Made by a program: the position numbers and the translations under genes
NCBI GenBank assembly: GCA_033344875.1
Contig: JAWPMO010000001.1
Span: forward strand, 2,443,595 to 2,507,594
Direction: 5' to 3'
Origin: Ilumatobacteraceae bacterium
GTDB taxonomy: Bacteria; Actinomycetota; Acidimicrobiia; Acidimicrobiales; Ilumatobacteraceae
Length of the DNA: 64,000 nucleotides
The notes under the pieces: generated by a model
The model's database searches: none
Seen by the model: the letters and a program-made list of their open reading frames with translations, nothing else
What the model was told of the DNA's origin: nothing
Shown: piece after piece, positions 1 to 64,000 of the stretch
Layout: every line of letters starts with the position of its first letter
Position numbering within the stretch: position 1 is the first letter of the stretch

Positions 1-60
1 TCGTTCGGTGCTGCGCTCATGTCGACGCGGTACCCACGCCGCCCCGGCACCAAACGGTGG

Positions 61-717
61 TCAGCCGCGGAAACCCACCTCGGCGTGTGATCCGTCGCAC
101 AGCGGCTTGTTGCCCGAGGCGCCGCAGCGGCAGAGCGTGACCCGGTTGCGCGTCTCGATCGGTCGTCCGTCGGCGCGCTCGATCGGGACACCACCCGTCA
201 CCCACAGCGGGCCGTCGGTGATGACGTCGATCTCGACCGGGAGAACCGGTTCGACCGTCTCGCCCTCGACCTCGTAGGTGAGCGCCCCGGACGGGCACCG
301 TTCGATCATCGCCATCACCTGGCTGCGCACGATCGTGTCGTCGGTCTTGCGTGCCATCTTCCACACGTTCGACGCCTTGTTGCCACAGAAGCCGGCGTGC
401 TCGCAGATCCCTCGGTCATCGTGCACGGTGATGCCCGTACCGGGATACGCCTTGCTGCGCTCGTCGTAGGTGTCGGCCGGTGCGGTCTCGGTGCCGTCGA
501 ACTCGGCTCGGGCGTGGGTGCCGTCGCAGAAGGGCTTGTTGGCCGACTGGCCGCAGCGGCACAGCGCGTACCGGTCCTTCGACTCGATCTCGGTCCCCGT
601 CCGCCACGCGAGCGACTCGCCGTGCTCGGACACGATGATCTCCCGCCGCCGGAGCGGGACATCTCCTGCGACGAGGTACGGACCGTCGGCCGTGATCGTG
701 ATCCGTGGTTCGGCCAT
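61..717 (-). CDS. CDGSH iron-sulfur / DUF1271 ferredoxin-like protein (three-module)
   Basis: A 218-residue cytosolic protein with two CDGSH-type [2Fe-2S] motifs flanking a ferredoxin-like DUF1271 (Fer4_19) segment. The N-terminal CDGSH motif has C53, C55, C64 and H68 (CRCG...KPFCDGTH). The C-terminal one has C196, C198, C207 and H211 (CRCG...KPLCDGSH). The middle segment carries GICEHAGFCG and later ERCPSGAL, consistent with a further cluster. I start at the ATG at 717 (MAEPRITI); the frame stays open upstream but that stretch is arginine-rich and non-conserved. The role is probably electron transfer or Fe-S storage; the partner is unknown. Strong domain call, function inferred. Confidence 0.88.
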   Translation of the reverse strand: MAEPRITITADGPYLVAGDVPLRRREIIVSEHGESLAWRTGTEIESKDRYALCRCGQSANKPFCDGTHARAEFDGTETAPADTYDERSKAYPGTGITVHDDRGICEHAGFCGNKASNVWKMARKTDDTIVRSQVMAMIERCPSGALTYEVEGETVEPVLPVEIDVITDGPLWVTGGVPIERADGRPIETRNRVTLCRCGASGNKPLCDGSHAEVGFRG

Positions 718-812
718 GGTGCGTCCTCCTGCGTGGCGGTCTGACACCCGCAGTCTGCCAGAGCGGCGAAGCGGCGTCGCCTGGCGGTACTCATCGCACC
801 GATCGCTCCGGT

Positions 813-899
813 GATCTCGACGCTGCAGTCGAGCACGACCAGATCGGGATCTGCGAGGTGCTTCTGCAACCATGCGACGTCGACGAGCGTGTCGATCAA
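813..899 (-). pseudogene. N-terminal rhodanese (sulfurtransferase) remnant
   Basis: Immediately behind the alcohol dehydrogenase stop, one frame reads LVDVAWLQKHLADPDLVVLDC. This is the characteristic opening of thiosulfate / 3-mercaptopyruvate sulfurtransferases. Similarity stops after about 29 residues and no catalytic-Cys rhodanese domain follows, because the CDGSH gene occupies the next sequence. It looks like the stub left by a deletion. It overlaps the dehydrogenase stop by 4 bases, the usual spacing of an operon partner. A short coincidental match cannot be excluded. Confidence 0.4.
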
Positions 900-1891
900 C
901 CGGCCTCGTCGATCACGTCGATCAGCACCTTGCCCTCGGAGTGGCCTTCGGCGAGGTAGCGGATCGCGTCGGCGGTCTCGGCCAGTGGGTAGGTGCGGTC
1001 GATCACCGACCGCAGTTGGCCCTGCTCGACCATCCGGGAGAGCGCGGCGAGTTCGTCGGCGGTTTCCTTTGCGGTGAACGTGACGGCCTTCTGGCCGCCG
1101 ATCAGGAACCTGATCTTCGCCCTGATCGAACGGGCGATGGGGCCGAGCAGGCGGTTCTTCTTCGGGCCGCTGACGATCACGAGCACACCGTCGTCGGTCA
1201 GCAGGCGGCGGCAGTCGGCCAACGACCGGTTGCCGACGTTGTCGAGGATCGCGTCGTACGTTCGGCCGGAAGCGGCGGCCTCGGCGACGACGTCGGTCGT
1301 GGTGTAGTCGATCACTCGGTCGGCTCCGAGCGACCGGACGATCTCGACGTTGTGCGTGCCGCACACGGCGGTGACCTCGGCGCCGAGCGCCTTCGCGATC
1401 TGCACGGCGTAGTTACCGACACCGCCACCTGCGCCGTTGATCAGGATCGATCGCCCCGGGCCGGCCTCGGCGTGGTCGCGGAGGCCCTGCAGGGCGGTGA
1501 CGGCGGCGACGGGCATCGCCGCCGCGTCGCCCATCGTCATGCCGGCCGGCAGCGGTGCCAGCGCGGTCTCCTTGCACACGACGTACTCGGCGAACGCACC
1601 GTTGCCGCCACCGAACACCTCGTCGCCCGGAGCGAACCCGGTGATCGACGAGCCGACCGCCTCGACGACACCGGCGAGATCGACACCCCGTCGTGGCTGC
1701 TTCGGCGTGCGGAGGCCGGCCATCAGGCGCAGCAGCCACGGTGTCCCCGTCAGGAAGTGCCAGTCGAGCGGGTTGGTCGCTGCGACGTGGACACGGACGA
1801 GCACCTGGTCGTCGGTCGGCTCAGGCCGCTCGACGTCGCGGAGTTCGAGCTGGTCGGGGCCGCCGTAGCCGCGCTGTTCGATCGCCTTCAT
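896..1891 (-). CDS. NAD(P)-dependent quinone oxidoreductase-like alcohol dehydrogenase
   Basis: A 331-residue medium-chain dehydrogenase/reductase of the zinc-independent quinone oxidoreductase type. The N-terminal GroES-like fold begins MKAIEQRGYGG and carries NPLDWHF. The nucleotide-binding motif GAGGGVGNYAVQIAKALGA lies near residues 150-170, with RVIDYTT and the C-terminal EGKVLIDV typical of the family. No catalytic or structural zinc cysteines are seen. It is divergent from the TetR gene at 2182 across a region holding two operator-like palindromes, so it is the likely target of that regulator. The substrate may be an enone or quinone and is unknown. Confidence 0.87.
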   Translation of the reverse strand: MKAIEQRGYGGPDQLELRDVERPEPTDDQVLVRVHVAATNPLDWHFLTGTPWLLRLMAGLRTPKQPRRGVDLAGVVEAVGSSITGFAPGDEVFGGGNGAFAEYVVCKETALAPLPAGMTMGDAAAMPVAAVTALQGLRDHAEAGPGRSILINGAGGGVGNYAVQIAKALGAEVTAVCGTHNVEIVRSLGADRVIDYTTTDVVAEAAASGRTYDAILDNVGNRSLADCRRLLTDDGVLVIVSGPKKNRLLGPIARSIRAKIRFLIGGQKAVTFTAKETADELAALSRMVEQGQLRSVIDRTYPLAETADAIRYLAEGHSEGKVLIDVIDEAG

Positions 1892-2096
1892 CGCGACCAG
1901 CGTGCCAGCTCGGCACCCGGGTGCGTGTACTGCGCCCTACCGATCGCGGCGACGCTGTTCGACGCGCTCGCGTTGCGACCGCCGGACGCCCGAGCGGCAC
2001 CACGGAACCATGACGCCGCACGGGTCATCCACGGCCGGATGGTCACGAGATGGCGGTCGAGATCGACGACGGGGGCCGACCGGTGGACCAGAGGGT

Positions 2097-2111
2097 ACGT
2101 ACACTGTAAGT
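2097..2111. promoter_or_regulatory. TetR-type operator, box 1 (imperfect)
   Basis: ACGTACACTGTAAGT: 7-bp arms around a central C with one mismatch. It repeats the box at 2133 with centres 36 bp apart. Both lie between the divergent dehydrogenase and TetR genes. Confidence 0.6.
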
Positions 2112-2132
2112 TCTGCATGTCGACCACCATAG

Positions 2133-2147
2133 ACGTACACTGTACGT
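2133..2147. promoter_or_regulatory. TetR-type operator, box 2 (perfect)
   Basis: ACGTACACTGTACGT is a perfect 15-bp palindrome with a central C. It ends one base before a possible GTG start at 2149 and 34 bases before the ATG at 2182. It is the probable autoregulatory site of the TetR repressor. Confidence 0.65.
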
Positions 2148-2181
2148 AGTGCAACCCCTGAGCAACGAGAGCCGACGAGAA

Positions 2182-2826
2182 ATGTCCCAGAACGACCGAA
2201 CCCCGCTGACCCGCGAGCGAATCCTCGCGACCGCGATCGCGATCGCCGACGAGCACGGCGCATCGGGCCTCAGCATGCGCAAGCTCGCCAAGGAACTCGG
2301 CTACGAGGTGATGTCGCTCTACAACCACGTCGCGAACAAGGACGACCTGCTCGACGGGATGGTCGACACCGTCGCCGGCGAGATCGCCCTGCCGGCCGAG
2401 GAGCTGCCGTGGAAACGTGCCGTGCGCCAGATCGCGGTGTCGTGGCACGAGACGCTCGTACGCCACCGCTGGGCCGCCGCGATGTTGCCGCAACGTTGGC
2501 CGGGGCCGAACCGGTGGCGGCACATGGACAACCTGCTCCGGCTCTTGAACACCGCCGACCTGCCCGACGACATCGCCGACCTCGGGTTCCACGCCGTCAC
2601 GATGCACATCCAGGGCTTTACCCAGCAGCAGATCAACTACTCGACGCAGGTCCCCGACGAGGCAGCCATGTTCGAACGGTTCCGAACCGAGGTCTCACCC
2701 GAGGTGTTCCCACACATCGTCGCCCACGTGCAGTACCACCGCGACACCGAGCAGCACCCCGACGAGTTCGGGTTCGTACTCGACCTGATCCTCGACGGAC
2801 TCGAACGAGCTGCGACCCAGGGGTAG
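2182..2826 (+). CDS. TetR/AcrR family transcriptional regulator (TetR_C type)
   Basis: A 214-residue repressor. The N-terminal helix-turn-helix runs from LTRERILATAIAIADEHG to SMRKLAKELGYEVMSLYNHVANKDDLLDGM, followed by an all-helical ligand and dimer domain of the tetracycline-repressor C-terminal type. I chose the ATG at 2182. A GTG at 2149 would add 11 residues but would begin directly against a perfect operator. Two palindromes upstream and a divergent dehydrogenase point to autoregulation and control of that enzyme. The ligand is unknown. Confidence 0.88.
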   Translation: MSQNDRTPLTRERILATAIAIADEHGASGLSMRKLAKELGYEVMSLYNHVANKDDLLDGMVDTVAGEIALPAEELPWKRAVRQIAVSWHETLVRHRWAAAMLPQRWPGPNRWRHMDNLLRLLNTADLPDDIADLGFHAVTMHIQGFTQQQINYSTQVPDEAAMFERFRTEVSPEVFPHIVAHVQYHRDTEQHPDEFGFVLDLILDGLERAATQG

Positions 2827-2836
2827 CCTCCCTCGA

Positions 2837-3934
2837 ATGCCGGATTGGACGCCAGAGACGTGGTTGATCGCTGCCGGACGCACCCGGGTCGCCGGTGATC
2901 CGCTCAACGTTCCCCCGGTGTTCGCGTCCAACTTCTTCCTGCCCCACGAGCGCATCTACAGCCGCTCGGAGGGCACCGCCACCACCGACGCACTCGAGGA
3001 GCTGCTCGGTGGGTTGGAGGGCGGCCGGGCGCTCGCGTTCGGGTCGGGGATGGCGGCCGTCGCCGCCGTGTTCCACCGACTCCCGGTCGGCTCGCGCATC
3101 GCCGTGCCAGAGGACCCCTACCACGGCGTGGCCGGCATCGTCGCCGAGGGCGAGGCGCAGGGCCGGTGGACGGTCGACCGACTCGACCAGGCCGACACCG
3201 CCACGTGGATCGACGCGCTCCAGGTCTGCGATCTCGTGTGGTTGGAGTCGCCGGAGAACCCGCTGATCACCGTCGCCGACCTGCCGGCGATCTGCGGCGC
3301 TCCGCGGCCCGCGACCACGCTCGTCGGCGTCGACTCCACGTTCGCCACGCCGCTCACCCAGCAGCCGCTCGACTACGGCGCCGACGTGGTCATGCACTCG
3401 GCGACCAAGTTCATCGGCGGCCACTCCGACCTGCTCGCCGGCGCACTCATGGTGCGCCGCGACGACCTGTACGACGAGTTCCACCAGCGACGCCTGCTGT
3501 ACGGGGCGACGATCGGCGCCATGGAGGCGTTCCTCACGATCCGCGGTGCCCGCACCCTCGGGCTCCGGATGGACAAGGCGCAGGCCAACGCGATGGAGTT
3601 GGCGCAGCGGCTCGAATCCCATCCGGCGATCACACGGGTGCGCTACCCCGGGCTCCCGAGCCACGACACACACGAGGCGGCCAAGCGGTTCATGACCGGG
3701 TTCGGCGCGATGCTCTCGTTCGAGACCGACGGCGACGCCGCCCGCTGCGACGTGATGCTCGGCCGACTCGAACTCGTCAACCACGCCACGAGCCTCGGCG
3801 GGGTCGAGACCACGGTCGAACGACGCGCATCGATCCCCGGTCAGGAGCGGATCCCGCCGACGCTTGTTCGGATGTCGGTCGGCTGCGAGCACGTCGACGA
3901 CCTCTGGTCCGACCTCACCAACGCCCTCACCTGA
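2837..3934 (+). CDS. Cys/Met metabolism PLP-dependent enzyme (cystathionine gamma-synthase-like)
   Basis: A 365-residue fold-type I PLP enzyme of the trans-sulfuration family. Visible are YSRSEGTATTDALE, the PLP phosphate-binding loop FGSGMAAV, D of VGVDSTFATP, and the Schiff-base lysine in VMHSATKFIGGHSD. The C-terminal LVNHATSLGG and RMSVGCEH are typical of cystathionine gamma-synthase and lyase. It starts 10 bases after the TetR stop. The family does not let me separate synthase, lyase or methionine gamma-lyase activity from sequence alone. A palindromic repeat follows the gene. Confidence 0.85.
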   Translation: MPDWTPETWLIAAGRTRVAGDPLNVPPVFASNFFLPHERIYSRSEGTATTDALEELLGGLEGGRALAFGSGMAAVAAVFHRLPVGSRIAVPEDPYHGVAGIVAEGEAQGRWTVDRLDQADTATWIDALQVCDLVWLESPENPLITVADLPAICGAPRPATTLVGVDSTFATPLTQQPLDYGADVVMHSATKFIGGHSDLLAGALMVRRDDLYDEFHQRRLLYGATIGAMEAFLTIRGARTLGLRMDKAQANAMELAQRLESHPAITRVRYPGLPSHDTHEAAKRFMTGFGAMLSFETDGDAARCDVMLGRLELVNHATSLGGVETTVERRASIPGQERIPPTLVRMSVGCEHVDDLWSDLTNALT

Positions 3935-3945
3935 TCACGAGTTGG

Positions 3946-3976
3946 ATCACGAGTTGTGCCAGGCACAACGCGTGAT
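3946..3976. repeat. 31-bp palindromic repeat, copy 1 (terminator-like)
   Basis: ATCACGAGTTGTGCC, a central A, then GGCACAACGCGTGAT. These are 15-bp arms with one mismatch. A partial extra half-copy sits just before it at 3933. It lies between converging genes, where it could act as a bidirectional terminator. The same core recurs at 4504 and 14406. Confidence 0.7.
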
Positions 3977-3991
3977 CAGGCGACTCGGCCG

Positions 3992-4489
3992 TCAGTCGTC
4001 GAACAGCGACGGCGGGAAGCCGCCCTTGCTGAGCGGGCTCCACCGGGTCGGCGTGATCAAGATGATGCACTTGCCCTGATCGACCATCGCCTGTCGGTAC
4101 TCGTCCCAATCGGGGTGCTCGCCGGAGATGCTGCGGAAGTACTCGACGAACGCGTCGGAGGCCTCGGGCATGTCGAGCACCTCGGCGTCGCCGTCGATCT
4201 GCACCCACGCGTCGTCGAACGCTTCCCCCATCACGGCGACCGACACGTGCGGGTTGCGGCGGGCGTTCTTCGCCTTGGCGCGCTGCGGGTAGGTGGCGAT
4301 CGCGAGGCGACCGTCGGCGATCATGCCACCCGACACCAGGCTCATCTGCGGGCGCCCGTCGGACCGGGTCGTGGCCAACACCCACCGGTGACGCCCGGTG
4401 AGGTGCTCGGCGAGCTCGGCGCGTTCGAGTTCGACGTCGCTCGCCCGGTACTGCGCACGTCGGTCGTCGGCCGGGATCTTCTTCACCAT
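3992..4489 (-). CDS. PPOX-class F420/flavin-dependent oxidoreductase family protein
   Basis: A 165-residue split-barrel protein of the pyridoxamine 5'-phosphate oxidase superfamily. The conserved stretch WVLATTRSDGRPQMSLVSGG is followed by LAIATYPQRAKAKNARRNPHVSVAV, as in actinobacterial PPOX proteins that bind F420 or FMN. Its end is separated from the preceding plus-strand gene by a palindromic repeat. The substrate is unknown. Family confidence is high, cofactor uncertain. Confidence 0.83.
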   Translation of the reverse strand: MVKKIPADDRRAQYRASDVELERAELAEHLTGRHRWVLATTRSDGRPQMSLVSGGMIADGRLAIATYPQRAKAKNARRNPHVSVAVMGEAFDDAWVQIDGDAEVLDMPEASDAFVEYFRSISGEHPDWDEYRQAMVDQGKCIILITPTRWSPLSKGGFPPSLFDD

Positions 4490-4503
4490 GCCCCGATCCT
4501 CCC

Positions 4504-4534
4504 ATCACGAGTTGTGCCTGGCACAACTCGTGAT
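4504..4534. repeat. 31-bp palindromic repeat, copy 2 (perfect)
   Basis: ATCACGAGTTGTGCC, a central T, then GGCACAACTCGTGAT: perfect 15-bp arms. It lies between two minus-strand genes, and its left end touches the stop codon region of the molybdoenzyme gene reading away from 4489. It is probably a transcription terminator or REP-like element. Confidence 0.75.
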
Positions 4535-6810
4535 CAGGTGGGGTGGATGGCTCGCCAGACGCGCTCGGCGGTGGCGGGCATGTCGATGTGGCGGACGCCG
4601 AGGTGGGCGACCGCGTCGATCACCGCGTTCTGCACGGCGGGCGTGGCCCCGATCGTGCCCGACTCGCCGATGCCCTTGGCGCCGATCGGGTTGCGAGGCG
4701 TCGGGGTCTCCTGCTCGATCCGTTCGAACGACGGCAGCTCGGCCGCCGACACCAGGCCGTAGTCGGCGAAGTTGGCGGTGTTCGGGTTGCCGTCCTCGTC
4801 GTAGATGAACTCCTCCATCAACGCCTGCGCGATGCCCGACGCGATGCCGCCGTGGGCCTGACCGTCGACGAGCAGCGGGTTGACCAACGTGCCAGCGTCG
4901 TCGCACGCGACGTGGCGGAGCACGGTGACCTCGCCCGTGTCGCGGTCGACCTCGACCACCGACAGGTGCACACCGAACGGGAACGTCGCCCCCGGCGGTT
5001 GGAAGTCGATCTCGGCGCGGAGCGGCTCACCGCCGTCCTGCTGCACGAACTTGGCGATGTCGACCCACGTCTTGCTCAGCGCCGGTGTACCGGCCACGGA
5101 GAACTGGCCGTTGTCGACATCGAGCACGACGTCGTCGGGATTCGCCTCGAGCAACTCGGCCGCGATCTCCTTCGCTCGCGCGACCGCGGCTTCGCTCGCC
5201 TCCCAGATCGCGCTGCCGCCGATCTGGAGCGACTTCGAGCCGCCGGTCCCGCCACCGCGCTTGACCTCGTCGGTGTCGCCGTGGCGGACCACGATGCGGT
5301 CCATCGGGATGCCGGTGATGTCGCTGGCGATCTGAGCGAACGCTGTGTGGTGGCCCTGTCCGTGCGACGACGAACCCGTCAGCACGACGACCGAGCCGTC
5401 GGGCTGGAGCTCGAAGCTGCCGAACTCGCCGTTGACGATCGGGTTCGCGATCTCGACGTACGCCGACCAACCGAGGCCGAGCAGCCGTTGCTCGGCGGGG
5501 TCGTTGCGGCGACGCTGCTGCTCGGTTCGCAACCCGGCGTAGTCGACGGCGGCGAGCACCTTCTCCAACGCCTGCTCGTACTCGCCGGTGTCCATCTCCG
5601 TGCCGACGGCGGTCGTGAACGGGAACTGCTCGGGACGGATGAAGTTCCTGCGGCGCACCTCGGCGGGATCCATGCCGATCTCGGCGGCGAACACCTCGAC
5701 CATGCGCTCGATCGCGGCCGCGGCCTCCGGCCGGCCCGCGCCGCGGTAGGCACCCATCGGCACGGTGTTGGTCATGACCGACGTGAACGAGAAATCGATC
5801 TTGGGGATGTCGTAGACACCCGACACCATTCGGGCCGTGATGAACGGCAGCACGGCGCCGACGTTCGGATACGCGCCGCCGTCCTGGAGGCTGTGGACCC
5901 GGTAGGCCTGCACGTTGCCGTCGCGGTCGCCGCCGATCGTCGCCGTGAACACGCACCCGCGCCCGTGGACGAGACCGAGCATGCTCTCGGATCGGGTCTC
6001 GACCCAGCGGACCGGACGGTCGATCTCGCGGGCGACGAGCGCGACCACGATGTCCTCGGGATAGCCGCCGTTCTTGGCGCCGAACCCGCCGCCGACGTCG
6101 GGGCAGATCACACGGACCTGCGCTGGATCGACTCCGGTCGCCGCGGCGAGCGTGTCGCGGGTGCCGTGCGCCCCCTGGGTCGACGACCACTGCGTGAGCC
6201 GCTGCCCGCCCTCGTCGGTCGTGTCCCAACGGGCGACCGTGGCTCGCACCTCGAGCGGGCACGGCGCAATGCGCTGGTTGTTGAACGTCAGGTCGACCGT
6301 GACCTCGCACCCGTCGAAGAAGTCGTCGCCCGCCTGCGACGGTCCGGCGAACACGACGTTCGTGCCGGCGTCGGGGAACAGCAGCGTCTCGTCCTTCACC
6401 GAGTCGGCCGCGGTGACCACCGCGGTCAACGGCTCGTAATCGACGTAGACCAAGTCGACGGCGTCGGCGCCGGCCGCGGCGGTGTCGGAGATCACGACCG
6501 CGATCGGCTCGCCGACGTACCGGACCCGATCGGTCGCCAGGAGCGTGCGCAACATCGACTGGTTGAGCATCGGCATCGACGGCGGCTCGGCGGGCAGTTC
6601 CAGGTCGGCGGCCGTGTAGATCCCGATGACACCGGGGATCTCGAGCGCATCGCTCGTGTCGATGCCCGTGATCTCGGCGTGCGCCATCGCCGACCGGACG
6701 AACGTGGCGTGGACGGCGTCGGCCGGCGCGAGGTCGTCGACGTACTTGCCACCGACGGTCAACAGGTCGGGATCTTCGACCCGGACGACCCGGGTTCCGA
6801 GCAGACTCAT
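4534..6810 (-). CDS. Molybdopterin-binding xanthine dehydrogenase / CO dehydrogenase-like large subunit (form II type)
   Basis: A 758-residue large subunit of the molybdenum hydroxylase family. It opens LLGTRVVRVEDPDLLTVGG (aldehyde oxidase/xanthine dehydrogenase a/b hammerhead). It carries GGGFGAKNG and, near residues 351-359, AYRGAGR. That active-site loop marks form II CoxL-like proteins; form I CO dehydrogenase has AYxCSFR. The C-terminus has GAKGIGESGTIGATPAVQNAV, a family signature. A GGAAGGA ribosome site precedes the ATG. No medium (FAD) or small (2Fe-2S) subunit gene is adjacent, which is unusual. CO oxidation is therefore not implied. Confidence 0.85.
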   Translation of the reverse strand: MSLLGTRVVRVEDPDLLTVGGKYVDDLAPADAVHATFVRSAMAHAEITGIDTSDALEIPGVIGIYTAADLELPAEPPSMPMLNQSMLRTLLATDRVRYVGEPIAVVISDTAAAGADAVDLVYVDYEPLTAVVTAADSVKDETLLFPDAGTNVVFAGPSQAGDDFFDGCEVTVDLTFNNQRIAPCPLEVRATVARWDTTDEGGQRLTQWSSTQGAHGTRDTLAAATGVDPAQVRVICPDVGGGFGAKNGGYPEDIVVALVAREIDRPVRWVETRSESMLGLVHGRGCVFTATIGGDRDGNVQAYRVHSLQDGGAYPNVGAVLPFITARMVSGVYDIPKIDFSFTSVMTNTVPMGAYRGAGRPEAAAAIERMVEVFAAEIGMDPAEVRRRNFIRPEQFPFTTAVGTEMDTGEYEQALEKVLAAVDYAGLRTEQQRRRNDPAEQRLLGLGWSAYVEIANPIVNGEFGSFELQPDGSVVVLTGSSSHGQGHHTAFAQIASDITGIPMDRIVVRHGDTDEVKRGGGTGGSKSLQIGGSAIWEASEAAVARAKEIAAELLEANPDDVVLDVDNGQFSVAGTPALSKTWVDIAKFVQQDGGEPLRAEIDFQPPGATFPFGVHLSVVEVDRDTGEVTVLRHVACDDAGTLVNPLLVDGQAHGGIASGIAQALMEEFIYDEDGNPNTANFADYGLVSAAELPSFERIEQETPTPRNPIGAKGIGESGTIGATPAVQNAVIDAVAHLGVRHIDMPATAERVWRAIHPT

Positions 6811-6885
6811 GGGTATTCCTTCCCGCCGAGGTCCGACCGGACCGCGGCGACGCCATCATGGCAGCCCGACGTCATCGGCCCAGCG

Positions 6886-7338
6886 TCAGGTGCCGGTCTC
6901 GAAGTACCCGATGATCCAGGCGTCGTCGATACCCGTGGCCTCGGCACAGCTCTGCGCTCTGGCGAGTTCGGCGTCGGAGAGGAACCACGGAACCAGACTG
7001 TCGACGGGATGCCCTTCCGCCGTGCCGGACAGTACGTCACCCACCGATACCGAACTCCCGAGCCGGTGGACGACGGACGACGTCGCCGCATCCCACGTCG
7101 AGCCGTGGGAGAACACGGCGAGGCCGACGCCTGAGCCAGTGTCGATGTACAGACACCCGTCTTCGAGCACCAGCACTCCGTCGAGCGGCCCGCTCGCGTA
7201 TCCCTCTTGTTCGACGACGACGATCATCGGACCCGTCGGCGCAGCCACTGACTCCTCGACGGCCGAACTCGCCGACTCCTCATCGCCGCACGCTCCCACC
7301 ACGAGCACTGCAACACCCAGGAGTGCTCGCACCCGCAT
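6886..7338 (-). CDS. Small predicted lipoprotein, function unknown
   Basis: 150 residues beginning MRVRALLGVAVLVVGACGDE: a short charged n-region, a hydrophobic core and a lipobox-like VVGAC, so probably a membrane-anchored lipoprotein. The mature part has a paired cysteine (EDGCLY...QSCAEA) and no domain I recognise. It is divergent from the O-acetylhomoserine sulfhydrylase gene. Coding potential is supported by the signal sequence and an intact frame. Confidence 0.65.
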   Translation of the reverse strand: MRVRALLGVAVLVVGACGDEESASSAVEESVAAPTGPMIVVVEQEGYASGPLDGVLVLEDGCLYIDTGSGVGLAVFSHGSTWDAATSSVVHRLGSSVSVGDVLSGTAEGHPVDSLVPWFLSDAELARAQSCAEATGIDDAWIIGYFETGT

Positions 7339-7403
7339 GACCGGAGCGTAGATGACGCCGGTGGCCGCCGGCCCGGCACCCGCCGATCGATAGTGTCGCC
7401 GAC

Positions 7404-8696
7404 ATGGTGGAGCCCGACTTCCTGCGTTTCGATTCGCTCAGCCTGCACGCCGGGCAACGGCCCGATCCGACGACGGGCGCCCGGGCGGTGCCGATCTACT
7501 TCACGACGTCGTACTCGTTCCCCGACACCGACGAAGCCGCAGCGCTGTTCAACCTGGAGGCGCCCGGTCACATCTACAGCCGGATCTCCAACCCGACCGT
7601 CGCCGTGTTCGAGGAGCGCGTTGCGGCACTCGAAGGTGGTGTGGGCGCGGTCGCCACCGCGAGCGGCACGGCCGCACTCCACCTGGCGGTGGCGTCGCTG
7701 CTGAGCGCCGGCGACCACATCGTGGCGTCGAAGAACCTGTACGGCGGGTCGTACAACATGATGAACCTGACGCTCCCCCGCTTCGGGATCACGACCACGT
7801 TCGTCGACCCGCGCGACCCACAGGCGTTCGCCGACGCCATCCAGCCGAACACGAAGCTGTGCTACGGCGAGACGTTGGGCAACCCCGGCATCGAGGTGAT
7901 GGACGTCCGAGCCGTCGCCGACGTGGCGCACGCTCACGGGCTGCCGCTGATGGTCGACTCCACGTTCTCCACGCCGTACCTGTTGCGCCCGATCGAGCAC
8001 GGTGCCGACATCGTGATGCACTCGGCCACCAAATTCCTCGGCGGGCACGGCACCGCGCTCGGTGGGGTGCTCGTCGACGGCGGACGTTTCGACTGGGCCG
8101 CGAGCGACAAGTTCCCGACGATGACCGAGCCGTACGCCGGGTACCACGGGATCGTGTTCGCCGAGGAGTTCGGACCGGCCGCACTCGGCATGCGCGCCCG
8201 CGCCGAGGGGTTGCGCGACTTCGGTGCCTGCATGAGCCCGCACAACGCGTTCGCGCTGCTGCAGGGCATCGAGACGTTGTCGCTGCGGATGGCGCGCCAC
8301 GTCGAGAACACCGACCGGGTGCTGGAGATGCTGGCCGCCAACGACGCGGTGACGTGGGTCAAGCATCCGCGTGTGCCCGACCACCCCGACCACGAACTCG
8401 CGCAGCGGCTCTACCCGAAGGGAGCGGGCGCGATCTTGAGCTTCGGGGTGAACGGCGGCCGCGCTGCGGGCCGGAAGTTCATCGAGGCGGTGCAGCTCGC
8501 GTCGCACCTCGCCAACGTCGGTGACGCCAAGACGCTGGTGATCCACCCGGGGTCGACCACCCACGGCCAGATGTCAGCGAGCGAACTGGACGCGGTCGGC
8601 ATCAGCGAGGATCTCGTGCGGTTGTCGGTCGGGCTGGAGGACGCCGACGACATCGTGGATGATCTGGCGCGGGCGCTGAAGGCGAGCCAGCGGTGA
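7404..8696 (+). CDS. metY: O-acetylhomoserine (thiol)-lyase-like PLP enzyme
   Basis: 430 residues, the usual length of O-acetylhomoserine sulfhydrylase, which makes homocysteine from O-acetylhomoserine and sulfide. Visible are SLHAGQRPDPTTGARAVPIY near the N-terminus, YSRISNPT, the PLP loop TASGTAALH, D-S-T in LMVDSTFSTPYL, the lysine in VMHSATKFLGGHG, and the C-terminal VIHPGSTTHGQ with LVRLSVGLED. The long DWAASDKFPTMTEP insertion is typical of MetY rather than MetB. A 4-base GTGA overlap with the hydrolase gene at 8693 implies co-transcription. No riboswitch is evident in the short leader. Confidence 0.87.
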   Translation: MVEPDFLRFDSLSLHAGQRPDPTTGARAVPIYFTTSYSFPDTDEAAALFNLEAPGHIYSRISNPTVAVFEERVAALEGGVGAVATASGTAALHLAVASLLSAGDHIVASKNLYGGSYNMMNLTLPRFGITTTFVDPRDPQAFADAIQPNTKLCYGETLGNPGIEVMDVRAVADVAHAHGLPLMVDSTFSTPYLLRPIEHGADIVMHSATKFLGGHGTALGGVLVDGGRFDWAASDKFPTMTEPYAGYHGIVFAEEFGPAALGMRARAEGLRDFGACMSPHNAFALLQGIETLSLRMARHVENTDRVLEMLAANDAVTWVKHPRVPDHPDHELAQRLYPKGAGAILSFGVNGGRAAGRKFIEAVQLASHLANVGDAKTLVIHPGSTTHGQMSASELDAVGISEDLVRLSVGLEDADDIVDDLARALKASQR

Positions 8697-9490
8697 TCGT
8701 GCAGGTCGACGGTGCCGATGCCCACGCCGCGACCGGCGGTGTCGACATCACCGCTGCCGACGGCCCGGTCGTGCTGTTGATCCACGGCGCCGGTATGGAC
8801 TCGACCGTCTGGCAGCTCCAGACCCGCTACCTCGCGCATCGTGGCCTGCGGGCGGTTGCGGTCGACCTGCCCGCCCACGGTCGGAGCGCCGGCGAGGCGT
8901 TGGCGACGATCGACGACATGGCCGACTGGGTCGCCCGGTTCGTGGCGGCCGCGGCGCTCGGTCCGGTCCACGTGGTCGGGCATTCGATGGGCACGTTCGT
9001 CGCGCTCGAACTGGTGCGTCGGCACCCGGACGTCGTCTCGTCGATCACGCTGTGTGGCACGGCGACGGGCATGCCAGTGCATCCCGAACTGCTCGACGCC
9101 GCCGAGCACGACCTGCCCCGTGCGGCCGCGTTGATGGCGGCGTGGGGACACGCCAAACCCGCCCACACCGCTCCGAACCCGACACCGGGACTGTGGATGT
9201 CGGGCGGATCGATGGCACTGGTGGAGATCAGCCGGCCCGGTGTGTTGGCGACCGACTTCCGAGCGTGCATGGCCTACGAGCGCGCCGTCGAGGCGGCCGC
9301 CGAGGTGACGTGCCCCGCGACCGTGGTGATCGGCCTCGGCGACAAGATGACGCCGGCGAAGGGCGGTCGTGCGCTCGCAGCAGCACTGCCATCGGCGACC
9401 GTGATCGAGCTTCTCGGCATCGGCCACCAGATGATGACCGAAGACCCGACCGCCGTGAAGCGAGCGATCCTCGCGACCGTCGACGCCTGA
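8693..9490 (+). CDS. Alpha/beta hydrolase
   Basis: 265 residues with the oxyanion HGAGMDSTVW, nucleophile elbow VGHSMGTFVAL (Ser near residue 100), an acid around GLGDKMTP, and a terminal His in GIGHQMM. It uses a GTG start overlapping the metY stop by 4 bases. Position behind MetY resembles homoserine O-acetyltransferase neighbourhoods, but the length and sequence fit a small hydrolase better than MetX. Substrate unknown. Confidence 0.83.
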   Translation: MIVQVDGADAHAATGGVDITAADGPVVLLIHGAGMDSTVWQLQTRYLAHRGLRAVAVDLPAHGRSAGEALATIDDMADWVARFVAAAALGPVHVVGHSMGTFVALELVRRHPDVVSSITLCGTATGMPVHPELLDAAEHDLPRAAALMAAWGHAKPAHTAPNPTPGLWMSGGSMALVEISRPGVLATDFRACMAYERAVEAAAEVTCPATVVIGLGDKMTPAKGGRALAAALPSATVIELLGIGHQMMTEDPTAVKRAILATVDA

Positions 9491-9527
9491 CGCCGACCCT
9501 TCGCCGGCGGAGTCGTAACCTCGGCGC

Positions 9528-10676
9528 ATGACCGCCGATGTGCTCGCCGCCACGCTGGTGGCCCCCGGACAGCTGGAGCTTCGACGCTACCCGTACCCCG
9601 TCGAACTCGAACCGGGTGCGGTGGTGCTCCGCATGCTGGCGTCGGGCATCTGCGGTACCGACAAGCACACGTTCAAGGGCGAGACCCAGCAGTACGCCGG
9701 CACCGACCACGCGTCGAGCACGCCGTTCCCGATCGTGCAGGGTCACGAGAACCTCGGTGTGATCGCAGAGATCGGCGCGGGCGGAGCCACCGCGTTCGAC
9801 GGTTCGCCGCTGGCCGTCGGCGACCGGGTCGTTCCGGCACCGAACCGATCGTGTGGCGAGTGCGAGTACTGCATCGGTGACTTCCCGTACTACTTCTGTC
9901 GACGGCTCGAGAACTACGGCAACTCGCTCACGTCAGCCGAGGCGCCGCACCTGTTCGGAGGCTGGGCCGAGCACCTCTACGTCCGACCGCGCACCCCGAT
10001 CTTCAAGGTGCCGGACGGTCTCCCCGACCAAGTCGCGGTGCTGACCGAGATCTTCGCGGTGACGCACAGCCTCGACCTCGCCCGCGACATGCCGCGCCCC
10101 GGCGGGTTCCTGGAGGGCGACACGGTCGCGATCATGGGTGCCGGTCCGATCGGGATCGCACATGCAGCGAAGGCCCGACTGATGGGTGCGTCGACGGTGA
10201 TCGCGATCGACCCGTTCCGGCCGCGGGCCGAACTGACGGGCGAGCTCGGTGCGACCGATCTGATCGTCGCCTCGGCCGGTGACACCTCGCTCGTCGGTCA
10301 TGTTCGCGATCTGACGAACGGGCGTGGGGTCGATCTCGTGGTCGATGCGACCGGCCACCCCGACAGCTTCGGACCGTCGCTCGAACTGCTTCGTGACGGC
10401 GGGACACTCGTCGAGGTCGGCGCGTTCGTCGACCTCGGCACGGTGCCGATCAATCCCGCCACCATTCTCGGGCGCAACCTCACGATCTTCGGCGTGGCCG
10501 GCGAGGACGCCCGCGCCTACGACCGGACACTGGCGATGTTCGCCGAGCACCACGAACGGGTGCCGTTCCACCGAGTGGTGACGCACGAGTTCCCATTGGC
10601 CGACGTCGAGGACGCGATGCAGACGGCGCTCAGCGCCGACACAGCGATGAAGGTCATCCTCCGCCCGAACGGCTGA
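9528..10676 (+). CDS. Zinc-containing alcohol dehydrogenase (MDR family)
   Basis: 382 residues. Catalytic-zinc ligands lie in SGICGTDKH (near residue 42) and VQGHEN. Structural-zinc cysteines lie in CGECEYCIGDFPYYFC (about 108-123). The Rossmann motif IMGAGPIGIAHAAKARLMG follows, and VDLVVDATGHPDSF lines the cofactor site. The family includes sorbitol, threonine and similar dehydrogenases. It lies 37 bases after the hydrolase and probably belongs to the same transcript. Substrate unassigned; no zinc residue is missing. Confidence 0.86.
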   Translation: MTADVLAATLVAPGQLELRRYPYPVELEPGAVVLRMLASGICGTDKHTFKGETQQYAGTDHASSTPFPIVQGHENLGVIAEIGAGGATAFDGSPLAVGDRVVPAPNRSCGECEYCIGDFPYYFCRRLENYGNSLTSAEAPHLFGGWAEHLYVRPRTPIFKVPDGLPDQVAVLTEIFAVTHSLDLARDMPRPGGFLEGDTVAIMGAGPIGIAHAAKARLMGASTVIAIDPFRPRAELTGELGATDLIVASAGDTSLVGHVRDLTNGRGVDLVVDATGHPDSFGPSLELLRDGGTLVEVGAFVDLGTVPINPATILGRNLTIFGVAGEDARAYDRTLAMFAEHHERVPFHRVVTHEFPLADVEDAMQTALSADTAMKVILRPNG

Positions 10677-10727
10677 CACCGGGTGACCGGCCACCGGTCT
10701 CCCGGCTGACCCGCCCGTCGGGCTCGC

Positions 10728-11411
10728 TCAACCGCGCCGCGAGCGAACGACGAAGCCGGCCGCCGCGAGCGCAACCAGCGCCGCCCCGATAGCGGCAGCG
10801 ATCAGCGACGAACTCGACGTCGACGGCGCCCCTTCGTTCGACTCGTCGCCAGCAGCGACGCCGGTCGAAGGCGGGGTGCCGTCGGTCGATGTTGCAGGAG
10901 GTGCGCTCGCCGGAGGGCTCGTCGCTGACGCGATGGACGTCGCCGTCAACGGGCGCGGCCCGAACGTCGCAACCGTCGCTCCGGTGGCCGACAGCGCCGG
11001 CGCATCGGTGACGAGGAACCAGGGGTCTGGGCTGTAGGCGGCGTCCCCCTCGTAGCGGGCCTGCACTTCGGCAGCCCCGGTTCGCAGATCCGTCGGGACG
11101 ACCACCGTCACCTCGAACTCGTACTCGGCGTCGGCCTCCCCAGTCGCGGCCAGCCACTCATCGTTGCCCTGCACGATGTACACACCGATTCCGGTCAGGG
11201 GACGACCCAGAACGCCCTCACCGGCAGGCGGGTGACCGGTGTCGTAGCAGTTGTCCCCCCATCCGGATCCGTGGATCACCAGCTCGCCGCCGCGAACGAC
11301 CTCGCGCGACGCGACCTCGACGGTCGGTCCGATGCAGTCGGCAGCGGCCGGGCCACCGGACACGACCAGCAGCGCGGCAAGCACGAACGCAGAGGCGACG
11401 GCGAACCTCAT
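10728..11411 (-). CDS. Secreted or surface-anchored protein with C-terminal membrane segment
   Basis: 227 residues from the ATG at 11411. A signal peptide (MRFAVASAFVLAALLVVSGG, then PAAADC) precedes a beta-rich domain (VVRGGELVIHGSGWGDNCYD). A Ser/Thr/Pro/Ala-rich linker and a C-terminal hydrophobic helix ending FVVRSRRG follow. The layout is that of a cell-surface protein with a stop-transfer or sortase-like tail, but no LPxTG motif is seen. Two Cys may form a disulfide. Function unknown. Confidence 0.72.
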   Translation of the reverse strand: MRFAVASAFVLAALLVVSGGPAAADCIGPTVEVASREVVRGGELVIHGSGWGDNCYDTGHPPAGEGVLGRPLTGIGVYIVQGNDEWLAATGEADAEYEFEVTVVVPTDLRTGAAEVQARYEGDAAYSPDPWFLVTDAPALSATGATVATFGPRPLTATSIASATSPPASAPPATSTDGTPPSTGVAAGDESNEGAPSTSSSSLIAAAIGAALVALAAAGFVVRSRRG

Positions 11412-11447
11412 GGCCGTTGGACGCCGTCGGCGGCGCCAGGGTTCCCA

Positions 11448-11479
11448 AATCCGCCCAAATCCGCCCGAATCCGCCCGAC
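11448..11479. repeat. Decamer tandem repeat
   Basis: The unit CCGCCCAAAT or its variant CCGCCCGAAT is repeated about three times in tandem upstream of the surface-protein start. It is short and of no known function. Confidence 0.6.
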
Positions 11480-11484
11480 GACGA

Positions 11485-11701
11485 CGGGTCGATGTCGCCG
11501 GCCATGTCGTAGATGCTGTCGATCCAGTGACAACACAGCACGGCGGAGTGCTCGCGACCCGTCCCTTGCCGGTTGCCCCGTAGATACAGAAGGTCCAGAT
11601 CACGCTCTTCTCGTCGTCCGCGACCTGAGACCCTCCCAGGTGATGTCGGAGAAGCTCTCCTCGATGATCCGCCTGGACAGCACAGCCATGTTCGCCGGCT
11701 C
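11485..11701 (-). pseudogene. Decayed DUF4242-like (nickel-binding family) fragment
   Basis: This is the main content of the 553-base gap 11412-11964. Three successive frames give MAVLSRRIIEESFSDITWEG, then VADDEKSVIWTFCIYGAT, then REHSAVLCCHWIDSIYDMAG. Together they resemble the order of DUF4242 proteins (T/QW..., V-DD-...-CIY/CVY, REH..., ...IDP). At least two frameshifts separate them and the N-terminus is missing. This rests on pattern recall and is tentative. Confidence 0.33.
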
Positions 11702-11945
11702 TGCCTCGCCCATCGGTTCCACACGCGATCGACCAGAGATCTGGGCACGTTCCGAACGCTCGCTCACTCGAAGTCGTCGGGATCGACGACCTGCACTCCT
11801 GGCCCGGACAGACGTGATCGGCTGTTCGTTGCCGCTCGTCGACCGTGCGTGCTCGTCGACCACAAGAGGCCCGCGCCCGACTGCTGATCTCCAGCGCGCC
11901 CAACCCAAGGAGCTCTTGGGCAGAGTTTCACGCCGGTTGACGCTG

Positions 11946-11963
11946 ATCGAACATACGTTCGAT
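11946..11963. promoter_or_regulatory. LexA SOS box
   Basis: ATCGAACATACGTTCGAT matches the actinobacterial SOS box TCGAAC-N4-GTTCGA without mismatch, with one more matching base on each side. It ends just upstream of the DUF222/HNH start codons. Confidence 0.8.
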
Positions 11964-11976
11964 TATGATGGCTTTC

Positions 11977-13284
11977 ATGACCTCACCCGTCGATCCGTCG
12001 GTGGCACTCCGGGTGCTCACGGGAGCGACGACGCGGTCGGCCGATCCCGATGAGTGCGCCGGGCTGCTCGGCACGGTGAAGCAGCTCCGAGGATGGATCG
12101 ACTCGTTCGAGGCCGGTGTCACGTCACGGTTGCGAGAACTCCACGCGACCGCCGGTGCAGCGCCCGCGGCCGACCTCCACACCAGGTGCGGAGGGGTCTC
12201 GGCCGCCGAGGGCAAGCGCAAGGAGCGCCGCTCGAAGACGATCGACGAAGCACCGTCGTTCGGCGACGCATTGGCGTCGGGTGATGTCGGCGCCGAACAC
12301 ATCGACGCGCTGGCCGCCGCCACCTCGAAGCTCGACGACGATGTGAAGACCGCGCTGCTCGGCCACGAAGACGACCTGCTGGCCGACGCGACCCGCATGT
12401 CGCCCGAGCGGTTCGGTCGGTCGTGCCGCGACCTCGCTCGCCGGCTCGAGCGCGATCAGGGCATCGAACGCAACACGCGCCAGCGACGCGACACGTTCCT
12501 CTCACGCAAGCTCAACGGCGCGACCGGCATGGTCGAGGGCCGGTTCGCGTTCCATCCCGAACTCGCCAACCAGGTCTTCGGCGCGGTCGACCGCGAGGTC
12601 GCGGCGATGATCAAGGCCGGCGAGGGCCGTGGCGAACCATGCTTCGTCGAACGGTCGATCGACCGCAACCAACTCGCCGCCGAGGCGCTCGGCACACTCG
12701 TCGGCGGCGGCCACCAGCAGATCAGGCCGCTCGAAGCCGACATCACCCTGATCGTCGACGAACAGACCGTGGCCACCGGCGAGCTGCACGACCACTCGGT
12801 GTGCGAAACCACCGACGGTGCCGCGCTCCCGCCGGCGTCGGTTCGCCGTCTGATCTGCAATGGTCGGGTCACCCCCGTGGTCGTCGACCAGCACGGCAAC
12901 CCGTTCGACCTCGGCCAGACCACCCGCCACGCCAACCGGCACCAGCGTCGAGCGCTGCAGACGATCTATCGCTGCTGCGGCTTCGCCGGTTGCGACGTGG
13001 CGTTCGAACGGTGCGAGATCCACCACATCCTCCCGTGGGAACTCGGTGGGCCGTCCGATCTCATCAACCTGATCCCACTGTGTTCACGCCATCACCACGT
13101 CGTCCACGACGGCGGATGGCAGCTCGACCTCGACGCCGACCGAACCCTCACGATCCGACAACCCGACGGTCGGGTGTTCGCGGTGACGAAACCAGATGTT
13201 CCGGTCCGCCCAAACGGCAGACGATCGAGCGAACCACCGGTCGATCCATCCGCTCCGCCCGATCGACGACGACCCGCAGTGTGA
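11977..13284 (+). CDS. DUF222 / HNH endonuclease domain protein (13E12 family)
   Basis: 435 residues from the ATG at 11977; ATGs at 11965 and 11968 are possible but abut the LexA box. The N-terminal two-thirds is the helical DUF222 region. The C-terminal HNH nuclease domain has paired cysteines in YRCCGFAGCDVAFERCEIHH, then LPWELGGPSDLINLIPLC and SRHHHVVHDGGW, supplying the His-Asn-His triad and a zinc site. Relatives are abundant multi-copy genes in actinobacteria and some are LexA-regulated in mycobacteria. The perfect SOS box indicates DNA-damage induction. No ribosome site is seen and the mRNA may be nearly leaderless. It is followed by an arginine-rich non-conserved tail. Confidence 0.88.
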   Translation: MTSPVDPSVALRVLTGATTRSADPDECAGLLGTVKQLRGWIDSFEAGVTSRLRELHATAGAAPAADLHTRCGGVSAAEGKRKERRSKTIDEAPSFGDALASGDVGAEHIDALAAATSKLDDDVKTALLGHEDDLLADATRMSPERFGRSCRDLARRLERDQGIERNTRQRRDTFLSRKLNGATGMVEGRFAFHPELANQVFGAVDREVAAMIKAGEGRGEPCFVERSIDRNQLAAEALGTLVGGGHQQIRPLEADITLIVDEQTVATGELHDHSVCETTDGAALPPASVRRLICNGRVTPVVVDQHGNPFDLGQTTRHANRHQRRALQTIYRCCGFAGCDVAFERCEIHHILPWELGGPSDLINLIPLCSRHHHVVHDGGWQLDLDADRTLTIRQPDGRVFAVTKPDVPVRPNGRRSSEPPVDPSAPPDRRRPAV

Positions 13285-13363
13285 CGCGCTCGACCGGGTC
13301 CAGGTGTGCTGCTCGCTCGTACTGCCCTGATGCCGACCCTGACCTGGGCTCCGGTGGGTCCGG

Positions 13364-14329
13364 CTATCGGGTGAACTGGCGGACGGGCGCCCGCGACATC
13401 TCCCCCGTGGTGGTGTACGAGCCGTCGTTCGCGAGGAAGGCGATCGACTCGCCCTGCTTCTCATCACGAAACGTCGGCGTCAGGCACGGCGTTCGAGCGA
13501 GCGTCGCCGCCATCGTCTCGCCCGGCTCGATCGGCCAGGTCCAGGCGCTGCGGTAGCCACGAACGATGAGCGCCTGCCCATCCATCCGAATGTCGGCTCC
13601 CGACATGTCGGTTCGAGACGACAGCGTCCCGGCCGGCACCTCCTGCATCGTCGTCACCCCACTCGTCGACTGCGGAAACGGCGCCATGAACACCTTGGTC
13701 CCGGCCGACTTCGTGATCACGTAGATCGTGCCATCGGCGCCGACCGCCATCGCCTCGCTGTTGTATCGGGCGTTCGGATACTTCAGCGTGATCGATGCGA
13801 CGCCGGACAGCGTCGTCATCCCGCCTCCCGAGACGGCCGGCTCCCGAACCCGGTACACGACGATCGAATCCCGCTGCTTGCCGTTGTCGCCGACATCGCC
13901 GAGATAGAGGTAATGCACACCCGGCTCAGGACCGGGTCCGACCGCCATGTCTTCCCAGTCCCTCGCATTCGCGCCGGCGAGCCGGAAGGTCTTGCGGACC
14001 GTTCCGTCGAGGCGCAATGCGTGCACGTCCGGCTGCGCTCCGGAATCCTCGTGCACCCACAGCACCGACTCGTCGCGACGCCCTCGGGCCATACCCGAGA
14101 TCTCCGTCAACGTCGGATCGCTGACGCTGCCGGCTACCGACGCCCGATAGTCACGGCAGACGAAGGGGTCGAGACTCGGGCCACCTGGGACCGCGTCATC
14201 GCCGGGAACCACGTCGCCCACGCGAACCGCTTGCACATCGACAGTCGCCGCTTCATCGATCTGCCCGATGGCTGCGCTCGCGACCGCTGCGAACATCGCC
14301 GCGGCGACTGCGCCACCGAGTACTGCCAT
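13364..14329 (-). CDS. Secreted beta-propeller-like protein
   Basis: 321 residues from the ATG at 14329, which has GGTGGGGTGGGAG just upstream. The signal segment is MAVLGGAVAAAMFAAVASA. The mature part has repeated strand motifs (SVLWVHEDSGAQPDVHALRL, YLYLGDVGDNGKQRDSIVVY, EAMAVGADGTIYVITKS), as in extracytoplasmic phytase-like or NHL-like propellers. Two cysteines (near the start and late in CLTPTF) may pair. The substrate is unknown. It ends 73 bases after the previous gene and is monocistronic. Confidence 0.72.
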   Translation of the reverse strand: MAVLGGAVAAAMFAAVASAAIGQIDEAATVDVQAVRVGDVVPGDDAVPGGPSLDPFVCRDYRASVAGSVSDPTLTEISGMARGRRDESVLWVHEDSGAQPDVHALRLDGTVRKTFRLAGANARDWEDMAVGPGPEPGVHYLYLGDVGDNGKQRDSIVVYRVREPAVSGGGMTTLSGVASITLKYPNARYNSEAMAVGADGTIYVITKSAGTKVFMAPFPQSTSGVTTMQEVPAGTLSSRTDMSGADIRMDGQALIVRGYRSAWTWPIEPGETMAATLARTPCLTPTFRDEKQGESIAFLANDGSYTTTGEMSRAPVRQFTR

Positions 14330-14405
14330 CGGACGAACTCCCACCCCACCAGTATCGACGATGTGCAGTCGACTCGAACGTCGGACCGCGCCGGCGGCGT
14401 GATGT

Positions 14406-14432
14406 CGCGAGTTGTGCCTGGCACGACTCGCG
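14406..14432. repeat. Palindromic repeat, copy 3
   Basis: CGCGAGTTGTGCC, T, GGCACGACTCGCG: 13-bp arms sharing the GAGTTGTGCC core of the repeats at 3946 and 4504. It lies 5 bases from the aldehyde dehydrogenase stop, in the terminator position for that gene. Confidence 0.7.
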
Positions 14433-14436
14433 GAGG

Positions 14437-15894
14437 TCAGTCGGTGGTGTTCCAGCCGCTGACGGCCTTGACCTCGCAGAACTCCTCGATGCCCCATGTG
14501 CCGCCTTCACGGCCGTTGCCCGACTGGCCGTAGCCACCGAACGGCGAACCGGCACCGCGCGCCTGACCGTTCATCTCGACCATGCCCGAACGCAGCCGGC
14601 GAGCGACGCGACGCGCTCGCTCGGGGTCTTGGGTCTGCACGTAGTTGGTCAGTCCGTAGGCGGTGTCGTTGGCGATCGCGATCGCCTCGTCCTCCGTGTC
14701 GAACGGCATGATCGACAGCACCGGGCCGAAGATCTCCTCCTTGGCGATCGTCATGTCGGGTGTCACGTCGGCGAAGACGGTCGGCCGCACGTAGTAGCCG
14801 GCGTCGAGGCCGTCGGGGCGACCGGTGCCACCGGCGACGAGGCGGGCACCCTCCGCTTCACCCTTCGCGATGAGGCCCTGGATCTTGTTCCACTGCACCT
14901 CCGACACGACCGGTCCGATGTGACGACCCTCGTCGTGCGCGTTCGCCACCGCGGTCTGGGCTGCCGCCTTCTCCGCCTCCGCGAGCGCCTCGGCATATCG
15001 CGAACGGTGCACGAGCATTCGGGTCGGCGCGTTGCACGACTGGCCACTGTTGTTGAAGCACTGCCGGACACCGCGCACGACCGCCTTCTCGTCTGCATCG
15101 CCGAAGATGATGTTGGCGCCCTTGCCACCGAGTTCGAGCGCGACCCGCTTGACCGAGTCGGCGGCATTCTTCGTGATCGCCACACCGGCGCGAGTCGAAC
15201 CGGTGAATGAGACCATGTCGACGCCGGGATGACCGGACAGCTGCGTGCCGACCCCGGCACCGTCGCCGTTGACCATGTTGAACACGCCCGCCGGGAACCT
15301 GGCCTCGTGCATCATGTCGGCGAAGAGGTACGACGACAGCGGAGCGATCTCCGACGGCTTGAGCACCATCGTGCAGCCGACACCGACGGCCGGCGCGACC
15401 TTGAGCGTGACCTGGTTCATCGGCCAGTTCCACGGCGTGATCAGTGCGCACACGCCGACCGGCTCGTAGAGGATGCGGTCGCCGGGCGCATGGTCACCGA
15501 GCGGCCGATCGAACTCGAACTTCTTCAGCTCCTCGATGAACGACTGGAGGTGCCAGGTGCCCGAACCGGCCTGCGCGGTCTGCGCCATCGAGATCGGCGC
15601 GCCCATCTCCAACGAGATCGCCTCGGCCATCTCGCCGTAGCGAGCGGTGTACACCTCGAGCAGCTGCTCGAGCAGTGCGATCCGTTCGGCCGGTTCGGTC
15701 TCGGCCCAGCCGGGGAACGCCGCCTTGGCCGCGGCCACCGCCGCGTCGGTGTCGGCTTGCGACCCGAACGAGATGACGGCACACGGTTGCTCGGTCGACG
15801 GATCGATCACGTTCACGTCGTTCGGTGTGCTGGGGTCGACCCAGGCGCCGTCGATGTAGAACTTCCGGCGGTCGAGGAGCTGATCGGTCGTCAT
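14437..15894 (-). CDS. NAD(P)-dependent aldehyde dehydrogenase
   Basis: 485 residues, the normal length for the ALDH superfamily. It has FYIDGAWVDPST at the N-terminus, TPWNWPMNQVTLKVAPA, the cofactor motif FTGSTRAG, the general base Glu in VALELGGKGANI (about 252), and the nucleophile Cys in NNSGQSCNAPTRM (about 283). EEIFGPVLSI and SPFGGYGQSGNGREGG follow. It starts at the ATG at 15894; longer open sequence upstream belongs to the nitroreductase in another frame. The substrate aldehyde is not predictable. A palindromic repeat sits at its 3' end. Confidence 0.9.
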   Translation of the reverse strand: MTTDQLLDRRKFYIDGAWVDPSTPNDVNVIDPSTEQPCAVISFGSQADTDAAVAAAKAAFPGWAETEPAERIALLEQLLEVYTARYGEMAEAISLEMGAPISMAQTAQAGSGTWHLQSFIEELKKFEFDRPLGDHAPGDRILYEPVGVCALITPWNWPMNQVTLKVAPAVGVGCTMVLKPSEIAPLSSYLFADMMHEARFPAGVFNMVNGDGAGVGTQLSGHPGVDMVSFTGSTRAGVAITKNAADSVKRVALELGGKGANIIFGDADEKAVVRGVRQCFNNSGQSCNAPTRMLVHRSRYAEALAEAEKAAAQTAVANAHDEGRHIGPVVSEVQWNKIQGLIAKGEAEGARLVAGGTGRPDGLDAGYYVRPTVFADVTPDMTIAKEEIFGPVLSIMPFDTEDEAIAIANDTAYGLTNYVQTQDPERARRVARRLRSGMVEMNGQARGAGSPFGGYGQSGNGREGGTWGIEEFCEVKAVSGWNTTD

Positions 15895-15971
15895 CGTGAC
15901 TCGCTTTCGAAGAGGTGTTTCCGGCCTCCGACGGTATCGGTCAGCACCGCCGATCCACCGGGCGCCAGCGC

Positions 15972-16616
15972 TCAGCGGATCGGGTTCTTGTATGCGTCGA
16001 GGTAGGTGATCTTCTCGACCGGCGGCCGCTGTGCCGGCTTGAAGTCGGTGCCCTTGGTGTACGCCACCGGGAGCAGCCCGGCCTGCGTCATGTGCTCGGG
16101 GATCCCGAGCAACTCGGCTGCCTCCTGCTCCTTGCCGAGGTGCAGCGTGGTCAGGCAACTCCCCAGGCCGCGGCTCCGCAGCGCGAGCTGGAAGCTCCAC
16201 ACCGCCGGCAGGATCGACCCCATCAGGCCCGCCGCCGCGCCGGTGCTGTTGTCGGGCAGGCGACCGATGATCATCGGGATCACGAGCACCGGAACCTCGC
16301 CCAGGTGCTGGGCCAGGTAGTTGGCCGAGTCGATCACCCGGCCCTGCTGGGTCCCGTCGTCGGCGGCCGCCGCAGCCGATGCCAGGTACTCGCCGCCCGC
16401 CTCGCGGTACATCTCGGCGAGCGCCTCCTTCTTGGCTGCGTCGCGGACCACCAACCAGCGCCACCCCTGCTGGTTCGAGCCGGTCGGTGCCTGCACGGCG
16501 AGCTGCAGGCATTCGAGCAGCACGTCGTCGGGCACGTCGCGGTCGAGGTCGAGCCGCTTGCGCACGGCGCGGGTGGTCGAGAGCAATGCGTCGGTCTGGG
16601 CGAGATCGAAATCCAT
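15972..16616 (-). CDS. Nitroreductase family protein
   Basis: 214 residues from the ATG at 16616 (MDFDLAQ). It is an FMN-dependent nitroreductase fold: STTRAVRKRLDLDRDVPDD (RSxR-like FMN-binding region), APTGSNQQGWRWLVV, a central helix MGSILPAVWSFQLALRSRGLGSC, and a C-terminal PVEKITYLDAYKNPIR. It ends 77 bases before the aldehyde dehydrogenase start on the same strand, so the two may be co-transcribed. The physiological electron acceptor is unknown. Confidence 0.86.
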   Translation of the reverse strand: MDFDLAQTDALLSTTRAVRKRLDLDRDVPDDVLLECLQLAVQAPTGSNQQGWRWLVVRDAAKKEALAEMYREAGGEYLASAAAAADDGTQQGRVIDSANYLAQHLGEVPVLVIPMIIGRLPDNSTGAAAGLMGSILPAVWSFQLALRSRGLGSCLTTLHLGKEQEAAELLGIPEHMTQAGLLPVAYTKGTDFKPAQRPPVEKITYLDAYKNPIR

Positions 16617-16668
16617 CCCGACATCGTGGCCGACGGACGCCACGGCCGCCGCACCAGGCGTGGGCGCC

Positions 16669-16699
16669 GCTGCCCCGGAACTCGTCGTTCCGGGGCAGC
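16669..16699. terminator. Hairpin terminator after the secreted protein gene
   Basis: GCTGCCCCGGAAC, loop TCGTC, then GTTCCGGGGCAGC: a perfect 13-bp stem 28 bases past the stop at 16728. There is no long U-tract, as is usual in high-GC actinobacteria. Confidence 0.75.
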
Positions 16700-16727
16700 T
16701 TCGGGTTGCCGTGACGCGGTCAGCGCA

Positions 16728-17636
16728 TCAGCACGTCACGAGCAGGTGGAACCCCCGGTTCTCGACGCCCGCACCGTTCTGGTCCTTCGTGAACACGATG
16801 ACACCGTGCTCCGGGTCGTCGGTCCAGTTGGCCACTTGGGCGACGCCGGGCAACGGTCCGACGTTGACACCCGGGCGGCCGACGGTCGCCTGGTAGGCGC
16901 ACTCGCTGATGTCCCGCTCGAACACCACGGCGTAGTCACCGGCCGGCACCGCTCCGTCGAGCAACTCCGCCGAGGCGATACCCTCGCTCGACCGCACGAG
17001 CGTGCCGTTGGAGTCGACCACGGCCCACAGCATGTCGGTCTGCTGCACGTACCGATCGTCGTGGTTGTGGTGCTCGTAGTAGCCGTTGACGTCGACGATG
17101 ATGTCGGTGGTCCCGAACGCGTTGAAGAGCGAGAACATGCCCGCTCCGTCGAGTCCGGTCGTGACCGAGTTCGGCGTCGGCGCCTGTCCCGGCAGCAGGT
17201 TGAGGTTCGACGTGGTCGGCTGCGCCTCGTCGGTCGGGAACACGGTCACGAACGTCGGCGCGGTCGCGTTGAGCGCCGTGACGTTCAGCGAGAGCGCGAT
17301 CGCCTCGGACGGGATGTCGCAGTTGCCGTTGACGCCGTGGGCGTTGACGTCGTACTGCTCACCCGCACCGAGCGGCGTCGCCCGCGGGCCGACCTGCGTG
17401 TCGGGTCGGGTGTCGGTGAGCCGGCACGGGTTGATGTCGACGAGGATCGGGCGGTCGCCCGAGTCGACGGTCGCGTGAACCAGCCCGATCCCGCCGGTGC
17501 CGAGCGACACGGCGACGGCGGCGCCGATCGCCGCCCAGCGGGTGCGCAGGAACCCGACGCGGCGTGCCGACGATCGGTCGTGACGCCCATCGTCCGCCGC
17601 TGCCGCGACGCTGCTGTTGGTGGATGTGATGTTCAT
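16728..17636 (-). CDS. Secreted protein with PCRLxDTR / VDVNGYY domain
   Basis: 302 residues from the ATG at 17636, preceded by the strong site GGGAGGG. A Tat/Sec-like N-terminus (SSARRVGFLRTRWAAIGAAV) leads into NPCRLTDTRPDTQVGP, FVTVFPTDEAQPTTSNLNL and IIVDVNGYYEHH. I recognise this beta-rich extracellular domain as common in actinobacterial secreted proteins. The C-terminal 100 residues (ECAYQATVGRPG to FHLLVTC) form a second small domain with paired cysteines. It is probably exported to the cell surface; no enzymatic role is assigned. A hairpin terminator follows. Confidence 0.75.
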   Translation of the reverse strand: MNITSTNSSVAAAADDGRHDRSSARRVGFLRTRWAAIGAAVAVSLGTGGIGLVHATVDSGDRPILVDINPCRLTDTRPDTQVGPRATPLGAGEQYDVNAHGVNGNCDIPSEAIALSLNVTALNATAPTFVTVFPTDEAQPTTSNLNLLPGQAPTPNSVTTGLDGAGMFSLFNAFGTTDIIVDVNGYYEHHNHDDRYVQQTDMLWAVVDSNGTLVRSSEGIASAELLDGAVPAGDYAVVFERDISECAYQATVGRPGVNVGPLPGVAQVANWTDDPEHGVIVFTKDQNGAGVENRGFHLLVTC

Positions 17637-17757
17637 GATGCCCTCCCAAGGGACGTGTCGTGTCTGTCGGGAGTCCGGAGCGGCGTCCGTGGGCGATCTC
17701 GCAGAAACCGGTAAGAATTTCTCAACGGCCGCTCGGCCGCTCGGCCCGCCGGCTCGC

Positions 17758-19233
17758 TCAGTAGCTGCCGGGCGTGAACTCGAGGTCACCGGCGACACGG
17801 GGCGTCCGCACGACGACGTAGTCGGCATGCACGTCCATCGTGGCGCCGTCGATGCCGGCCAGCCACCACAGCCGCGGCTCGGCGCCGACGATCCGGAACT
17901 CGGTCCACGCCGACGGATCGGGATGTAGCGGGTCGAGGGTGAGCAGTAGCGCTCCGTGCTGCCACTCGGCTCGTGTCAGCACCACCTCGGCGACGTCGAT
18001 GCCGACCACCTGCGGGCACGGTTCGAGCGGGGCGGCCGACAGCGCTGCCCACCGACCGGGCCCGCCGGCCTCGGCCGCCGCCAGGAATGCGTTGTACTGC
18101 CCACGCGGGTGCGGCTCATCGAGGCCCATCCCCCACGTGAACTCGCCGCGCCCGGTGTCCCACGTCGGTTCGTACGACGCCTCGATCGCGGCGGCGAGCC
18201 GGGTGGCCAGATCGTCGAGCCCCCACTCGCGGGCGAGCAGCAGCGACGACGCCGGAGCACGACCGGCCCGGAGCGGCGTGGCGATCTCACCGTCGTACCC
18301 CACGGTGGCGCACCCGGCGGCGAACAGGCGCCGCGCGTCCGTCGGCATCTGCGGCGCGGCGTAGAACGCCGTAGTCAGCGCTGCATGCGCCGGGAGTCGA
18401 TGGTGGACGTCTTCGACCGGGTCGTAGTAGAAGGTGGTCGTCGTCGGCAGGTCGTCGCGATCGAGATCGAGGTAGTGCTCACGGGCGTATGCCCACCACG
18501 ACTCGAATGCCTCGGCGTGGAAGCTCGTTCCGTGTCGGTGGTCGTGGAGCCTCAGACCGAGGCCGGCGCCGGCCAGTCAAAACGGCCAGACCTTCGTGTT
18601 CTCGCAATGGCAGCCGATCGGGGTGTCGCGCCACTGATCGCGGAGGTTCCGGGCGATCTGCGAGTGCGACCACGTGAACGAGTGCTCGCCGTCACGGATC
18701 AGCTCGAACGGCTCGTTCCACCGGTCGGTGTCGCCGGGGCCGTTGGCGACCATCGAACGGACCCCGAGCAGCACCAGGAGGAAGCCCTGGTAGAAGAGCA
18801 TGCCGTCGGCGGCGATCGGGTCGATCTGCACGCCGTACGGTTCGATGCCGTTGGCCGTCCAGCCCGGCACGTCGTACTTCCCCCACAGCTCTTCGGGGAC
18901 GAACATCCGGTAGACGTCGGGGTACTCGCCACGGTCGGGGTCGTGCCCGAACTGCGTCAGCCAGTCGGCCGCCGACCACCACTGGGTGTGCCGTTCGATC
19001 AGCTGGTCGAGGATCGCCACGTACGGCTCGGTCCACGCCGGTGTGCGATGCGCCATCAGCCCCATCGCATACGACGAGTCGACCAGGTCGAAGCGGTGCC
19101 AGCTCGCCATCGGCGGGTCGGACCGGTCGTCCCAGTGCGGGTGCGGGTGGCCCTCGCGGCTCCAGTCGTCGGGCGTGTGGGCCTTGCGGTGGAGGTACCG
19201 CAGCCACCCGACCGATCGCTGCGACAACCCCAC
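17758..19233 (-). CDS. Linalool dehydratase/isomerase-like protein with in-frame UGA (candidate selenoprotein)
   Basis: One frame runs from a GTG at 19233 to 17758 (491 residues) interrupted only by TGA at codon 219 (18577-18579). The upstream half carries HRFDLVDSSYAMGLMAHRTP, FTWSHSQIARNLRDQW and GCHCENTKVWPF. The downstream half continues LAGAGLGLRLHDHRHGTSF in the same frame. This order resembles the LinD family, whose active site uses two cysteines nine residues apart (C171 and C180, from memory). Here C210 and the UGA at 219 have exactly that spacing. A GGUCU-loop stem-loop lies 13 nt behind the UGA. Alternatives are a nonsense mutation or a sequencing error. If read as separate pieces, they are 18577-19233 and 17758-18348. 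Confidence 0.62.
18549..18563 (-). promoter_or_regulatory. Putative bacterial SECIS stem-loop
   Basis: On the transcript strand GCCUC-GGUCU-GAGGC forms a 5-bp stem with a GGUCU loop at +19 to +23 after the UGA. From memory, the E. coli fdhF SECIS has the same GGUCU in its loop at about the same distance. The bulged U of the E. coli element is not evident. A GC-rich palindrome (GGCCGGCGCCGGCC) between UGA and loop could compete for pairing. Confidence 0.45.
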
Positions 19234-19322
19234 GCCGCGAACCTACCGCCCTGCCCTGTTTGCAGCGCAACAGCGACCAACGCCGATCGCCGGTGGTCGG
19301 CCGACCTGCCAGACTTTCGGGC

Positions 19323-19916
19323 ATGCCCGACGCCGCCGCCAAGGACACGTTGCATCGCTATCTGCAATCGGCACGCGAGGCGCTGCTCTGGAAGCTGGAG
19401 GGGCTGTCGGAGTACGACGTCAGGCGGCCGCTCACGCCGACCGGTACGAACCTGCTCGGCATCGTCAAACACCTCGCCATGGTCGAGTTCGGCTACTTCG
19501 GCGACACGTTCGGTCGTCCGTACGACGACGTGCTCCCGGAGGTCGGACCGGATGCGGAGCCCAACGACGACATGTGGGCGAAGGCCGACGAGACCCGCGA
19601 ACAGATCATCGGCTGCTACCAGCGGGCGACCACGCACGCCGACGCCACGATCGACGCGCTCGGGTTGGACGACACCGGGACGGTGCCGTGGTGGCCCGAC
19701 GACGTCAACCCGGTCACGCTGCACCGCATCCTCGTGCACATGATCGCCGAGACGAACCGCCACGCCGGGCACGCCGACATCCTCCGGGAGCAGATCGACG
19801 GCGACGCCGGCCTGCTCCCATCGGCCGACAACCTGCCCGACGTCGACCCCGAGTGGTGGTCGGCCTACGTCGGCCGCGTCGAGGCGGCAGCTCGCGCCGC
19901 CTCCGGCACCGCCTGA
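19323..19916 (+). CDS. DinB-family / DUF664 protein
   Basis: A 197-residue four-helix-bundle protein of the DinB superfamily, which in actinobacteria includes mycothiol-dependent transferases. It has LHRYLQSAREALLWKLEGLSEYD, the metal-ligand-like His in GIVKHLAMVEFGYF (near residue 55), and the later pair in HMIAETNRHAGHADILREQIDG. These three His positions are the usual metal triad. It is divergent from the preceding gene. The substrate is unknown; thiol transfer or detoxification is plausible. Confidence 0.85.
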   Translation: MPDAAAKDTLHRYLQSAREALLWKLEGLSEYDVRRPLTPTGTNLLGIVKHLAMVEFGYFGDTFGRPYDDVLPEVGPDAEPNDDMWAKADETREQIIGCYQRATTHADATIDALGLDDTGTVPWWPDDVNPVTLHRILVHMIAETNRHAGHADILREQIDGDAGLLPSADNLPDVDPEWWSAYVGRVEAAARAASGTA

Positions 19917-19956
19917 CGTCGGGGGCTTCGACCGGGCCGACGCCCGCCGGCCGGCG

Positions 19957-21216
19957 CTATCGGTCGATGGCGTGCAGCGTCTCGAGACGGGACCGGAGAT
20001 GCTCGCGCTCGACCTCGTTGGCACACCGATCGATCGCCAGCCGGAACGACGCCTGCGCAGTGTCCCGATCGCCGGCGCGAGCCGAGAGTTCGCCACGGAC
20101 CGCCGCGAGACGGTGATCGTCGGCGAGCAACTCCTCGACGTCGGCGAGCAGGGCCAGGCCCGCCCGCGGACCCTCCGCCTCGGCGACGGCGACGGCCCGG
20201 TTGAGTCGGACGATCGCCGAGTTGGTCAGGGTTTCGAGCGCCGCGTAGTGACCGGCGATCACCGCCCAGTTCGTCGTGTCCGCGGTGGGGGCGATCGCGT
20301 GCTCCGCTGCGATCAGTGCCTGGAGTCGGAGTTCTTCCGTGTACCCCTCCCCCGCCGTCAGACCGGCGACCAGCGAGACGGCAACCTGGATCTCCTCGTG
20401 GTGCCAGGTCGAGCGGTCCTGTTCTGCCAGCGTCACGAGGCGACCGTCGCGCTCGCGGGCCGAGCGACGCGAGTGCTGGAGCATCAGCAGCGCGAGCGTC
20501 GCTCGAACCTGGGCGGCATGCGGGACGAGGTGGTGCAACACGGCGGCCAGGCGCACGGCTTCGCCGGCCAGGTCGGCCCGCACCAGTTCGGATCCGCCGC
20601 CTGGCGTGTACCCCGCCGTGAACGCCAGGTAAATGGTGCGGCAGACCTCGTCGAGACGGTCGTCGAGTTCGTCGTGGAGCGGAGCACCGAGGGGGATGCC
20701 GGCCCCGATGATCTTCTGCTTCGCCCGGGTCAACCGGGCCGCCATCGTCGTCGTCGGCACCAGGAACAGGCGGGCGATCTGCTCCGTCGGCATGCCGATG
20801 ACGAGGCGGAGCGCCAGTGCGGATCGGGATGCACGAGGCAACGCCGGGTGGCAGCAGAGCAGGATGAGATGCAGCCGGTCGTCGCCGAGATCCTCGTCGG
20901 CCGCCTCGGGCGGCGTCCAGCCCGGACGGACCGCGAGCAGGTGCGCCTTGCGCCCCGCCACGGCCTCCGCTCGGAGCCGTCCGACGATGTGACGGTGCGC
21001 CGTCGTGTACAGCCACCCCGCCGGATTGTCCGGCACCCCGTCGACCGGCCACCGAGCGGCCGCACGGGCGAACGCCTCGGCGAGCGCGTCCTCGGCGAGA
21101 TCGAGGCGTCGTGTGCGAGCGACGAGCAGCGACAGCAGGCGACCCCATTCGCCCCGATGGACCTCGTCGAGCACCCGCTCAGGGGGTGGCGAGAACCGGG
21201 CGGATGTCGATGTCAT
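19957..21216 (-). CDS. ECF RNA polymerase sigma factor (ECF42-like, with C-terminal extension)
   Basis: 419 residues, roughly twice a minimal ECF sigma. Region 2 is RLLSLLVARTRRLDLAEDALAEAF with DNPAGWLYTTAHR. Region 4 is LALRLVIGMPTEQIARLFLV with TTTMAARLTRAK. A long helical C-terminal domain (TPR-like, e.g. HYAALETLTNSAIVRLNRAV, FRLAIDRCANEVEREHLRSR) follows, as in the ECF42 group. The upstream gene is a DGPF/YCII protein, the hallmark partner of ECF42. The start at 21216 overlaps that gene by 38 bases. No anti-sigma factor is nearby, which agrees with that group. Confidence 0.88.
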   Translation of the reverse strand: MTSTSARFSPPPERVLDEVHRGEWGRLLSLLVARTRRLDLAEDALAEAFARAAARWPVDGVPDNPAGWLYTTAHRHIVGRLRAEAVAGRKAHLLAVRPGWTPPEAADEDLGDDRLHLILLCCHPALPRASRSALALRLVIGMPTEQIARLFLVPTTTMAARLTRAKQKIIGAGIPLGAPLHDELDDRLDEVCRTIYLAFTAGYTPGGGSELVRADLAGEAVRLAAVLHHLVPHAAQVRATLALLMLQHSRRSARERDGRLVTLAEQDRSTWHHEEIQVAVSLVAGLTAGEGYTEELRLQALIAAEHAIAPTADTTNWAVIAGHYAALETLTNSAIVRLNRAVAVAEAEGPRAGLALLADVEELLADDHRLAAVRGELSARAGDRDTAQASFRLAIDRCANEVEREHLRSRLETLHAIDR

Positions 21217-21532
21217 ACGGGGGCAGGACCTTGCACAGTTCGATCACCGTGTCGAGATCGGGCGCTTCCAGAACGTAGTAGCCACCGATCTGCTCGGCCG
21301 TCTCGGCGAACGGCCCGTCGGTGATGGTCAGTTCACCGCCGCGAGTGCGGAGCGTCGTCGCCATCGAACCGTCGCCCAGGGCTTCGCCGCCGAGCATCTC
21401 CACCCCGGGTCGGCTCGCGCACGCCTCATCGAACGCGACGTGCTGGGCGATCCCCGCCTCCTGTTCGTCGGGCGTCAGGTCATCCCATGACGACATCTCA
21501 CCCATGGTGGCGAGCAGAACGAAGTACTTCAT
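21179..21532 (-). CDS. YCII / DGPF domain protein
   Basis: 117 residues: MKYFVLLATMGEMSSWDDLT, with ITDGPFAETAEQIGGYYVLE giving the DGPF motif, and the tail PPYDIDIRPVLATP. Such ferredoxin-like-fold proteins are co-encoded with ECF42 sigma factors and are thought to act with them. The 38-base overlap with the sigma gene implies coupled translation. Biochemical activity is unknown. Confidence 0.88.
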   Translation of the reverse strand: MKYFVLLATMGEMSSWDDLTPDEQEAGIAQHVAFDEACASRPGVEMLGGEALGDGSMATTLRTRGGELTITDGPFAETAEQIGGYYVLEAPDLDTVIELCKVLPPYDIDIRPVLATP

Positions 21533-21672
21533 GACAACTCCTCGGTTCGTGGGTCGGCGACGTTCGCCGACACCACCATGACGCGCCGGACCGTCGCAAT
21601 TCGACAACGCTCGAGAAATGTTCGACACAATCCGGCGGGCGCGGCGTCTGCGGCCGGCGCCGGCGCGTCGTT

Positions 21673-22038
21673 CTACCCGCAGCTGCCGATGCAACGATCG
21701 CCGTGCCACTCCACCCAGAGGAAGAACGCATCGCCGATCACCACCCCGGCGACGATCACCCCGGCGACGACGGCGAGCCCCCGCCGGCGACGAGCCCCGG
21801 GCGCAGGCAGCGACAGCCGCGCTCCCGACGCTGCCGCCGCGAGCAGCAGCACGTTCGCGGCGAACATCAGCAGCCCGACGAGTTCGAACTTCAGGCCTTC
21901 GTTGGTGCGTTGCCGGTACAGATGCGCCTCCCGCAGACCGGCTGTCGCCCCAACCATCGCCACCACGCCGACGACCGAGCCCACCCAGAGCACGGCCCAC
22001 CTGACGCCACGCCGGTGCCTCGGCGTCAGTTCGATCAT
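21673..22038 (-). CDS. Small membrane protein, function unknown
   Basis: 121 residues with three predicted membrane segments: VRWAVLWVGSVVGVVAMVGA, ELVGLLMFAANVLLLAAAAS and GLAVVAGVIVAGVVIGDAFF. A basic stretch GARRRR lies between the second and third. The C-terminus has two Cys (HGDRCIGSCG). It lies between the sigma-factor pair and ureD with small gaps on the same strand. No family recognised. Confidence 0.6.
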   Translation of the reverse strand: MIELTPRHRRGVRWAVLWVGSVVGVVAMVGATAGLREAHLYRQRTNEGLKFELVGLLMFAANVLLLAAAASGARLSLPAPGARRRRGLAVVAGVIVAGVVIGDAFFLWVEWHGDRCIGSCG

Positions 22039-22087
22039 CGACGGGACCCTACGTCACCCTCCGACCAGCCGAACCTCGCGAGATCCG

Positions 22088-22822
22088 TCAGTTGGATGCG
22101 GTCAACTCGGGAGCCAGCTCGTGGAGGAGGGCGAGGACGGCCGGACGATCGGGGCCGACCGCCATCACGACGACGGTGTCGTCGGCAACGGGCAGCCGAC
22201 CGCCCGCTGATGCGCCGGAGACGCGGGTGCGCGCCTGCCCGGCGTCGACACCGACGAGCACACCCGAGCACACGTGCCGCGCCGCACCGACGCCGACGAC
22301 GCTGCCGTGGCCGGCCACGTCGGGGCCGAACCGTTCGGCGTGGTGGACGAGCACACGACCGCCGCGTTCGACGCGGAGCTCCCACTCCAACGCTCCCGAG
22401 GCCTCCCCGTGCCGACCGAGCGACAACTCGTCGAACAAGCGGCAGGTCGCGGTCGGAGCGAGTTCGACGCGCGTCGAGATGAGGTGATCGGATCCGACGA
22501 CCGATACGGTCGGTTCGGGACGCCAGTCGAGATGAGCCCCCTCCCCCAGGACGCACGACGTCGACATCGCGGATCGACCGGGCTCGGCACCCGGCCACAC
22601 CATCGTCGCGGCGACGGTGCCGAGTTCGAGCGACGCGCCGGCCCCGACAGCCACGTCGAGCGACAGTTCGTCGCCACCCACCGGCGACGCGGCCGACCCG
22701 GCGACCATCACCCGGTCACCGCAGCGGCGGATAGCGAACGGCGGCTCCGACCGTACGTTCGACAGCACCAGCGCACCGTCGGCGTCGATGACCTCGAGCC
22801 GGGCATTCGCCCGCAGGCTCAC
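22088..22822 (-). CDS. ureD: Urease accessory protein UreD
   Basis: 244 residues from a GTG at 22822 that overlaps the ureG stop (GTGA). UreD (UreH) is the scaffold that binds apo-urease and passes nickel from UreG and UreF. Visible features: [53 protein letters not shown] and [10 protein letters not shown]. It is the last gene of the operon formamidase-ureAB-ureC-ureF-ureG-ureD. The divergent sequence is normal for this family. Confidence 0.88.
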
Positions 22823-23529
22823 GGCGCGACGCCCGCCCGCCAGGTCCGCACGCTCGCCTCGACCCACTCGGCCACCTCCGCCGCACCGGCAGGGTCGACG
22901 ATCGAGATCGGCAGCACGGGTCGGCCGGATCGACGGTCCGCGGCGTCGGCGCGCATCCGTTCGACGTCCGAGCCGACGTACGGCGCGAGGTCGGTCTTGT
23001 TGATCACCAGCAGATCGGCGAGCGCGACACCCGGTCCGCCCTTGCGCGGCACGTCGTCACCGCCGGCTGTGTCGATCACGAACACCTGCTGGTCGACGAG
23101 ACCGCGACTGAAGATCGCGGTCAGGTTGTCGCCGCCCGACTCGACCAGCGTGATGTCGACCGGATCGTGGGCACGTTCCAGCCGTTCGACCGCGTCCAGG
23201 TTGGCGGCGATGTCGTCGCGAATCGCCGTGTGTGGGCAGCACCCGGTCTCGACGGCGGCGATCCGGTCCTCCGGCAGCACTGCCGCCGCGCGCAGCGCCT
23301 CGGCATCCTCGCTGGTGAAGATGTCGTTGGTGACGACGACCACCGAGTAGCGGTCGCGCAGCAGCGTGCACAGCGCGCCGACGAGCGTGGTCTTGCCACT
23401 CCCGACCGGTCCACCGATGCCGATGCGCAGCGGGCGTTCGCCCGGGCCGGATCCGGGTGCCGTCGGCCCCGGCGGCGCGTGCAGGTGCTGGTGGAGACCG
23501 ACGAGATCGATGTCGTGGGGAGGGCTCAT
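22819..23529 (-). CDS. ureG: Urease accessory GTPase UreG
   Basis: 236 residues from the ATG at 23529. It has the P-loop [17 protein letters not shown], switch motif [14 protein letters not shown], the nickel-binding CPH motif in [23 protein letters not shown], and NKTDLAP for guanine binding. The N-terminal extension [16 protein letters not shown] has four His and may hold nickel, relevant because no ureE is present in the operon. UreG hydrolyses GTP to load nickel into urease with UreF and UreD. Confidence 0.95.
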
Positions 23530-23545
23530 GTCGAAACCTTTCGTG

Positions 23546-24205
23546 TCATGCGACGAACAACCTCGCGTCCCACTCGCCGTGGCGTTCACCGAGCAGTTCG
23601 GTCAGCGTGCCGCCGAGCGCCGGCAGCTCGCCCGGCGACGTGGTCGACCACCGCTCGACCACGTCGGCCGACACGATGTGCCGATCGAGCGCACGCGCCT
23701 GCACGGCCGCGACGGCGAGCGGGTCGAGGCCGAGGAGACGGACACCGGCGGTGCACGCAGCGGCGGCGAGATGGTGCAGGGAGATCGACGCGGCGTCGGC
23801 GGGCGAACCGCCGCACGCGCCGACGGCGACCCCGAGCGCCACCGGCTGGTGGGGACCGTCGACCGACGACGCGAGCCGGGACAACTCGGCGTCGGGCCAC
23901 ACCGCGGACGCTGCCCTGGCGAGCTGACGCCCGAGCCGGCGGCTGACCGTGCGGAGCCGTGGCGACAGCACCCGGGCGTCGAACTCGGCGTCGAGCAGGT
24001 CGAGCCGCCCACCCGCCGCACCGACGGCGCCGACGGCGAACGCCGCCTCGACCACGCCGAGTGCCAGGCGACCGTCGAGGTAGCGGTCGAGCGAGGCCAG
24101 GTCGTGGACGTCGCCGACGTCGACCGCCGACTCGACGCCGGCCGAGTAGGCGTGACCACCGGCAGGGAACCGCCCGTCGGCGAGCAGCAGGACGGATGGG
24201 TTCAT
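23546..24205 (-). CDS. ureF: Urease accessory protein UreF
   Basis: 219 residues: [20 protein letters not shown] at the N-terminus is diagnostic. Helical repeats follow, ending [20 protein letters not shown] and [15 protein letters not shown]. UreF gates GTP hydrolysis by UreG in the nickel-loading complex. It lies 15 bases after ureC and 16 before ureG on the same transcript. Confidence 0.92.
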
Positions 24206-24220
24206 CGTGCGTCCATCGGC

Positions 24221-25927
24221 TCAGAAGAGGAAGTAGCGCTGGGCCATCGGCAACTCGGTGGCCGGTTGCTCGACGATCAGCTCGCCGTCGATCCGCACGG
24301 CGAAGGTGTCCGGGTCGATGGCGATGTCGGGGCGTGCGTCGTTCAGTGGCATGTCGGCCTTGCCGACCGAACGGGTGTCGACCACGGGCACCATCTCCCG
24401 CTCGACCCGCACCCGACCGGGCAGGCCGTCGTCGAGCGCGGCCTGCGACACCCACGCCACCGACAGGCCGGGTGCCACCGCCGGCGCGGCACCGAACATC
24501 GGCCGCGGCAGCTCGGGCTGCGGCGTGGGGATCGACGCGTTGGCGTCGCCCATCGTCGCCCAGGCGATCATCCCGCCCTTGACGACGACGTGCGGCCGCA
24601 CGCCGAAGAACGCCGGGTCCCACAGGACCAGATCGCCGAGCTTGCCGACCTCGACCGACCCGACCTCGCGCTGGAGCCCGTGGGCGATCGCCGGGCAGAT
24701 CGTGTACTTCGCGACGTAGCGCCGAGCCCGCAGGTTGTCGGCCGTGCCGTCGCCGTCGAGCGGGCCGCGGCGGACCTTCATCACGTGGGCGGTCTGCCAC
24801 GTGCGGAGCACGACCTCACCGATGCGGCCCATCGCCTGGGAGTCGGACCCGATCATCGAGATCGCGCCCAGGTCGTGGAGGATGTCCTCCGCCGCGATCG
24901 TCGACGGCCGGATGCGGCTCTCGGCGAACGCCAGATCTTCGGGCACCGCCGGGTTGAGGTGGTGGCACACCATCAACATGTCGAGGTGCTCGTCGACGGT
25001 GTTGACCGTGTGCGGTCGGGTCGGGTTGGTCGACGACGGCAGCACATTGGCGTGGGAGGCGACCGTCATGATGTCGGGCGCGTGGCCGCCGCCGGCGCCC
25101 TCGGTGTGGAACGTGTGGATCGAGCGGCCGGCGATCGCGGCGAGCGTGCTCTCGACGTACCCCGCCTCGTTGAGCGTGTCGGTGTGGATCGCGACCTGCA
25201 CACCCGACTCGTCGGCGACGCGCAGTGCGGCGTCGATCGCCGCCGGCGTGGTGCCCCAGTCCTCGTGCAACTTGAAGCCCGAAGCGCCGGCTCGCAACTG
25301 CTCCCACAGCGCGTCGGCGTTGACCGTGTTGCCCTGCCCCAACAGCGACACGTTGAGCGGCCAGTGATCGACGGCCTCGAGCATCCGCTCGAGGTGCCAC
25401 GCGCCGGTGACCGTGGTCGCCTTGGTGCCCTCGGCCGGCCCGGCGCCTCCGCCGATGATCGTCGTGATGCCCGATCCGAGCGCCTCGTCGAACAGCTGGG
25501 GGCAGATCAGGTGCACGTGACAGTCGATCGCGCCGGCGGTGACGATCTTGCCGTTGCCGGCGAGGATCTCCGTCGACGGGCCGATCTCCAGCGCCGGGTG
25601 GATGCCGTCCATCGTGTCGGGGTTGCCGGCTCGACCGATGCCGACGATCCGGCCGTCGCGCACACCGATGTCGGCCTTGACGACACCCCAGTGGTCGAGG
25701 ATCACGGCGCCGGTGATCACGAGATCGGGTGCACCGTCGGCGCGCGTGCGCGTCGACTGGCCCATCGACTCGCGGATGACCTTGCCGCCGCCGAAGACCG
25801 CCTCGTCGCCGCCGACGCAGTGGTCGTCGGTGACCTCGATCCAGAGATCGGTGTCGGCAAGGCGGATCTGATCGCCGGTGGTCGGGCCGAACAGCGCCCG
25901 GTAGCGGGAGCGGCTGATGTGGCTCAT
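24221..25927 (-). CDS. ureC: Urease subunit alpha UreC
   Basis: 568 residues, full length for the catalytic subunit, which hydrolyses urea to ammonia and carbamate. It opens [20 protein letters not shown]. Nickel ligands and active-site residues are visible: HVH in [12 protein letters not shown], the carbamylated Lys in [11 protein letters not shown], His in [25 protein letters not shown], the flap CHHLNP, and Asp in [15 protein letters not shown]. It overlaps ureAB by 4 bases (ATGA). All catalytic residues look intact. Confidence 0.97.
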
Positions 25928-26577
25928 GACGCCCCACCGCCCGGCGTGTCGAGCGGACCGGCGACGGCGTTGCGGAGGCCGGCGACGACCCGGGCGCCGA
26001 CGAACGGCACGAGGTCGACGTCGGCGACGATGCCGGGCTCGAACCGGACCGCCGTGCCGGCGGGGATGTCGAGGCGCCGCCCGCGTGCGGCGGCACGGTC
26101 GAACACGAGCGCGTCGTTCGCCTCGGCGAAGTGGTAGTGCGAGCCGACCTGCACCGGTCGGTCGCCGTGGTGTTCGACCCGCAGCGTCGTGACCGGGCGA
26201 CCGGCGTTGATCTCGATCATGTCGTCGGGGCCGCGGACGGCACCGGGCACGAGCGCGTCGGGGCCGGTGGTGCCTGGCTGGATCGGGTCGTGCAACGTGA
26301 CGAGCTTCGTGCCGTCGGGGAACGTCGCCTCGATCTGGATCTCGGGGATCAGCGAGGCGACACCGTCCATCACGTCGTCACCACTCAACACGTGGCGGCC
26401 GGCCTCCATCAGGTCGGCGACGCTGCGGCCGTCGCGGGCGCCTTCGAGCACCCAGGCGCCGAGCACGGCGATCGCTTCGGGATGGTTGAGGCGCAGCCCC
26501 CGATCACGCCGGGCAGACGCTGCCGACGCGGCGGTGAAGATCAGCAGCCGGTCCTGCTCATGTGGTGTCAGACGCAC
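25924..26577 (-). CDS. ureAB: Fused urease gamma-beta subunit
   Basis: 217 residues with a GTG start. Residues 1-100 are the gamma subunit ([58 protein letters not shown]). Residues from about 108 are the beta subunit ([49 protein letters not shown]). The fused arrangement occurs in a minority of ureases. It starts 12 bases after the formamidase stop, so the two are almost certainly co-transcribed. Confidence 0.94.
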
Positions 26578-26589
26578 GATCGCGCTCGC

Positions 26590-27627
26590 TCAACGACCCG
26601 GCACCAGGAGCGCGTCGGCCACGGCCGCATGACAGCCGACCGTGCCGTCGACGACCTGTGTGATCCCGAAATCGACCGCCACCGAGGCGAGCGAATACGC
26701 CTCGTCGACGCTGAACCCTCCCCGGTCGACCAGCAACCGCAGCGCCAGGTCGGCGGTCATCGCCATCGCTTCGTCGAGGTCGTCGCCGAAGCCGTGGGTG
26801 AACCAGTGCGTGTCGGTGCGGAGCAGCGGCGAGGTCGTCGTCACGTCGTCCGCGAGCGAAAGACGGAGCTTCACGTCGAGCGATGCCTCGATCGCCGTGC
26901 CGCAGATCTCGCCGTCGCCCTGACTGAAGTGCGGGTCACCGACGTAGAACCCGGCACCCTCACGGAACACGGGATAGTGCACGGTCGCGCCCGGACCGAA
27001 CCGCCAGTTGTCGACGTTGCCACCGAACACACCGGGCGGGATGCTGCTGACACGGCCCTCGGGCGCAACACCCATCACGCCGAGGTGGGGTCGAACGGGC
27101 ACCGACACCTCCCGGCCGAACGGTTGCCGCGATGCCGGGTCGGGTGGGGTGACGACGCCCGGGACGTCGTACAGCTCGAGCGTGGTGAAGTCGAACGCGA
27201 ATTTCGGTCGGGCCGTCGACGGGAATCCGCCGGCCGGAGGGTCGACGAGTTCGTAGATCGTGATGCGCTCCTTGCCCATCCGTTCGTGGAGCAGGCCCCA
27301 GTTCGCAGCGCAGTTCGAGCCGTACGGCAGGCGGGGCCGCATCTCGAGGATCTCGACCCGCAGGGTGTCGCCGGGCTGCGCACCGACGACGTCGATCGGC
27401 CCGGTCATGATGTGGACGCCGGGGCCGCGGTCCGGCTCCGGGATTCCCGCCCAGATCGCCTCGATCCCTTCGTCCATCAGCAGGTCGGGAGCGTCGCCTG
27501 CATGGTGGGTGACGGCTTCGATCCACAGCTCGGTCCCCGGCTCGACGGTGCGCGTCGCAGGGACGTCGGGGTCGAGATGACCCCAGAAGCAGGTCGTCGG
27601 ATCGGCCGTCAGATCGGTGGTGCTCAC
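26590..27627 (-). CDS. Acetamidase/formamidase family amidase
   Basis: 345 residues from a GTG at 27627. The family hydrolyses formamide or acetamide to ammonia plus the acid. Visible are GHLDPDVPATRTVEPG, HIMTGPIDVVGAQPGDTLRVEIL, PRPHLGVMGVAPEG, PPGVFGGNVDN, the metal-site region VGDPHFSQGDGEICGTAIE, and ASVAVDFGITQVVDG. It leads the urease operon, giving a nitrogen-scavenging unit for amides and urea. A GlnR-like box lies 25 bases upstream of its start. Confidence 0.9.
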   Translation of the reverse strand: MSTTDLTADPTTCFWGHLDPDVPATRTVEPGTELWIEAVTHHAGDAPDLLMDEGIEAIWAGIPEPDRGPGVHIMTGPIDVVGAQPGDTLRVEILEMRPRLPYGSNCAANWGLLHERMGKERITIYELVDPPAGGFPSTARPKFAFDFTTLELYDVPGVVTPPDPASRQPFGREVSVPVRPHLGVMGVAPEGRVSSIPPGVFGGNVDNWRFGPGATVHYPVFREGAGFYVGDPHFSQGDGEICGTAIEASLDVKLRLSLADDVTTTSPLLRTDTHWFTHGFGDDLDEAMAMTADLALRLLVDRGGFSVDEAYSLASVAVDFGITQVVDGTVGCHAAVADALLVPGR

Positions 27628-27651
27628 GTGGTCTGACCGTAGGACCGGATC

Positions 27652-27678
27652 GTGAACGGAACGTTTCCGACATGTCAC
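27652..27678 (-). promoter_or_regulatory. GlnR-like box upstream of formamidase-urease operon
   Basis: On the minus strand GTGAC, 6 bases, GAAAC, 6 bases, TTCAC. The GlnR consensus (gTnAC-n6-GaAAC-n6, repeated) is matched exactly in the first a/b pair, and 4 of 5 in the next a site. GlnR controls urease and amidases under nitrogen limitation in other actinobacteria. Confidence 0.55.
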
Positions 27679-27748
27679 GATTTGCTCGCGCCGCGTCTCG
27701 ACGGTGCTTCGTCGCTTGGCCCCCTGCCGCGTCGGGTAGACCTGGGCC

Positions 27749-28855
27749 ATGAGTAGCCGTCCGCGCCCCGTCCCGTCCGAGCATGTCGACGGGGTCCTGA
27801 TCATCGGCGGCGGGTACGCCGGCCTGCATGCAGCGAAGGCTGCCGCCGATGCCGGCGCCGAGGTGACCGTGCTCGATCCGAACGGTCGCCACGACTTCGT
27901 GACGCGGCTGGCCGCGGTCGCCGGTCGTGCTGCGTCGACCTCCGACGGCTCACGGGATCTCGCCGCATTCGGACACCGGGTCATCACCGGTACGGCGGTC
28001 GGACTGGCCGACGGCGGCGTCACCCTCGCCGACGGGTCGCGCCGGACGGCTGACGCGGTCGTGTTCTGCGCCGGTGCGGGCGAGACACGCCCACCCATCG
28101 ACGGTATCGACCACGCGCTCCCGCTGCGGACCGCCGAGCACGCCGAGGCGATCCGCAACCGTCTCGACCCCGAAGGAGCGGTGACCGTGATCGGCGGCGG
28201 TGCCACCGGGGTGCAACTGGTCGGGGCGATCAGCGCGAGCCGGGCCGCTTCCACGGTCCGCATCGTCGAGGTCGAACCACGACTGCTGCCGACGATGCGA
28301 CCGGACTCCTCCGAAGGCGCCGCACGGATCCTGCGCAGCCGCGGCGTCGAAATCCTGGCCGACGCGACCGTCGACCGGATCGGCCCGGACCACATCGTCG
28401 TGGACGGCGAAGAACTCACGGGCCTGGTCGTCTGGACCGGCGGGTTCGCTCCACGGACCGACGGTCTCGAGGTCGCCCTGAACGACGGCGGACAGATCGT
28501 CACCGACGAGTTCCTGCGGGTCTCGGGGATGATCCGCACGTTCGCCGCCGGCGACGTGGCCGAGCACCGCACCGATGACGGCGACACGCTGCCGATGTCG
28601 GCGCAGATCGCCGTGCAGGCCGGCGACGCCGCCGGTGAGAACGCGGCCAGGGTCGCACGCGGCGACGAACCCGAACGGGCGTCGCTGTCGCACCAGGGTT
28701 GGGTACTCGACCTGAGCGGTCAGCGCGGGATCGCCGAGATCGGCGGGTTCTCGCTGTCCGGGCCGTTCGCCGACCTGATCCCGCCCTTCCTGCACGAAGC
28801 GATCGACGTGAAGTCGCTGTTCGGCATGGGCGGGTTCGGCGCCCTCAGGTTCTGA
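27749..28855 (+). CDS. FAD-dependent NADH dehydrogenase-like oxidoreductase (NDH-2 family)
   Basis: 368 residues of the Pyr_redox_2 type. The FAD motif is GVLIIGGGYAGLHAAKAAAD (about 16-35). The NAD(P) motif is VTVIGGGATGVQLVGAISAS (about 146-165). The second FAD-binding motif is RTFAAGDVAEHRTDDG. The family includes NDH-2 and AIF-like reductases. There is no obvious C-terminal membrane anchor beyond a hydrophobic-aromatic stretch (LSGPFADLIPPFLHEAIDVK). It is divergent from the formamidase operon across the GlnR-like site. Electron acceptor unknown. Confidence 0.85.
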   Translation: MSSRPRPVPSEHVDGVLIIGGGYAGLHAAKAAADAGAEVTVLDPNGRHDFVTRLAAVAGRAASTSDGSRDLAAFGHRVITGTAVGLADGGVTLADGSRRTADAVVFCAGAGETRPPIDGIDHALPLRTAEHAEAIRNRLDPEGAVTVIGGGATGVQLVGAISASRAASTVRIVEVEPRLLPTMRPDSSEGAARILRSRGVEILADATVDRIGPDHIVVDGEELTGLVVWTGGFAPRTDGLEVALNDGGQIVTDEFLRVSGMIRTFAAGDVAEHRTDDGDTLPMSAQIAVQAGDAAGENAARVARGDEPERASLSHQGWVLDLSGQRGIAEIGGFSLSGPFADLIPPFLHEAIDVKSLFGMGGFGALRF

Positions 28856-28880
28856 TCAGCCGCTGGCTCACTTCTCATTG

Positions 28881-29042
28881 TCAGTCGTCGTCGACGGTGG
28901 CCGGGTTCGGTGGGCTGTCGTCGCCCGGCAGGTTCGACGTGGTGTCGACGAACTCGGAGGGCATGCCCTCGTCGCCCGCGACCTCGTCGTTGCGCGGGTC
29001 GTTCGAGGTGTCGTCGGGATCGGCGGTCGGCTGGTCGTCCAT
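28881..29042 (-). CDS. Small acidic protein, function unknown
   Basis: 53 residues from the ATG at 29042, which is preceded by a good GAGAGG site. The composition is very acidic and Pro-rich (DDQPTADPDDTSNDPRNDE, then AGDEGMPSEFVDTTSNLPGDD). It is probably disordered. It lies between the flavoprotein stop and the solute-binding lipoprotein stop. Supported mainly by the ribosome site and composition. Confidence 0.5.
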   Translation of the reverse strand: MDDQPTADPDDTSNDPRNDEVAGDEGMPSEFVDTTSNLPGDDSPPNPATVDDD

Positions 29043-29117
29043 GGGGTTCCTCTCATCCGGTGGTCTCCGGTTGCGGGTGAGGTACCCCGGCGCCCGGATG
29101 GTCAACCGTCGCTCGTC

Positions 29118-30380
29118 TCAACCGTTCGTCGCCGTCCGCACGTCGTCGGCCGCTCGCGTGAGCGCATCGGTGGCATCGAGTTCGCCCCGTCGGAGCTGCT
29201 CGAGGCGCTCGCCGAGCGGGCCCCAGACCTCGGCCACCGCCACGATGTTGGGGATCGCCACCCCGGCCTCGGCCGACTCGACGAACGCACGTGCCGGGTC
29301 CCGCTCGGGAAGCGATCGCGCCACCGCCGACCAGGCCGAGTCCACGACGCCCGCCACGACGAACTCGCGCATCGTGTCGTCGGTGGCGACGTGGTCGGTC
29401 AGGAACGACGCAGCGAGCGCCGCCTGCATCGAGTTCGCCGACACGTACCAACCGGTCGCTCCGACGAACGGTCGAGCGGGCTCGCCGCTCATGCGGGGGA
29501 TCGACGAGACCTCGAACGGGATCTCCGTCTCGGCGAGTTCGGCGAGTTCCCACGGGCCCGACAGCCAGAACGCAGCCTCGCCGTCGATGAACCGCCGGCG
29601 GGCCTCGACGTAACCGGTGTCGGGGATCACCCCGGCGCCGACCTGGCGCTCGAGGAACTCGGCGCCGTCGATCGTCGATGCGGCGTCGATACCGACCGAG
29701 GCTGCATCGAACCCCGTCGCATCGTCGTATCCGAACACGAAACCGCCGAACGCCGACAGGAACACGAACTGCGCGTAGGCATCGGGGTCACCGGTGCCGC
29801 CGGGCACCGCGACACAGGTATCGACCAACGCCGACTCGCACGCGGTGACCAGTTCGTCCCACGTACCGGGGGCGTCGGCGACCAGGTCGGTGTTGCGGTA
29901 CATCGCCATCGACTCGACCGTCGCCGGCACCGCGTACAGATCACCGTCGACATGGAAGGCCTGGAGCGCCACGCTCATGAACTGCCCGCGGGCGGCGTCG
30001 AGCACGACCGGCACCACGAGTTCGCTCTCCACCAGGTCACCCGCCCACACGTGCTCGCCGACGAAGACGTCCGGGGTACGGCCGGTCGTGCCGGCCCCGA
30101 GGATCTCACCGCGCACCTCATCGATGTCGACCTCCTCGATCGTCACGGCGACGTCGGTCGCCGTGGTGAACGCAGCCGCCACCGCTCGGAGGACCTCGAC
30201 GGTACCGGCGTCGGTCCACACGAGGAGTCCGGTCCCGTCGTCGGCGGGCGCGGAAACGTCGATGTCCGACGCGGCATCGCCCGACGGGTCGATCGTCGGC
30301 CCGCCGGCGGGCGCGGCGTCGCTGCATGCGGCGACGGTCGCCAGCACGACGACGGCAGCGATTCGCAGCTGCACCGGCAT
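29118..30380 (-). CDS. ABC transporter extracellular solute-binding lipoprotein (family 1)
   Basis: 420 residues from the ATG at 30380. The signal is MPVQLRIAAVVVLATVAACS with lipobox VAAC. The mature part resembles maltose-type binding proteins: LLVWTDAGTVEVLRAVAAAF, TPDVFVGEHVWAGDLVESEL, YAVPATVESMAMYRNTDL, EARRRFIDGEAAFWLSGPWE and FVGATGWYVSANS. No permease or ATPase gene is adjacent, so it must use transporter parts encoded elsewhere. It is divergent from the M14 lipoprotein gene. Confidence 0.86.
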   Translation of the reverse strand: MPVQLRIAAVVVLATVAACSDAAPAGGPTIDPSGDAASDIDVSAPADDGTGLLVWTDAGTVEVLRAVAAAFTTATDVAVTIEEVDIDEVRGEILGAGTTGRTPDVFVGEHVWAGDLVESELVVPVVLDAARGQFMSVALQAFHVDGDLYAVPATVESMAMYRNTDLVADAPGTWDELVTACESALVDTCVAVPGGTGDPDAYAQFVFLSAFGGFVFGYDDATGFDAASVGIDAASTIDGAEFLERQVGAGVIPDTGYVEARRRFIDGEAAFWLSGPWELAELAETEIPFEVSSIPRMSGEPARPFVGATGWYVSANSMQAALAASFLTDHVATDDTMREFVVAGVVDSAWSAVARSLPERDPARAFVESAEAGVAIPNIVAVAEVWGPLGERLEQLRRGELDATDALTRAADDVRTATNG

Positions 30381-30568
30381 GTCCCCTCCCACTCCTCGAT
30401 CCGTCGGGCGTCTCCGGGACCGCTGGTTGCGGTGCGCGGTTCGATCGCTCCGACCGACCCGAAGGTAGTTCCCGCCGCATGGCCCGACCGGTACCGCTCC
30501 CATGGACCCCGGACGGACGCCGGACGGGCGACACCGGATCGACCCGAGCCGATGCCACACTGACCGGC

Positions 30569-31552
30569 GTGCCGTCTTGGTCGTCTCGTCGTTCACTGAT
30601 CGCGCTCCTCGCGATGACGATCGCCGCCTGCAGCTCCGACGTCGTGCCATCGCAGGTCGCCCCACCCACGACGCCCGCGCCGGCGACGAGTCCGTCGTCG
30701 ACGACCAGCCCCCCTTCGCCCTCCACGACGATCACCGGGCCATCCACCAACCCGACCACCTCCACGACGACGACCACCACCAGCAGCAGCACCACCAGCA
30801 GCACCACCAGCAGCAGCACCACGACGACCTCGACCACCAGCGCCACGACGGCGCCGGACACCGGGTCGATCTACGACGTGCGCCCGGCATCCGATCTCCC
30901 GGCGCCGCCGCTGCCCGCCGGCTGGACGTCCCAGTCGATCGGGACCTCCGTCGAGGGCCGGCCGATCACCGCGCTGGTCCGGCGTGTCGACTCACCCGAC
31001 CACGTCGTGCTCGTCGTCGGCGCCATCCACGGCAACGAGCCGGCCAGCCCGCCGACCGTGCGGGCGATGGTCGACGCGACGTTCGCCGACGACGTCGCCG
31101 TCTGGCTCGTGCCCGAACTGAATCCCGACGGCGTCGCGGCCGGCACCCGGTGGAATGCGAATGGCGTCGATCTCAACCGCAACTTCAGCTGGGACTGGCG
31201 CCCGGAGGACGGCGGCGAGGCCCCCATCTCCGAACCCGAGACGTTCGCGATCACCACGCTGATCGACGGGATCCGACCCGATCTCGCCATCTGGGTCCAT
31301 CAGCCGTATGGCTACGTCAGCTCGGTCGGGTCGACCGACCGGTCGTTCGAGTCGGCCTGGTCGATCGGTTCCGGGCTCCCCACACGGTCGGGCGTCACCC
31401 AGCACGGAGGCGGCGAGAGCTGGACCGTGTTCGAGGCGAGCACCCCGGCGATGCTGATCGAGATCGACACCTGGGCCGCGACCGAGGAGGTCGTGCGTGC
31501 CGAGATCGCCGGGTTCCAGTCACTCCTCGACTCGCTCGGCTGGGGCGCCTGA
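30569..31552 (+). CDS. M14-family zinc carboxypeptidase-like lipoprotein
   Basis: 327 residues from a GTG at 30569. The lipoprotein signal SLIALLAMTIAACSS precedes about 70 residues of almost pure Ser/Thr/Pro linker. The catalytic domain has the zinc pair in GAIHGNEPAS (HxxE), NPDGVAAGTRWNANGVDLNR with NRNF, the third ligand region in WVHQPYG, and a candidate catalytic Glu in AMLIEIDTW. It is likely a cell-envelope peptidase acting on peptidoglycan peptides (DL-type) or proteins. The linker length suggests extension beyond the wall. Confidence 0.85.
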   Translation: MPSWSSRRSLIALLAMTIAACSSDVVPSQVAPPTTPAPATSPSSTTSPPSPSTTITGPSTNPTTSTTTTTTSSSTTSSTTSSSTTTTSTTSATTAPDTGSIYDVRPASDLPAPPLPAGWTSQSIGTSVEGRPITALVRRVDSPDHVVLVVGAIHGNEPASPPTVRAMVDATFADDVAVWLVPELNPDGVAAGTRWNANGVDLNRNFSWDWRPEDGGEAPISEPETFAITTLIDGIRPDLAIWVHQPYGYVSSVGSTDRSFESAWSIGSGLPTRSGVTQHGGGESWTVFEASTPAMLIEIDTWAATEEVVRAEIAGFQSLLDSLGWGA

Positions 31553-31623
31553 GCCGCGGCCCGTCACGCCGTCACCCGTCGGCGGTTGCTACGTTCCGAC
31601 CGTCCCCCAGGGAGGTCGAAACG

Positions 31624-33246
31624 ATGCCAGAAAACGACGAGTTCGTGCCAGATCCCGACGCCGTCGCAGCGATGACGTCTTCGCGCCCGATCGGCCACGG
31701 TCGGATTCCGGCCTACGACTGGATCGCGCATCACGCCGCGAATCGCCCCTCGCACGAAGCCGTTCGCGAACTCGACACCGGCCGGAGCTTCGCCTACGCC
31801 GAACTCGACGAGCGTGTCGAGGCGATGGCGGCACACCTCCGATCGCTCGGCATCGGGCGAGGCGACCGGGTCGGCGTGCTCGCCCACAACGGCGTCGAGT
31901 TCTTCGACATCCAGTTCGCCTGTGCACGCACCGGATCGATCTGTGTCCTCCTCAACTGGCGGCTCACGGTCAGCGAACTCGAGTACATCGTCGGTGACAG
32001 CTCACCGATGCTGCTGGTCCACGACGCCGAGTTCGCGACCTCCGCCGACGAACTGCGGGAACGCTGCGCCATCGGTCACCTGCTCGAGATCGACGGCGGC
32101 AACGCCGACAGCGACTACGAGCGCGCCCTCGCCGAGCAGCACGGCGTCGAGGTCGAGCGGGTCGCTCTCACCCACGACGACGTCGTCACGATCATGTACA
32201 CGTCGGGCACGACCGGGCTGCCGAAGGGGGCGATGATCACCCACGGCATGAACTTCTGGAACTGCGTCAACCTCGGGATCCCCGCCGGGATCGGTATCGA
32301 CACCGTGCATCTCAACGTGCTCCCCCTGTTCCACACCGGCGGACTCAACTGCTACAGCAACCCGGTGCTGCATGCCGGTGGGACCGTCGTGATCCTGAAG
32401 GCGTTCGATCCGGCCGAGACGCTGCGCGTGCTCGGCGACCCCGACCAGGGGATCACCCACTTCTTCGCCGTGCCGGCGCCGTATCAGTTCATGATGCAGC
32501 ACCCCGACTTCGACGACACCGATCTCTCGCGACTGCGGGTCGCCGGCGTGGGCGGCGCCCCGTGCGCGCTGACGATCATGGAAGCGTGGAACGAGCGCTG
32601 TGTGGCGCTCGCGCAGGGATTCGGCATGACCGAGACCAGCCCGGCGTGCATCTTCCTCGATCCCGGTGACGCACTCCGCAAGATCGGTTCGACCGGCAAG
32701 GCGCTGATGCACACCGAGTACCGCATCGTCGACGAGTCCGGTGCCGACTGCGCCCCCGGTCAGGTCGGCGAGCTCTGGGTGGCGGGTCCGAACATCACTC
32801 CGGGGTACTGGAACAAGCCCGAGGCGACGGCCGGTTCGTTCGACGGTCGATGGCTCAAGACCGGCGACGCCGCCCGCGTCGACGACGAGGGGTTCGTGTA
32901 CATCGTCGACCGCTGGAAGGACATGTACATCTCCGGCGGCGAGAACGTCTACCCGGCCGAGGTCGAGAACGTGCTCTACCAGCTCCCGCAGGTGGCCGAG
33001 GCGGCGATCATCGGCGTGCCGAACGATCGGTGGGGCGAGGTCGGGTTGGCGGTGCTCGCGCTGAGACCGGGCACCGAGTTGGAGCGGTCCGACGTGATCG
33101 AGCACTGCGTCGAGCGACTCGCGAAGTTCAAGGTTCCGTACGACATCACGATCGTCGATGCACTCCCCCGCAACGCGACCGGCAAGGTGCTCAAACGTGA
33201 GCTCCGCACGCAGTTCGTCGACACCGACGCGCCGGCGATCTCCTGA
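31624..33246 (+). CDS. Acyl-CoA synthetase (AMP-binding family)
   Basis: 540 residues from the ATG at 31624, with AGGGAGG 12 bases upstream. The AMP-binding P-loop-like motif TIMYTSGTTGLPKGAMITH is at about 187-205. It is followed by GFGMTETSPA, LKTGDAARVDDEGFVYIVDR and the C-terminal lysine in PRNATGKVLKREL. The enzyme activates a carboxylate to acyl-AMP then acyl-CoA. The fatty or aryl substrate is not predictable. It follows the M14 gene by 71 bases on the same strand but with its own ribosome site. Confidence 0.9.
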   Translation: MPENDEFVPDPDAVAAMTSSRPIGHGRIPAYDWIAHHAANRPSHEAVRELDTGRSFAYAELDERVEAMAAHLRSLGIGRGDRVGVLAHNGVEFFDIQFACARTGSICVLLNWRLTVSELEYIVGDSSPMLLVHDAEFATSADELRERCAIGHLLEIDGGNADSDYERALAEQHGVEVERVALTHDDVVTIMYTSGTTGLPKGAMITHGMNFWNCVNLGIPAGIGIDTVHLNVLPLFHTGGLNCYSNPVLHAGGTVVILKAFDPAETLRVLGDPDQGITHFFAVPAPYQFMMQHPDFDDTDLSRLRVAGVGGAPCALTIMEAWNERCVALAQGFGMTETSPACIFLDPGDALRKIGSTGKALMHTEYRIVDESGADCAPGQVGELWVAGPNITPGYWNKPEATAGSFDGRWLKTGDAARVDDEGFVYIVDRWKDMYISGGENVYPAEVENVLYQLPQVAEAAIIGVPNDRWGEVGLAVLALRPGTELERSDVIEHCVERLAKFKVPYDITIVDALPRNATGKVLKRELRTQFVDTDAPAIS

Positions 33247-33253
33247 GGGCGGT

Positions 33254-33772
33254 TCAATCGGCGGCGAGCGCGGCCAGCGCGGCGCCGACGACCGCGGCGA
33301 TCTCGGCGGTCGCGTCGACGGTCACCACCTCGTGCTCGTCGGCGGCCGGTGGTTCGAGCGCGTCGAACTGGCTCGCGATCATGCCGGCGCCCATGTAGTG
33401 GCCTGGGCGTCTCGCCGCCCGCTCCTCGGCGGTCGCCATGTCGAGGTCGAGATGGACGAAGCGCACACCGTGCCCGCGCAACCGGTCTCGGTACACACGA
33501 CGCAGGCCTGAACACGCCACCACGACTCGTTCGTGGCGTCGCAGCACGTCTCGCACGCTCGCGAGCCACGACCAGCGGTCGTCGTCGACGAGCGGGATTC
33601 CGGCCGCCATCTTCGCGACGTTGGCCTCGGAATGGAGGGAGTCGCCGTCGACGAACTCGGCGTCCAACTCGACCGCCAGACGCCGCCCGACGGTCGTCTT
33701 GCCGGAACCGGCCACACCGGTCACCACGACGCGACACACCGCCGCACCGGACGGGGGCCGGTGCGCTGGCAT
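33254..33772 (-). CDS. gntK: Gluconokinase
   Basis: 172 residues, the size of thermoresistant GntK, which converts D-gluconate to 6-phosphogluconate with ATP. It has the Walker A VVTGVAGSGKTTVGRRLA, FVDGDSLHSEANVAKMAAGI, LVDDDRWSWL, VACSGLRRVYRDRLRG and RPGHYMGAGMIASQFDALEP, a near-complete family signature. It converges with the acyl-CoA synthetase gene. No gluconate permease is adjacent. Confidence 0.92.
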   Translation of the reverse strand: MPAHRPPSGAAVCRVVVTGVAGSGKTTVGRRLAVELDAEFVDGDSLHSEANVAKMAAGIPLVDDDRWSWLASVRDVLRRHERVVVACSGLRRVYRDRLRGHGVRFVHLDLDMATAEERAARRPGHYMGAGMIASQFDALEPPAADEHEVVTVDATAEIAAVVGAALAALAAD

Positions 33773-33781
33773 GGGCCGAGC

Positions 33782-35023
33782 CTACGGCGTGCCGACCACC
33801 GGGGTCGACGATGTCGCTCCTGCGGCCGGGCGTTCGAGCGCCGGGAGCCGGAGCGTGAGCAGCCATGTCACGGCGACGACCGCGGTCGACCCCCACAGTG
33901 CGGCACCGAGCCCGCCCCACAGGTAGAGGATCCCGGAGAGCAGCGTGCCGGCGAGCCGCCCGGCGGCGTTGGCCGAGTAGTAGAACCCGACATCGAGCGA
34001 AACGTCGTCGCCACTCGAGTAGGCGAGCACCAGGTACGAGTGCAGCGACGAGTTGACCGCGAAGACGACGCCGAACACGACCAGACCGCCGACCACGACG
34101 GCGGTCACCGCCACGTCGGCGGCGACACCGACGGCGAGCGCTCCCGAGACGCCGGTGAGCGCGAGCGCCCAACGGCGGGCGGCACCGATCTCGGCGGCGA
34201 CGGTCGCGAGCGAGCGGCGCAGGAGCCGCGGCGCGAACGACTGGACGATGCCGTAACCGATCACCCAGGCCGCCAGGAATCCACCGATGCCCTCGTACGA
34301 CCAGCCGAGGACCTCGTCGAGGAAGACGGGCAGCGCGACGACGAACCAGATGTCGCGCGAGGCGAACAGGAACAACCGGGCCGCCGACAACCGGTTGATC
34401 GCCGTCGACTTCGACAGCACCGACCGCAACGCCGGCTTCCGCTTCGCCCGGCCGATGTCCTCGTCGAGCAGCACCGCGACCGCGATCAGCGCGACCGCGA
34501 TCAGGGCGGCCATCACCACGAGCGCCCCGTCGTAGCCGAGCGACGCCAGGAGGGCGGCTCCGACGAAGAACCCGACGCCCTTCAGGGCGTTCTTCGACCC
34601 GGTGAGGATCGCGACGAGCCGGAACAGGGCACCGTCGCCGGCGATGAACTTGACGGCGCTCTTCGAACTCATCTTGGTGAGATCCTTGGCGACGCCGGAC
34701 AGCGCCTGGAACCCCATCACGAAGCCGACCGACAGCCACTCGCGCCAGGCGGCGTCGTGGAACGTGAGCCCGAGGAGCGCGACCACCTGGAGGGCGAGTC
34801 CGGCGAGCAGCGTGCGGTTGAGTCCGCTGCGCGCTCCGACCCAGCCGCCGACGAGGTTGGTGACGATGCCCATGAACTCGTACAGCAGGAACAGGAACGC
34901 GATCGACACCGGCGAGTAGCCGAGCTCGTGGAAGTGCAGCAGCACCAGCATGCGCAGCGCACCGTCGGTCAACGTGAACGCCCAGTACCCGGCGGTGACC
35001 AACGCGTAGTTGCGGAGCTTCAC
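33782..35023 (-). CDS. arsJ: Organoarsenical efflux MFS transporter ArsJ
   Basis: 413 residues, about 12 membrane helices, GTG start. It begins LRNYALVTAGYWAFTLTDGA and contains GVAKDLTKMSSKSAVK and LTGSKNALKGVGFF, segments I associate with ArsJ. The upstream partner at 35037 is a GAPDH. In characterised systems GAPDH makes 1-arseno-3-phosphoglycerate from glyceraldehyde 3-phosphate and arsenate, and ArsJ exports it. It is the last gene of the four-gene ars operon, 13 bases after the GAPDH stop. Confidence 0.9.
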   Translation of the reverse strand: MKLRNYALVTAGYWAFTLTDGALRMLVLLHFHELGYSPVSIAFLFLLYEFMGIVTNLVGGWVGARSGLNRTLLAGLALQVVALLGLTFHDAAWREWLSVGFVMGFQALSGVAKDLTKMSSKSAVKFIAGDGALFRLVAILTGSKNALKGVGFFVGAALLASLGYDGALVVMAALIAVALIAVAVLLDEDIGRAKRKPALRSVLSKSTAINRLSAARLFLFASRDIWFVVALPVFLDEVLGWSYEGIGGFLAAWVIGYGIVQSFAPRLLRRSLATVAAEIGAARRWALALTGVSGALAVGVAADVAVTAVVVGGLVVFGVVFAVNSSLHSYLVLAYSSGDDVSLDVGFYYSANAAGRLAGTLLSGILYLWGGLGAALWGSTAVVAVTWLLTLRLPALERPAAGATSSTPVVGTP

Positions 35024-35036
35024 GGGTTCGTTCCCG

Positions 35037-36065
35037 TCATCGACCCGGTGAGGACGAGGCGCCGACCCGGGCGGCCAGTTCGGCCATGCGGTGCACGTAG
35101 CCGTACTCGTTGTCGTACCAGGCGAGCACCTTCACCATCCGACCGTCGACGACCATCGTGGACGGTCCGTCGACGATCGAGGACCGTGTGTCGTTCGTGT
35201 AGTCGGCGGAGACGAGCGGTCGATCCTCGAATCCGAGGATGCCCTGGAGTTCACCCTCGGACACCTCCCGCAACAGCCCGTTGACCTCGTCGACCGTGAC
35301 GTCGCGGGCCATCGTGAACACCGCATCGGTCAGCGACGCGTTCAGGAGCGGTACCCGAACGGCGATCCCGTTCAGCTTCCCGGCCAGTTCGGGGTAGATC
35401 ATCGTGATCGCCGTCGCGGACCCCGTCGAGGTGGGGATCAGCGAGTTGAGCGCCGACCTGGCCCGGCGCAGGTCCTGGTGCGGGGCGTCGACGAGCACCT
35501 GCGTGTTGGTGACATCGTGGATGGTGGTGATCGCCCCCCGTTCGATCCCGATCCGTTCGTGGAGCACCTTCACCACCGGTGCGAGACAGTTGGTCGTACA
35601 CGACGCGGCCGTGACGACGTGGTGAATCGCCGGGTCGTACAGGTGGTCGTTGCAGCCCATCACGACGTTGAGCACCCCGTCGCTCTTCACCGGGGCCGCC
35701 ACGACGACCTTGCCGACGCCACGCTCGAAGTACGGCGCCAACGACTCGGCGGTCCTGAACTTGCCGGAGCACTCCAGCACCAGATCGATCGATGCCGCCG
35801 ACCACGGCACGTCCCCCGGCGACGTGTGCGACGAGTACGACACGGCGTGACCGTCGACGACCAGGCCGCTGCCGAACTCGTCGACGGTGATCTCGCCCTC
35901 ATACCGGCCGTGCACCGTGTCGAACTCGACGAGATGGGCCGCCGTCGCGACGTCGGCGAACGGCTCGTTGACGTGCACGAGTTCGAGGCCCGGCTGCTCA
36001 CGGAGCGCTCGGACGACGAGCCGCCCCATTCGTCCGAACCCGTTGATCCCGACCCGAACGGTCAT
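35037..36065 (-). CDS. ArsJ-associated glyceraldehyde-3-phosphate dehydrogenase
   Basis: 342 residues, full-length GAPDH fold. It has the Rossmann N-terminus [19 protein letters not shown], the catalytic Cys in [17 protein letters not shown], the following His-region TIHDVTNTQ, and C-terminal [12 protein letters not shown]. It overlaps arsC by 4 bases (ATGA) and is followed by arsJ. Context therefore points to arsenate detoxification (1-arseno-3-phosphoglycerate synthesis) rather than glycolysis. Confidence 0.92.
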
Positions 36066-36742
36066 GACGCCGGTTCCGAGATGGCGCGGTCGAGACCGAG
36101 TTCGCCGATCAGCGTCTCGACCCTGGCACGGATGTCGTCACGGATCTCTCGCACCACCTCGATCGGCTGGCCCGACGGATCACGGAGGTCCCAGTCTTCG
36201 TAACGCTTGCCCGGGTAGATCGGACACGCGTCGCCGCAACCCATCGACACGATCACGTCCGCCGCCATGGCGATCTCCTCCGTCCACGGCTGCGGCAACT
36301 CCGAACGGATGTCGATCCCGACCTCGGCCATCGCGTCGGCGGCAGCCTGGTTGATCTCGACACCGGGGTCGGTGCCCCCGGAGAACACATCGACGCGGTC
36401 TCCCACGAGGTGACGCAACCACCCGGCCCCGATCTGTGACCGGCCGGCATTGTGGACGCACAGGAAGAGCACGGCGGGTTTCCCGAACGCACCGAGTTGG
36501 ATTCGCGCCAGCGCACGCAGGCGATCCCTGGTCAGGCGCTCGATCAGGATCGGGAGCCACATCGTGAACTTGGCTTGCGATTCCAGCAGTTCCTGCGAGC
36601 TGTGCATGTACCGCTCGATCGTTTCGGTGTTGAACGTCCCGGCGAACTCGGTTCGCAGCCGCTCCGCCGCCTGACGGATCAACATGATCTGTTCGGTCGT
36701 CAGCGTCGTCGGATCGGTTGCTCGTTCGGTGTTGTCGGCCAC
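36062..36742 (-). CDS. arsC: Arsenate reductase / LMW-phosphatase-type ArsC with N-terminal helical domain
   Basis: 226 residues from a GTG at 36742 with GGAGA upstream. The N-terminal three-helix segment ([32 protein letters not shown]) is followed by the phosphatase-like catalytic domain. P-loop: [18 protein letters not shown] with the nucleophile Cys. Later [20 protein letters not shown] adds the second and third redox cysteines, and DWDLRDPSG the acid. It reduces arsenate to arsenite with a thiol donor. No Acr3 or ArsB pump is in the window. Confidence 0.9.
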
Positions 36743-36764
36743 GATGGGTCTCCGGTTCTGTTGT

Positions 36765-37442
36765 TCAGAGGGCGACCGCGCGAATGCGGTCGTCGAGTTG
36801 GGCGACGACCGCGTCGAACGCGGCGTTGGTGCCGATGGCGACGGGATCCGGCAGCGACCAGTGCCACCAGTCCGGCGTCGCGTCGAGTTCTTCGTGCGCT
36901 TGGTCGCAGACGGTGACGACCTGTTCGTCGTCGTCGAATGTGTCGAGTCGGCTCGGCCGACCGCCCGACAGGTCGAGTCCGATGCGCCTCCCGGCGGCGA
37001 TGGCCCCGGGGTGCACGGCGTCGGCTGGGTGCGTCCCCGCCGACCTCGCTGCGCCACCCGTGCGCGCTGACCACATGGCGGCCGCGAGCTGCGACCGGGC
37101 CGAGTTGTGGCTGCACACGAAGAGCACACGGTCGACGGATCGCGCGCCGATGGGCGCAAGTTCTGCCAGCGGGTCGTGTCGGAGCCGGACGTAACGTCGC
37201 CGCCGGTCGCCCGACGACACGAGACGCTCGATCAACCCGACCGACTCGAGCACGTCGAGGTGGTGTGCCAGCAGGTTGGACGGCACCCCGGTGCGGGCGG
37301 CCAACTCGGTCGGTGACCGGTCGGTGATCGACAGCTCGTCGACGATCGCGAGCCGAGCCGGCTCGCCGAGCGCCGCGTGGACGGCGGCTCGCTGCGCCGA
37401 GCGGCGCGCCGTGGGGCCGTCGTCGTCGGCGGTGTCGTCCAT
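36765..37442 (-). CDS. ArsR-type repressor fused to LMW-phosphatase (ArsC-like) domain
   Basis: 225 residues combining two domains. Residues about 12-90 form an ArsR/SmtB winged helix (LGEPARLAIVDELSITDRSP, TGVPSNLLAHHLDVLESVGL, RRRYVRL). From residue about 103 a low-molecular-weight phosphatase fold begins with DRVLFVCSHNSARSQLAAAMW, carrying C-x5-R-S. A direct sensor-enzyme fusion of this kind is known in actinobacteria. It heads the ars operon 28 bases from a perfect palindromic operator. Confidence 0.88.
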   Translation of the reverse strand: MDDTADDDGPTARRSAQRAAVHAALGEPARLAIVDELSITDRSPTELAARTGVPSNLLAHHLDVLESVGLIERLVSSGDRRRRYVRLRHDPLAELAPIGARSVDRVLFVCSHNSARSQLAAAMWSARTGGAARSAGTHPADAVHPGAIAAGRRIGLDLSGGRPSRLDTFDDDEQVVTVCDQAHEELDATPDWWHWSLPDPVAIGTNAAFDAVVAQLDDRIRAVAL

Positions 37443-37469
37443 GCCGACGAACCTACCGACTCAACGACC

Positions 37470-37495
37470 ATTGACTCAATACGTATTGAGTCAAT
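37470..37495. promoter_or_regulatory. Perfect 26-bp operator of the ars operon
   Basis: ATTGACTCAATAC followed directly by its reverse complement GTATTGAGTCAAT. It lies 28 bases upstream of the ArsR-fusion start and is the obvious binding site for that repressor. TTGACT inside may overlap a -35 element. Confidence 0.8.
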
Positions 37496-37520
37496 TCACC
37501 TGGTGTTCACCGGCCGACGT

Positions 37521-38474
37521 TCACGCCGTGTCGACCAGGGTCTCGGCAGTGGTCCGGTCGGTGACCAGGCAGGTGACGAGCCTGCCGGTCAACGCCCCCC
37601 GAATGGCGTTGACCTTGCGCGCCCCACCGGCGACCGCGATCGAACGCGGGACCGCTCGGATCTGATCGAGGCTGACGCCGATGACCCGGTCGCGCAGCCC
37701 TCCGAGCACCTCGTTGCCCTCGGCGTCGAAGAAGCGCAGGCACACGTCGCCGACCGCGCCCCGCGCACCGAGTTCGTCGAGTTCCGACGGGTCGAACACG
37801 TTGCCGCTCTGTGCGAGCAGTGGCGAGGGTTCGAGTGCGCCGATCCCGGCCAACGCGACCGTGAGCTTGGGGAACAGCGACGAGGCACGGCTGACGAACT
37901 CGTCGTCTTCGAGAATCCGCCGCGCCTCGCTCGAACCCACGATCCCTGGCACGGGGAGGAAGACCGGCGACCCGTGGAGCAGTCTCGCCATCCGTCGCGT
38001 CAACTCGGTCGCGTAGACCTCGGCGCCGGGGTCGCCGACGCCGCCCAGCGTCTGGACGACCGTGACGCCTTCCGCCGAACGCACCGGCCGCATCGCGTTG
38101 ACCGTGGCGAGCAACGTCGAGCTCCACGACGAGATCCCGACGACGTCGCGCGATCTCACGGTCGTCTCGATGTGCAGCGCAGCAGCCGACCCGAGCGCAT
38201 GCATGAGCGAGACCTCGTCGTCGTCGGACGCGTCGACCACGATCGCCTCCGCCAACCCGAACCGTTGTCGGAGCTCCTCCTCGAGGGAGATGTTCAACCC
38301 GGCCGGCGGGTTGATGGTGATCCGAACCACGCCCTCGGTGACCGCCTGCTTGAGGAGCCGGGAGACCTTGGCCTGACTCAACGTGAGCTGCGCCGCGATC
38401 TGGGGTTGGCTGAGCCCGTCCTCGTGGTACAGACGCGCGACCCGCACGAGGAGCCGCTGGTCGGCAGTACTCAT
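37521..38474 (-). CDS. SorC/DeoR-family sugar-responsive transcriptional regulator
   Basis: 317 residues from the ATG at 38474. The N-terminal helix-turn-helix is ARLYHEDGLSQPQIAAQLTL with SQAKVSRLLKQAV, followed by a SorC sugar-phosphate-binding domain (VVGISSWSSTLLATVNAM, VVQTLGGVGDPGAEVYATEL, RSIAVAGGARKVNAIRGAL). It lies directly downstream of the apiose-type operon and on the same strand, so it is the likely regulator of that operon, sensing a sugar phosphate such as apulose 4-phosphate (inferred). Confidence 0.87.
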   Translation of the reverse strand: MSTADQRLLVRVARLYHEDGLSQPQIAAQLTLSQAKVSRLLKQAVTEGVVRITINPPAGLNISLEEELRQRFGLAEAIVVDASDDDEVSLMHALGSAAALHIETTVRSRDVVGISSWSSTLLATVNAMRPVRSAEGVTVVQTLGGVGDPGAEVYATELTRRMARLLHGSPVFLPVPGIVGSSEARRILEDDEFVSRASSLFPKLTVALAGIGALEPSPLLAQSGNVFDPSELDELGARGAVGDVCLRFFDAEGNEVLGGLRDRVIGVSLDQIRAVPRSIAVAGGARKVNAIRGALTGRLVTCLVTDRTTAETLVDTA

Positions 38475-38628
38475 CGTCCACACCGTACCCAGTGCCGAGA
38501 CCGTGCGATGGCGTGCGCGTCGGTCCGCGTCGGTGTCGGCATCATGGGAGTCGTGGGTGTCGGGGGGAGGGGCCCGCCGGGCCGCGACGTCGGTGAGGAC
38601 GTCACGACCCGACGGGCCAGGACGATCG

Positions 38629-41775
<3,147 letters not shown>

Positions 41776-41779
<4 letters not shown>

Positions 41780-43353
41780 CGAATCGTCTCCCCTTTGTCG
41801 GTGGGCCGGTGCCCGGCGGCGGATGCGGCGACGAGGGCTTCCTCGGTCGCTTCACTGCGGTGGAGGGTCGCGGTCAGTCGGCCCTTGCTCATCACGAGAA
41901 TCCGGTCGGACATCGCCAGGACCTCTTTGAGTTCCGACGACACGAAGACGACGCCGAATCCTTCGGACGCCATCTTCGCCATCAAGGCGAAGATCTCGGC
42001 CTTGGCGTTGACGTCGATGCCCCGACTCGGCTCGTCGAGCAGGAGCACCCGCGGCGAGGTGAGCAACGCCTTCGCGAGCACGACCTTCTGCTGATTGCCG
42101 CCGCTGAGCGACGTGATGAGCTGGTTGGGCGACGCCACCCTGATCCCGAGACTGGCGATCTGCTCGGCCACCGCCTCGCGCTGGCTCGACGTCCGGAGTG
42201 CCGGCACGACGTCACCCAGGTGATCCTCGAGTGAGGCGAGCACCATGTTGTCGGCGACCGACAGTGGCTGCACCAAACCGTCTCGCTGCCGATCCTCCGG
42301 TGCGAGGATGATGCCGGCCTTGATGCGATCGAGCACCGTGGACGACTCGAGCAACTCGCCCGACAGGTAGACGTCGCCGGTCGCGTCGCGATGGCGGCCG
42401 GCGAGGCACTCGAACAGCTCCGATCGGCCGGCGCCCATCAGCCCGTAGATCCCGACGACCTCACCGGCGTGGACGCTGAACGAGACATGATCGACGACGT
42501 AGCCGCCGTTGCGGATCAGACAGAGGTCCTCGACCCGCAGGCGCTCCTCACCGACCTCGCCGCCGTGGCCTTCGAACAGTTCCGCCGGGTCCTTGCCGAC
42601 CATCTTCCGGATGATCCACGGAACGTCGACCGCATCGATCTTCGACTCGTCGACGAGTTGTCCGTCGCGCAGCACCGTGATGTAGTCGCCGATCTCGATC
42701 AGTTCTTCGAGCCGATGTGAGATGTAGACGATCGCCACACCGGCCGTCGTGAGGTCGCGGATCACGCCGAACAGCTCTTCGACCTCGGCCGCGCTGAGCG
42801 CCGACGTCGGTTCGTCCATGATCAGCACCCGCACCTCGTGGGTGAGTGCCTTGGCGATCTCGACCACCTGCTGCTGGCCGATCCGCAGGTCGCCGACCAA
42901 CATGTCGGGGTCGATGTCGTGACCGAGCCGCTGGATGATCTCGCGGGCGCCGTCGCGTTGCGCCGACCGGTCGATGCCACCACGACGGGTGATCTCCCGA
43001 CCGAGATAGATGTTGTCGGCAACGGTCAGGTTCGCGCACAGGTTGAGTTCCTGGTACACGATGCCGATCCCGTGATCTTCGGCATCACGTGTGGAGTGCA
43101 GCTCGATCGGCTCGCCGTCCATCAGCAGTTGCCCGCTCGTCGGCCCCTGGACGCCGGCGACGATCTTCATCAGCGTGGATTTGCCGGCGCCGTTCTCGCC
43201 GACGAGCACGTTCACCTTGCCGCGACGCACCCGGAAGTCGACGTCGCGCAACGCCACCGTGCCGGGGAACACCTTGGCGATCTGCTCACAGCTCAGCACG
43301 ACCTCGTCGTGCACCTCGTCGGCAGCGACGTCGATGTCCGTGTTCATCGTCAT
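41776..43353 (-). CDS. Sugar ABC transporter ATP-binding protein (RbsA-like, two cassettes)
   Basis: 525 residues with two ATPase domains. First Walker A VLVGENGAGKSTLMKIVAG, then LSAAEVEELF and MDEPTSAL. The second has a degenerate Walker A (GIYGLMGAGRSELFECLAG), the usual RbsA pattern, with ITSLSGGNQQKVVLAKALL and LLDEPSRGIDV. It energises the permease. The ATG at 43353 overlaps the DUF2291 gene stop; MNTDID at 43347 is an alternative start. Confidence 0.92.
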
Positions 43354-44036
43354 CCCGCCATCTCGATCCGGACGGGCACGATGCGGATCGACGACAGGTC
43401 GATCTGGACGAGGTTGAAGGTGCGGATCGCCAACGCACCCATGAACGAGATCTGCCGGCCGGTCAGGTCGGTGTCGGCCAACGGGTTCAGCACGTCACGC
43501 ACGATCCGCTTGTTGATCTCGCTCGCGACCTGTCCGTACTCGGTCTGCGTCTTGAAGTCGCCGAAGTCGATGGAGCCGACGCCGTCTCGCACCGACGTCT
43601 CGTCGGATGGGATTCTCGTCCCGGCGTAGATCACGACGTCGGTCGGCCCGTCGTAGCCGTCGAGTGCGATCGTTGCGAATCCGCGGTCGCTGACCTCGGT
43701 CACCGTTCCCGTACCCCGCACGAGGTAGACGTGCGCCTCGCCGACCGTGATCGTGCCGTACTCCTCGGTGACCTGGACGAGTTGCGCCTTGTCGCCGTTG
43801 CCGCCGGCATCGACCTCGATCGCGTCGAGCACGGTCGCCAACTCCTGGGCCTCGTCGTCGATCGTCGGCAGCAGCGATGACTCCCAGATGTCGTCGACGT
43901 ACACGACGGGATCGAACGCCTCCGATTGCTGCTGGGCCGAGAGCTCACCCTCGTCGACGATCACGAGCGCCGACGGCAACGCCGCCACGAACGCCACGGC
44001 GGCGATACCGGCGATCCAGCGACCCTGGTGCTTCAT
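43350..44036 (-). CDS. DUF2291 periplasmic/lipoprotein-like protein
   Basis: 228 residues with an N-terminal membrane or signal segment (WIAGIAAVAFVAALPSALVI) and no clear lipobox. The body has FDPVVYVDDIWESSLLPTID, GTGTVTEVSDRGFATIALDG, and the C-terminal ISFMGALAIRTFNLVQIDLS. DUF2291 members are consistently found beside ribose-type sugar transporters and their kinases, including apiose loci as I recall. The exact role is unknown, perhaps in transport or sensing. It overlaps genes on both sides by 4 bases. Confidence 0.82.
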   Translation of the reverse strand: MKHQGRWIAGIAAVAFVAALPSALVIVDEGELSAQQQSEAFDPVVYVDDIWESSLLPTIDDEAQELATVLDAIEVDAGGNGDKAQLVQVTEEYGTITVGEAHVYLVRGTGTVTEVSDRGFATIALDGYDGPTDVVIYAGTRIPSDETSVRDGVGSIDFGDFKTQTEYGQVASEINKRIVRDVLNPLADTDLTGRQISFMGALAIRTFNLVQIDLSSIRIVPVRIEMAG

Positions 44037-45592
44037 GAGTTCGCTCCCGTTGCATGGAGGTGGGCGTCGGGCGAGTCGGCCCCGACCGGCACCTCGTTCG
44101 TGTTCCAGCCGCGCGACCGTTCGACCGCCTCGCCCCAGCGTGCGTGAGCGAGCTCCCAGTCGCGATCCGGCGCCGGCCGGAACTCGGTGACCGCCGGCCG
44201 CAGTCGGTCGACGTCGTCCAGCGACGGCCACCATCCGATCTGGTGCCCGGCGAGGTACCCGACACCCACGGCGCTGAGATCGGTGGTGGTCGGCCGGACC
44301 ACGACCATGCCGGTGACGTCGGCGACGAGCGAGGCGAGCAGGTCACTCCGCATCGCTCCGCCATCGACGTGGAGTCGTCGGCCCGCCGAGGACGGCGGCA
44401 GAGCGTCGAGCACGTCGCGCACTTGGAAGGCGATCGATTCGTAGGCTGCTCGAGCGAGATCGCCGGCGACCGAGCCGCGGGTGAGGCCGACGATGGTTCC
44501 CGTCGCCGTGGCGTCCCAGTGCGGCGCACCGAGGCCCGACAGGGCCGGGACGAAGTAGACGCCGGCTGCCGCCCCACGATCTGCGGTCGCCTCGCGTTCG
44601 AACCTCGCGAAGTCGTCGGTCGTGCCCGTCAGGCCGGCGACGCAGTCGAGCGCTGCCCCGGTTGCGTAGATGTTGCCTTCGAGCGCCCGGATCGCTTCGA
44701 CACCGTCGGCGGTCCGGCGGGACCAGCCGATCGCCCGGGAGAGCCCCGCGACCTCCCGATCGTCGGCCACGGGAGCGAGGACGGAGGTGCCGGTGCCGAA
44801 CGTCGCCTTGACGCTGCCGGGTCGCAGTGCGCCGTGTGCGACGAGCGACGCGTGCGAGTCACCGGCCACCGCGCAGACGGGCACTCCGCTCAGCTCGGCG
44901 ATCGCGCCGGCGCCGAACTCCGCCGCTGAAGCGAAGACCTCGGGCAGCGCGGCGCGTGCGATCGAGAACATTTCGAGCAGCTCGTCGGACCACTGCAACG
45001 TCGCCAGATCGAGGAGCTGCGTGCGCGAGGCGTTGGTCAGGTCGGTCGCATGGACCCGTCCTCCGGTCAGGTTCCAGAGGATCCACGAGTCGACCGTCCC
45101 GAGACAGATCTCGCCGGCCGCCGCGCGCCCGCGACCGTCGGGCACCTGGTCGAGCAACCACGCCATCTTGCCGGCGGCGAACATCGGGGAGAGCGACAGC
45201 CCGCTGAGCCGACGGATGCGCTCACCGGATCCGGACGCGGCGAGCCGTTCGCACAGCGGTTGGGATCGACCGCACTGCCAGCTGACGACGGGACCGAGCG
45301 GCTCACCCGTCGATCGATCCCAGATCACCGCCGATTCACGTTGGTTGGCAACGGCGACCGCGACGAGATGCGGGCGTTCGAGCGCGATGAGGCACCGCTG
45401 CGCGGCCGACGCGGTCGCCCGCCAGATCTCGGCGGCGTCGGACTCGACCCAACCGGGCCGCGGGAACGACAGTCCGGCGTGCTCGGTCGCCTCGGCCACG
45501 ACGCTGCCGGTGCGGTCGAGTGCGATCGCCTTGGTGTTGGTCGTGCCCTGGTCGAGGCAGAGGATGATCTCCCGCTCGGGCATCGCGGTCAT
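44033..45592 (-). CDS. aplK: FGGY-family carbohydrate kinase, probable D-apulose kinase
   Basis: 519 residues from the ATG at 45592. N-terminal IILCLDQGTTNTKAIALDR gives the phosphate-1 motif, VESDAAEIWRATASAAQRCL, VSWQCGRS, and TLGTVDSWILWNL-like GTVDSWILWNLTGG. The C-terminal domain has VKATFGTGTSVLAP, LGAPHWDATATGTIVGLT and VDGGAMRSDLLASLVADVTG. Family substrates range from glycerol to pentuloses. D-apulose is inferred from the adjacent isomerase and split transketolase, the set described for non-oxidative D-apiose breakdown. Ends overlap both neighbours by ATGA. Confidence 0.82.
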   Translation of the reverse strand: MTAMPEREIILCLDQGTTNTKAIALDRTGSVVAEATEHAGLSFPRPGWVESDAAEIWRATASAAQRCLIALERPHLVAVAVANQRESAVIWDRSTGEPLGPVVSWQCGRSQPLCERLAASGSGERIRRLSGLSLSPMFAAGKMAWLLDQVPDGRGRAAAGEICLGTVDSWILWNLTGGRVHATDLTNASRTQLLDLATLQWSDELLEMFSIARAALPEVFASAAEFGAGAIAELSGVPVCAVAGDSHASLVAHGALRPGSVKATFGTGTSVLAPVADDREVAGLSRAIGWSRRTADGVEAIRALEGNIYATGAALDCVAGLTGTTDDFARFEREATADRGAAAGVYFVPALSGLGAPHWDATATGTIVGLTRGSVAGDLARAAYESIAFQVRDVLDALPPSSAGRRLHVDGGAMRSDLLASLVADVTGMVVVRPTTTDLSAVGVGYLAGHQIGWWPSLDDVDRLRPAVTEFRPAPDRDWELAHARWGEAVERSRGWNTNEVPVGADSPDAHLHATGANS

Positions 45593-46557
45593 GACCGCCC
45601 CGCGATCAGTTGCCGAGCCGCTTCGGCGATCCCGAGCGCGTCGAGCCCGAAATGGTCGAGCAGCCACGGCGCCGAACCCGTCGGGGCGAACCGAGTGACG
45701 CCGAGCGACCGCACTGGCACCGGGTGACCGGCGACGACGCACTCGGCGACCGCGCCACCGAGGCCGCCGCGGACCGACGCCTCTTCGACCGTGACGATGG
45801 CGCCCGTTGTCCGTGCCGCGTCGAGCACGGCCTCGTGGTCGAAGGGGCTGAGCCAGGCGAGGTTCAGGACTCGCGACTCGATGCCGTCGGTGGCGAGCAG
45901 TCCGGCCGCGGCGACCGCCCGCTCGACGACCACACCGTTCGCGATGATCGTCACGTCGCCACCATCACGGAGGCGGATCGCCCGACCGACCTCGAAGGCG
46001 GCGTCGGACGGATTGACCCGAGGTACCGGGATCCGGCTCGTCCGGATGAAGCACGGCCCATCGCTGTCATGTGCGCGCCGTAGCGCCTGAGCGGTCTCGA
46101 TCGGATCGGCAGGGACGACCACGTTCAGCCCGAAGATCGCCCGGAGCCAGGCGAGGTCCTCGATCGAGTGGTGGGTGGGCCCGAGCTCGCCGTACGCCAT
46201 GCCGCTCGACACCCCGACGACGGTGACGTTCGCCGCCGAGTACGCGAGGTCGACCTTGATCTGTTCGAGCGCCCGACCCGTGACGAAGCACGAGGCGCCG
46301 AAGACGTACGGCATCATGCCGCCGTTCGCCAGCCCGGCGGCGATCCCCACCATGTTCTGCTCGGCGATGCCGACGTTGATCAGCCGGTCGGGAAAGCGTT
46401 CACCGAATCCGCCCAGCTTCGATGACCCGACCGAGTCGTTCGCGACCGCGCAGACGCGCTCGTCGGCCTCGGCCAGCTCGATCATCGTGGCCGCGATCGA
46501 ATCGCGGCAGTCGAATCGCGGTGCGTCGGTGAAGACCTCGTCGGCCGCTGCGGTCAC
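45589..46557 (-). CDS. aptB: Transketolase C-terminal subunit, probable apulose-4-phosphate transketolase
   Basis: 322 residues with a GTG start: pyrimidine-binding and C-terminal domains of a split transketolase. The catalytic Glu region INVGIAEQNMVGIAAGLA and the segment VVVPADPIETAQALRRAH are visible, with VTVEEASVRGGLGGAVAECV near the C-terminus. It needs the TPP-binding partner at 46554-47375. In the D-apiose pathway this pair moves a two-carbon unit from apulose 4-phosphate to glyceraldehyde 3-phosphate. Assignment by context; A/B naming is from memory. Confidence 0.82.
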   Translation of the reverse strand: MTAAADEVFTDAPRFDCRDSIAATMIELAEADERVCAVANDSVGSSKLGGFGERFPDRLINVGIAEQNMVGIAAGLANGGMMPYVFGASCFVTGRALEQIKVDLAYSAANVTVVGVSSGMAYGELGPTHHSIEDLAWLRAIFGLNVVVPADPIETAQALRRAHDSDGPCFIRTSRIPVPRVNPSDAAFEVGRAIRLRDGGDVTIIANGVVVERAVAAAGLLATDGIESRVLNLAWLSPFDHEAVLDAARTTGAIVTVEEASVRGGLGGAVAECVVAGHPVPVRSLGVTRFAPTGSAPWLLDHFGLDALGIAEAARQLIAGRS

Positions 46558-47375
46558 GCGGTGGCCCCCAACTCGTGCAGGGCGATCTCGTACTCGTCGG
46601 CGGTCGGCACACGATGGTGCCAGGCGACGTTGTCGGTCATGAAGCTGACCCCGTGTCCCTTCTCGGTCCGGGCGATCACGCAGTTGGGGCGCCCGTCCGC
46701 GTACGGCGTCGCGGCGAACGCTGCGGCAAGCGCCGGGTGGTCATGGCCGTCGACCTCGTGCACCATCCATCCGAACGAGGCGAACCGTTCGGCGAGCGGG
46801 TCGAGGCGCATGGTGACCTCGGTCGGTGCTCCCTGCTGGAGACCGTTGCGGTCGACGATCAACGTGAGGTGATCGAGTTCGAACTGCGACGCCGCCATGG
46901 CCGCCTCCCACATGCTGCCCTCCTGGAGTTCGCCGTCGCCACAGAGCGCGAACGTGCGCCACGAGGCGCCGCGCAGCTTCGCCGCGATCGCCATCCCCAC
47001 CGCGACCGGCAGGCCGTGGCCGAGCGGGCCGGTGCTGGCCTCGACGCCCGGCACCTTGAGCCGGTTCGGGTGTCCGTTCAGCGTCGACTCGGGTTGCGCG
47101 AAGGTCTCCAGCAACTCGTGCGGGATGAAGCCCGCCTCGGCCAGCGTCACGTACAGCGCCCCGGCCGAGTGCCCCTTGCTCAGCACGAAGCGGTCGCGGT
47201 CGGGATCCTCCGGCGCATCGGGGTCGATCCGAAGCGTGTCGAAGTACAACGCGGTCAGCACGTCGATGGCGGAGAAGTCACTGCCGACGTGGCCGAGACC
47301 CGCGGCGTAGATCATCCGCAGGTCGGACTCGCGGATGCGGCGCGCTCGTTCGCTCAGCGACACGATCTCGGTCAC
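46554..47375 (-). CDS. aptA: Transketolase N-terminal (TPP-binding) subunit, probable apulose-4-phosphate transketolase
   Basis: 273 residues from a GTG at 47375. TPP signatures: RMIYAAGLGHVGSDFSAIDV, VLSKGHSAGALYVTLAEAG, STGPLGHGLPVAVGMAIAAK, LCGDGELQEGSMWEAAMAAS with the GDG...N diphosphate motif completed in IVDRNGLQ, and CVIARTEKGHGVSFM. Split transketolases are typical of dedicated sugar pathways, not the pentose-phosphate housekeeping enzyme. It overlaps the isomerase stop and the partner start by 4 bases each. Confidence 0.84.
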   Translation of the reverse strand: MTEIVSLSERARRIRESDLRMIYAAGLGHVGSDFSAIDVLTALYFDTLRIDPDAPEDPDRDRFVLSKGHSAGALYVTLAEAGFIPHELLETFAQPESTLNGHPNRLKVPGVEASTGPLGHGLPVAVGMAIAAKLRGASWRTFALCGDGELQEGSMWEAAMAASQFELDHLTLIVDRNGLQQGAPTEVTMRLDPLAERFASFGWMVHEVDGHDHPALAAAFAATPYADGRPNCVIARTEKGHGVSFMTDNVAWHHRVPTADEYEIALHELGATA

Positions 47376-48370
47376 GAGCGCCTCAGATCGAGGAGCGAAC
47401 CGAGGATCTGACGCTGCGTGGCGAGCGCATCGTGACGGTCCTGCGCCTGACGCAGGGCATCGAGATCGAGTTGATCGAGTTTGGCCGACATCGCCTCGAT
47501 CACGTCGATGCTGAGTTGCGCGGCTCCGACGGGGTCTTCGCGGAACGGGAACTGGTCGAGCAGGATCGGCTGATCCCAACCGATCTTGCGCACGGTGTTC
47601 AGGAACTCGAGCGTGTCGATCGGGTGCACGCTGCCGACGACGAGATCGTCATCCCACTCGAGGAGGTTGTCGTTGATCTCGACGCTCACGAGGCGGCCTC
47701 GGCGATGGATCAGCTGCAGCATCTCCGACGGCGACTCCTTGGCGAACAGAGAGTGCCCGAAGTCCATGACGATGCCCAGGTTGTCGCAGCCGATGTCATC
47801 GATCGCGAGGAGCGTCTTCGCCCCCGTCGACAGCGTCATGTGGAGGCGCGGCTCCTTGAGTTTGTACTCGATCGCGAACTGGGTGTCCGGCGCACTCCGG
47901 ACGACGGCGCCGATGCCCTCGACCTCGTGGTCCCACACCTGCATGTGGTCGACCTGGAACGGGTAGTCGTGGCCGTCCTGGCCGGGCCAGAACTTGACGT
48001 AGTCGGCGTCGAGCTCGCCCGCGACGTCGACCGCCTGTTTGCACAGGTCGATCGCCTCCCGACGCACCGCGACGTCGGGATGGGTGAAGCTGCCCTTGGC
48101 GAAGCGGCGCGAGTAGATCGCCGGCGTCACCGCGATGGCGCGCATACCGTGTTCGTCGAGCACCCGGCGGACGTCGGCGGCCGAGATGTCGGGCGACGTG
48201 AACGGATAGTTGATGTCGAGATGCGTCAGGCCGCGCACCTTGCTCGCGGCCACGATCGCCTCGAGCGTGCTGACCTCGTCACCGTACGCATCGGTGGCGT
48301 ACCGGTCGACGAACTGTCCGAAGAGCCAGAGGCCCGCGCCGAACGCCATCGGCTGGTCGTTGCTTGTCAT
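47372..48370 (-). CDS. apsI: Sugar isomerase (AP-endonuclease-2/xylose-isomerase-like TIM barrel), probable D-apiose isomerase
   Basis: 332 residues. The TIM barrel carries metal-site candidates: Glu in QFAIEYKLKEPRLHM, Asp in GIVMDFGHSLFAKESP, Glu in LVSVEINDNLLEWDDD, and Asp in PILLDQFPFREDP. The family isomerises aldoses to ketoses or epimerises sugars. First gene of the operon, followed by the split transketolase and FGGY kinase. This combination supports aldose (D-apiose) to D-apulose conversion; another branched pentose or tetrose remains possible. An AT-rich palindrome lies about 70 bases upstream of its start. Confidence 0.78.
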   Translation of the reverse strand: MTSNDQPMAFGAGLWLFGQFVDRYATDAYGDEVSTLEAIVAASKVRGLTHLDINYPFTSPDISAADVRRVLDEHGMRAIAVTPAIYSRRFAKGSFTHPDVAVRREAIDLCKQAVDVAGELDADYVKFWPGQDGHDYPFQVDHMQVWDHEVEGIGAVVRSAPDTQFAIEYKLKEPRLHMTLSTGAKTLLAIDDIGCDNLGIVMDFGHSLFAKESPSEMLQLIHRRGRLVSVEINDNLLEWDDDLVVGSVHPIDTLEFLNTVRKIGWDQPILLDQFPFREDPVGAAQLSIDVIEAMSAKLDQLDLDALRQAQDRHDALATQRQILGSLLDLRRS

Positions 48371-48439
48371 CGAAAGTCCCCCTCAGCCGTCCCCCTCGAA
48401 CGGTCTGATGGATATCGAAGCAGGTGACGAATAGTCAGT

Positions 48440-48465
48440 CAACACTGAATAAATATTCAGTGTTG
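48440..48465. promoter_or_regulatory. Operator-like palindrome upstream of the apiose-type operon
   Basis: CAACACTGAAT, AAAT, ATTCAGTGTTG: perfect 11-bp arms in an otherwise GC-rich region. On the minus strand it runs into TTGACT, a -35-like hexamer. It is a candidate site for the SorC regulator. Confidence 0.65.
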
Positions 48466-48500
48466 ATGCGTCTCGTCCGAACACGCGCCCGGGCGCGCAA

Positions 48501-48532
48501 ACGGCCCAGGAACCGGGGGGTTCCTGGGCCGT
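48501..48532. terminator. Strong hairpin terminator after the Rieske gene
   Basis: ACGGCCCAGGAACC, loop GGGG, then GGTTCCTGGGCCGT: a perfect 14-bp stem 36 bases beyond the Rieske stop at 48568. It insulates that gene from the apiose-type operon. Confidence 0.8.
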
Positions 48533-48567
48533 CCGGCGATCGAGCGGGCGCCGGGGTTACCGAGGTG

Positions 48568-49565
48568 TCACGCGTCGGCCGGCACCGGTCGGTTGGCAGC
48601 AGCGGACTGCTCGCGGTAGGCGTCCTGCCAGTCGACATCCTTCGGCGCCGTGAAGAATCCACTGCGTACGTCGGCGAAGGTGTCGGGATCGTCGACACCC
48701 GGGGCGAACCCGGTCTCGGCGAAGTTCCGTGCGGCGTGCAGGATCCGCCGTCGTGTCCGCACGATCATCCGGTCGGACGGCACGAGATGTTCCTTCGTGT
48801 GATCGGTGATCGCCCCCATGCTCTCGGTGAGGCCGGTGTTGCTGAGGCCGAAGATCGGCGTGCCGTCGGGACGGGTGGCGTTGGCCTTGCGGGCCCGCGT
48901 GCCCCCTTCCATCCCAGGTGCACACACATCGTGGGTTCGTCGTCCATCGGCACCCACGCCCTGGCGTGCACGTTGTTGGCGAACGGAGGGGCCGGCGTCT
49001 GGCTCCAGAACGGGAACAGGTAGTTGGCCACCCGCCAGTAGGTCTCACCGGCGCTGGTCTCGCGGTGCGCACCGTACGACGTGCCCCAGTCGGTCTCGAT
49101 CGCGTGGTACTCGGGGGCTCGATTGACCACCGTGTACCGCACCAGGTCGTCGTCGGCGAAGTCGTTGCCGTCGAGGTGGCCGGCGTGGAGGAACCCGAAG
49201 TGCGACGTGTCGATGTCGCCCTCGAGTGATTGCAGCCAGTTGCAGTCACGTTGCGCCCACGCGAGTTGCATGTCGTCGATCGGCATCATCGTGGCCTCGA
49301 GCATCGGGAGCGGCGGCGGCGTTTCGCGCGGACCCATGTACACCCAGATCAATCCGTTGCGCTCTTCGACCCGGTGGCTCTTGGCCTTGACGGTCTGCTT
49401 GAAGCCCTCCTCCTGCGCCGGCGGGAGGTTGGGGATCTCGATCGCGCGGCCCTCGGTGTCGAACTTCCAACCGTGGTACACGCACCGGAGGCCGCCCTCC
49501 TCGTTGCGACCGAGGAACATCGACGCGCACCGATGCGGATCGGTATTGCCTGCAATCTGACGAGG
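48568..49565 (-). pseudogene. Broken Rieske-type aromatic ring-hydroxylating oxygenase large subunit
   Basis: Similar to phthalate-dioxygenase-type Rieske oxygenases. The frame begins after a stop at 49566-49568 with DPHRCASMFLGRNEEGGLRC, then VYHGWKFDTEG. It thus has the second Rieske Cys-x2-His and the first His, but D stands where the first Cys (CPHRG) belongs, and about 60-70 N-terminal residues are missing. Mononuclear iron ligands survive (DIDTSHFGFLHAGH). A second lesion is a one-base deletion in a G run near 48907. It moves LGWKG... from one frame to TRARKANATRPDGTPIFGLS in another, the rest ending at 48568. Non-functional unless sequencing errors are involved. Confidence 0.75.
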
Positions 49566-49707
49566 TCAACTCGGGGCGTTCGGGAGCCGATCGGCGACCA
49601 CTCGATGATGACACCCGTCCTCACCCGTGACATCGTCGGTCGGAAACCCGAGCGAACCCGACGACGCCGCGTCGAACCGGCCGACCGATCCCCCAGGACT
49701 GGACCCC

Positions 49708-51345
49708 ATGACCCGAACCCCCGACACCGTGCCCGGCTGGACGTTCGCCGACGTCTTCGAGTCCGTCGCCGCCGCACTGCCCGACGCTCCGGCGCTGCTC
49801 CACGGCACGCTGACACGCACCTGGGCCGAGTTCGACCGGCGCGCGGACGGCATCGCCCGATTCCTGCTCGATGCCGGAGCCGGCCACCAGGACAAGGTCG
49901 CGTTCTACCTCTACAACCGGCCCGAGTACATCGAGCTGTTCCTCGCGTGCTCGAAGGCGTCGCTCGTGCACGTGAACACCAACTACCGCTACGTCGACGA
50001 CGAGTTGGTCTACGTCTGGGACAACGCCGACGCCGGCGCCGTCGTCTTCCAGGGCGCGTTCACGTCGACGATCGAACGGATCAGGGACCGCGTCCCCGAC
50101 GTCCACACCTGGCTGTGGGTCGACGACGGTGAGGGGTCGTGCCCCGACTGGGCCACCGAGTACGAGACCGCCGCCGCCACTGCGACGACCGGTCGGGTGA
50201 CCGCACCCGCCGGGCGCAGTAGCGACGACCTCGTGCTGCTCTACACCGGCGGCACGACCGGCATGCCCAAGGGGGTCATGTGGCGCCAGGACGATCTGTT
50301 CCTCGTCACCGACCGGGGCAATCGCCACGCGCTCCCCGAGACCCCGGACCTCGACGAATCCGGACGATCACCCGCCGCGATGGCACGGTGCCGGAAGCCC
50401 GGCCCGATCGGACTGCCGGCGTGCCCGCTCATGCACGGGACCGGGTTGCTCAGCTCGCTCAACACGATGGCACTCGGCGGCGCGACGGTGACGCTCGAGA
50501 GCACCCGTTTCGACGTCGAGGAGTACCTCGACGTCATCGACCGGCAACGCGTCAAGAGCACGATCATCGTCGGCGACGTGTTCGCCAAGCCGATCCTCGC
50601 TGCCCTCGACGAGCACCCCGGGCGCTGGGACATCTCCTCACTGCGCCTGATCGTGTCGTCGGGCGTGATGTGGAGCGCCGAGTCGAAACAGGCGCTCCTC
50701 GATCACCATCCCGGCCTGATGCTCGTCGACTCGTACGGCTCGTCCGAGGCGCTCGGCATGGGGTCGTCGATCTCGACCGGTGACCGTGCGGCCAAGACCG
50801 CCAGCTTCCGGCTACGCGACGACGCGGTCGTCATCACCGACGACGGACGGCTCGTCGAGCCGGGCTCGGGCGAGATCGGTCGGGTCGGGCTCACCGGACG
50901 AACCCCGGTCGGGTACTACCGCGATCCCGAGAAGTCGGCGGCGACGTTCCCCGTGATCGACGGCGTGCGGTACTCGGTGCCCGGCGACTTCGCCACCGTC
51001 GAGGCCGACGGCTCGATCAGCCTGCTCGGGCGTGGTTCGGTCTGCATCAACAGCGGCGGCGAGAAGATCTTCCCCGAGGAGGTCGAAGAGGTCCTGAAGC
51101 GACACCCCGCCGTCGCCGACGCCGTGGTGGTCGGCGTGCCCGACGACCGTTTCGGCCAAGCCGTGAACGCCGTGGTGCAGCCGACCGGCGACGCGAACGA
51201 GGCCGATCTCATCGCCCATGTCAAGGCGCACCTCGCCGCGTACAAGGCCCCCAAGCGGGTGTTCACCGTCGCCAGCCTCGAACGCGCTGCCAACGGCAAG
51301 GTCGATTACCAGGCCTGGGCGACCCACGCCGCGAGCCGACCCTGA
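49708..51345 (+). CDS. Acyl-CoA synthetase (AMP-binding family)
   Basis: 545 residues from the ATG at 49708 with AGGA upstream. Motifs: VLLYTGGTTGMPKGVMWRQD at about 175-194, GLPACPLMHGTG, VDSYGSSEALGMGSS, LGRGSVCINSGGEKIFPEEV, and the C-terminal lysine region ERAANGKVDYQAW. The pattern is close to actinobacterial fatty- or steroid-acid CoA ligases. It is intact although both neighbours carry frameshifts. Longer sequence upstream in frame (from 49627) lacks conservation. Substrate unknown. Confidence 0.88.
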   Translation: MTRTPDTVPGWTFADVFESVAAALPDAPALLHGTLTRTWAEFDRRADGIARFLLDAGAGHQDKVAFYLYNRPEYIELFLACSKASLVHVNTNYRYVDDELVYVWDNADAGAVVFQGAFTSTIERIRDRVPDVHTWLWVDDGEGSCPDWATEYETAAATATTGRVTAPAGRSSDDLVLLYTGGTTGMPKGVMWRQDDLFLVTDRGNRHALPETPDLDESGRSPAAMARCRKPGPIGLPACPLMHGTGLLSSLNTMALGGATVTLESTRFDVEEYLDVIDRQRVKSTIIVGDVFAKPILAALDEHPGRWDISSLRLIVSSGVMWSAESKQALLDHHPGLMLVDSYGSSEALGMGSSISTGDRAAKTASFRLRDDAVVITDDGRLVEPGSGEIGRVGLTGRTPVGYYRDPEKSAATFPVIDGVRYSVPGDFATVEADGSISLLGRGSVCINSGGEKIFPEEVEEVLKRHPAVADAVVVGVPDDRFGQAVNAVVQPTGDANEADLIAHVKAHLAAYKAPKRVFTVASLERAANGKVDYQAWATHAASRP

Positions 51346-51368
51346 ACGACGCGAGACAGCACCCCACC

Positions 51369-52143
51369 ATGACGAACACCGACGACATCCACGACCTCCA
51401 CGACCTCCACGACCTCCACGCGCTCCTCCGCTCACACCGGTCGATCCGGACCTTCACCGACGAAGGCGGTCCCCGATCAGGTGGTCGCCGACCTCGTGCA
51501 GTCCGGGCTCTGCGCAGCGACCTCGAGCAACCTCCAGGCCACCACCGTCATCCGCGTGCGCGACTCCGAGCACCGGGCCCGCATCGCGGAGGTCACCGGT
51601 GGGCAGGCCCACGTCCGGGACGCGCCCGTGTTCCTGGTGTGGTGCGCCGACCTCCACCGGAGCCGCATCGCGTGCGAGATGGCGGGCGGGACGATGGCCG
51701 CCGGCATGACCGAGCAGTTCATCATCGCCACCGTCGACGTCGCCCTGGCCGCCCAGAACGCGGTGGTCGCCGCCGAGGCGACCGGACTCGGCATCTGCTA
51801 CATCGGAGGCATCCGGAACGACCCGCAGGTGGTCACCGACCTCCTCCGACTGCCCGACGACGTGTACCCGGTCTTCGGCATGTGCATCGGTCACCCCGGC
51901 CAGGATCCCGACGTCAAACCGCGGCTGCCGCTCGATCTGGTCCTGCGAGACGGCGTCTACGACGACACGGGCGACCGGGAGCTCATCGCTGCCTACGACG
52001 ACCTCATGCGTCGGTACTACCGCGGCCGCACCGGCGGTTCGAAAGACACCAGCTGGAGCGACGCGATCGCCGGGCTCGTCGGCGGCGAACGGCGGCCGCA
52101 CATGCGCGAGTTCCTCCGCCGCCGCGGCTTCGAACTGCGCTGA
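51369..52143 (+). pseudogene. NADPH-dependent nitroreductase (NfsA/Frp-like), frameshifted
   Basis: Frame 1 (ATG at 51369) starts with a DLH repeat and reads ALLRSHRSIRTFTDE. An extra G in GAAGGCGG (about 51465) shifts the reading. Removing it continues AVPDQVVADLVQSGLCAATS SNLQ in frame with 51481-52143, which ends LRRRGFELR. The RSHRSIR...TD-x-V-P motif and CAATSSNLQ are the FMN-binding signature of NfsA/RutE-like flavoproteins. The downstream part is well preserved (ATGLGICYIGGIRNDP, CIGHPGQDPDVKPRLPLDLV). It is either a recent mutation or a sequencing error. Confidence 0.72.
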
Positions 52144-52199
52144 CCCACCTCGACGCCGTCCGCGCGTCGCGGCTCGCCATTACCCACCCGCCGTGATGG

Positions 52200-52213
52200 T
52201 TGATTCGTTTCAA
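52200..52213. promoter_or_regulatory. Apionate-cluster operator, site 1
   Basis: TTGATTCGTTTCAA; its reverse is TTGAAACGAATCAA. TTGA/TCAA arms around a central CG, 54 bases before the GntR gene start. Related sites are at 58557 and 61704. Confidence 0.6.
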
Positions 52214-52223
52214 CAGAATTGGT

Positions 52224-52233
52224 CAACCGGTTG
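52224..52233. promoter_or_regulatory. Decameric palindrome upstream of GntR regulator
   Basis: CAACCGGTTG is a perfect 10-bp palindrome 34 bases before the GTG start and 10 bases from operator site 1. It is a possible autoregulatory half of the same control region. Confidence 0.4.
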
Positions 52234-52266
52234 CGCGCGTGACGGACCCGGTTCTACAGTGGCCGC

Positions 52267-53007
52267 GTGACGCCGCGGGTCGACAAGACGGTCGAAGAGA
52301 TCACGACGGCCCTTGGCGGCGCGATGCCGTCCGACACCGTCGTCTCCGAAGTCGCTCGTCGACTCCTGGCCTACGTCACGAGCGGCGACATCGAACCCGG
52401 CACCCGCCTACCACCCGAGCGGCAACTCGCCGCGTCGCTCGGCGTCGGTCGCTCGGCGATCCGTGAGGCGCTCGCCGCACTCGACATCCTCGGCATCGTC
52501 AACGTCCGCCCCGGCTCGGGCACCTATCTGCGCGGCACCGCCTCCGAGCTCCTGCCCGAGACACTCAGCTGGGGGCTGATGCTGAGCGACGACCGCACCC
52601 ACGACCTGATCGAGATCCGCCAGGGGCTCGAGGTCCAGGCTGCACGGCTCGCCGTGCAGCGGGCCACCCCCGACCACATCGAGCGACTCCGCCGGTGTGT
52701 CGCAACCATGAGGCAGACGATCCCGTCGCTCGACGGGTTCGTCGAGGCCGACATGGCGTTCCACCTCGAACTCGCCGACGCCAGCGGCAACACGGTCCTC
52801 AAAGACCTGCTGCAGACCGTGCGGGCGCTCCTGCGGGTCTGGGCCGATCGAGTCGTACGCGACCCGGCCGACGCCCGGTTCGCGGTCGACGAACACGAGG
52901 CCGTCCTCGTGGCCATCGAGCGACGAGACGAAGACGCCGCCGCTGCAGCGATGTCCACCCACATGACCACCGCCGGCGAACGCCTGCTGCGCGCGGTCGG
53001 AAACTAG
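52267..53007 (+). CDS. GntR/FadR-family transcriptional regulator
   Basis: 246 residues from a GTG at 52267. The winged helix is SGDIEPGTRLPPERQLAASL with GVGRSAIREALAALDILGIV and RPGSGTYLRG. The FCD ligand domain has LIEIRQGLEVQAARLAVQRA, MAFHLELADASGNTVLKDLL (Asp and His metal ligands) and EHEAVLVAIERRDEDAAAAA with a terminal His in MSTHMTTAGERL. FCD domains commonly bind sugar acids. It is followed 17 bases later by apnL on the same strand, so it is the likely regulator of apionate genes. Confidence 0.88.
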   Translation: MTPRVDKTVEEITTALGGAMPSDTVVSEVARRLLAYVTSGDIEPGTRLPPERQLAASLGVGRSAIREALAALDILGIVNVRPGSGTYLRGTASELLPETLSWGLMLSDDRTHDLIEIRQGLEVQAARLAVQRATPDHIERLRRCVATMRQTIPSLDGFVEADMAFHLELADASGNTVLKDLLQTVRALLRVWADRVVRDPADARFAVDEHEAVLVAIERRDEDAAAAAMSTHMTTAGERLLRAVGN

Positions 53008-53024
53008 GCGCGGCGCACGACCTC

Positions 53025-54980
53025 ATGGGCACCCGCATGAATCCGTGTGACCGGTCCGTCCTCGTCGCCGGCACCAGCGAGATCCCTCCGCCGCCGGCGA
53101 ACGTGAGCGTCGGATCGATCACGGCCCTGCTCGACGCCGGGGCGCTGCGACGTCTCGCGATCGGCCCGATCGAGGTGGTGCGGCGGATCGACTTCACGGT
53201 TCGCGACGAGAACTGGTCGACGTACACACCGATCGTCACCCACGAGCAGCTCGACACGATGCCCGACGGCTTCCGGTTCGAACAGCACTTCGACGTCGCC
53301 GACGAAGCGCTCGCCTGTCGCGTCGTGTTCGAGGGTTTCGCCGATGGCACGATCCGCGCCGTCGGCGAGGCGACCGCTCGCCGCGACTTCTCGACCAACC
53401 GGACCGGCTTCACGATGCTCCACCCGATCGCAGGGATCGCCGGGCGGCCCGTCGAGGTGACGCGATCCGACGGACTGCGACAGCCGGCGACCATGCCCGA
53501 TCTGATCGCTCCTACGCAGCCCGTCCGTGACTTCATCGGCCTCGAGTTCGAGATCGAGGGCGTGCCGGTCGTGATCGACTTCGCGGGTGACACCTTCGAG
53601 ATGGAAGACCAGCGCAACTGGTCGGACGCGTCGTTCAAGACCTACTGTCCGCCGCTGCGAGAGGACGGCCTCTACGTGATCCCGGCCGGCTCGACCATCC
53701 GCCAGGAGATCGACATCCGCATCGGAGTGCCCGGGTGCCCGCCGACCGCATCGGCGCCACCGACCGGCGACGCGGCCGCCGGCGTCACGATCGGTGGACC
53801 GCTCGACGAGGACCTGCCGACCTTGCTCCTCGCCGCCGAGCGCGGTTGGCTCCCCGACGGCGTCGGAGCCGCTCGGCTCGCGTCGCTCGGCGCCCTGCTC
53901 CTCCGGGTCACGCCGACCGACGCGCCAGACCTCCTCGAGCAGGCCGGCGCCGTGCTCGCGGGCCGCACCACCCTCGACCTCGAGATCGTCCTCGACGACG
54001 CGCCCGCCGGACCGCAGCTCGACGCCGTCGCCGACGCATGCCGGCGGGCGGGTGTGACTCCCACCCACGTGGTCGCGCTGCCGTCGACCTACCTTCGGAG
54101 CCACCAGCCCGGCGGCACATGGCCGAGCGGACTCACGCCGGCCGAGGCGTTCACCGCCGCCCGAGCCGCGTTTCCCGACGCGTCGGTCGGCGCCGGGATG
54201 CTGACCAACTTCACCGAGTTCAACCGTCACCGACCCGACGGTCTCGATGCAGATCACTTCACCCACGGCAACTCGGCGATCGTGCACGCCGCCGACGATC
54301 TCAGCGTGACGCAGACCCTCGAGGGCCTCCGTGAGATCTTCCGGAGCGCCCGGTCGATCATCGGCGACCGGACGTACCGACTCGGTCTGACCGCGATCGG
54401 CATGCGGACGAATCCCTACGGCGCAGCGGTCTCACCCAACCCCGATCAGCGACGGGTGACGATGGCCACGTACGACCCGCGCGCCCGCGGCCTGTTCGGC
54501 GCGGCGTGGGCGGTCGGCGTACTGGCGGCGACCGAGGGGCATCGCATCGAGGCGATCAGCTTGGCCGCGCCCACCGGACCGTTCGGACTCCTGGCCGAGC
54601 CGGGCCCCGTCGACCGGCCCTGGTACGACGATCACGCCGATGCCGTCGCCCACCCCGTCTTCCACATCCACGCCGCGCTCGCCGCCGGCGGTGCCCGGCA
54701 CCGGGTCGTCGGCCTCCCCGACGGGCTCGCCGGGGTCGCGGTGGTCAGCGCCGATGAACTCCGGGTCGTCATCGCCAATCCGACCTCGACCGCTCGCACC
54801 ATCTCGATCGACGTCGGAGGACGGCACGCGCTCCTCGACACGGCCACGTTCGCCGCCGCCGCGGCCGACCCCGCCTGGCTCGACCGGGCAACGACCGATC
54901 CCACACCGACCACACTCACGCTCGAAGCGTCCGCGGTGCTGTTCATCCGACGCGACGCCGACCCAGGGAACACCCGATGA
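53025..54980 (+). CDS. apnL: Probable D-apionate lactonase
   Basis: 651 residues from the ATG at 53025 (another ATG at 53037). No common domain is obvious. Landmarks are GALRRLAIGPIEVVRRIDFT, MLHPIAGIAGRPVEVTRSDG, EMEDQRNWSDASFKTYCPPL and GAGMLTNFTEFNRHRPDGLD. I recognise this long protein by neighbourhood and pattern as ApnL of the D-apionate pathway, which opens the lactone of apionic acid. The next genes, kinase then oxidoisomerase, fit that pathway. It overlaps oiaK by 4 bases (ATGA). Confidence 0.75.
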   Translation: MGTRMNPCDRSVLVAGTSEIPPPPANVSVGSITALLDAGALRRLAIGPIEVVRRIDFTVRDENWSTYTPIVTHEQLDTMPDGFRFEQHFDVADEALACRVVFEGFADGTIRAVGEATARRDFSTNRTGFTMLHPIAGIAGRPVEVTRSDGLRQPATMPDLIAPTQPVRDFIGLEFEIEGVPVVIDFAGDTFEMEDQRNWSDASFKTYCPPLREDGLYVIPAGSTIRQEIDIRIGVPGCPPTASAPPTGDAAAGVTIGGPLDEDLPTLLLAAERGWLPDGVGAARLASLGALLLRVTPTDAPDLLEQAGAVLAGRTTLDLEIVLDDAPAGPQLDAVADACRRAGVTPTHVVALPSTYLRSHQPGGTWPSGLTPAEAFTAARAAFPDASVGAGMLTNFTEFNRHRPDGLDADHFTHGNSAIVHAADDLSVTQTLEGLREIFRSARSIIGDRTYRLGLTAIGMRTNPYGAAVSPNPDQRRVTMATYDPRARGLFGAAWAVGVLAATEGHRIEAISLAAPTGPFGLLAEPGPVDRPWYDDHADAVAHPVFHIHAALAAGGARHRVVGLPDGLAGVAVVSADELRVVIANPTSTARTISIDVGGRHALLDTATFAAAAADPAWLDRATTDPTPTTLTLEASAVLFIRRDADPGNTR

Positions 54981-56338
54981 CCGCCGACACCCCCGACCGA
55001 CTGATCTCCTTCTACGGCGACGACTTCACCGGTTCGTCCTCCGCGATGGAGGTGCTGGCCTTCGCCGGCGTGCCGACCGTGATGTTCCTCGAGCCGCCCG
55101 GCCCCGACGAGCTCGCCCGATTCCCCGACGTGCGCGCGATCGGAATCGCCGGTGTGGCGCGTTCGCGCACCCCGGAATGGATGCGCACCCGGCTGCCCGA
55201 CGCGTTCCGAGCGTTGGCGGACTTCGGCGCACCGGTCGCCCACTACAAGGTGTGCTCGACGTTCGACTCGTCACCGACCGTCGGCTCGATCGGCACCGCG
55301 ATCGACGTCGGCGCGCCGATTCTCGGCAACCGTTGGCACCCCCTCGTCGTCGGCGCGCCGGCGATCCGTCGGTACCAGGCGTTCGGCAACCTGTTCGCGG
55401 GCATCGACAGCCGCGTCCACCGCCTCGACCGGCACCCGGTGATGCGTCGCCACCCGGTCACGCCGATGGACGAATCCGACCTGACCGTGCACCTCGCCCG
55501 ACAGACCGACAGGTCGATCGGCCTGGTCGACCTCGCGTCGATGGCGGCCGGCGACGCCGACACGTGCCTGGCGGGAGCACTCGCCGACGGTGCCGAGATC
55601 GTCGCGATCGACGTGATCGACGACACCACACTCACCGAGGCCGGTCGGCTGATCTGGCGCGACGGGCACGGGCCGGTCTTCGCCGTCGGTTCACAGGGCA
55701 TCGAGTACGCCCTCGTCGCCCACTGGCGAGCCATCGGGCTCCTACCGAGCACGGTCGAGACACCGACGTTCGCGCCGGTCGATCAGATCCTGTGCGTGTC
55801 CGGGTCGTGCTCCTCGGTCACCGCAGCCCAGATCGCGACCGCCGCAGCGGCCGGCTTCACGATCATCGACCTCGACGTGACCCGATCGGTCGATGAGGCC
55901 ACCTGGGCCGAGGAACTCTCACGAGCGACCGAGGCGACCTTCGCCGCGCTCGCCGGCGGCAACGACGTCATCGTAGCCACCGCCGGTGGTCCGATCGACG
56001 AGGCGACGGCTCGGCTCACCGACGCGCTCCGGGTCTCCGGCGTGGCCGCGGAGACGGCCAACGATCGCATCGGGTCGGGTCTCGGTCGGATCGTCGCCGA
56101 CGTCCGACGGACCACCCGCCTGCCCCGCGTCGCGATCGCCGGCGGCGACACGTCCGGGCACGCCATCACGGCGCTCGACGCCACCGCACTGTCGGCGATC
56201 GCCCCACTCGCCCCGGGCGCTCCACTCTGTGCGGTCCACTCCGACGACGCCGACATCGACGGCCTCGAGGTCACCCTCAAGGGCGGCCAGATGGGCAGCG
56301 CCGACTTCTTCGAACTCGCCAAGCGCGGACTGGCATGA
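54977..56338 (+). CDS. oiaK: Four-carbon acid sugar kinase family (DUF1537), probable 3-oxo-isoapionate kinase
   Basis: 453 residues. N-terminal SFYGDDFTGSSSAMEVLAFA is the DUF1537 sugar-binding start, with KVCSTFDSSPTVGSIGTAID. The C-terminal nucleotide domain has LCVSGSCSSVTAAQIATAAA, VATAGGPIDEATARL, and GGDTSGHAITALDATALSAI, with GGQMGSADFFELA at the end. Members phosphorylate sugar acids such as erythronate and 3-oxo-isoapionate with ATP. Between apnL and apnO the latter substrate fits, giving 3-oxo-isoapionate 4-phosphate. Confidence 0.82.
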   Translation: MTADTPDRLISFYGDDFTGSSSAMEVLAFAGVPTVMFLEPPGPDELARFPDVRAIGIAGVARSRTPEWMRTRLPDAFRALADFGAPVAHYKVCSTFDSSPTVGSIGTAIDVGAPILGNRWHPLVVGAPAIRRYQAFGNLFAGIDSRVHRLDRHPVMRRHPVTPMDESDLTVHLARQTDRSIGLVDLASMAAGDADTCLAGALADGAEIVAIDVIDDTTLTEAGRLIWRDGHGPVFAVGSQGIEYALVAHWRAIGLLPSTVETPTFAPVDQILCVSGSCSSVTAAQIATAAAAGFTIIDLDVTRSVDEATWAEELSRATEATFAALAGGNDVIVATAGGPIDEATARLTDALRVSGVAAETANDRIGSGLGRIVADVRRTTRLPRVAIAGGDTSGHAITALDATALSAIAPLAPGAPLCAVHSDDADIDGLEVTLKGGQMGSADFFELAKRGLA

Positions 56339-56396
56339 CACGCCGCCGAGCAGCGCTCGTTCCCCACCCTCCACGACAACGAAAGAGGTTCAGTTC

Positions 56397-57233
56397 ATGA
56401 TCAGCATTGCTTTGTTCGGTGCGGGCGGCAAGATGGGTGTTCGTCTCGCGACGAACCTCGCCGACTCGCCGTACACCGTGCACCACATCGAGGTCAGCGA
56501 AGCCGGCCGGCAACGGCTCCTCGACGAGACCGGCCTGACCTGCACCACCCAAGCCGACGCGCTCGCGGACGCCGACGTCGTCATCCTCGCCGTACCGGAC
56601 CGGTTGATCGGCACGATCCTGGACGGCTTCGTCGACGAACTGCGCCCGGGTACCGCGGTGATCATGCTCGACGCCGCAGCACCATCGGCGGGCAAACTCC
56701 CGGATCGGGCCGACCTCACCTACTTCGTGACGCACCCGTGTCACCCACCGATCTTCAACGACGAGACCGACCCCGAAGCCCAGACCGACTACTTCGGCGG
56801 CTACAAGGCCAAACAGAACATCATCTGCGCGCTGATGCAGGGCCCCGAAGACCACTACGAACTGTGCGAACAAATCGCCCGCGCGTTCTACGCACCGGTG
56901 ATGACCGCACACCGCTGCACCGTCGAGCAGATGATCGTGCTCGAACCCGCCCTGTCCGAATCGGTCGGTGCCACGTTTTCGTACATGCTCCGCGCGGCGG
57001 TCGACGAAGCCACCCGACGCGGGGTGCCAGAGCAGGCTGCACGCGACTTCCTGCTCGGCCACCTGTCGATCCTGTTGGCGGTGTCGTTCGATCTCCAACC
57101 CGGCGGTCGACTGTCCGACGGGTGCATGCTCGCGATCGAAGAAGCCAAACCCCTGATCTTCCACGACGACTGGCTCAACCGCATCTTCGACCCCAACGCC
57201 ATCACCGCCTCCGTCGAATCCATCGTCCACTGA
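56397..57233 (+). CDS. apnO: Probable D-apionate oxidoisomerase (phosphogluconate-dehydrogenase-C-like)
   Basis: 278 residues from the ATG at 56397, with GAAAGAGG upstream. The NAD-binding motif is IALFGAGGKMGVRLATNLAD (residues about 4-23). FVTHPCHPPIFNDET and YFGGYKAKQNIICALMQGPE precede the helical C-terminal domain (EQMIVLEPALSESVGATFSY, FLLGHLSILLAVSFDLQPGG). This matches ApnO, which oxidises and isomerises D-apionate to 3-oxo-isoapionate with NAD. It is the last gene of the apnL-oiaK-apnO transcript and converges with the RuBisCO-like gene. Confidence 0.85.
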   Translation: MISIALFGAGGKMGVRLATNLADSPYTVHHIEVSEAGRQRLLDETGLTCTTQADALADADVVILAVPDRLIGTILDGFVDELRPGTAVIMLDAAAPSAGKLPDRADLTYFVTHPCHPPIFNDETDPEAQTDYFGGYKAKQNIICALMQGPEDHYELCEQIARAFYAPVMTAHRCTVEQMIVLEPALSESVGATFSYMLRAAVDEATRRGVPEQAARDFLLGHLSILLAVSFDLQPGGRLSDGCMLAIEEAKPLIFHDDWLNRIFDPNAITASVESIVH

Positions 57234-57281
57234 CCCACGACGAACGCACGACCTGACCGAGACGACCCGAGGGCCGCTCGC

Positions 57282-58529
57282 TCAGCCGAACTTGCTGAGC
57301 GCGGCGGCCAACTCGGGGTGCGTGGTCGCGTACTCGTCGAGCGGGATGTCGGCCTCGGCGGCGTCCCACGCCTGACGAGTCGCGGCCACCCCTGCGGCCG
57401 GTCCCATCGGATGGCCGTGGATGCCGCCGCCACCGAGGTACATCAGGTCGAGGGTGCGGCCGGTGCGCTGGTACGTCTCGGGCGCCTGCCCGCCCCATTG
57501 CCCCGAACACACGACCGGCAAGGGGCGGTCGGCGTCGGAGAAGATCGGCGTCATGCAATCGTGGAACGACCGCACGAAGCTCTCGTCGGGCTCCCAGTAC
57601 TTCGCCCGGATCCCGTTGATCTGGAACTGGTCGACGCCGAGCAGGCGCCAGATCTTCTGGTAGGCCCGGAACTCCATGCCGAGGCCCGGGTGGCGGGTGA
57701 GGATGTCCCATCCGTTGCGATGGGCGTGCAGGCACAACTGCGACCGGCGACGGAGGAACGACATCCCGCCGTACCCGATCGAGTTGATGTTGATCACCGC
57801 GGCGTTGCCACCCGCGGCGACCACGGTGTCGTGATTGGCCATCATGGTGTCGGGGTCGGCCGACGAGATCCCGAACGCGTACATGACCCGCTTGCCCGTG
57901 CGCTGCTCGTGCTCGTCGATGACGGGCATGATCGCGGCCACCCGGTCGGCCAGCGACGAGTAGCCGGGGCTCATCAGCTTCTCGTCGTCCTTGATGAAGT
58001 CGACGCCCGCTTCACACAGGATGCGCACCACGTCGGCGGTCTCGTCGGGGAGCAGACCGAGCGACGGTTTGATGATCGACGCGATCATCGGGCCGGCGTC
58101 GACGCCCATGAGCCGGCGCGAACCTTCGATGCCGAACTGCGGACCGGGGTGGCACGCCCACTCCTGCGGTAGGTCGATGTCCATCACCCGGATGCCGGAG
58201 AGGCCCTTCGCCGCGTACACGCCACCGATCGCGATCGTCATCAGGGCGGCGACGTCGGTGCCGACTGCCTCGAGCGGGTACGAGATGACGGCGTCGGCGC
58301 GGTGGTACGGGCCGCCGCCCCCGGGGTCGGGAATCGACGGGACGTCGAGCGGTTCGAGCGCTGTCACCTCGACGACACGAGCGGCGCACCGGGCCTGCAC
58401 CTCGTCGGTCTCGCCCGGCAGATCGGTGAACGTGCCCGTCGACTGATCGGAGGCGATCTTCGTCGCGGCCGCCGCGGGATCACCCGAGGTCTCGATGCGG
58501 TAGGTGACCCTGATCTCCGAAGCTGTCAT
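57282..58529 (-). CDS. oiaX: RuBisCO-like protein, probable 3-oxo-isoapionate-4-phosphate decarboxylase
   Basis: 415 residues from the ATG at 58529. It is a form-IV-type RuBisCO fold: Lys154 in SIIKPSLGLLPDET, the carbamylation motif Lys180-Asp-Asp-Glu183 in GVDFIKDDEKLMSPG, HPGLGMEFRAYQKIWRLLG, and the phosphate-site glycines in YLGGGGIHGHPMGPAAG. In D-apionate loci such proteins either decarboxylate 3-oxo-isoapionate 4-phosphate (OiaX) or cleave it by transcarboxylation/hydrolysis (OiaT). The linked LerI/DerI-like genes favour OiaX. An operator site lies 28 bases upstream. Confidence 0.83.
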   Translation of the reverse strand: MTASEIRVTYRIETSGDPAAAATKIASDQSTGTFTDLPGETDEVQARCAARVVEVTALEPLDVPSIPDPGGGGPYHRADAVISYPLEAVGTDVAALMTIAIGGVYAAKGLSGIRVMDIDLPQEWACHPGPQFGIEGSRRLMGVDAGPMIASIIKPSLGLLPDETADVVRILCEAGVDFIKDDEKLMSPGYSSLADRVAAIMPVIDEHEQRTGKRVMYAFGISSADPDTMMANHDTVVAAGGNAAVININSIGYGGMSFLRRRSQLCLHAHRNGWDILTRHPGLGMEFRAYQKIWRLLGVDQFQINGIRAKYWEPDESFVRSFHDCMTPIFSDADRPLPVVCSGQWGGQAPETYQRTGRTLDLMYLGGGGIHGHPMGPAAGVAATRQAWDAAEADIPLDEYATTHPELAAALSKFG

Positions 58530-58556
58530 GCCGTCCTCTGCGGTTCGGTCCGCGGA

Positions 58557-58570
58557 TTGAATCGTTTCGT
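58557..58570. promoter_or_regulatory. Apionate-cluster operator, site 2
   Basis: TTGAATCGTTTCGT; its reverse is ACGAAACGATTCAA. It lies between the divergent RuBisCO-like gene and dhaK and shares the GAAACG core with sites 1 and 3. Confidence 0.55.
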
Positions 58571-58644
58571 TCTCTTCATTATGACCCGTGGAACGGGCAT
58601 CGAACGGATGAGTACCATCGAATCCGGCCGACGTGGAAGTGGGG

Positions 58645-59658
58645 ATGATCGTGCAGACCAAGAAGATCGTGAACGATGGCGCCGACGCGGTCGACGAGAT
58701 GCTCGACGGCGTGCTCGCCGCCCATCCCCGACATCTCGAACGGGTGGACGGCAGCACCCGCGCGGTCGTTGCCCGCTCGGGCCCCCGGCCCGGCAAGGTC
58801 GGCCTGGTCGTCGGCGGTGGATCCGGGCACGAACCGACGTTCCTCGGCTTCGTGGGCCGGGGACTCGCCGACGCGGCGGCGGTCGGCAACGTGTTCGCGT
58901 CGCCGCCTCCCGACCCGATCCTGGCGTGCACCCGTGCCGTCGACGGTGGCGCCGGCGTGCTCTACCTCTACGGCAACTACGCCGGCGACGTCATGAACTT
59001 CGACATGGCCGCCGAGATGGCGGCCATGGACGACATCGAGGTCCGCACGGTGCTGACGACCGACGACGTGGCCTCGGCGCCACGCGACCGGCGCGAACAG
59101 CGGCGCGGCGTGGCCGGCAACTTCTTCGTGTTCAAGGTGGCCGGCGCAGCCGCCGACCGGATGATGTCACTCGACGACGTCGAACGACTCGCACGCCACG
59201 CCAACGACCGCACGTTCACGATGGGCGTCGCGCTGAGCCCGTGTTCGCTCCCCCAGACGCGACGACCGAACTTCGAGATCGGCGACGACGAGATGGAGAT
59301 CGGCATGGGCATCCACGGCGAGCCCGGCGTCGAGCGCGGGCCGCTGCAGTCGGCCGACGCCATCGTCGACGAGATGCTCGATCGGATCCTCGACGAGATG
59401 GCCCCTCCCGCCGGCGACCGGGTGGCCGTGCTGGTCAACGGTCTCGGCGGCACGCCGCTCATGGAGCTGTACATCATGAACCGACGGGTCGAACAGCGGC
59501 TCGGCCAGGCCGGTGTCGGCGTGCACGCCACCTGGGTCGGCAACTGGTGTACGTCGCTCGAGATGACCGGCGCATCGGTCACGTGCCTGCACCTCGACGA
59601 CGAACTGACCGAACTGCTCGACCGCCCGTGCGACGCGGCGATGTTCCGGGTGCCGTGA
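58645..59658 (+). CDS. dhaK: Dihydroxyacetone kinase DhaK-like subunit (possible L-erythrulose kinase)
   Basis: 337 residues from the ATG at 58645 (GTG at 58633 is an alternative). Fold landmarks: LVVGGGSGHEPTFLGFVGRG, VLYLYGNYAGDVMNFDMAAE, and the substrate-linking His224 in EIGMGIHGEPGVERG, which binds the ketone covalently. The C-terminal RVAVLVNGLGGTPLMELYIM is typical. With DhaL at 59658 it would phosphorylate dihydroxyacetone or L-erythrulose. Kinases of this type act on L-erythrulose in apionate and erythritol pathways. It is divergent from the RuBisCO-like gene. Confidence 0.87.
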   Translation: MIVQTKKIVNDGADAVDEMLDGVLAAHPRHLERVDGSTRAVVARSGPRPGKVGLVVGGGSGHEPTFLGFVGRGLADAAAVGNVFASPPPDPILACTRAVDGGAGVLYLYGNYAGDVMNFDMAAEMAAMDDIEVRTVLTTDDVASAPRDRREQRRGVAGNFFVFKVAGAAADRMMSLDDVERLARHANDRTFTMGVALSPCSLPQTRRPNFEIGDDEMEIGMGIHGEPGVERGPLQSADAIVDEMLDRILDEMAPPAGDRVAVLVNGLGGTPLMELYIMNRRVEQRLGQAGVGVHATWVGNWCTSLEMTGASVTCLHLDDELTELLDRPCDAAMFRVP

Positions 59659-60293
59659 TGCCCCTCGACACGACAGCGCTCCGCCGCATGTTCGCCGCGA
59701 TCGACCACGACGTGGCGGCGGCCGGCGACGAACTCTGCCGCCTCGACGGGTTGATCGGCGACGCCGACCACGGCGTCACCATGGCGCTCGGGTTCGGCGC
59801 CGCTCACCAGGCGGTCGCTGCCCTCGACCCGACCGCCGACCCGACGGCCCTGCTGAACGCGGCCGCCTTGGCCTTCCTGAACGCCACCGGCGCGTCGTGC
59901 GGGCCGTTGTACGCGACGGCGTTGATGCGAGCGGCAGCTGCGGTCGCGGGCCGACGCGAACTCGACGACGCCGACGTGATCGCGGTCGTCGGTGCGATCG
60001 CGACCGGCATCCGCGATCGCGGCAAGGCCGAGCCCGGCCAGAAGACGATGCTCGACGCGTGGGTGCCCGCCGCCGATGCGGCGAACGCGGCACACGCCGA
60101 CGGCGAGCCGCTCGGCGTCTGTCTCACCGCCGCCGTCGACGCCGCCCGCGCCGGGGCGGAAGCGACGCGCGACATGGCCGCGGCGGTGGGTCGGTCGCAG
60201 CGACTCGGCGATCGAGCGCTCGGGCACGTCGACCCGGGCGCCGCATCGGCCGCGATCGTCGTCGAGGCGATGCGCCGCTCGCTGACGACCTGA
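59658..60293 (+). CDS. dhaL: Dihydroxyacetone kinase DhaL-like (ADP/ATP-binding) subunit
   Basis: 211 residues; its ATG shares a base with the dhaK stop. The Mg-ATP-binding aspartates are D30, D35 and D37 in RLDGLIGDADHGVTMALG. Further signatures are GASCGPLYATALMRAA and GKAEPGQKTMLDAWVPAADA, and GAEATRDMAAAVGRSQ near the end, with DPGAASAAIVVEAM. No PTS-type DhaM is nearby, so ATP use is more likely than phosphoenolpyruvate. It works with the preceding DhaK. Confidence 0.88.
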   Translation: MPLDTTALRRMFAAIDHDVAAAGDELCRLDGLIGDADHGVTMALGFGAAHQAVAALDPTADPTALLNAAALAFLNATGASCGPLYATALMRAAAAVAGRRELDDADVIAVVGAIATGIRDRGKAEPGQKTMLDAWVPAADAANAAHADGEPLGVCLTAAVDAARAGAEATRDMAAAVGRSQRLGDRALGHVDPGAASAAIVVEAMRRSLTT

Positions 60294-60314
60294 TCGCCGG
60301 CTGCGACCGATCAG
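60290..60314. terminator. Possible bidirectional hairpin between dhaL and rpiB-like gene
   Basis: CTGATCG and CGATCAG are 7-bp arms with an 11-base loop, spanning both converging stop codons. Confidence 0.45.
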
Positions 60315-60766
60315 CAACCGAGGTATTTGGCCTCGACCTCGTCGATCGCGTCGACGTTGCCGGCCGAGCGACCCGCTGGGTCGAACGTCTGGGCGAGGAA
60401 CGCGTCGGCGACCGCCTTGGCGAGCTCCGGCCCGATCACCCGAGCACCCATCGTGATGATGTGGGCGTTGTTCGACAACGCCGCTCGCTCGGCCGAGTAC
60501 GTGTCGTGGGTCAGCGCGGCCCGGATGCCCGGCACCTTGTTGGCCGAGATGCACACACCGATGCCGGTGCCGCAGACCAGGATGCCCCTGTCGTAGGTGC
60601 CGTCCTTGACCAGGTTGGCGACCCGGTCGGTGAGATGGGGGTACAGCTGTTCGGCGTCGGTCTGCGGTGCGCTCAGGTCGTCGACCTCGTGCGTGTCGGC
60701 GAGATGCTCGGCGATGATGCCGGCGAGTCCGATGCCGGCGCTGTCACCGGCGACTGCGATCTTCAT
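60311..60766 (-). CDS. derI: RpiB/LacAB-family isomerase, probable D-erythrulose-4-phosphate isomerase
   Basis: 151 residues from the ATG at 60766, preceded by AGGAGA. N-terminal [20 protein letters not shown], the catalytic Cys loop [20 protein letters not shown], and [20 protein letters not shown], with the base His, are all present. RpiB members include ribose 5-phosphate and erythrulose 4-phosphate isomerases (EryI/DerI). The TPI-like partner 38 bases upstream on the same strand supports the latter, giving D-erythrose 4-phosphate for central metabolism. Confidence 0.83.
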
Positions 60767-60804
60767 GGGGGTCTCCTGGTCGTCGTTCGAATCGAGGGTG
60801 TGGG

Positions 60805-61563
60805 TCAGATGGCGGCGGATGCCCGCTGCAGTATGTCGATGTAGCCGTCGGCGGCCCACGCCGACCGACCGATGAACAGGCCGTCGACGTGCGGGCGGGC
60901 GATCAGTTCGGCGGCGTTGTTGGGGTTGACGCTCCCGCCGTAGAGCACGGGCGGCTCGGCGGGCAGCAGGGCGCCGGCGACCCGCTTGATCAACGCCTGC
61001 TGCCGGTCGGCGTAGTCGGACGAGGCCGGGATGCCGCGCTCGCCGATCGCCCACACGGGCTCGTAGGCGAACAGGATCCGTGCCGGCCGCTGGGTCTCGT
61101 CGAGGAGCCGGAGCGCTCCCTCGGTCTGCGCCGTGAGCACCTCGTCGGCGCGACCGGACTCGCGCTCGTCGAGCGTTTCGCCGACACAGATCAGCGGTAC
61201 GAAGCCGTGACGCACCGCTGCTTCCGTCTTGAGTCCGACCGTGTGGTCGGTTTCGCCGAAGTGTTCGCGGCGCTCGCTGTGACCGAGTTCGACGACGTCG
61301 ACGCCGCAGTCCCGCAGTTGCACCGGCGAGACCTCGCCCGTCCACGCGCCGGCGTCGGCCCAGTGCATGTTCTGGGCGCCCACCTTGACCCGCGTGTCGG
61401 CGAGCGCCCGCTGCACGTCGCGGACACAGGTGAACGACGGGATCACGAACGGTTGGATGCGATCGTCGGCATCGGGCAGGAACGCTCGGAGCGACTCGGC
61501 GAACGCGAGCGCTTCGGCCAGCGTCTTGTTCATCTTCCAGCTGGTGCCGACCCAGTAGTTCAC
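60805..61563 (-). CDS. lerI: Triosephosphate-isomerase-like, probable L-erythrulose-1-phosphate isomerase
   Basis: 252 residues with a GTG start. Classical TPI catalytic parts are present: [15 protein letters not shown] with Lys near 10-13, [14 protein letters not shown] (His), [15 protein letters not shown] (Glu), and [30 protein letters not shown] rather than the housekeeping start matches EryH/LerI proteins. Pairing with the RpiB-like gene supports conversion of L-erythrulose 1-phosphate to D-erythrulose 4-phosphate. It is probably not the glycolytic TPI. Operator site 3 is 141 bases upstream. Confidence 0.83.
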
Positions 61564-61703
61564 GAGAGCACCTCGGTCGCTTGGCGGGTGGCGGAGTCGC
61601 CGACGGACGCGGGATCGACGGGTCGGTCGAGACGCCGGAGGAAGCAGGGAGTCGCTCGGATTCTGCCAGGATATGCGCGCGACGACGGGTCGATGCGGTT
61701 CGG

Positions 61704-61717
61704 TTGAAACGGTTCAT
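61704..61717. promoter_or_regulatory. Apionate-cluster operator, site 3
   Basis: TTGAAACGGTTCAT lies between the divergent lerI-like and SMP-30 genes, 15 bases before the SMP-30 start. It shares TTGAAACG with the reverse of site 1. Confidence 0.6.
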
Positions 61718-61731
61718 GACAGGAGGACGGG

Positions 61732-62658
61732 ATGTTCGGAGAGATCGAGGGCACGGGATTCGAGGTGCTCGATCCGCGGTTCGGCGAGCTCTTCGCGCCG
61801 CACATCCGTGTCGAGCGGCTGTGGACCGGCGCCCGCTGGAGCGAAGGACCCGCGTGGTTCGCCGCCGGGCGCTACCTCGTGTGGTCCGACATCCCGAACA
61901 ACCGAATGCTGCGGTACGACGAGACCGACGGTTCGGTGTCGGTGTTCCGCTCGCCGTCGAACAACACCAACGGCAACACGGTCGACCCCCAGGGGCGCCT
62001 CGTCAGCTGCGAACACCTGACGCGTCGCGTGACCCGGACCGAGCACGACGGATCGATAACAGTCGTCGCCGACCGGTTCGACGGTAAGCGGCTCAACTCG
62101 CCGAACGACGTCGTGGTGCGCTCCGACGGTTCGATCTGGTTCAGCGATCCGTTCTACGGCATCGCGACCGACTACGAGGGCGAGATCCAGGAGCGGGAAC
62201 TCGACGGCTGTCACGTCTATCGCGTCGACCCCGACTCCGGCGAGGTCACCCGGGCCACCACCGACATGGTGCTGCCGAACGGTCTGGCCTTCGGGCCGGA
62301 GGAGCGCACCCTGTTCATCGCCGACACCGGGGCGACGCACACGCCCGGCGGTCCGGCCCACATCCGCCGGTTCGAGGTCACCGACCACGGCACGCTGACC
62401 GGCGGCGAAGTCTTCGCGACGAGCGCGTCCGGCCTGTACGACGGGTTCCGGGTCGACACCGCCGGGCGGGTCTGGACCAGCGCGCTCGACGGCGTGCACT
62501 GCTACGACCCCGACGGCTCGCTGATCGGCAGGATCCACATCCCCGAGATCGTCGGCAACGTCACGTTCGGCGGTCGCCGACGGAACCGACTGTTCATCTG
62601 CGGCACCTCGTCGCTGTACTCGGTCTACGTGTTCGCGACCGGCCTCGCCATGGGCTGA
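61732..62658 (+). CDS. SMP-30/gluconolactonase family lactonase
   Basis: 308 residues from the ATG at 61732 with a strong AGGAGG. Six-bladed propeller landmarks: the metal-ligand Glu in [20 protein letters not shown], Asn in [40 protein letters not shown], and Asp in [20 protein letters not shown]. It hydrolyses sugar lactones. Position in the apionate cluster and its operator suggest D-apionolactone hydrolysis alongside or instead of ApnL. The substrate is inferred. Confidence 0.85.
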
Positions 62659-62675
62659 CCGCGCGGCTCGCTCCC

Positions 62676-62705
62676 GATGATGGGCGCCGCGATGATGGGC
62701 GCCGC
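62676..62705. repeat. 15-bp direct repeat, two copies
   Basis: GATGATGGGCGCCGC repeated in immediate tandem (62676 and 62691) in the MarR gene leader, followed by GATGC. Confidence 0.7.
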
Positions 62706-62728
62706 GATGCTTCACTGAGGAAAGCATC
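62706..62728. promoter_or_regulatory. Inverted repeat upstream of MarR gene
   Basis: GATGCTT, 9 bases, AAGCATC: perfect 7-bp arms ending 17 bases before the GTG start. Likely MarR autoregulatory operator. Confidence 0.55.
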
Positions 62729-62745
62729 TCGGTAGCCTCGCTCGG

Positions 62746-63189
62746 GTGCCTTCCGCCGGCCACGACGGCCCCACCCTCGAACTTGCCGCACGGCTGCGCG
62801 CCGTGATCGTTCCGCTGGGTCGCTCGCTGCGCCAGCAGTCGGGCGGCCGGTTCACCCCCACGCAGGCATCGGTGCTCGGCACGGTGCTCCGCCACGGTCC
62901 GATCGCCCTGTCGGCGCTCGCCGCCCGCGAGCAGTTGTCGTTGCCGATGGTGTCCAAGGTGGTCGCCCTGCTCGAGTCCGAACAGCTCGTGGTGCGCACC
63001 ACCGACCCGACCGACGCGCGGGTGTCCCGGATCGCCATCTCCGGCGACGGCCGAGCGTGGATCGAGGAGACGCGCGGCCGCCGTGACCAGTGGTTGGCGG
63101 ATCGGCTCGCCGAAACGAGCGCCGACGAGCGCGAGGCCGTGGCACGAACCGTCACGACACTCGAACGGATCCTGAGGGATCCGGCGTGA
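62746..63189 (+). CDS. MarR-family transcriptional regulator
   Basis: 147 residues from a GTG at 62746. The winged helix is RFTPTQASVLGTVLRHGPIA with LSALAAREQLSLPMVSKVVA, and the wing is VVRTTDPTDARVSRIAISGD. The helical dimer ends ARTVTTLERILRDPA. It overlaps the MFS gene by 4 bases (GTGA) and is preceded by a palindrome, so it probably controls itself and that transporter. Confidence 0.88.
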   Translation: MPSAGHDGPTLELAARLRAVIVPLGRSLRQQSGGRFTPTQASVLGTVLRHGPIALSALAAREQLSLPMVSKVVALLESEQLVVRTTDPTDARVSRIAISGDGRAWIEETRGRRDQWLADRLAETSADEREAVARTVTTLERILRDPA

Positions 63190-64000
63190 CCGCGACCGGC
63201 ACCGGGCTCGGCGACGCGGACCCGCACACGGGCGTCCCCCGCTCGGCGGGGCGGACGCCGATCTTCCGCGGCTGGAAGATCGCAGGCTCCTCCGCGATCA
63301 TTCTCGCGTTCCAGAGCTCACTGATCCTGCAGGCGTTCGGCAACTACGCCGTCGTCCTCCAAGACCGATTCGGTTGGTCGAAGAGCACGATCTCGGTGGC
63401 GTACTCCTTCAACCGGGCCGAGAGCGGGCTGCTGGGTCCGGCGCACGGATGGGCGATCCAACGCTTCGGCACGAAACGGATCATGCAGCTCGGTGCCGTC
63501 ATCGTCGTCGCCGGGTTCATGTGGTTCAGTCAGATGTCGTCGCCCGTGTCGTTCGTGCTGTCGTTCTTCGTGATCGCGATCGGAGCCGGGCTCTCCGGTT
63601 TCATGACGGTCAACACCGAGGTCGTGCGATGGTTCGAGCGTCGACGGGCACGCGCCCTGTCGCTCACCAGCATCGGCATCGCTGCGGGCGGACTGTTCGC
63701 CCCCGTGCTGGTCGCCGCGCTGACCCACCTCGGGTGGCGCACGACCGCGGCACTGTCGGGCCTGGCGCTGGGCGCCGTGACGCTGGCGATGTCGCGACTG
63801 TTCGGCTCGAGCCCCGGCGAGCACGGACTCCCGATCGACGGCCTCACGGATCCGCCGGCCGCCGTTGGCCGTCAGGCAGCTTCCCTCTCGGCGGCACACC
63901 TCACCGCCGGGCAGGCCGTGCGCACGTCGGCCTTCTGGTTCCTCGCGATCGGCCACGCCTCGGCGTTGCTCGTCGTGGGCTCCGTCGTCGCCCACCTCTC
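63186..64000 (+). CDS. MFS transporter, 3' end beyond the window
   Basis: The first 271 residues of a major facilitator protein, GTG start at 63186. A cytosolic leader of about 30 residues is followed by helices such as IAGSSAIILAFQSSLILQAF, LGAVIVVAGFMWFSQMSSPV, SFVLSFFVIAIGAGLSGFMT and LTSIGIAAGGLFAPVLVAAL. The loop EVVRWFERRRARAL between helices is a typical MFS signature (R-x-x-x-R). No stop codon occurs before the window ends. It is probably an MarR-controlled efflux or oxalate/formate-type carrier. Substrate unknown. Confidence 0.85.
   Translation, partial: MTATGTGLGDADPHTGVPRSAGRTPIFRGWKIAGSSAIILAFQSSLILQAFGNYAVVLQDRFGWSKSTISVAYSFNRAESGLLGPAHGWAIQRFGTKRIMQLGAVIVVAGFMWFSQMSSPVSFVLSFFVIAIGAGLSGFMTVNTEVVRWFERRRARALSLTSIGIAAGGLFAPVLVAALTHLGWRTTAALSGLALGAVTLAMSRLFGSSPGEHGLPIDGLTDPPAAVGRQAASLSAAHLTAGQAVRTSAFWFLAIGHASALLVVGSVVAHL

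Follow-up and report, generated by a model that had tools for sequence, protein, structure and literature searches.

A linalool dehydratase-like gene with an in-frame UGA most likely represents an undescribed selenoprotein family

The linalool dehydratase-like gene of the Ilumatobacteraceae bacterium analysed here encodes a selenoprotein with a probability of roughly 93%: the in-frame UGA at codon 219 would be decoded by SelB as selenocysteine (Sec), giving an enzyme with the barrel fold of the linalool dehydratase/isomerase LinD that carries Cys210 and Sec219. Support for this reading comes from the sequence, the predicted fold, the conservation of the gene, the Sec machinery and a covarying hairpin. 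The gene and its relatives most likely form an undescribed selenoprotein family in which UGA means selenocysteine, and some relatives appear, judged by their codons, to carry two seleniums.

A LinD-like reading frame that continues beyond a UGA codon

The window, which is the whole stretch of 64,000 nucleotides that was analysed, sits within one contig of 4.97 Mb; the coordinates of all features are listed in Table 1. A preliminary description of the gene had claimed a frame that is open apart from a lone TGA at codon 219, and translation of 19233-17758(-) indeed gives 491 residues, with codon 492 being the terminal TGA. When the UGA is read through, the protein reaches 54.9 bits with the Pfam Ldi model, which is over the curated cut-off of 26.1; by itself, the N-terminal piece stays under this cut-off with 25.0 bits, and the C-terminal piece alone has no Pfam Ldi match. 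C210 and UGA219 lie nine residues apart, and both the phmmer and the family-profile alignment place them opposite C171 and C180 of LinD. The reading frame is conserved beyond the UGA: past this codon, the window and its relative L032 differ by 0.24, 0.24 and 0.46 at codon positions 1, 2 and 3, respectively. A second PF18566 gene was sought in the same genome and none was found.

General use of UGA as a sense codon was considered and rejected, as the gene itself stops with TGA and the aligned relatives have no other internal TGA.

Table 1. Features of the LinD-like gene and their positions in the window
Feature	Position	Strand	Remarks
LinD-like (Pfam Ldi) coding sequence	17758..19233	-	GTG start; 491 aa if TGA219 is read through; terminal TGA 17758-17760
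Codon 210, TGC (Cys)	18604..18606	-	aligns with LinD Cys171; TGA in 21 distinct relatives
In-frame TGA, codon 219, proposed selenocysteine	18577..18579	-	aligns with LinD Cys180
Pfam PF18566 (Ldi) stretch, residues 131-361	18151..18843	-	spans the UGA
SECIS-like hairpin for UGA219	18548..18564	-	stem GGCCTC/GAGGCT; GGTCT loop 18554-18558; minimal hairpin -8.6 kcal/mol
Possible remnant of the first-UGA hairpin of UGA/UGA genes	18568..18590	-	6/7 pairs kept in the window; remnant reading suggested by the tree
Strand-rich C-terminal extension, ~residues 405-491	17761..18021	-	outside the part matched by LinD chains

Distribution of Cys and UGA at the two catalytic columns

Relatives of the gene were found in 6 of 221 genomes of the family, 39 of 397 genomes of the order and 9 of 395 genomes of the class, with the own genome counted in each search. 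The named genomes have 145 confirmed relative loci, 80 of which were taken into the analysis. The alignment, with TGA read through, has 117 rows and 100 distinct sequences; three relatives of less than 150 aa (L024, L025 and L140) were left out of the count of states in these 100, and the distant Cys/Cys protein L141 was kept in the 100 and excluded from the counts on codons, the hairpin and the tree. Identical nucleotide contexts were counted once, which leaves 57 Sec and 36 Cys contexts. One further match (L026) is weak and was not recovered by tblastn, and seven genomes of the order (G323, G288, G561, G244, G393, G417 and G305) have a partial match without TGA and are unclassified. All 36 members of alignment A6 match PF18566 with an E-value of 0.001 or better.

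At the columns of C210 and U219, the 100 distinct sequences have Cys/Cys (38), Cys/UGA (37, including the window), UGA/UGA (21) or Ser/His (2), and two sequences do not cover these positions; thus, all classified sequences but the two with Ser/His have Cys or Sec at both columns. The preliminary description had proposed to look for Cys at the TGA column in homologues, and the 38 Cys/Cys sequences have it there. Internal stops are confined to these two columns (we regard five further stop cells, in alignment columns 580-582 close to the C-terminus, as the natural ends of the proteins). Judged by record titles, genes with UGA are present in Acidimicrobiia, Gammaproteobacteria, Alphaproteobacteria, Entotheonella, Myxococcales and Chloroflexota. 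Phage records had no match to the LinD-like gene; among plasmids, two Streptomyces records matched, and the one that was read (L028) is Cys/Cys.

A pseudogene with a nonsense mutation, or a TGC or TGT miscalled as TGA, would differ from an intact Cys gene by a single base, and a TGA in a lone genome would look just the same. However, TGA occupies the same column in 37 Cys/UGA and 21 UGA/UGA distinct sequences and no other internal column, and the differences to L032 show the codon periodicity of a conserved frame past the UGA. The recurrence of the TGA in independent genomes rules out a read error, and we give almost no weight to either of these explanations.

Two genomes contain more than one such gene. 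G546 has the Cys/UGA gene L109 (G546:C230) and a partial match with two TGA codons (G546:C101:2601-3752). The metagenome-assembled genome DCYM01 (Candidatus Microthrix UBA2110) has a Cys/UGA gene (L049) and a Cys/Cys gene (L073); the latter is nearly identical to gammaproteobacterial genes and its contig is probably a contamination.

Machinery for selenocysteine insertion

All four genes that the preliminary description had named for a search, selA, selB, selC and selD, are present in the genome. selB and selA, with 275.9 and 396.1 bits, respectively, adjoin each other and both exceed their cut-offs, the tRNA-Sec is predicted in agreement by Rfam (66.6 bits) and ARAGORN, and selD scores 367.2 bits. 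Together with the Cys in homologues and the recurrence of the TGA across independent genomes, this supports the selenoprotein reading that had been put forward. The selD gene (L019; G000:C1:4687734-4688651, - strand) has itself one in-frame TGA, within a GAG-U-GCKL motif, and the SelD of this genome is probably a selenoprotein too.

Within the order, selA is found in all 27 UGA carriers (E-values of 1.1e-93 or lower) versus 247 of 397 genomes overall, a difference with a nominal probability of 1.5e-6 under an assumption of independent genomes that does not hold. Two of the 27 carriers, G496 and G372, were included by their TGA count; G372 was later read as L139. selA is absent from the three Cys/Cys carriers of the order that were read (G408, G493 and G585, which are 58-89% complete), and both Ser/His carriers possess it. 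The test for selA covered all UGA carriers examined. selA was over the cut-off at each of 24 UGA loci, of which seven or more are proteins already present in the order set, and it is present in the relatives from the same genus (G106) and the same family (G133). Outside the Acidimicrobiia, 11 of 13 UGA carriers have selA over the cut-off, compared with 14 of 32 Cys/Cys carriers (Fisher test, 0.02); with a further selA in G706, the Cys/Cys carriers are a mixed group. The two misses are L061 (G856) and L064 (G859), UGA genes in gammaproteobacterial drafts with no clear selA; these drafts may be incomplete bins or may have lost the machinery.

The UGA could also be decoded as Cys or as another ordinary amino acid, or it could serve as a selenium-dependent switch that yields a functional short product. 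Insertion of Cys would work, given the homologues with Cys at this column, and 2 of the 13 UGA carriers outside the Acidimicrobiia lack a clear selA. Ordinary decoding is, however, difficult to reconcile with the full set of selA, selB, selC and selD in the genome, with selA in all UGA carriers of the order (27 of 27) and with a SECIS-type hairpin that is conserved together with the UGA (see below), and a short product would end eight residues past C210 and miss about half of the predicted fold. We therefore consider these alternatives very improbable and read UGA219 as selenocysteine.

A conserved SECIS-like hairpin downstream of the UGA

The stem-loop that had been described downstream of the UGA is present, with GCCTC beginning 13 nucleotides past the TGA and the GGTCT loop at +19 to +23. 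The loop position given there for Escherichia coli proved accurate: in fdhF of strain K-12, GGTCT lies 18 nucleotides past the UGA, the same distance as in the window. This loop and its spacing are what the window shares with the SECIS of formate dehydrogenase H (fdhF), which belongs to an unrelated enzyme and has other stem sequences.

Comparison of the 57 distinct Sec contexts shows strong constraints on the nucleotides: codons 6-8 past the UGA are CTC in 56 of 56 cases with Leu, GGT in 57 of 57 and CTG in 57 of 57, whereas the same residues are encoded by 6, 4 and 6 codon types, respectively, in the 36 Cys genes. The stem consists of columns 16-21 and 27-32; it has no unpaired cell across 54 distinct Sec sequences and shows compensatory changes at two neighbouring pairs (CG 38, UA 11, UG 3 and GC 2 at one; CG 53 and UA 1 at the next). 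None of 500 shuffles reached the covariation score of these 54 sequences, and RNAalifold recovered the same stem unaided. In 35 distinct Cys genes, 53.8% of the stem cells pair, compared to 51.8% in shuffles. GGTCT at offset 18 is found in 57/57 Sec genes versus 5/36 Cys genes, the full stem in 56/56 Sec genes without N versus 1/36 Cys genes, and loop and full stem together in none of the 36 Cys genes. One sequence with an N, L054, was left out of alignment A2. The motif GGTCTCGGTCT contains GGTCT twice, and in 15 genes the first copy is at offset 12.

The proposed folding of the 40 nucleotides past the UGA had a divided outcome: the hairpin emerges from the comparison between species and does not when the 48 nucleotides of the window are folded alone, as these prefer a GGCCG/CGGCC hairpin (z -0.06). 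Thus, it is the species comparison and not the single sequence that shows the SECIS-like hairpin. An Rfam search over the UGA region returned a chance match only (13.7 versus 99 bits). The bSECIS model, as outlined in PMC13188914, has a loop of 3-9 nucleotides with a G in the first two places, a stem of 4-16 base pairs, a distance of 16-37 nucleotides to the UGA and a minimum free energy of at most -7.5. The window hairpin fits this model with its 5-nucleotide GGUCU loop, 6-bp stem and spacing of 18 nucleotides. At -8.6, its minimal hairpin lies within the energy limit, as does one variant at -7.7; two of the four minimal hairpin variants that were folded (-6.5 and -6.2) lie outside.

With UGA219 in the ribosomal A site, SelB loaded with Sec-tRNA-Sec would bind this hairpin, the GGUCU loop of which starts 19 nucleotides downstream, and the SelB-bound complex would insert selenocysteine rather than allow termination. 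The predicted product is a LinD-type barrel enzyme of 491 residues with a strand-rich C-terminal extension, and its active site would have Cys210 and Sec219 at the positions of the two essential catalytic cysteines of LinD. The presence of selenium in the protein, the binding of SelB and the reaction are the parts of this model that we infer.

Relatives with two UGA codons

UGA also stands in place of the first catalytic Cys (C210 of the window) in 21 distinct relatives. These UGA/UGA genes have a second predicted hairpin past the first UGA, UCUGGCC-N9-GGCCGGA, with 98.6% of the cells paired; it is also found by RNAalifold. The second UGA falls into the loop of this hairpin, which is likely the recoding element of the first UGA. 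The hairpin needs GGA as a Gly codon, and GGA is used in 19 of 21 UGA/UGA genes versus 1 of 30 Cys/UGA genes that have Gly at this position (Fisher test, 8e-11, a value that is too small since the sequences are related). In the Dehalococcoidia gene L071 the hairpin is extended to nine pairs, and the 59 nucleotides that hold both hairpins have a z-score of -2.66. No pair of the first-UGA hairpin has a change on both sides among the UGA/UGA genes, and in 9 of the 21 the 9-nucleotide loop does not open with the G expected by the bSECIS model. The shared downstream hairpin, which is 45 nucleotides past the first UGA and outside the range of 16-37 nucleotides, may also be what recodes the first UGA. 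An apparent C-terminal extension of L071 was dismissed as an artefact of translating past a stop that is likely real.

Selenoproteins with several Sec residues are known: in the 2026 catalogue, a small subset of the families has 2-3 Sec, among them MduS, MbdU and FmdB-like proteins, and none of the multi-Sec families catalogued there is described as PF18566 or linalool dehydratase-like (PMC13188914).

A phylogenetic tree was constructed from 97 rows, with the two trait residues removed and rows shorter than 280 aa left out. One clade of 25 rows (SH-aLRT 100) consists of 20 UGA/UGA, three Cys/UGA (the window, L029 and L030) and two Ser/His rows, and the UGA/UGA gene L071 is placed outside of it. 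The starred branches of the tree require that the UGA/UGA label changed at least twice; the branch order within the 25-row clade is poorly resolved. The window is nested among UGA/UGA genes, which indicates that its Cys210 is likely a reversion from Sec. SECIS-like remnants after a change from Sec to Cys have been described (PMC1794560). Of the seven pairs of the first-UGA hairpin, the window has six, and L029 and L030 have all seven; since six pairs are also reached in two other Cys/UGA genes and in 2 of 36 Cys/Cys genes, they argue only weakly for a remnant in the window.

In the Ser/His relatives, which are nested in the UGA/UGA clade on a long branch (L044/L124 and L045/L125), Ser and His replace the catalytic residues (GPHSENTKVWPEH). 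These proteins have perhaps acquired a new function that needs neither selenium nor a thiol.

Predicted fold, gene neighbourhood and possible function

The AlphaFold2 model, made with 36 aligned members, has a mean pLDDT of 92.2. It matches LinD chains with a Z-score of 33.0 (2.6 A over 321 residues), and the next fold follows with 19.8. Sequence identity to LinD is about 20%, and the profile alignment has Phe in the column of LinD His129, which we take to be an active-site residue; the reaction may therefore differ from that of LinD. Accordingly, the label LinD-like of the preliminary description holds for the fold and for both Cys columns and is not extended to the reaction.

LinD (Ldi) of Castellaniella defragrans (PF18566; PDB 5g1u, 5hlr and 5i3t) has the same predicted fold and the C171/C180 columns with the same spacing, with Cys at both catalytic positions. 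The window differs by the UGA in place of Cys180, the Phe in place of His129 and the strand-rich C-terminal extension of about 87 residues. Mutants C171A and C180A of LinD are named in PDB titles. Substitution of either residue (Cys170/179 in the numbering of PMC6600392) by Ala or Ser inactivates the enzyme; both cysteines are essential, have been assigned to acid/base catalysis and must stay reduced (PMC6600392). The linalool isomerase Lis of Thauera linaloolentis also has a LinD-like catalytic domain and needs a reductant, but differs by its N-terminal membrane anchor with four predicted helices; its description in PMC4791888 is not seen to mention selenium.

In the window, a gene for an aldehyde dehydrogenase follows 1.2 kb past the 3' end of the LinD-like gene. 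At other loci, neighbours include genes for CoA ligase, enoyl-CoA hydratase, CoA-transferase, phosphotriesterase-like and VOC proteins. Neighbouring ORFs were called mechanically and several of the resulting clusters are antisense artefacts; a search for a single conserved gene partner in 69 loci and the window found none. Ten SAR86-type loci (L080, L083, L085-L090, L092 and L096, where L080 and L081 represent the same gene) have a glutathione-S-transferase-like (GST-like) gene on the same strand as the Cys/Cys match and 28-35 nucleotides upstream of it; the two genes likely form an operon. Two Cys/UGA loci also have a GST-like gene within about 100 nucleotides, L069 on the same strand and L098 on the opposite one. 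The neighbourhood fits with catabolism of hydrophobic unsaturated compounds and fixes no substrate.

A selenol is ionised at neutral pH. The selenol of Sec219 would most likely take the part of the LinD thiol, as an acid/base or nucleophilic catalyst for an unsaturated alcohol or a similar hydrophobic substrate. With the selenocysteine retained, a different function is conceivable: Cys and Sec could form a redox couple (a selenenyl-sulfide, or a diselenide in UGA/UGA proteins) for thiol chemistry or peroxide reduction. Such a couple would be in line with the replacement of redox-active Cys by Sec in most of the bacterial families studied in 2006 (PMC1794560), with the GST-like genes near ten SAR86-type Cys/Cys genes, L069 and L098, and with the loss of LinD His129; on the other hand, the fold is LinD-like and not thioredoxin-like, the catalytic cysteines of LinD have their acid/base role in the reduced state (PMC6600392), and the neighbouring genes vary between loci. 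We regard a redox function as possible, with the odds somewhat against it. The odds are likewise somewhat against the wider proposal of a new selenoenzyme class with selenols that serve acid/base or covalent carbon chemistry and not redox reactions, in which the UGA/UGA relatives would obtain two selenols from two overlapping recoding elements, with the second UGA in the apical loop of the first one's hairpin, and in which the first Sec would have arisen at least twice and been lost again in the lineage of the window.

Relation to known selenoproteins

PF18566 is absent from Table 1 of the 2026 catalogue, which comprises 119 prokaryotic selenoprotein families and subfamilies (PMC13188914), and the main text of deep-Sep (PMC12013277) mentions neither linalool nor dehydratase. 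In the open-licence literature on linalool dehydratase, wording on selenium was encountered only as selenite in growth medium (PMC4847356, PMC3691188). This agrees with the earlier statement that no described selenium-containing LinD relative is known: none was found in open-licence literature, and an account elsewhere is possible. A known family under a different name was also considered and rejected, as none of six members compared with NCBIfam came near a cut-off (best E-value 0.013, 15.2 versus 275 bits). The genes are thus not among the hypothetical selenoproteins of the catalogue, so far as the NF models of these are in that release. Standard gene calling ends genes of this kind prematurely at the UGA, a possible reason why the family was missed.

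According to the catalogue, bacterial selenoproteins are mostly redox enzymes or have redox motifs, and a thioredoxin-like fold prevails among those that are characterised (PMC13188914). Selenium in a barrel enzyme, with a relative that hydrates and dehydrates terpenes, would widen the known biological use of this element. The natural series of Cys/Cys, Cys/Sec and Sec/Sec active sites would offer a test of what selenium buys, and the Sec/Sec genes raise the question of how one ribosome recodes two UGA codons that are 27 nucleotides apart, with the first hairpin likely enclosing the second UGA.

Elsewhere in the window, at 25483-25772 (+), Rfam reports a match to 5_ureB_sRNA with 52.9 bits, which most likely reflects similarity to a urease coding region rather than the presence of that RNA.
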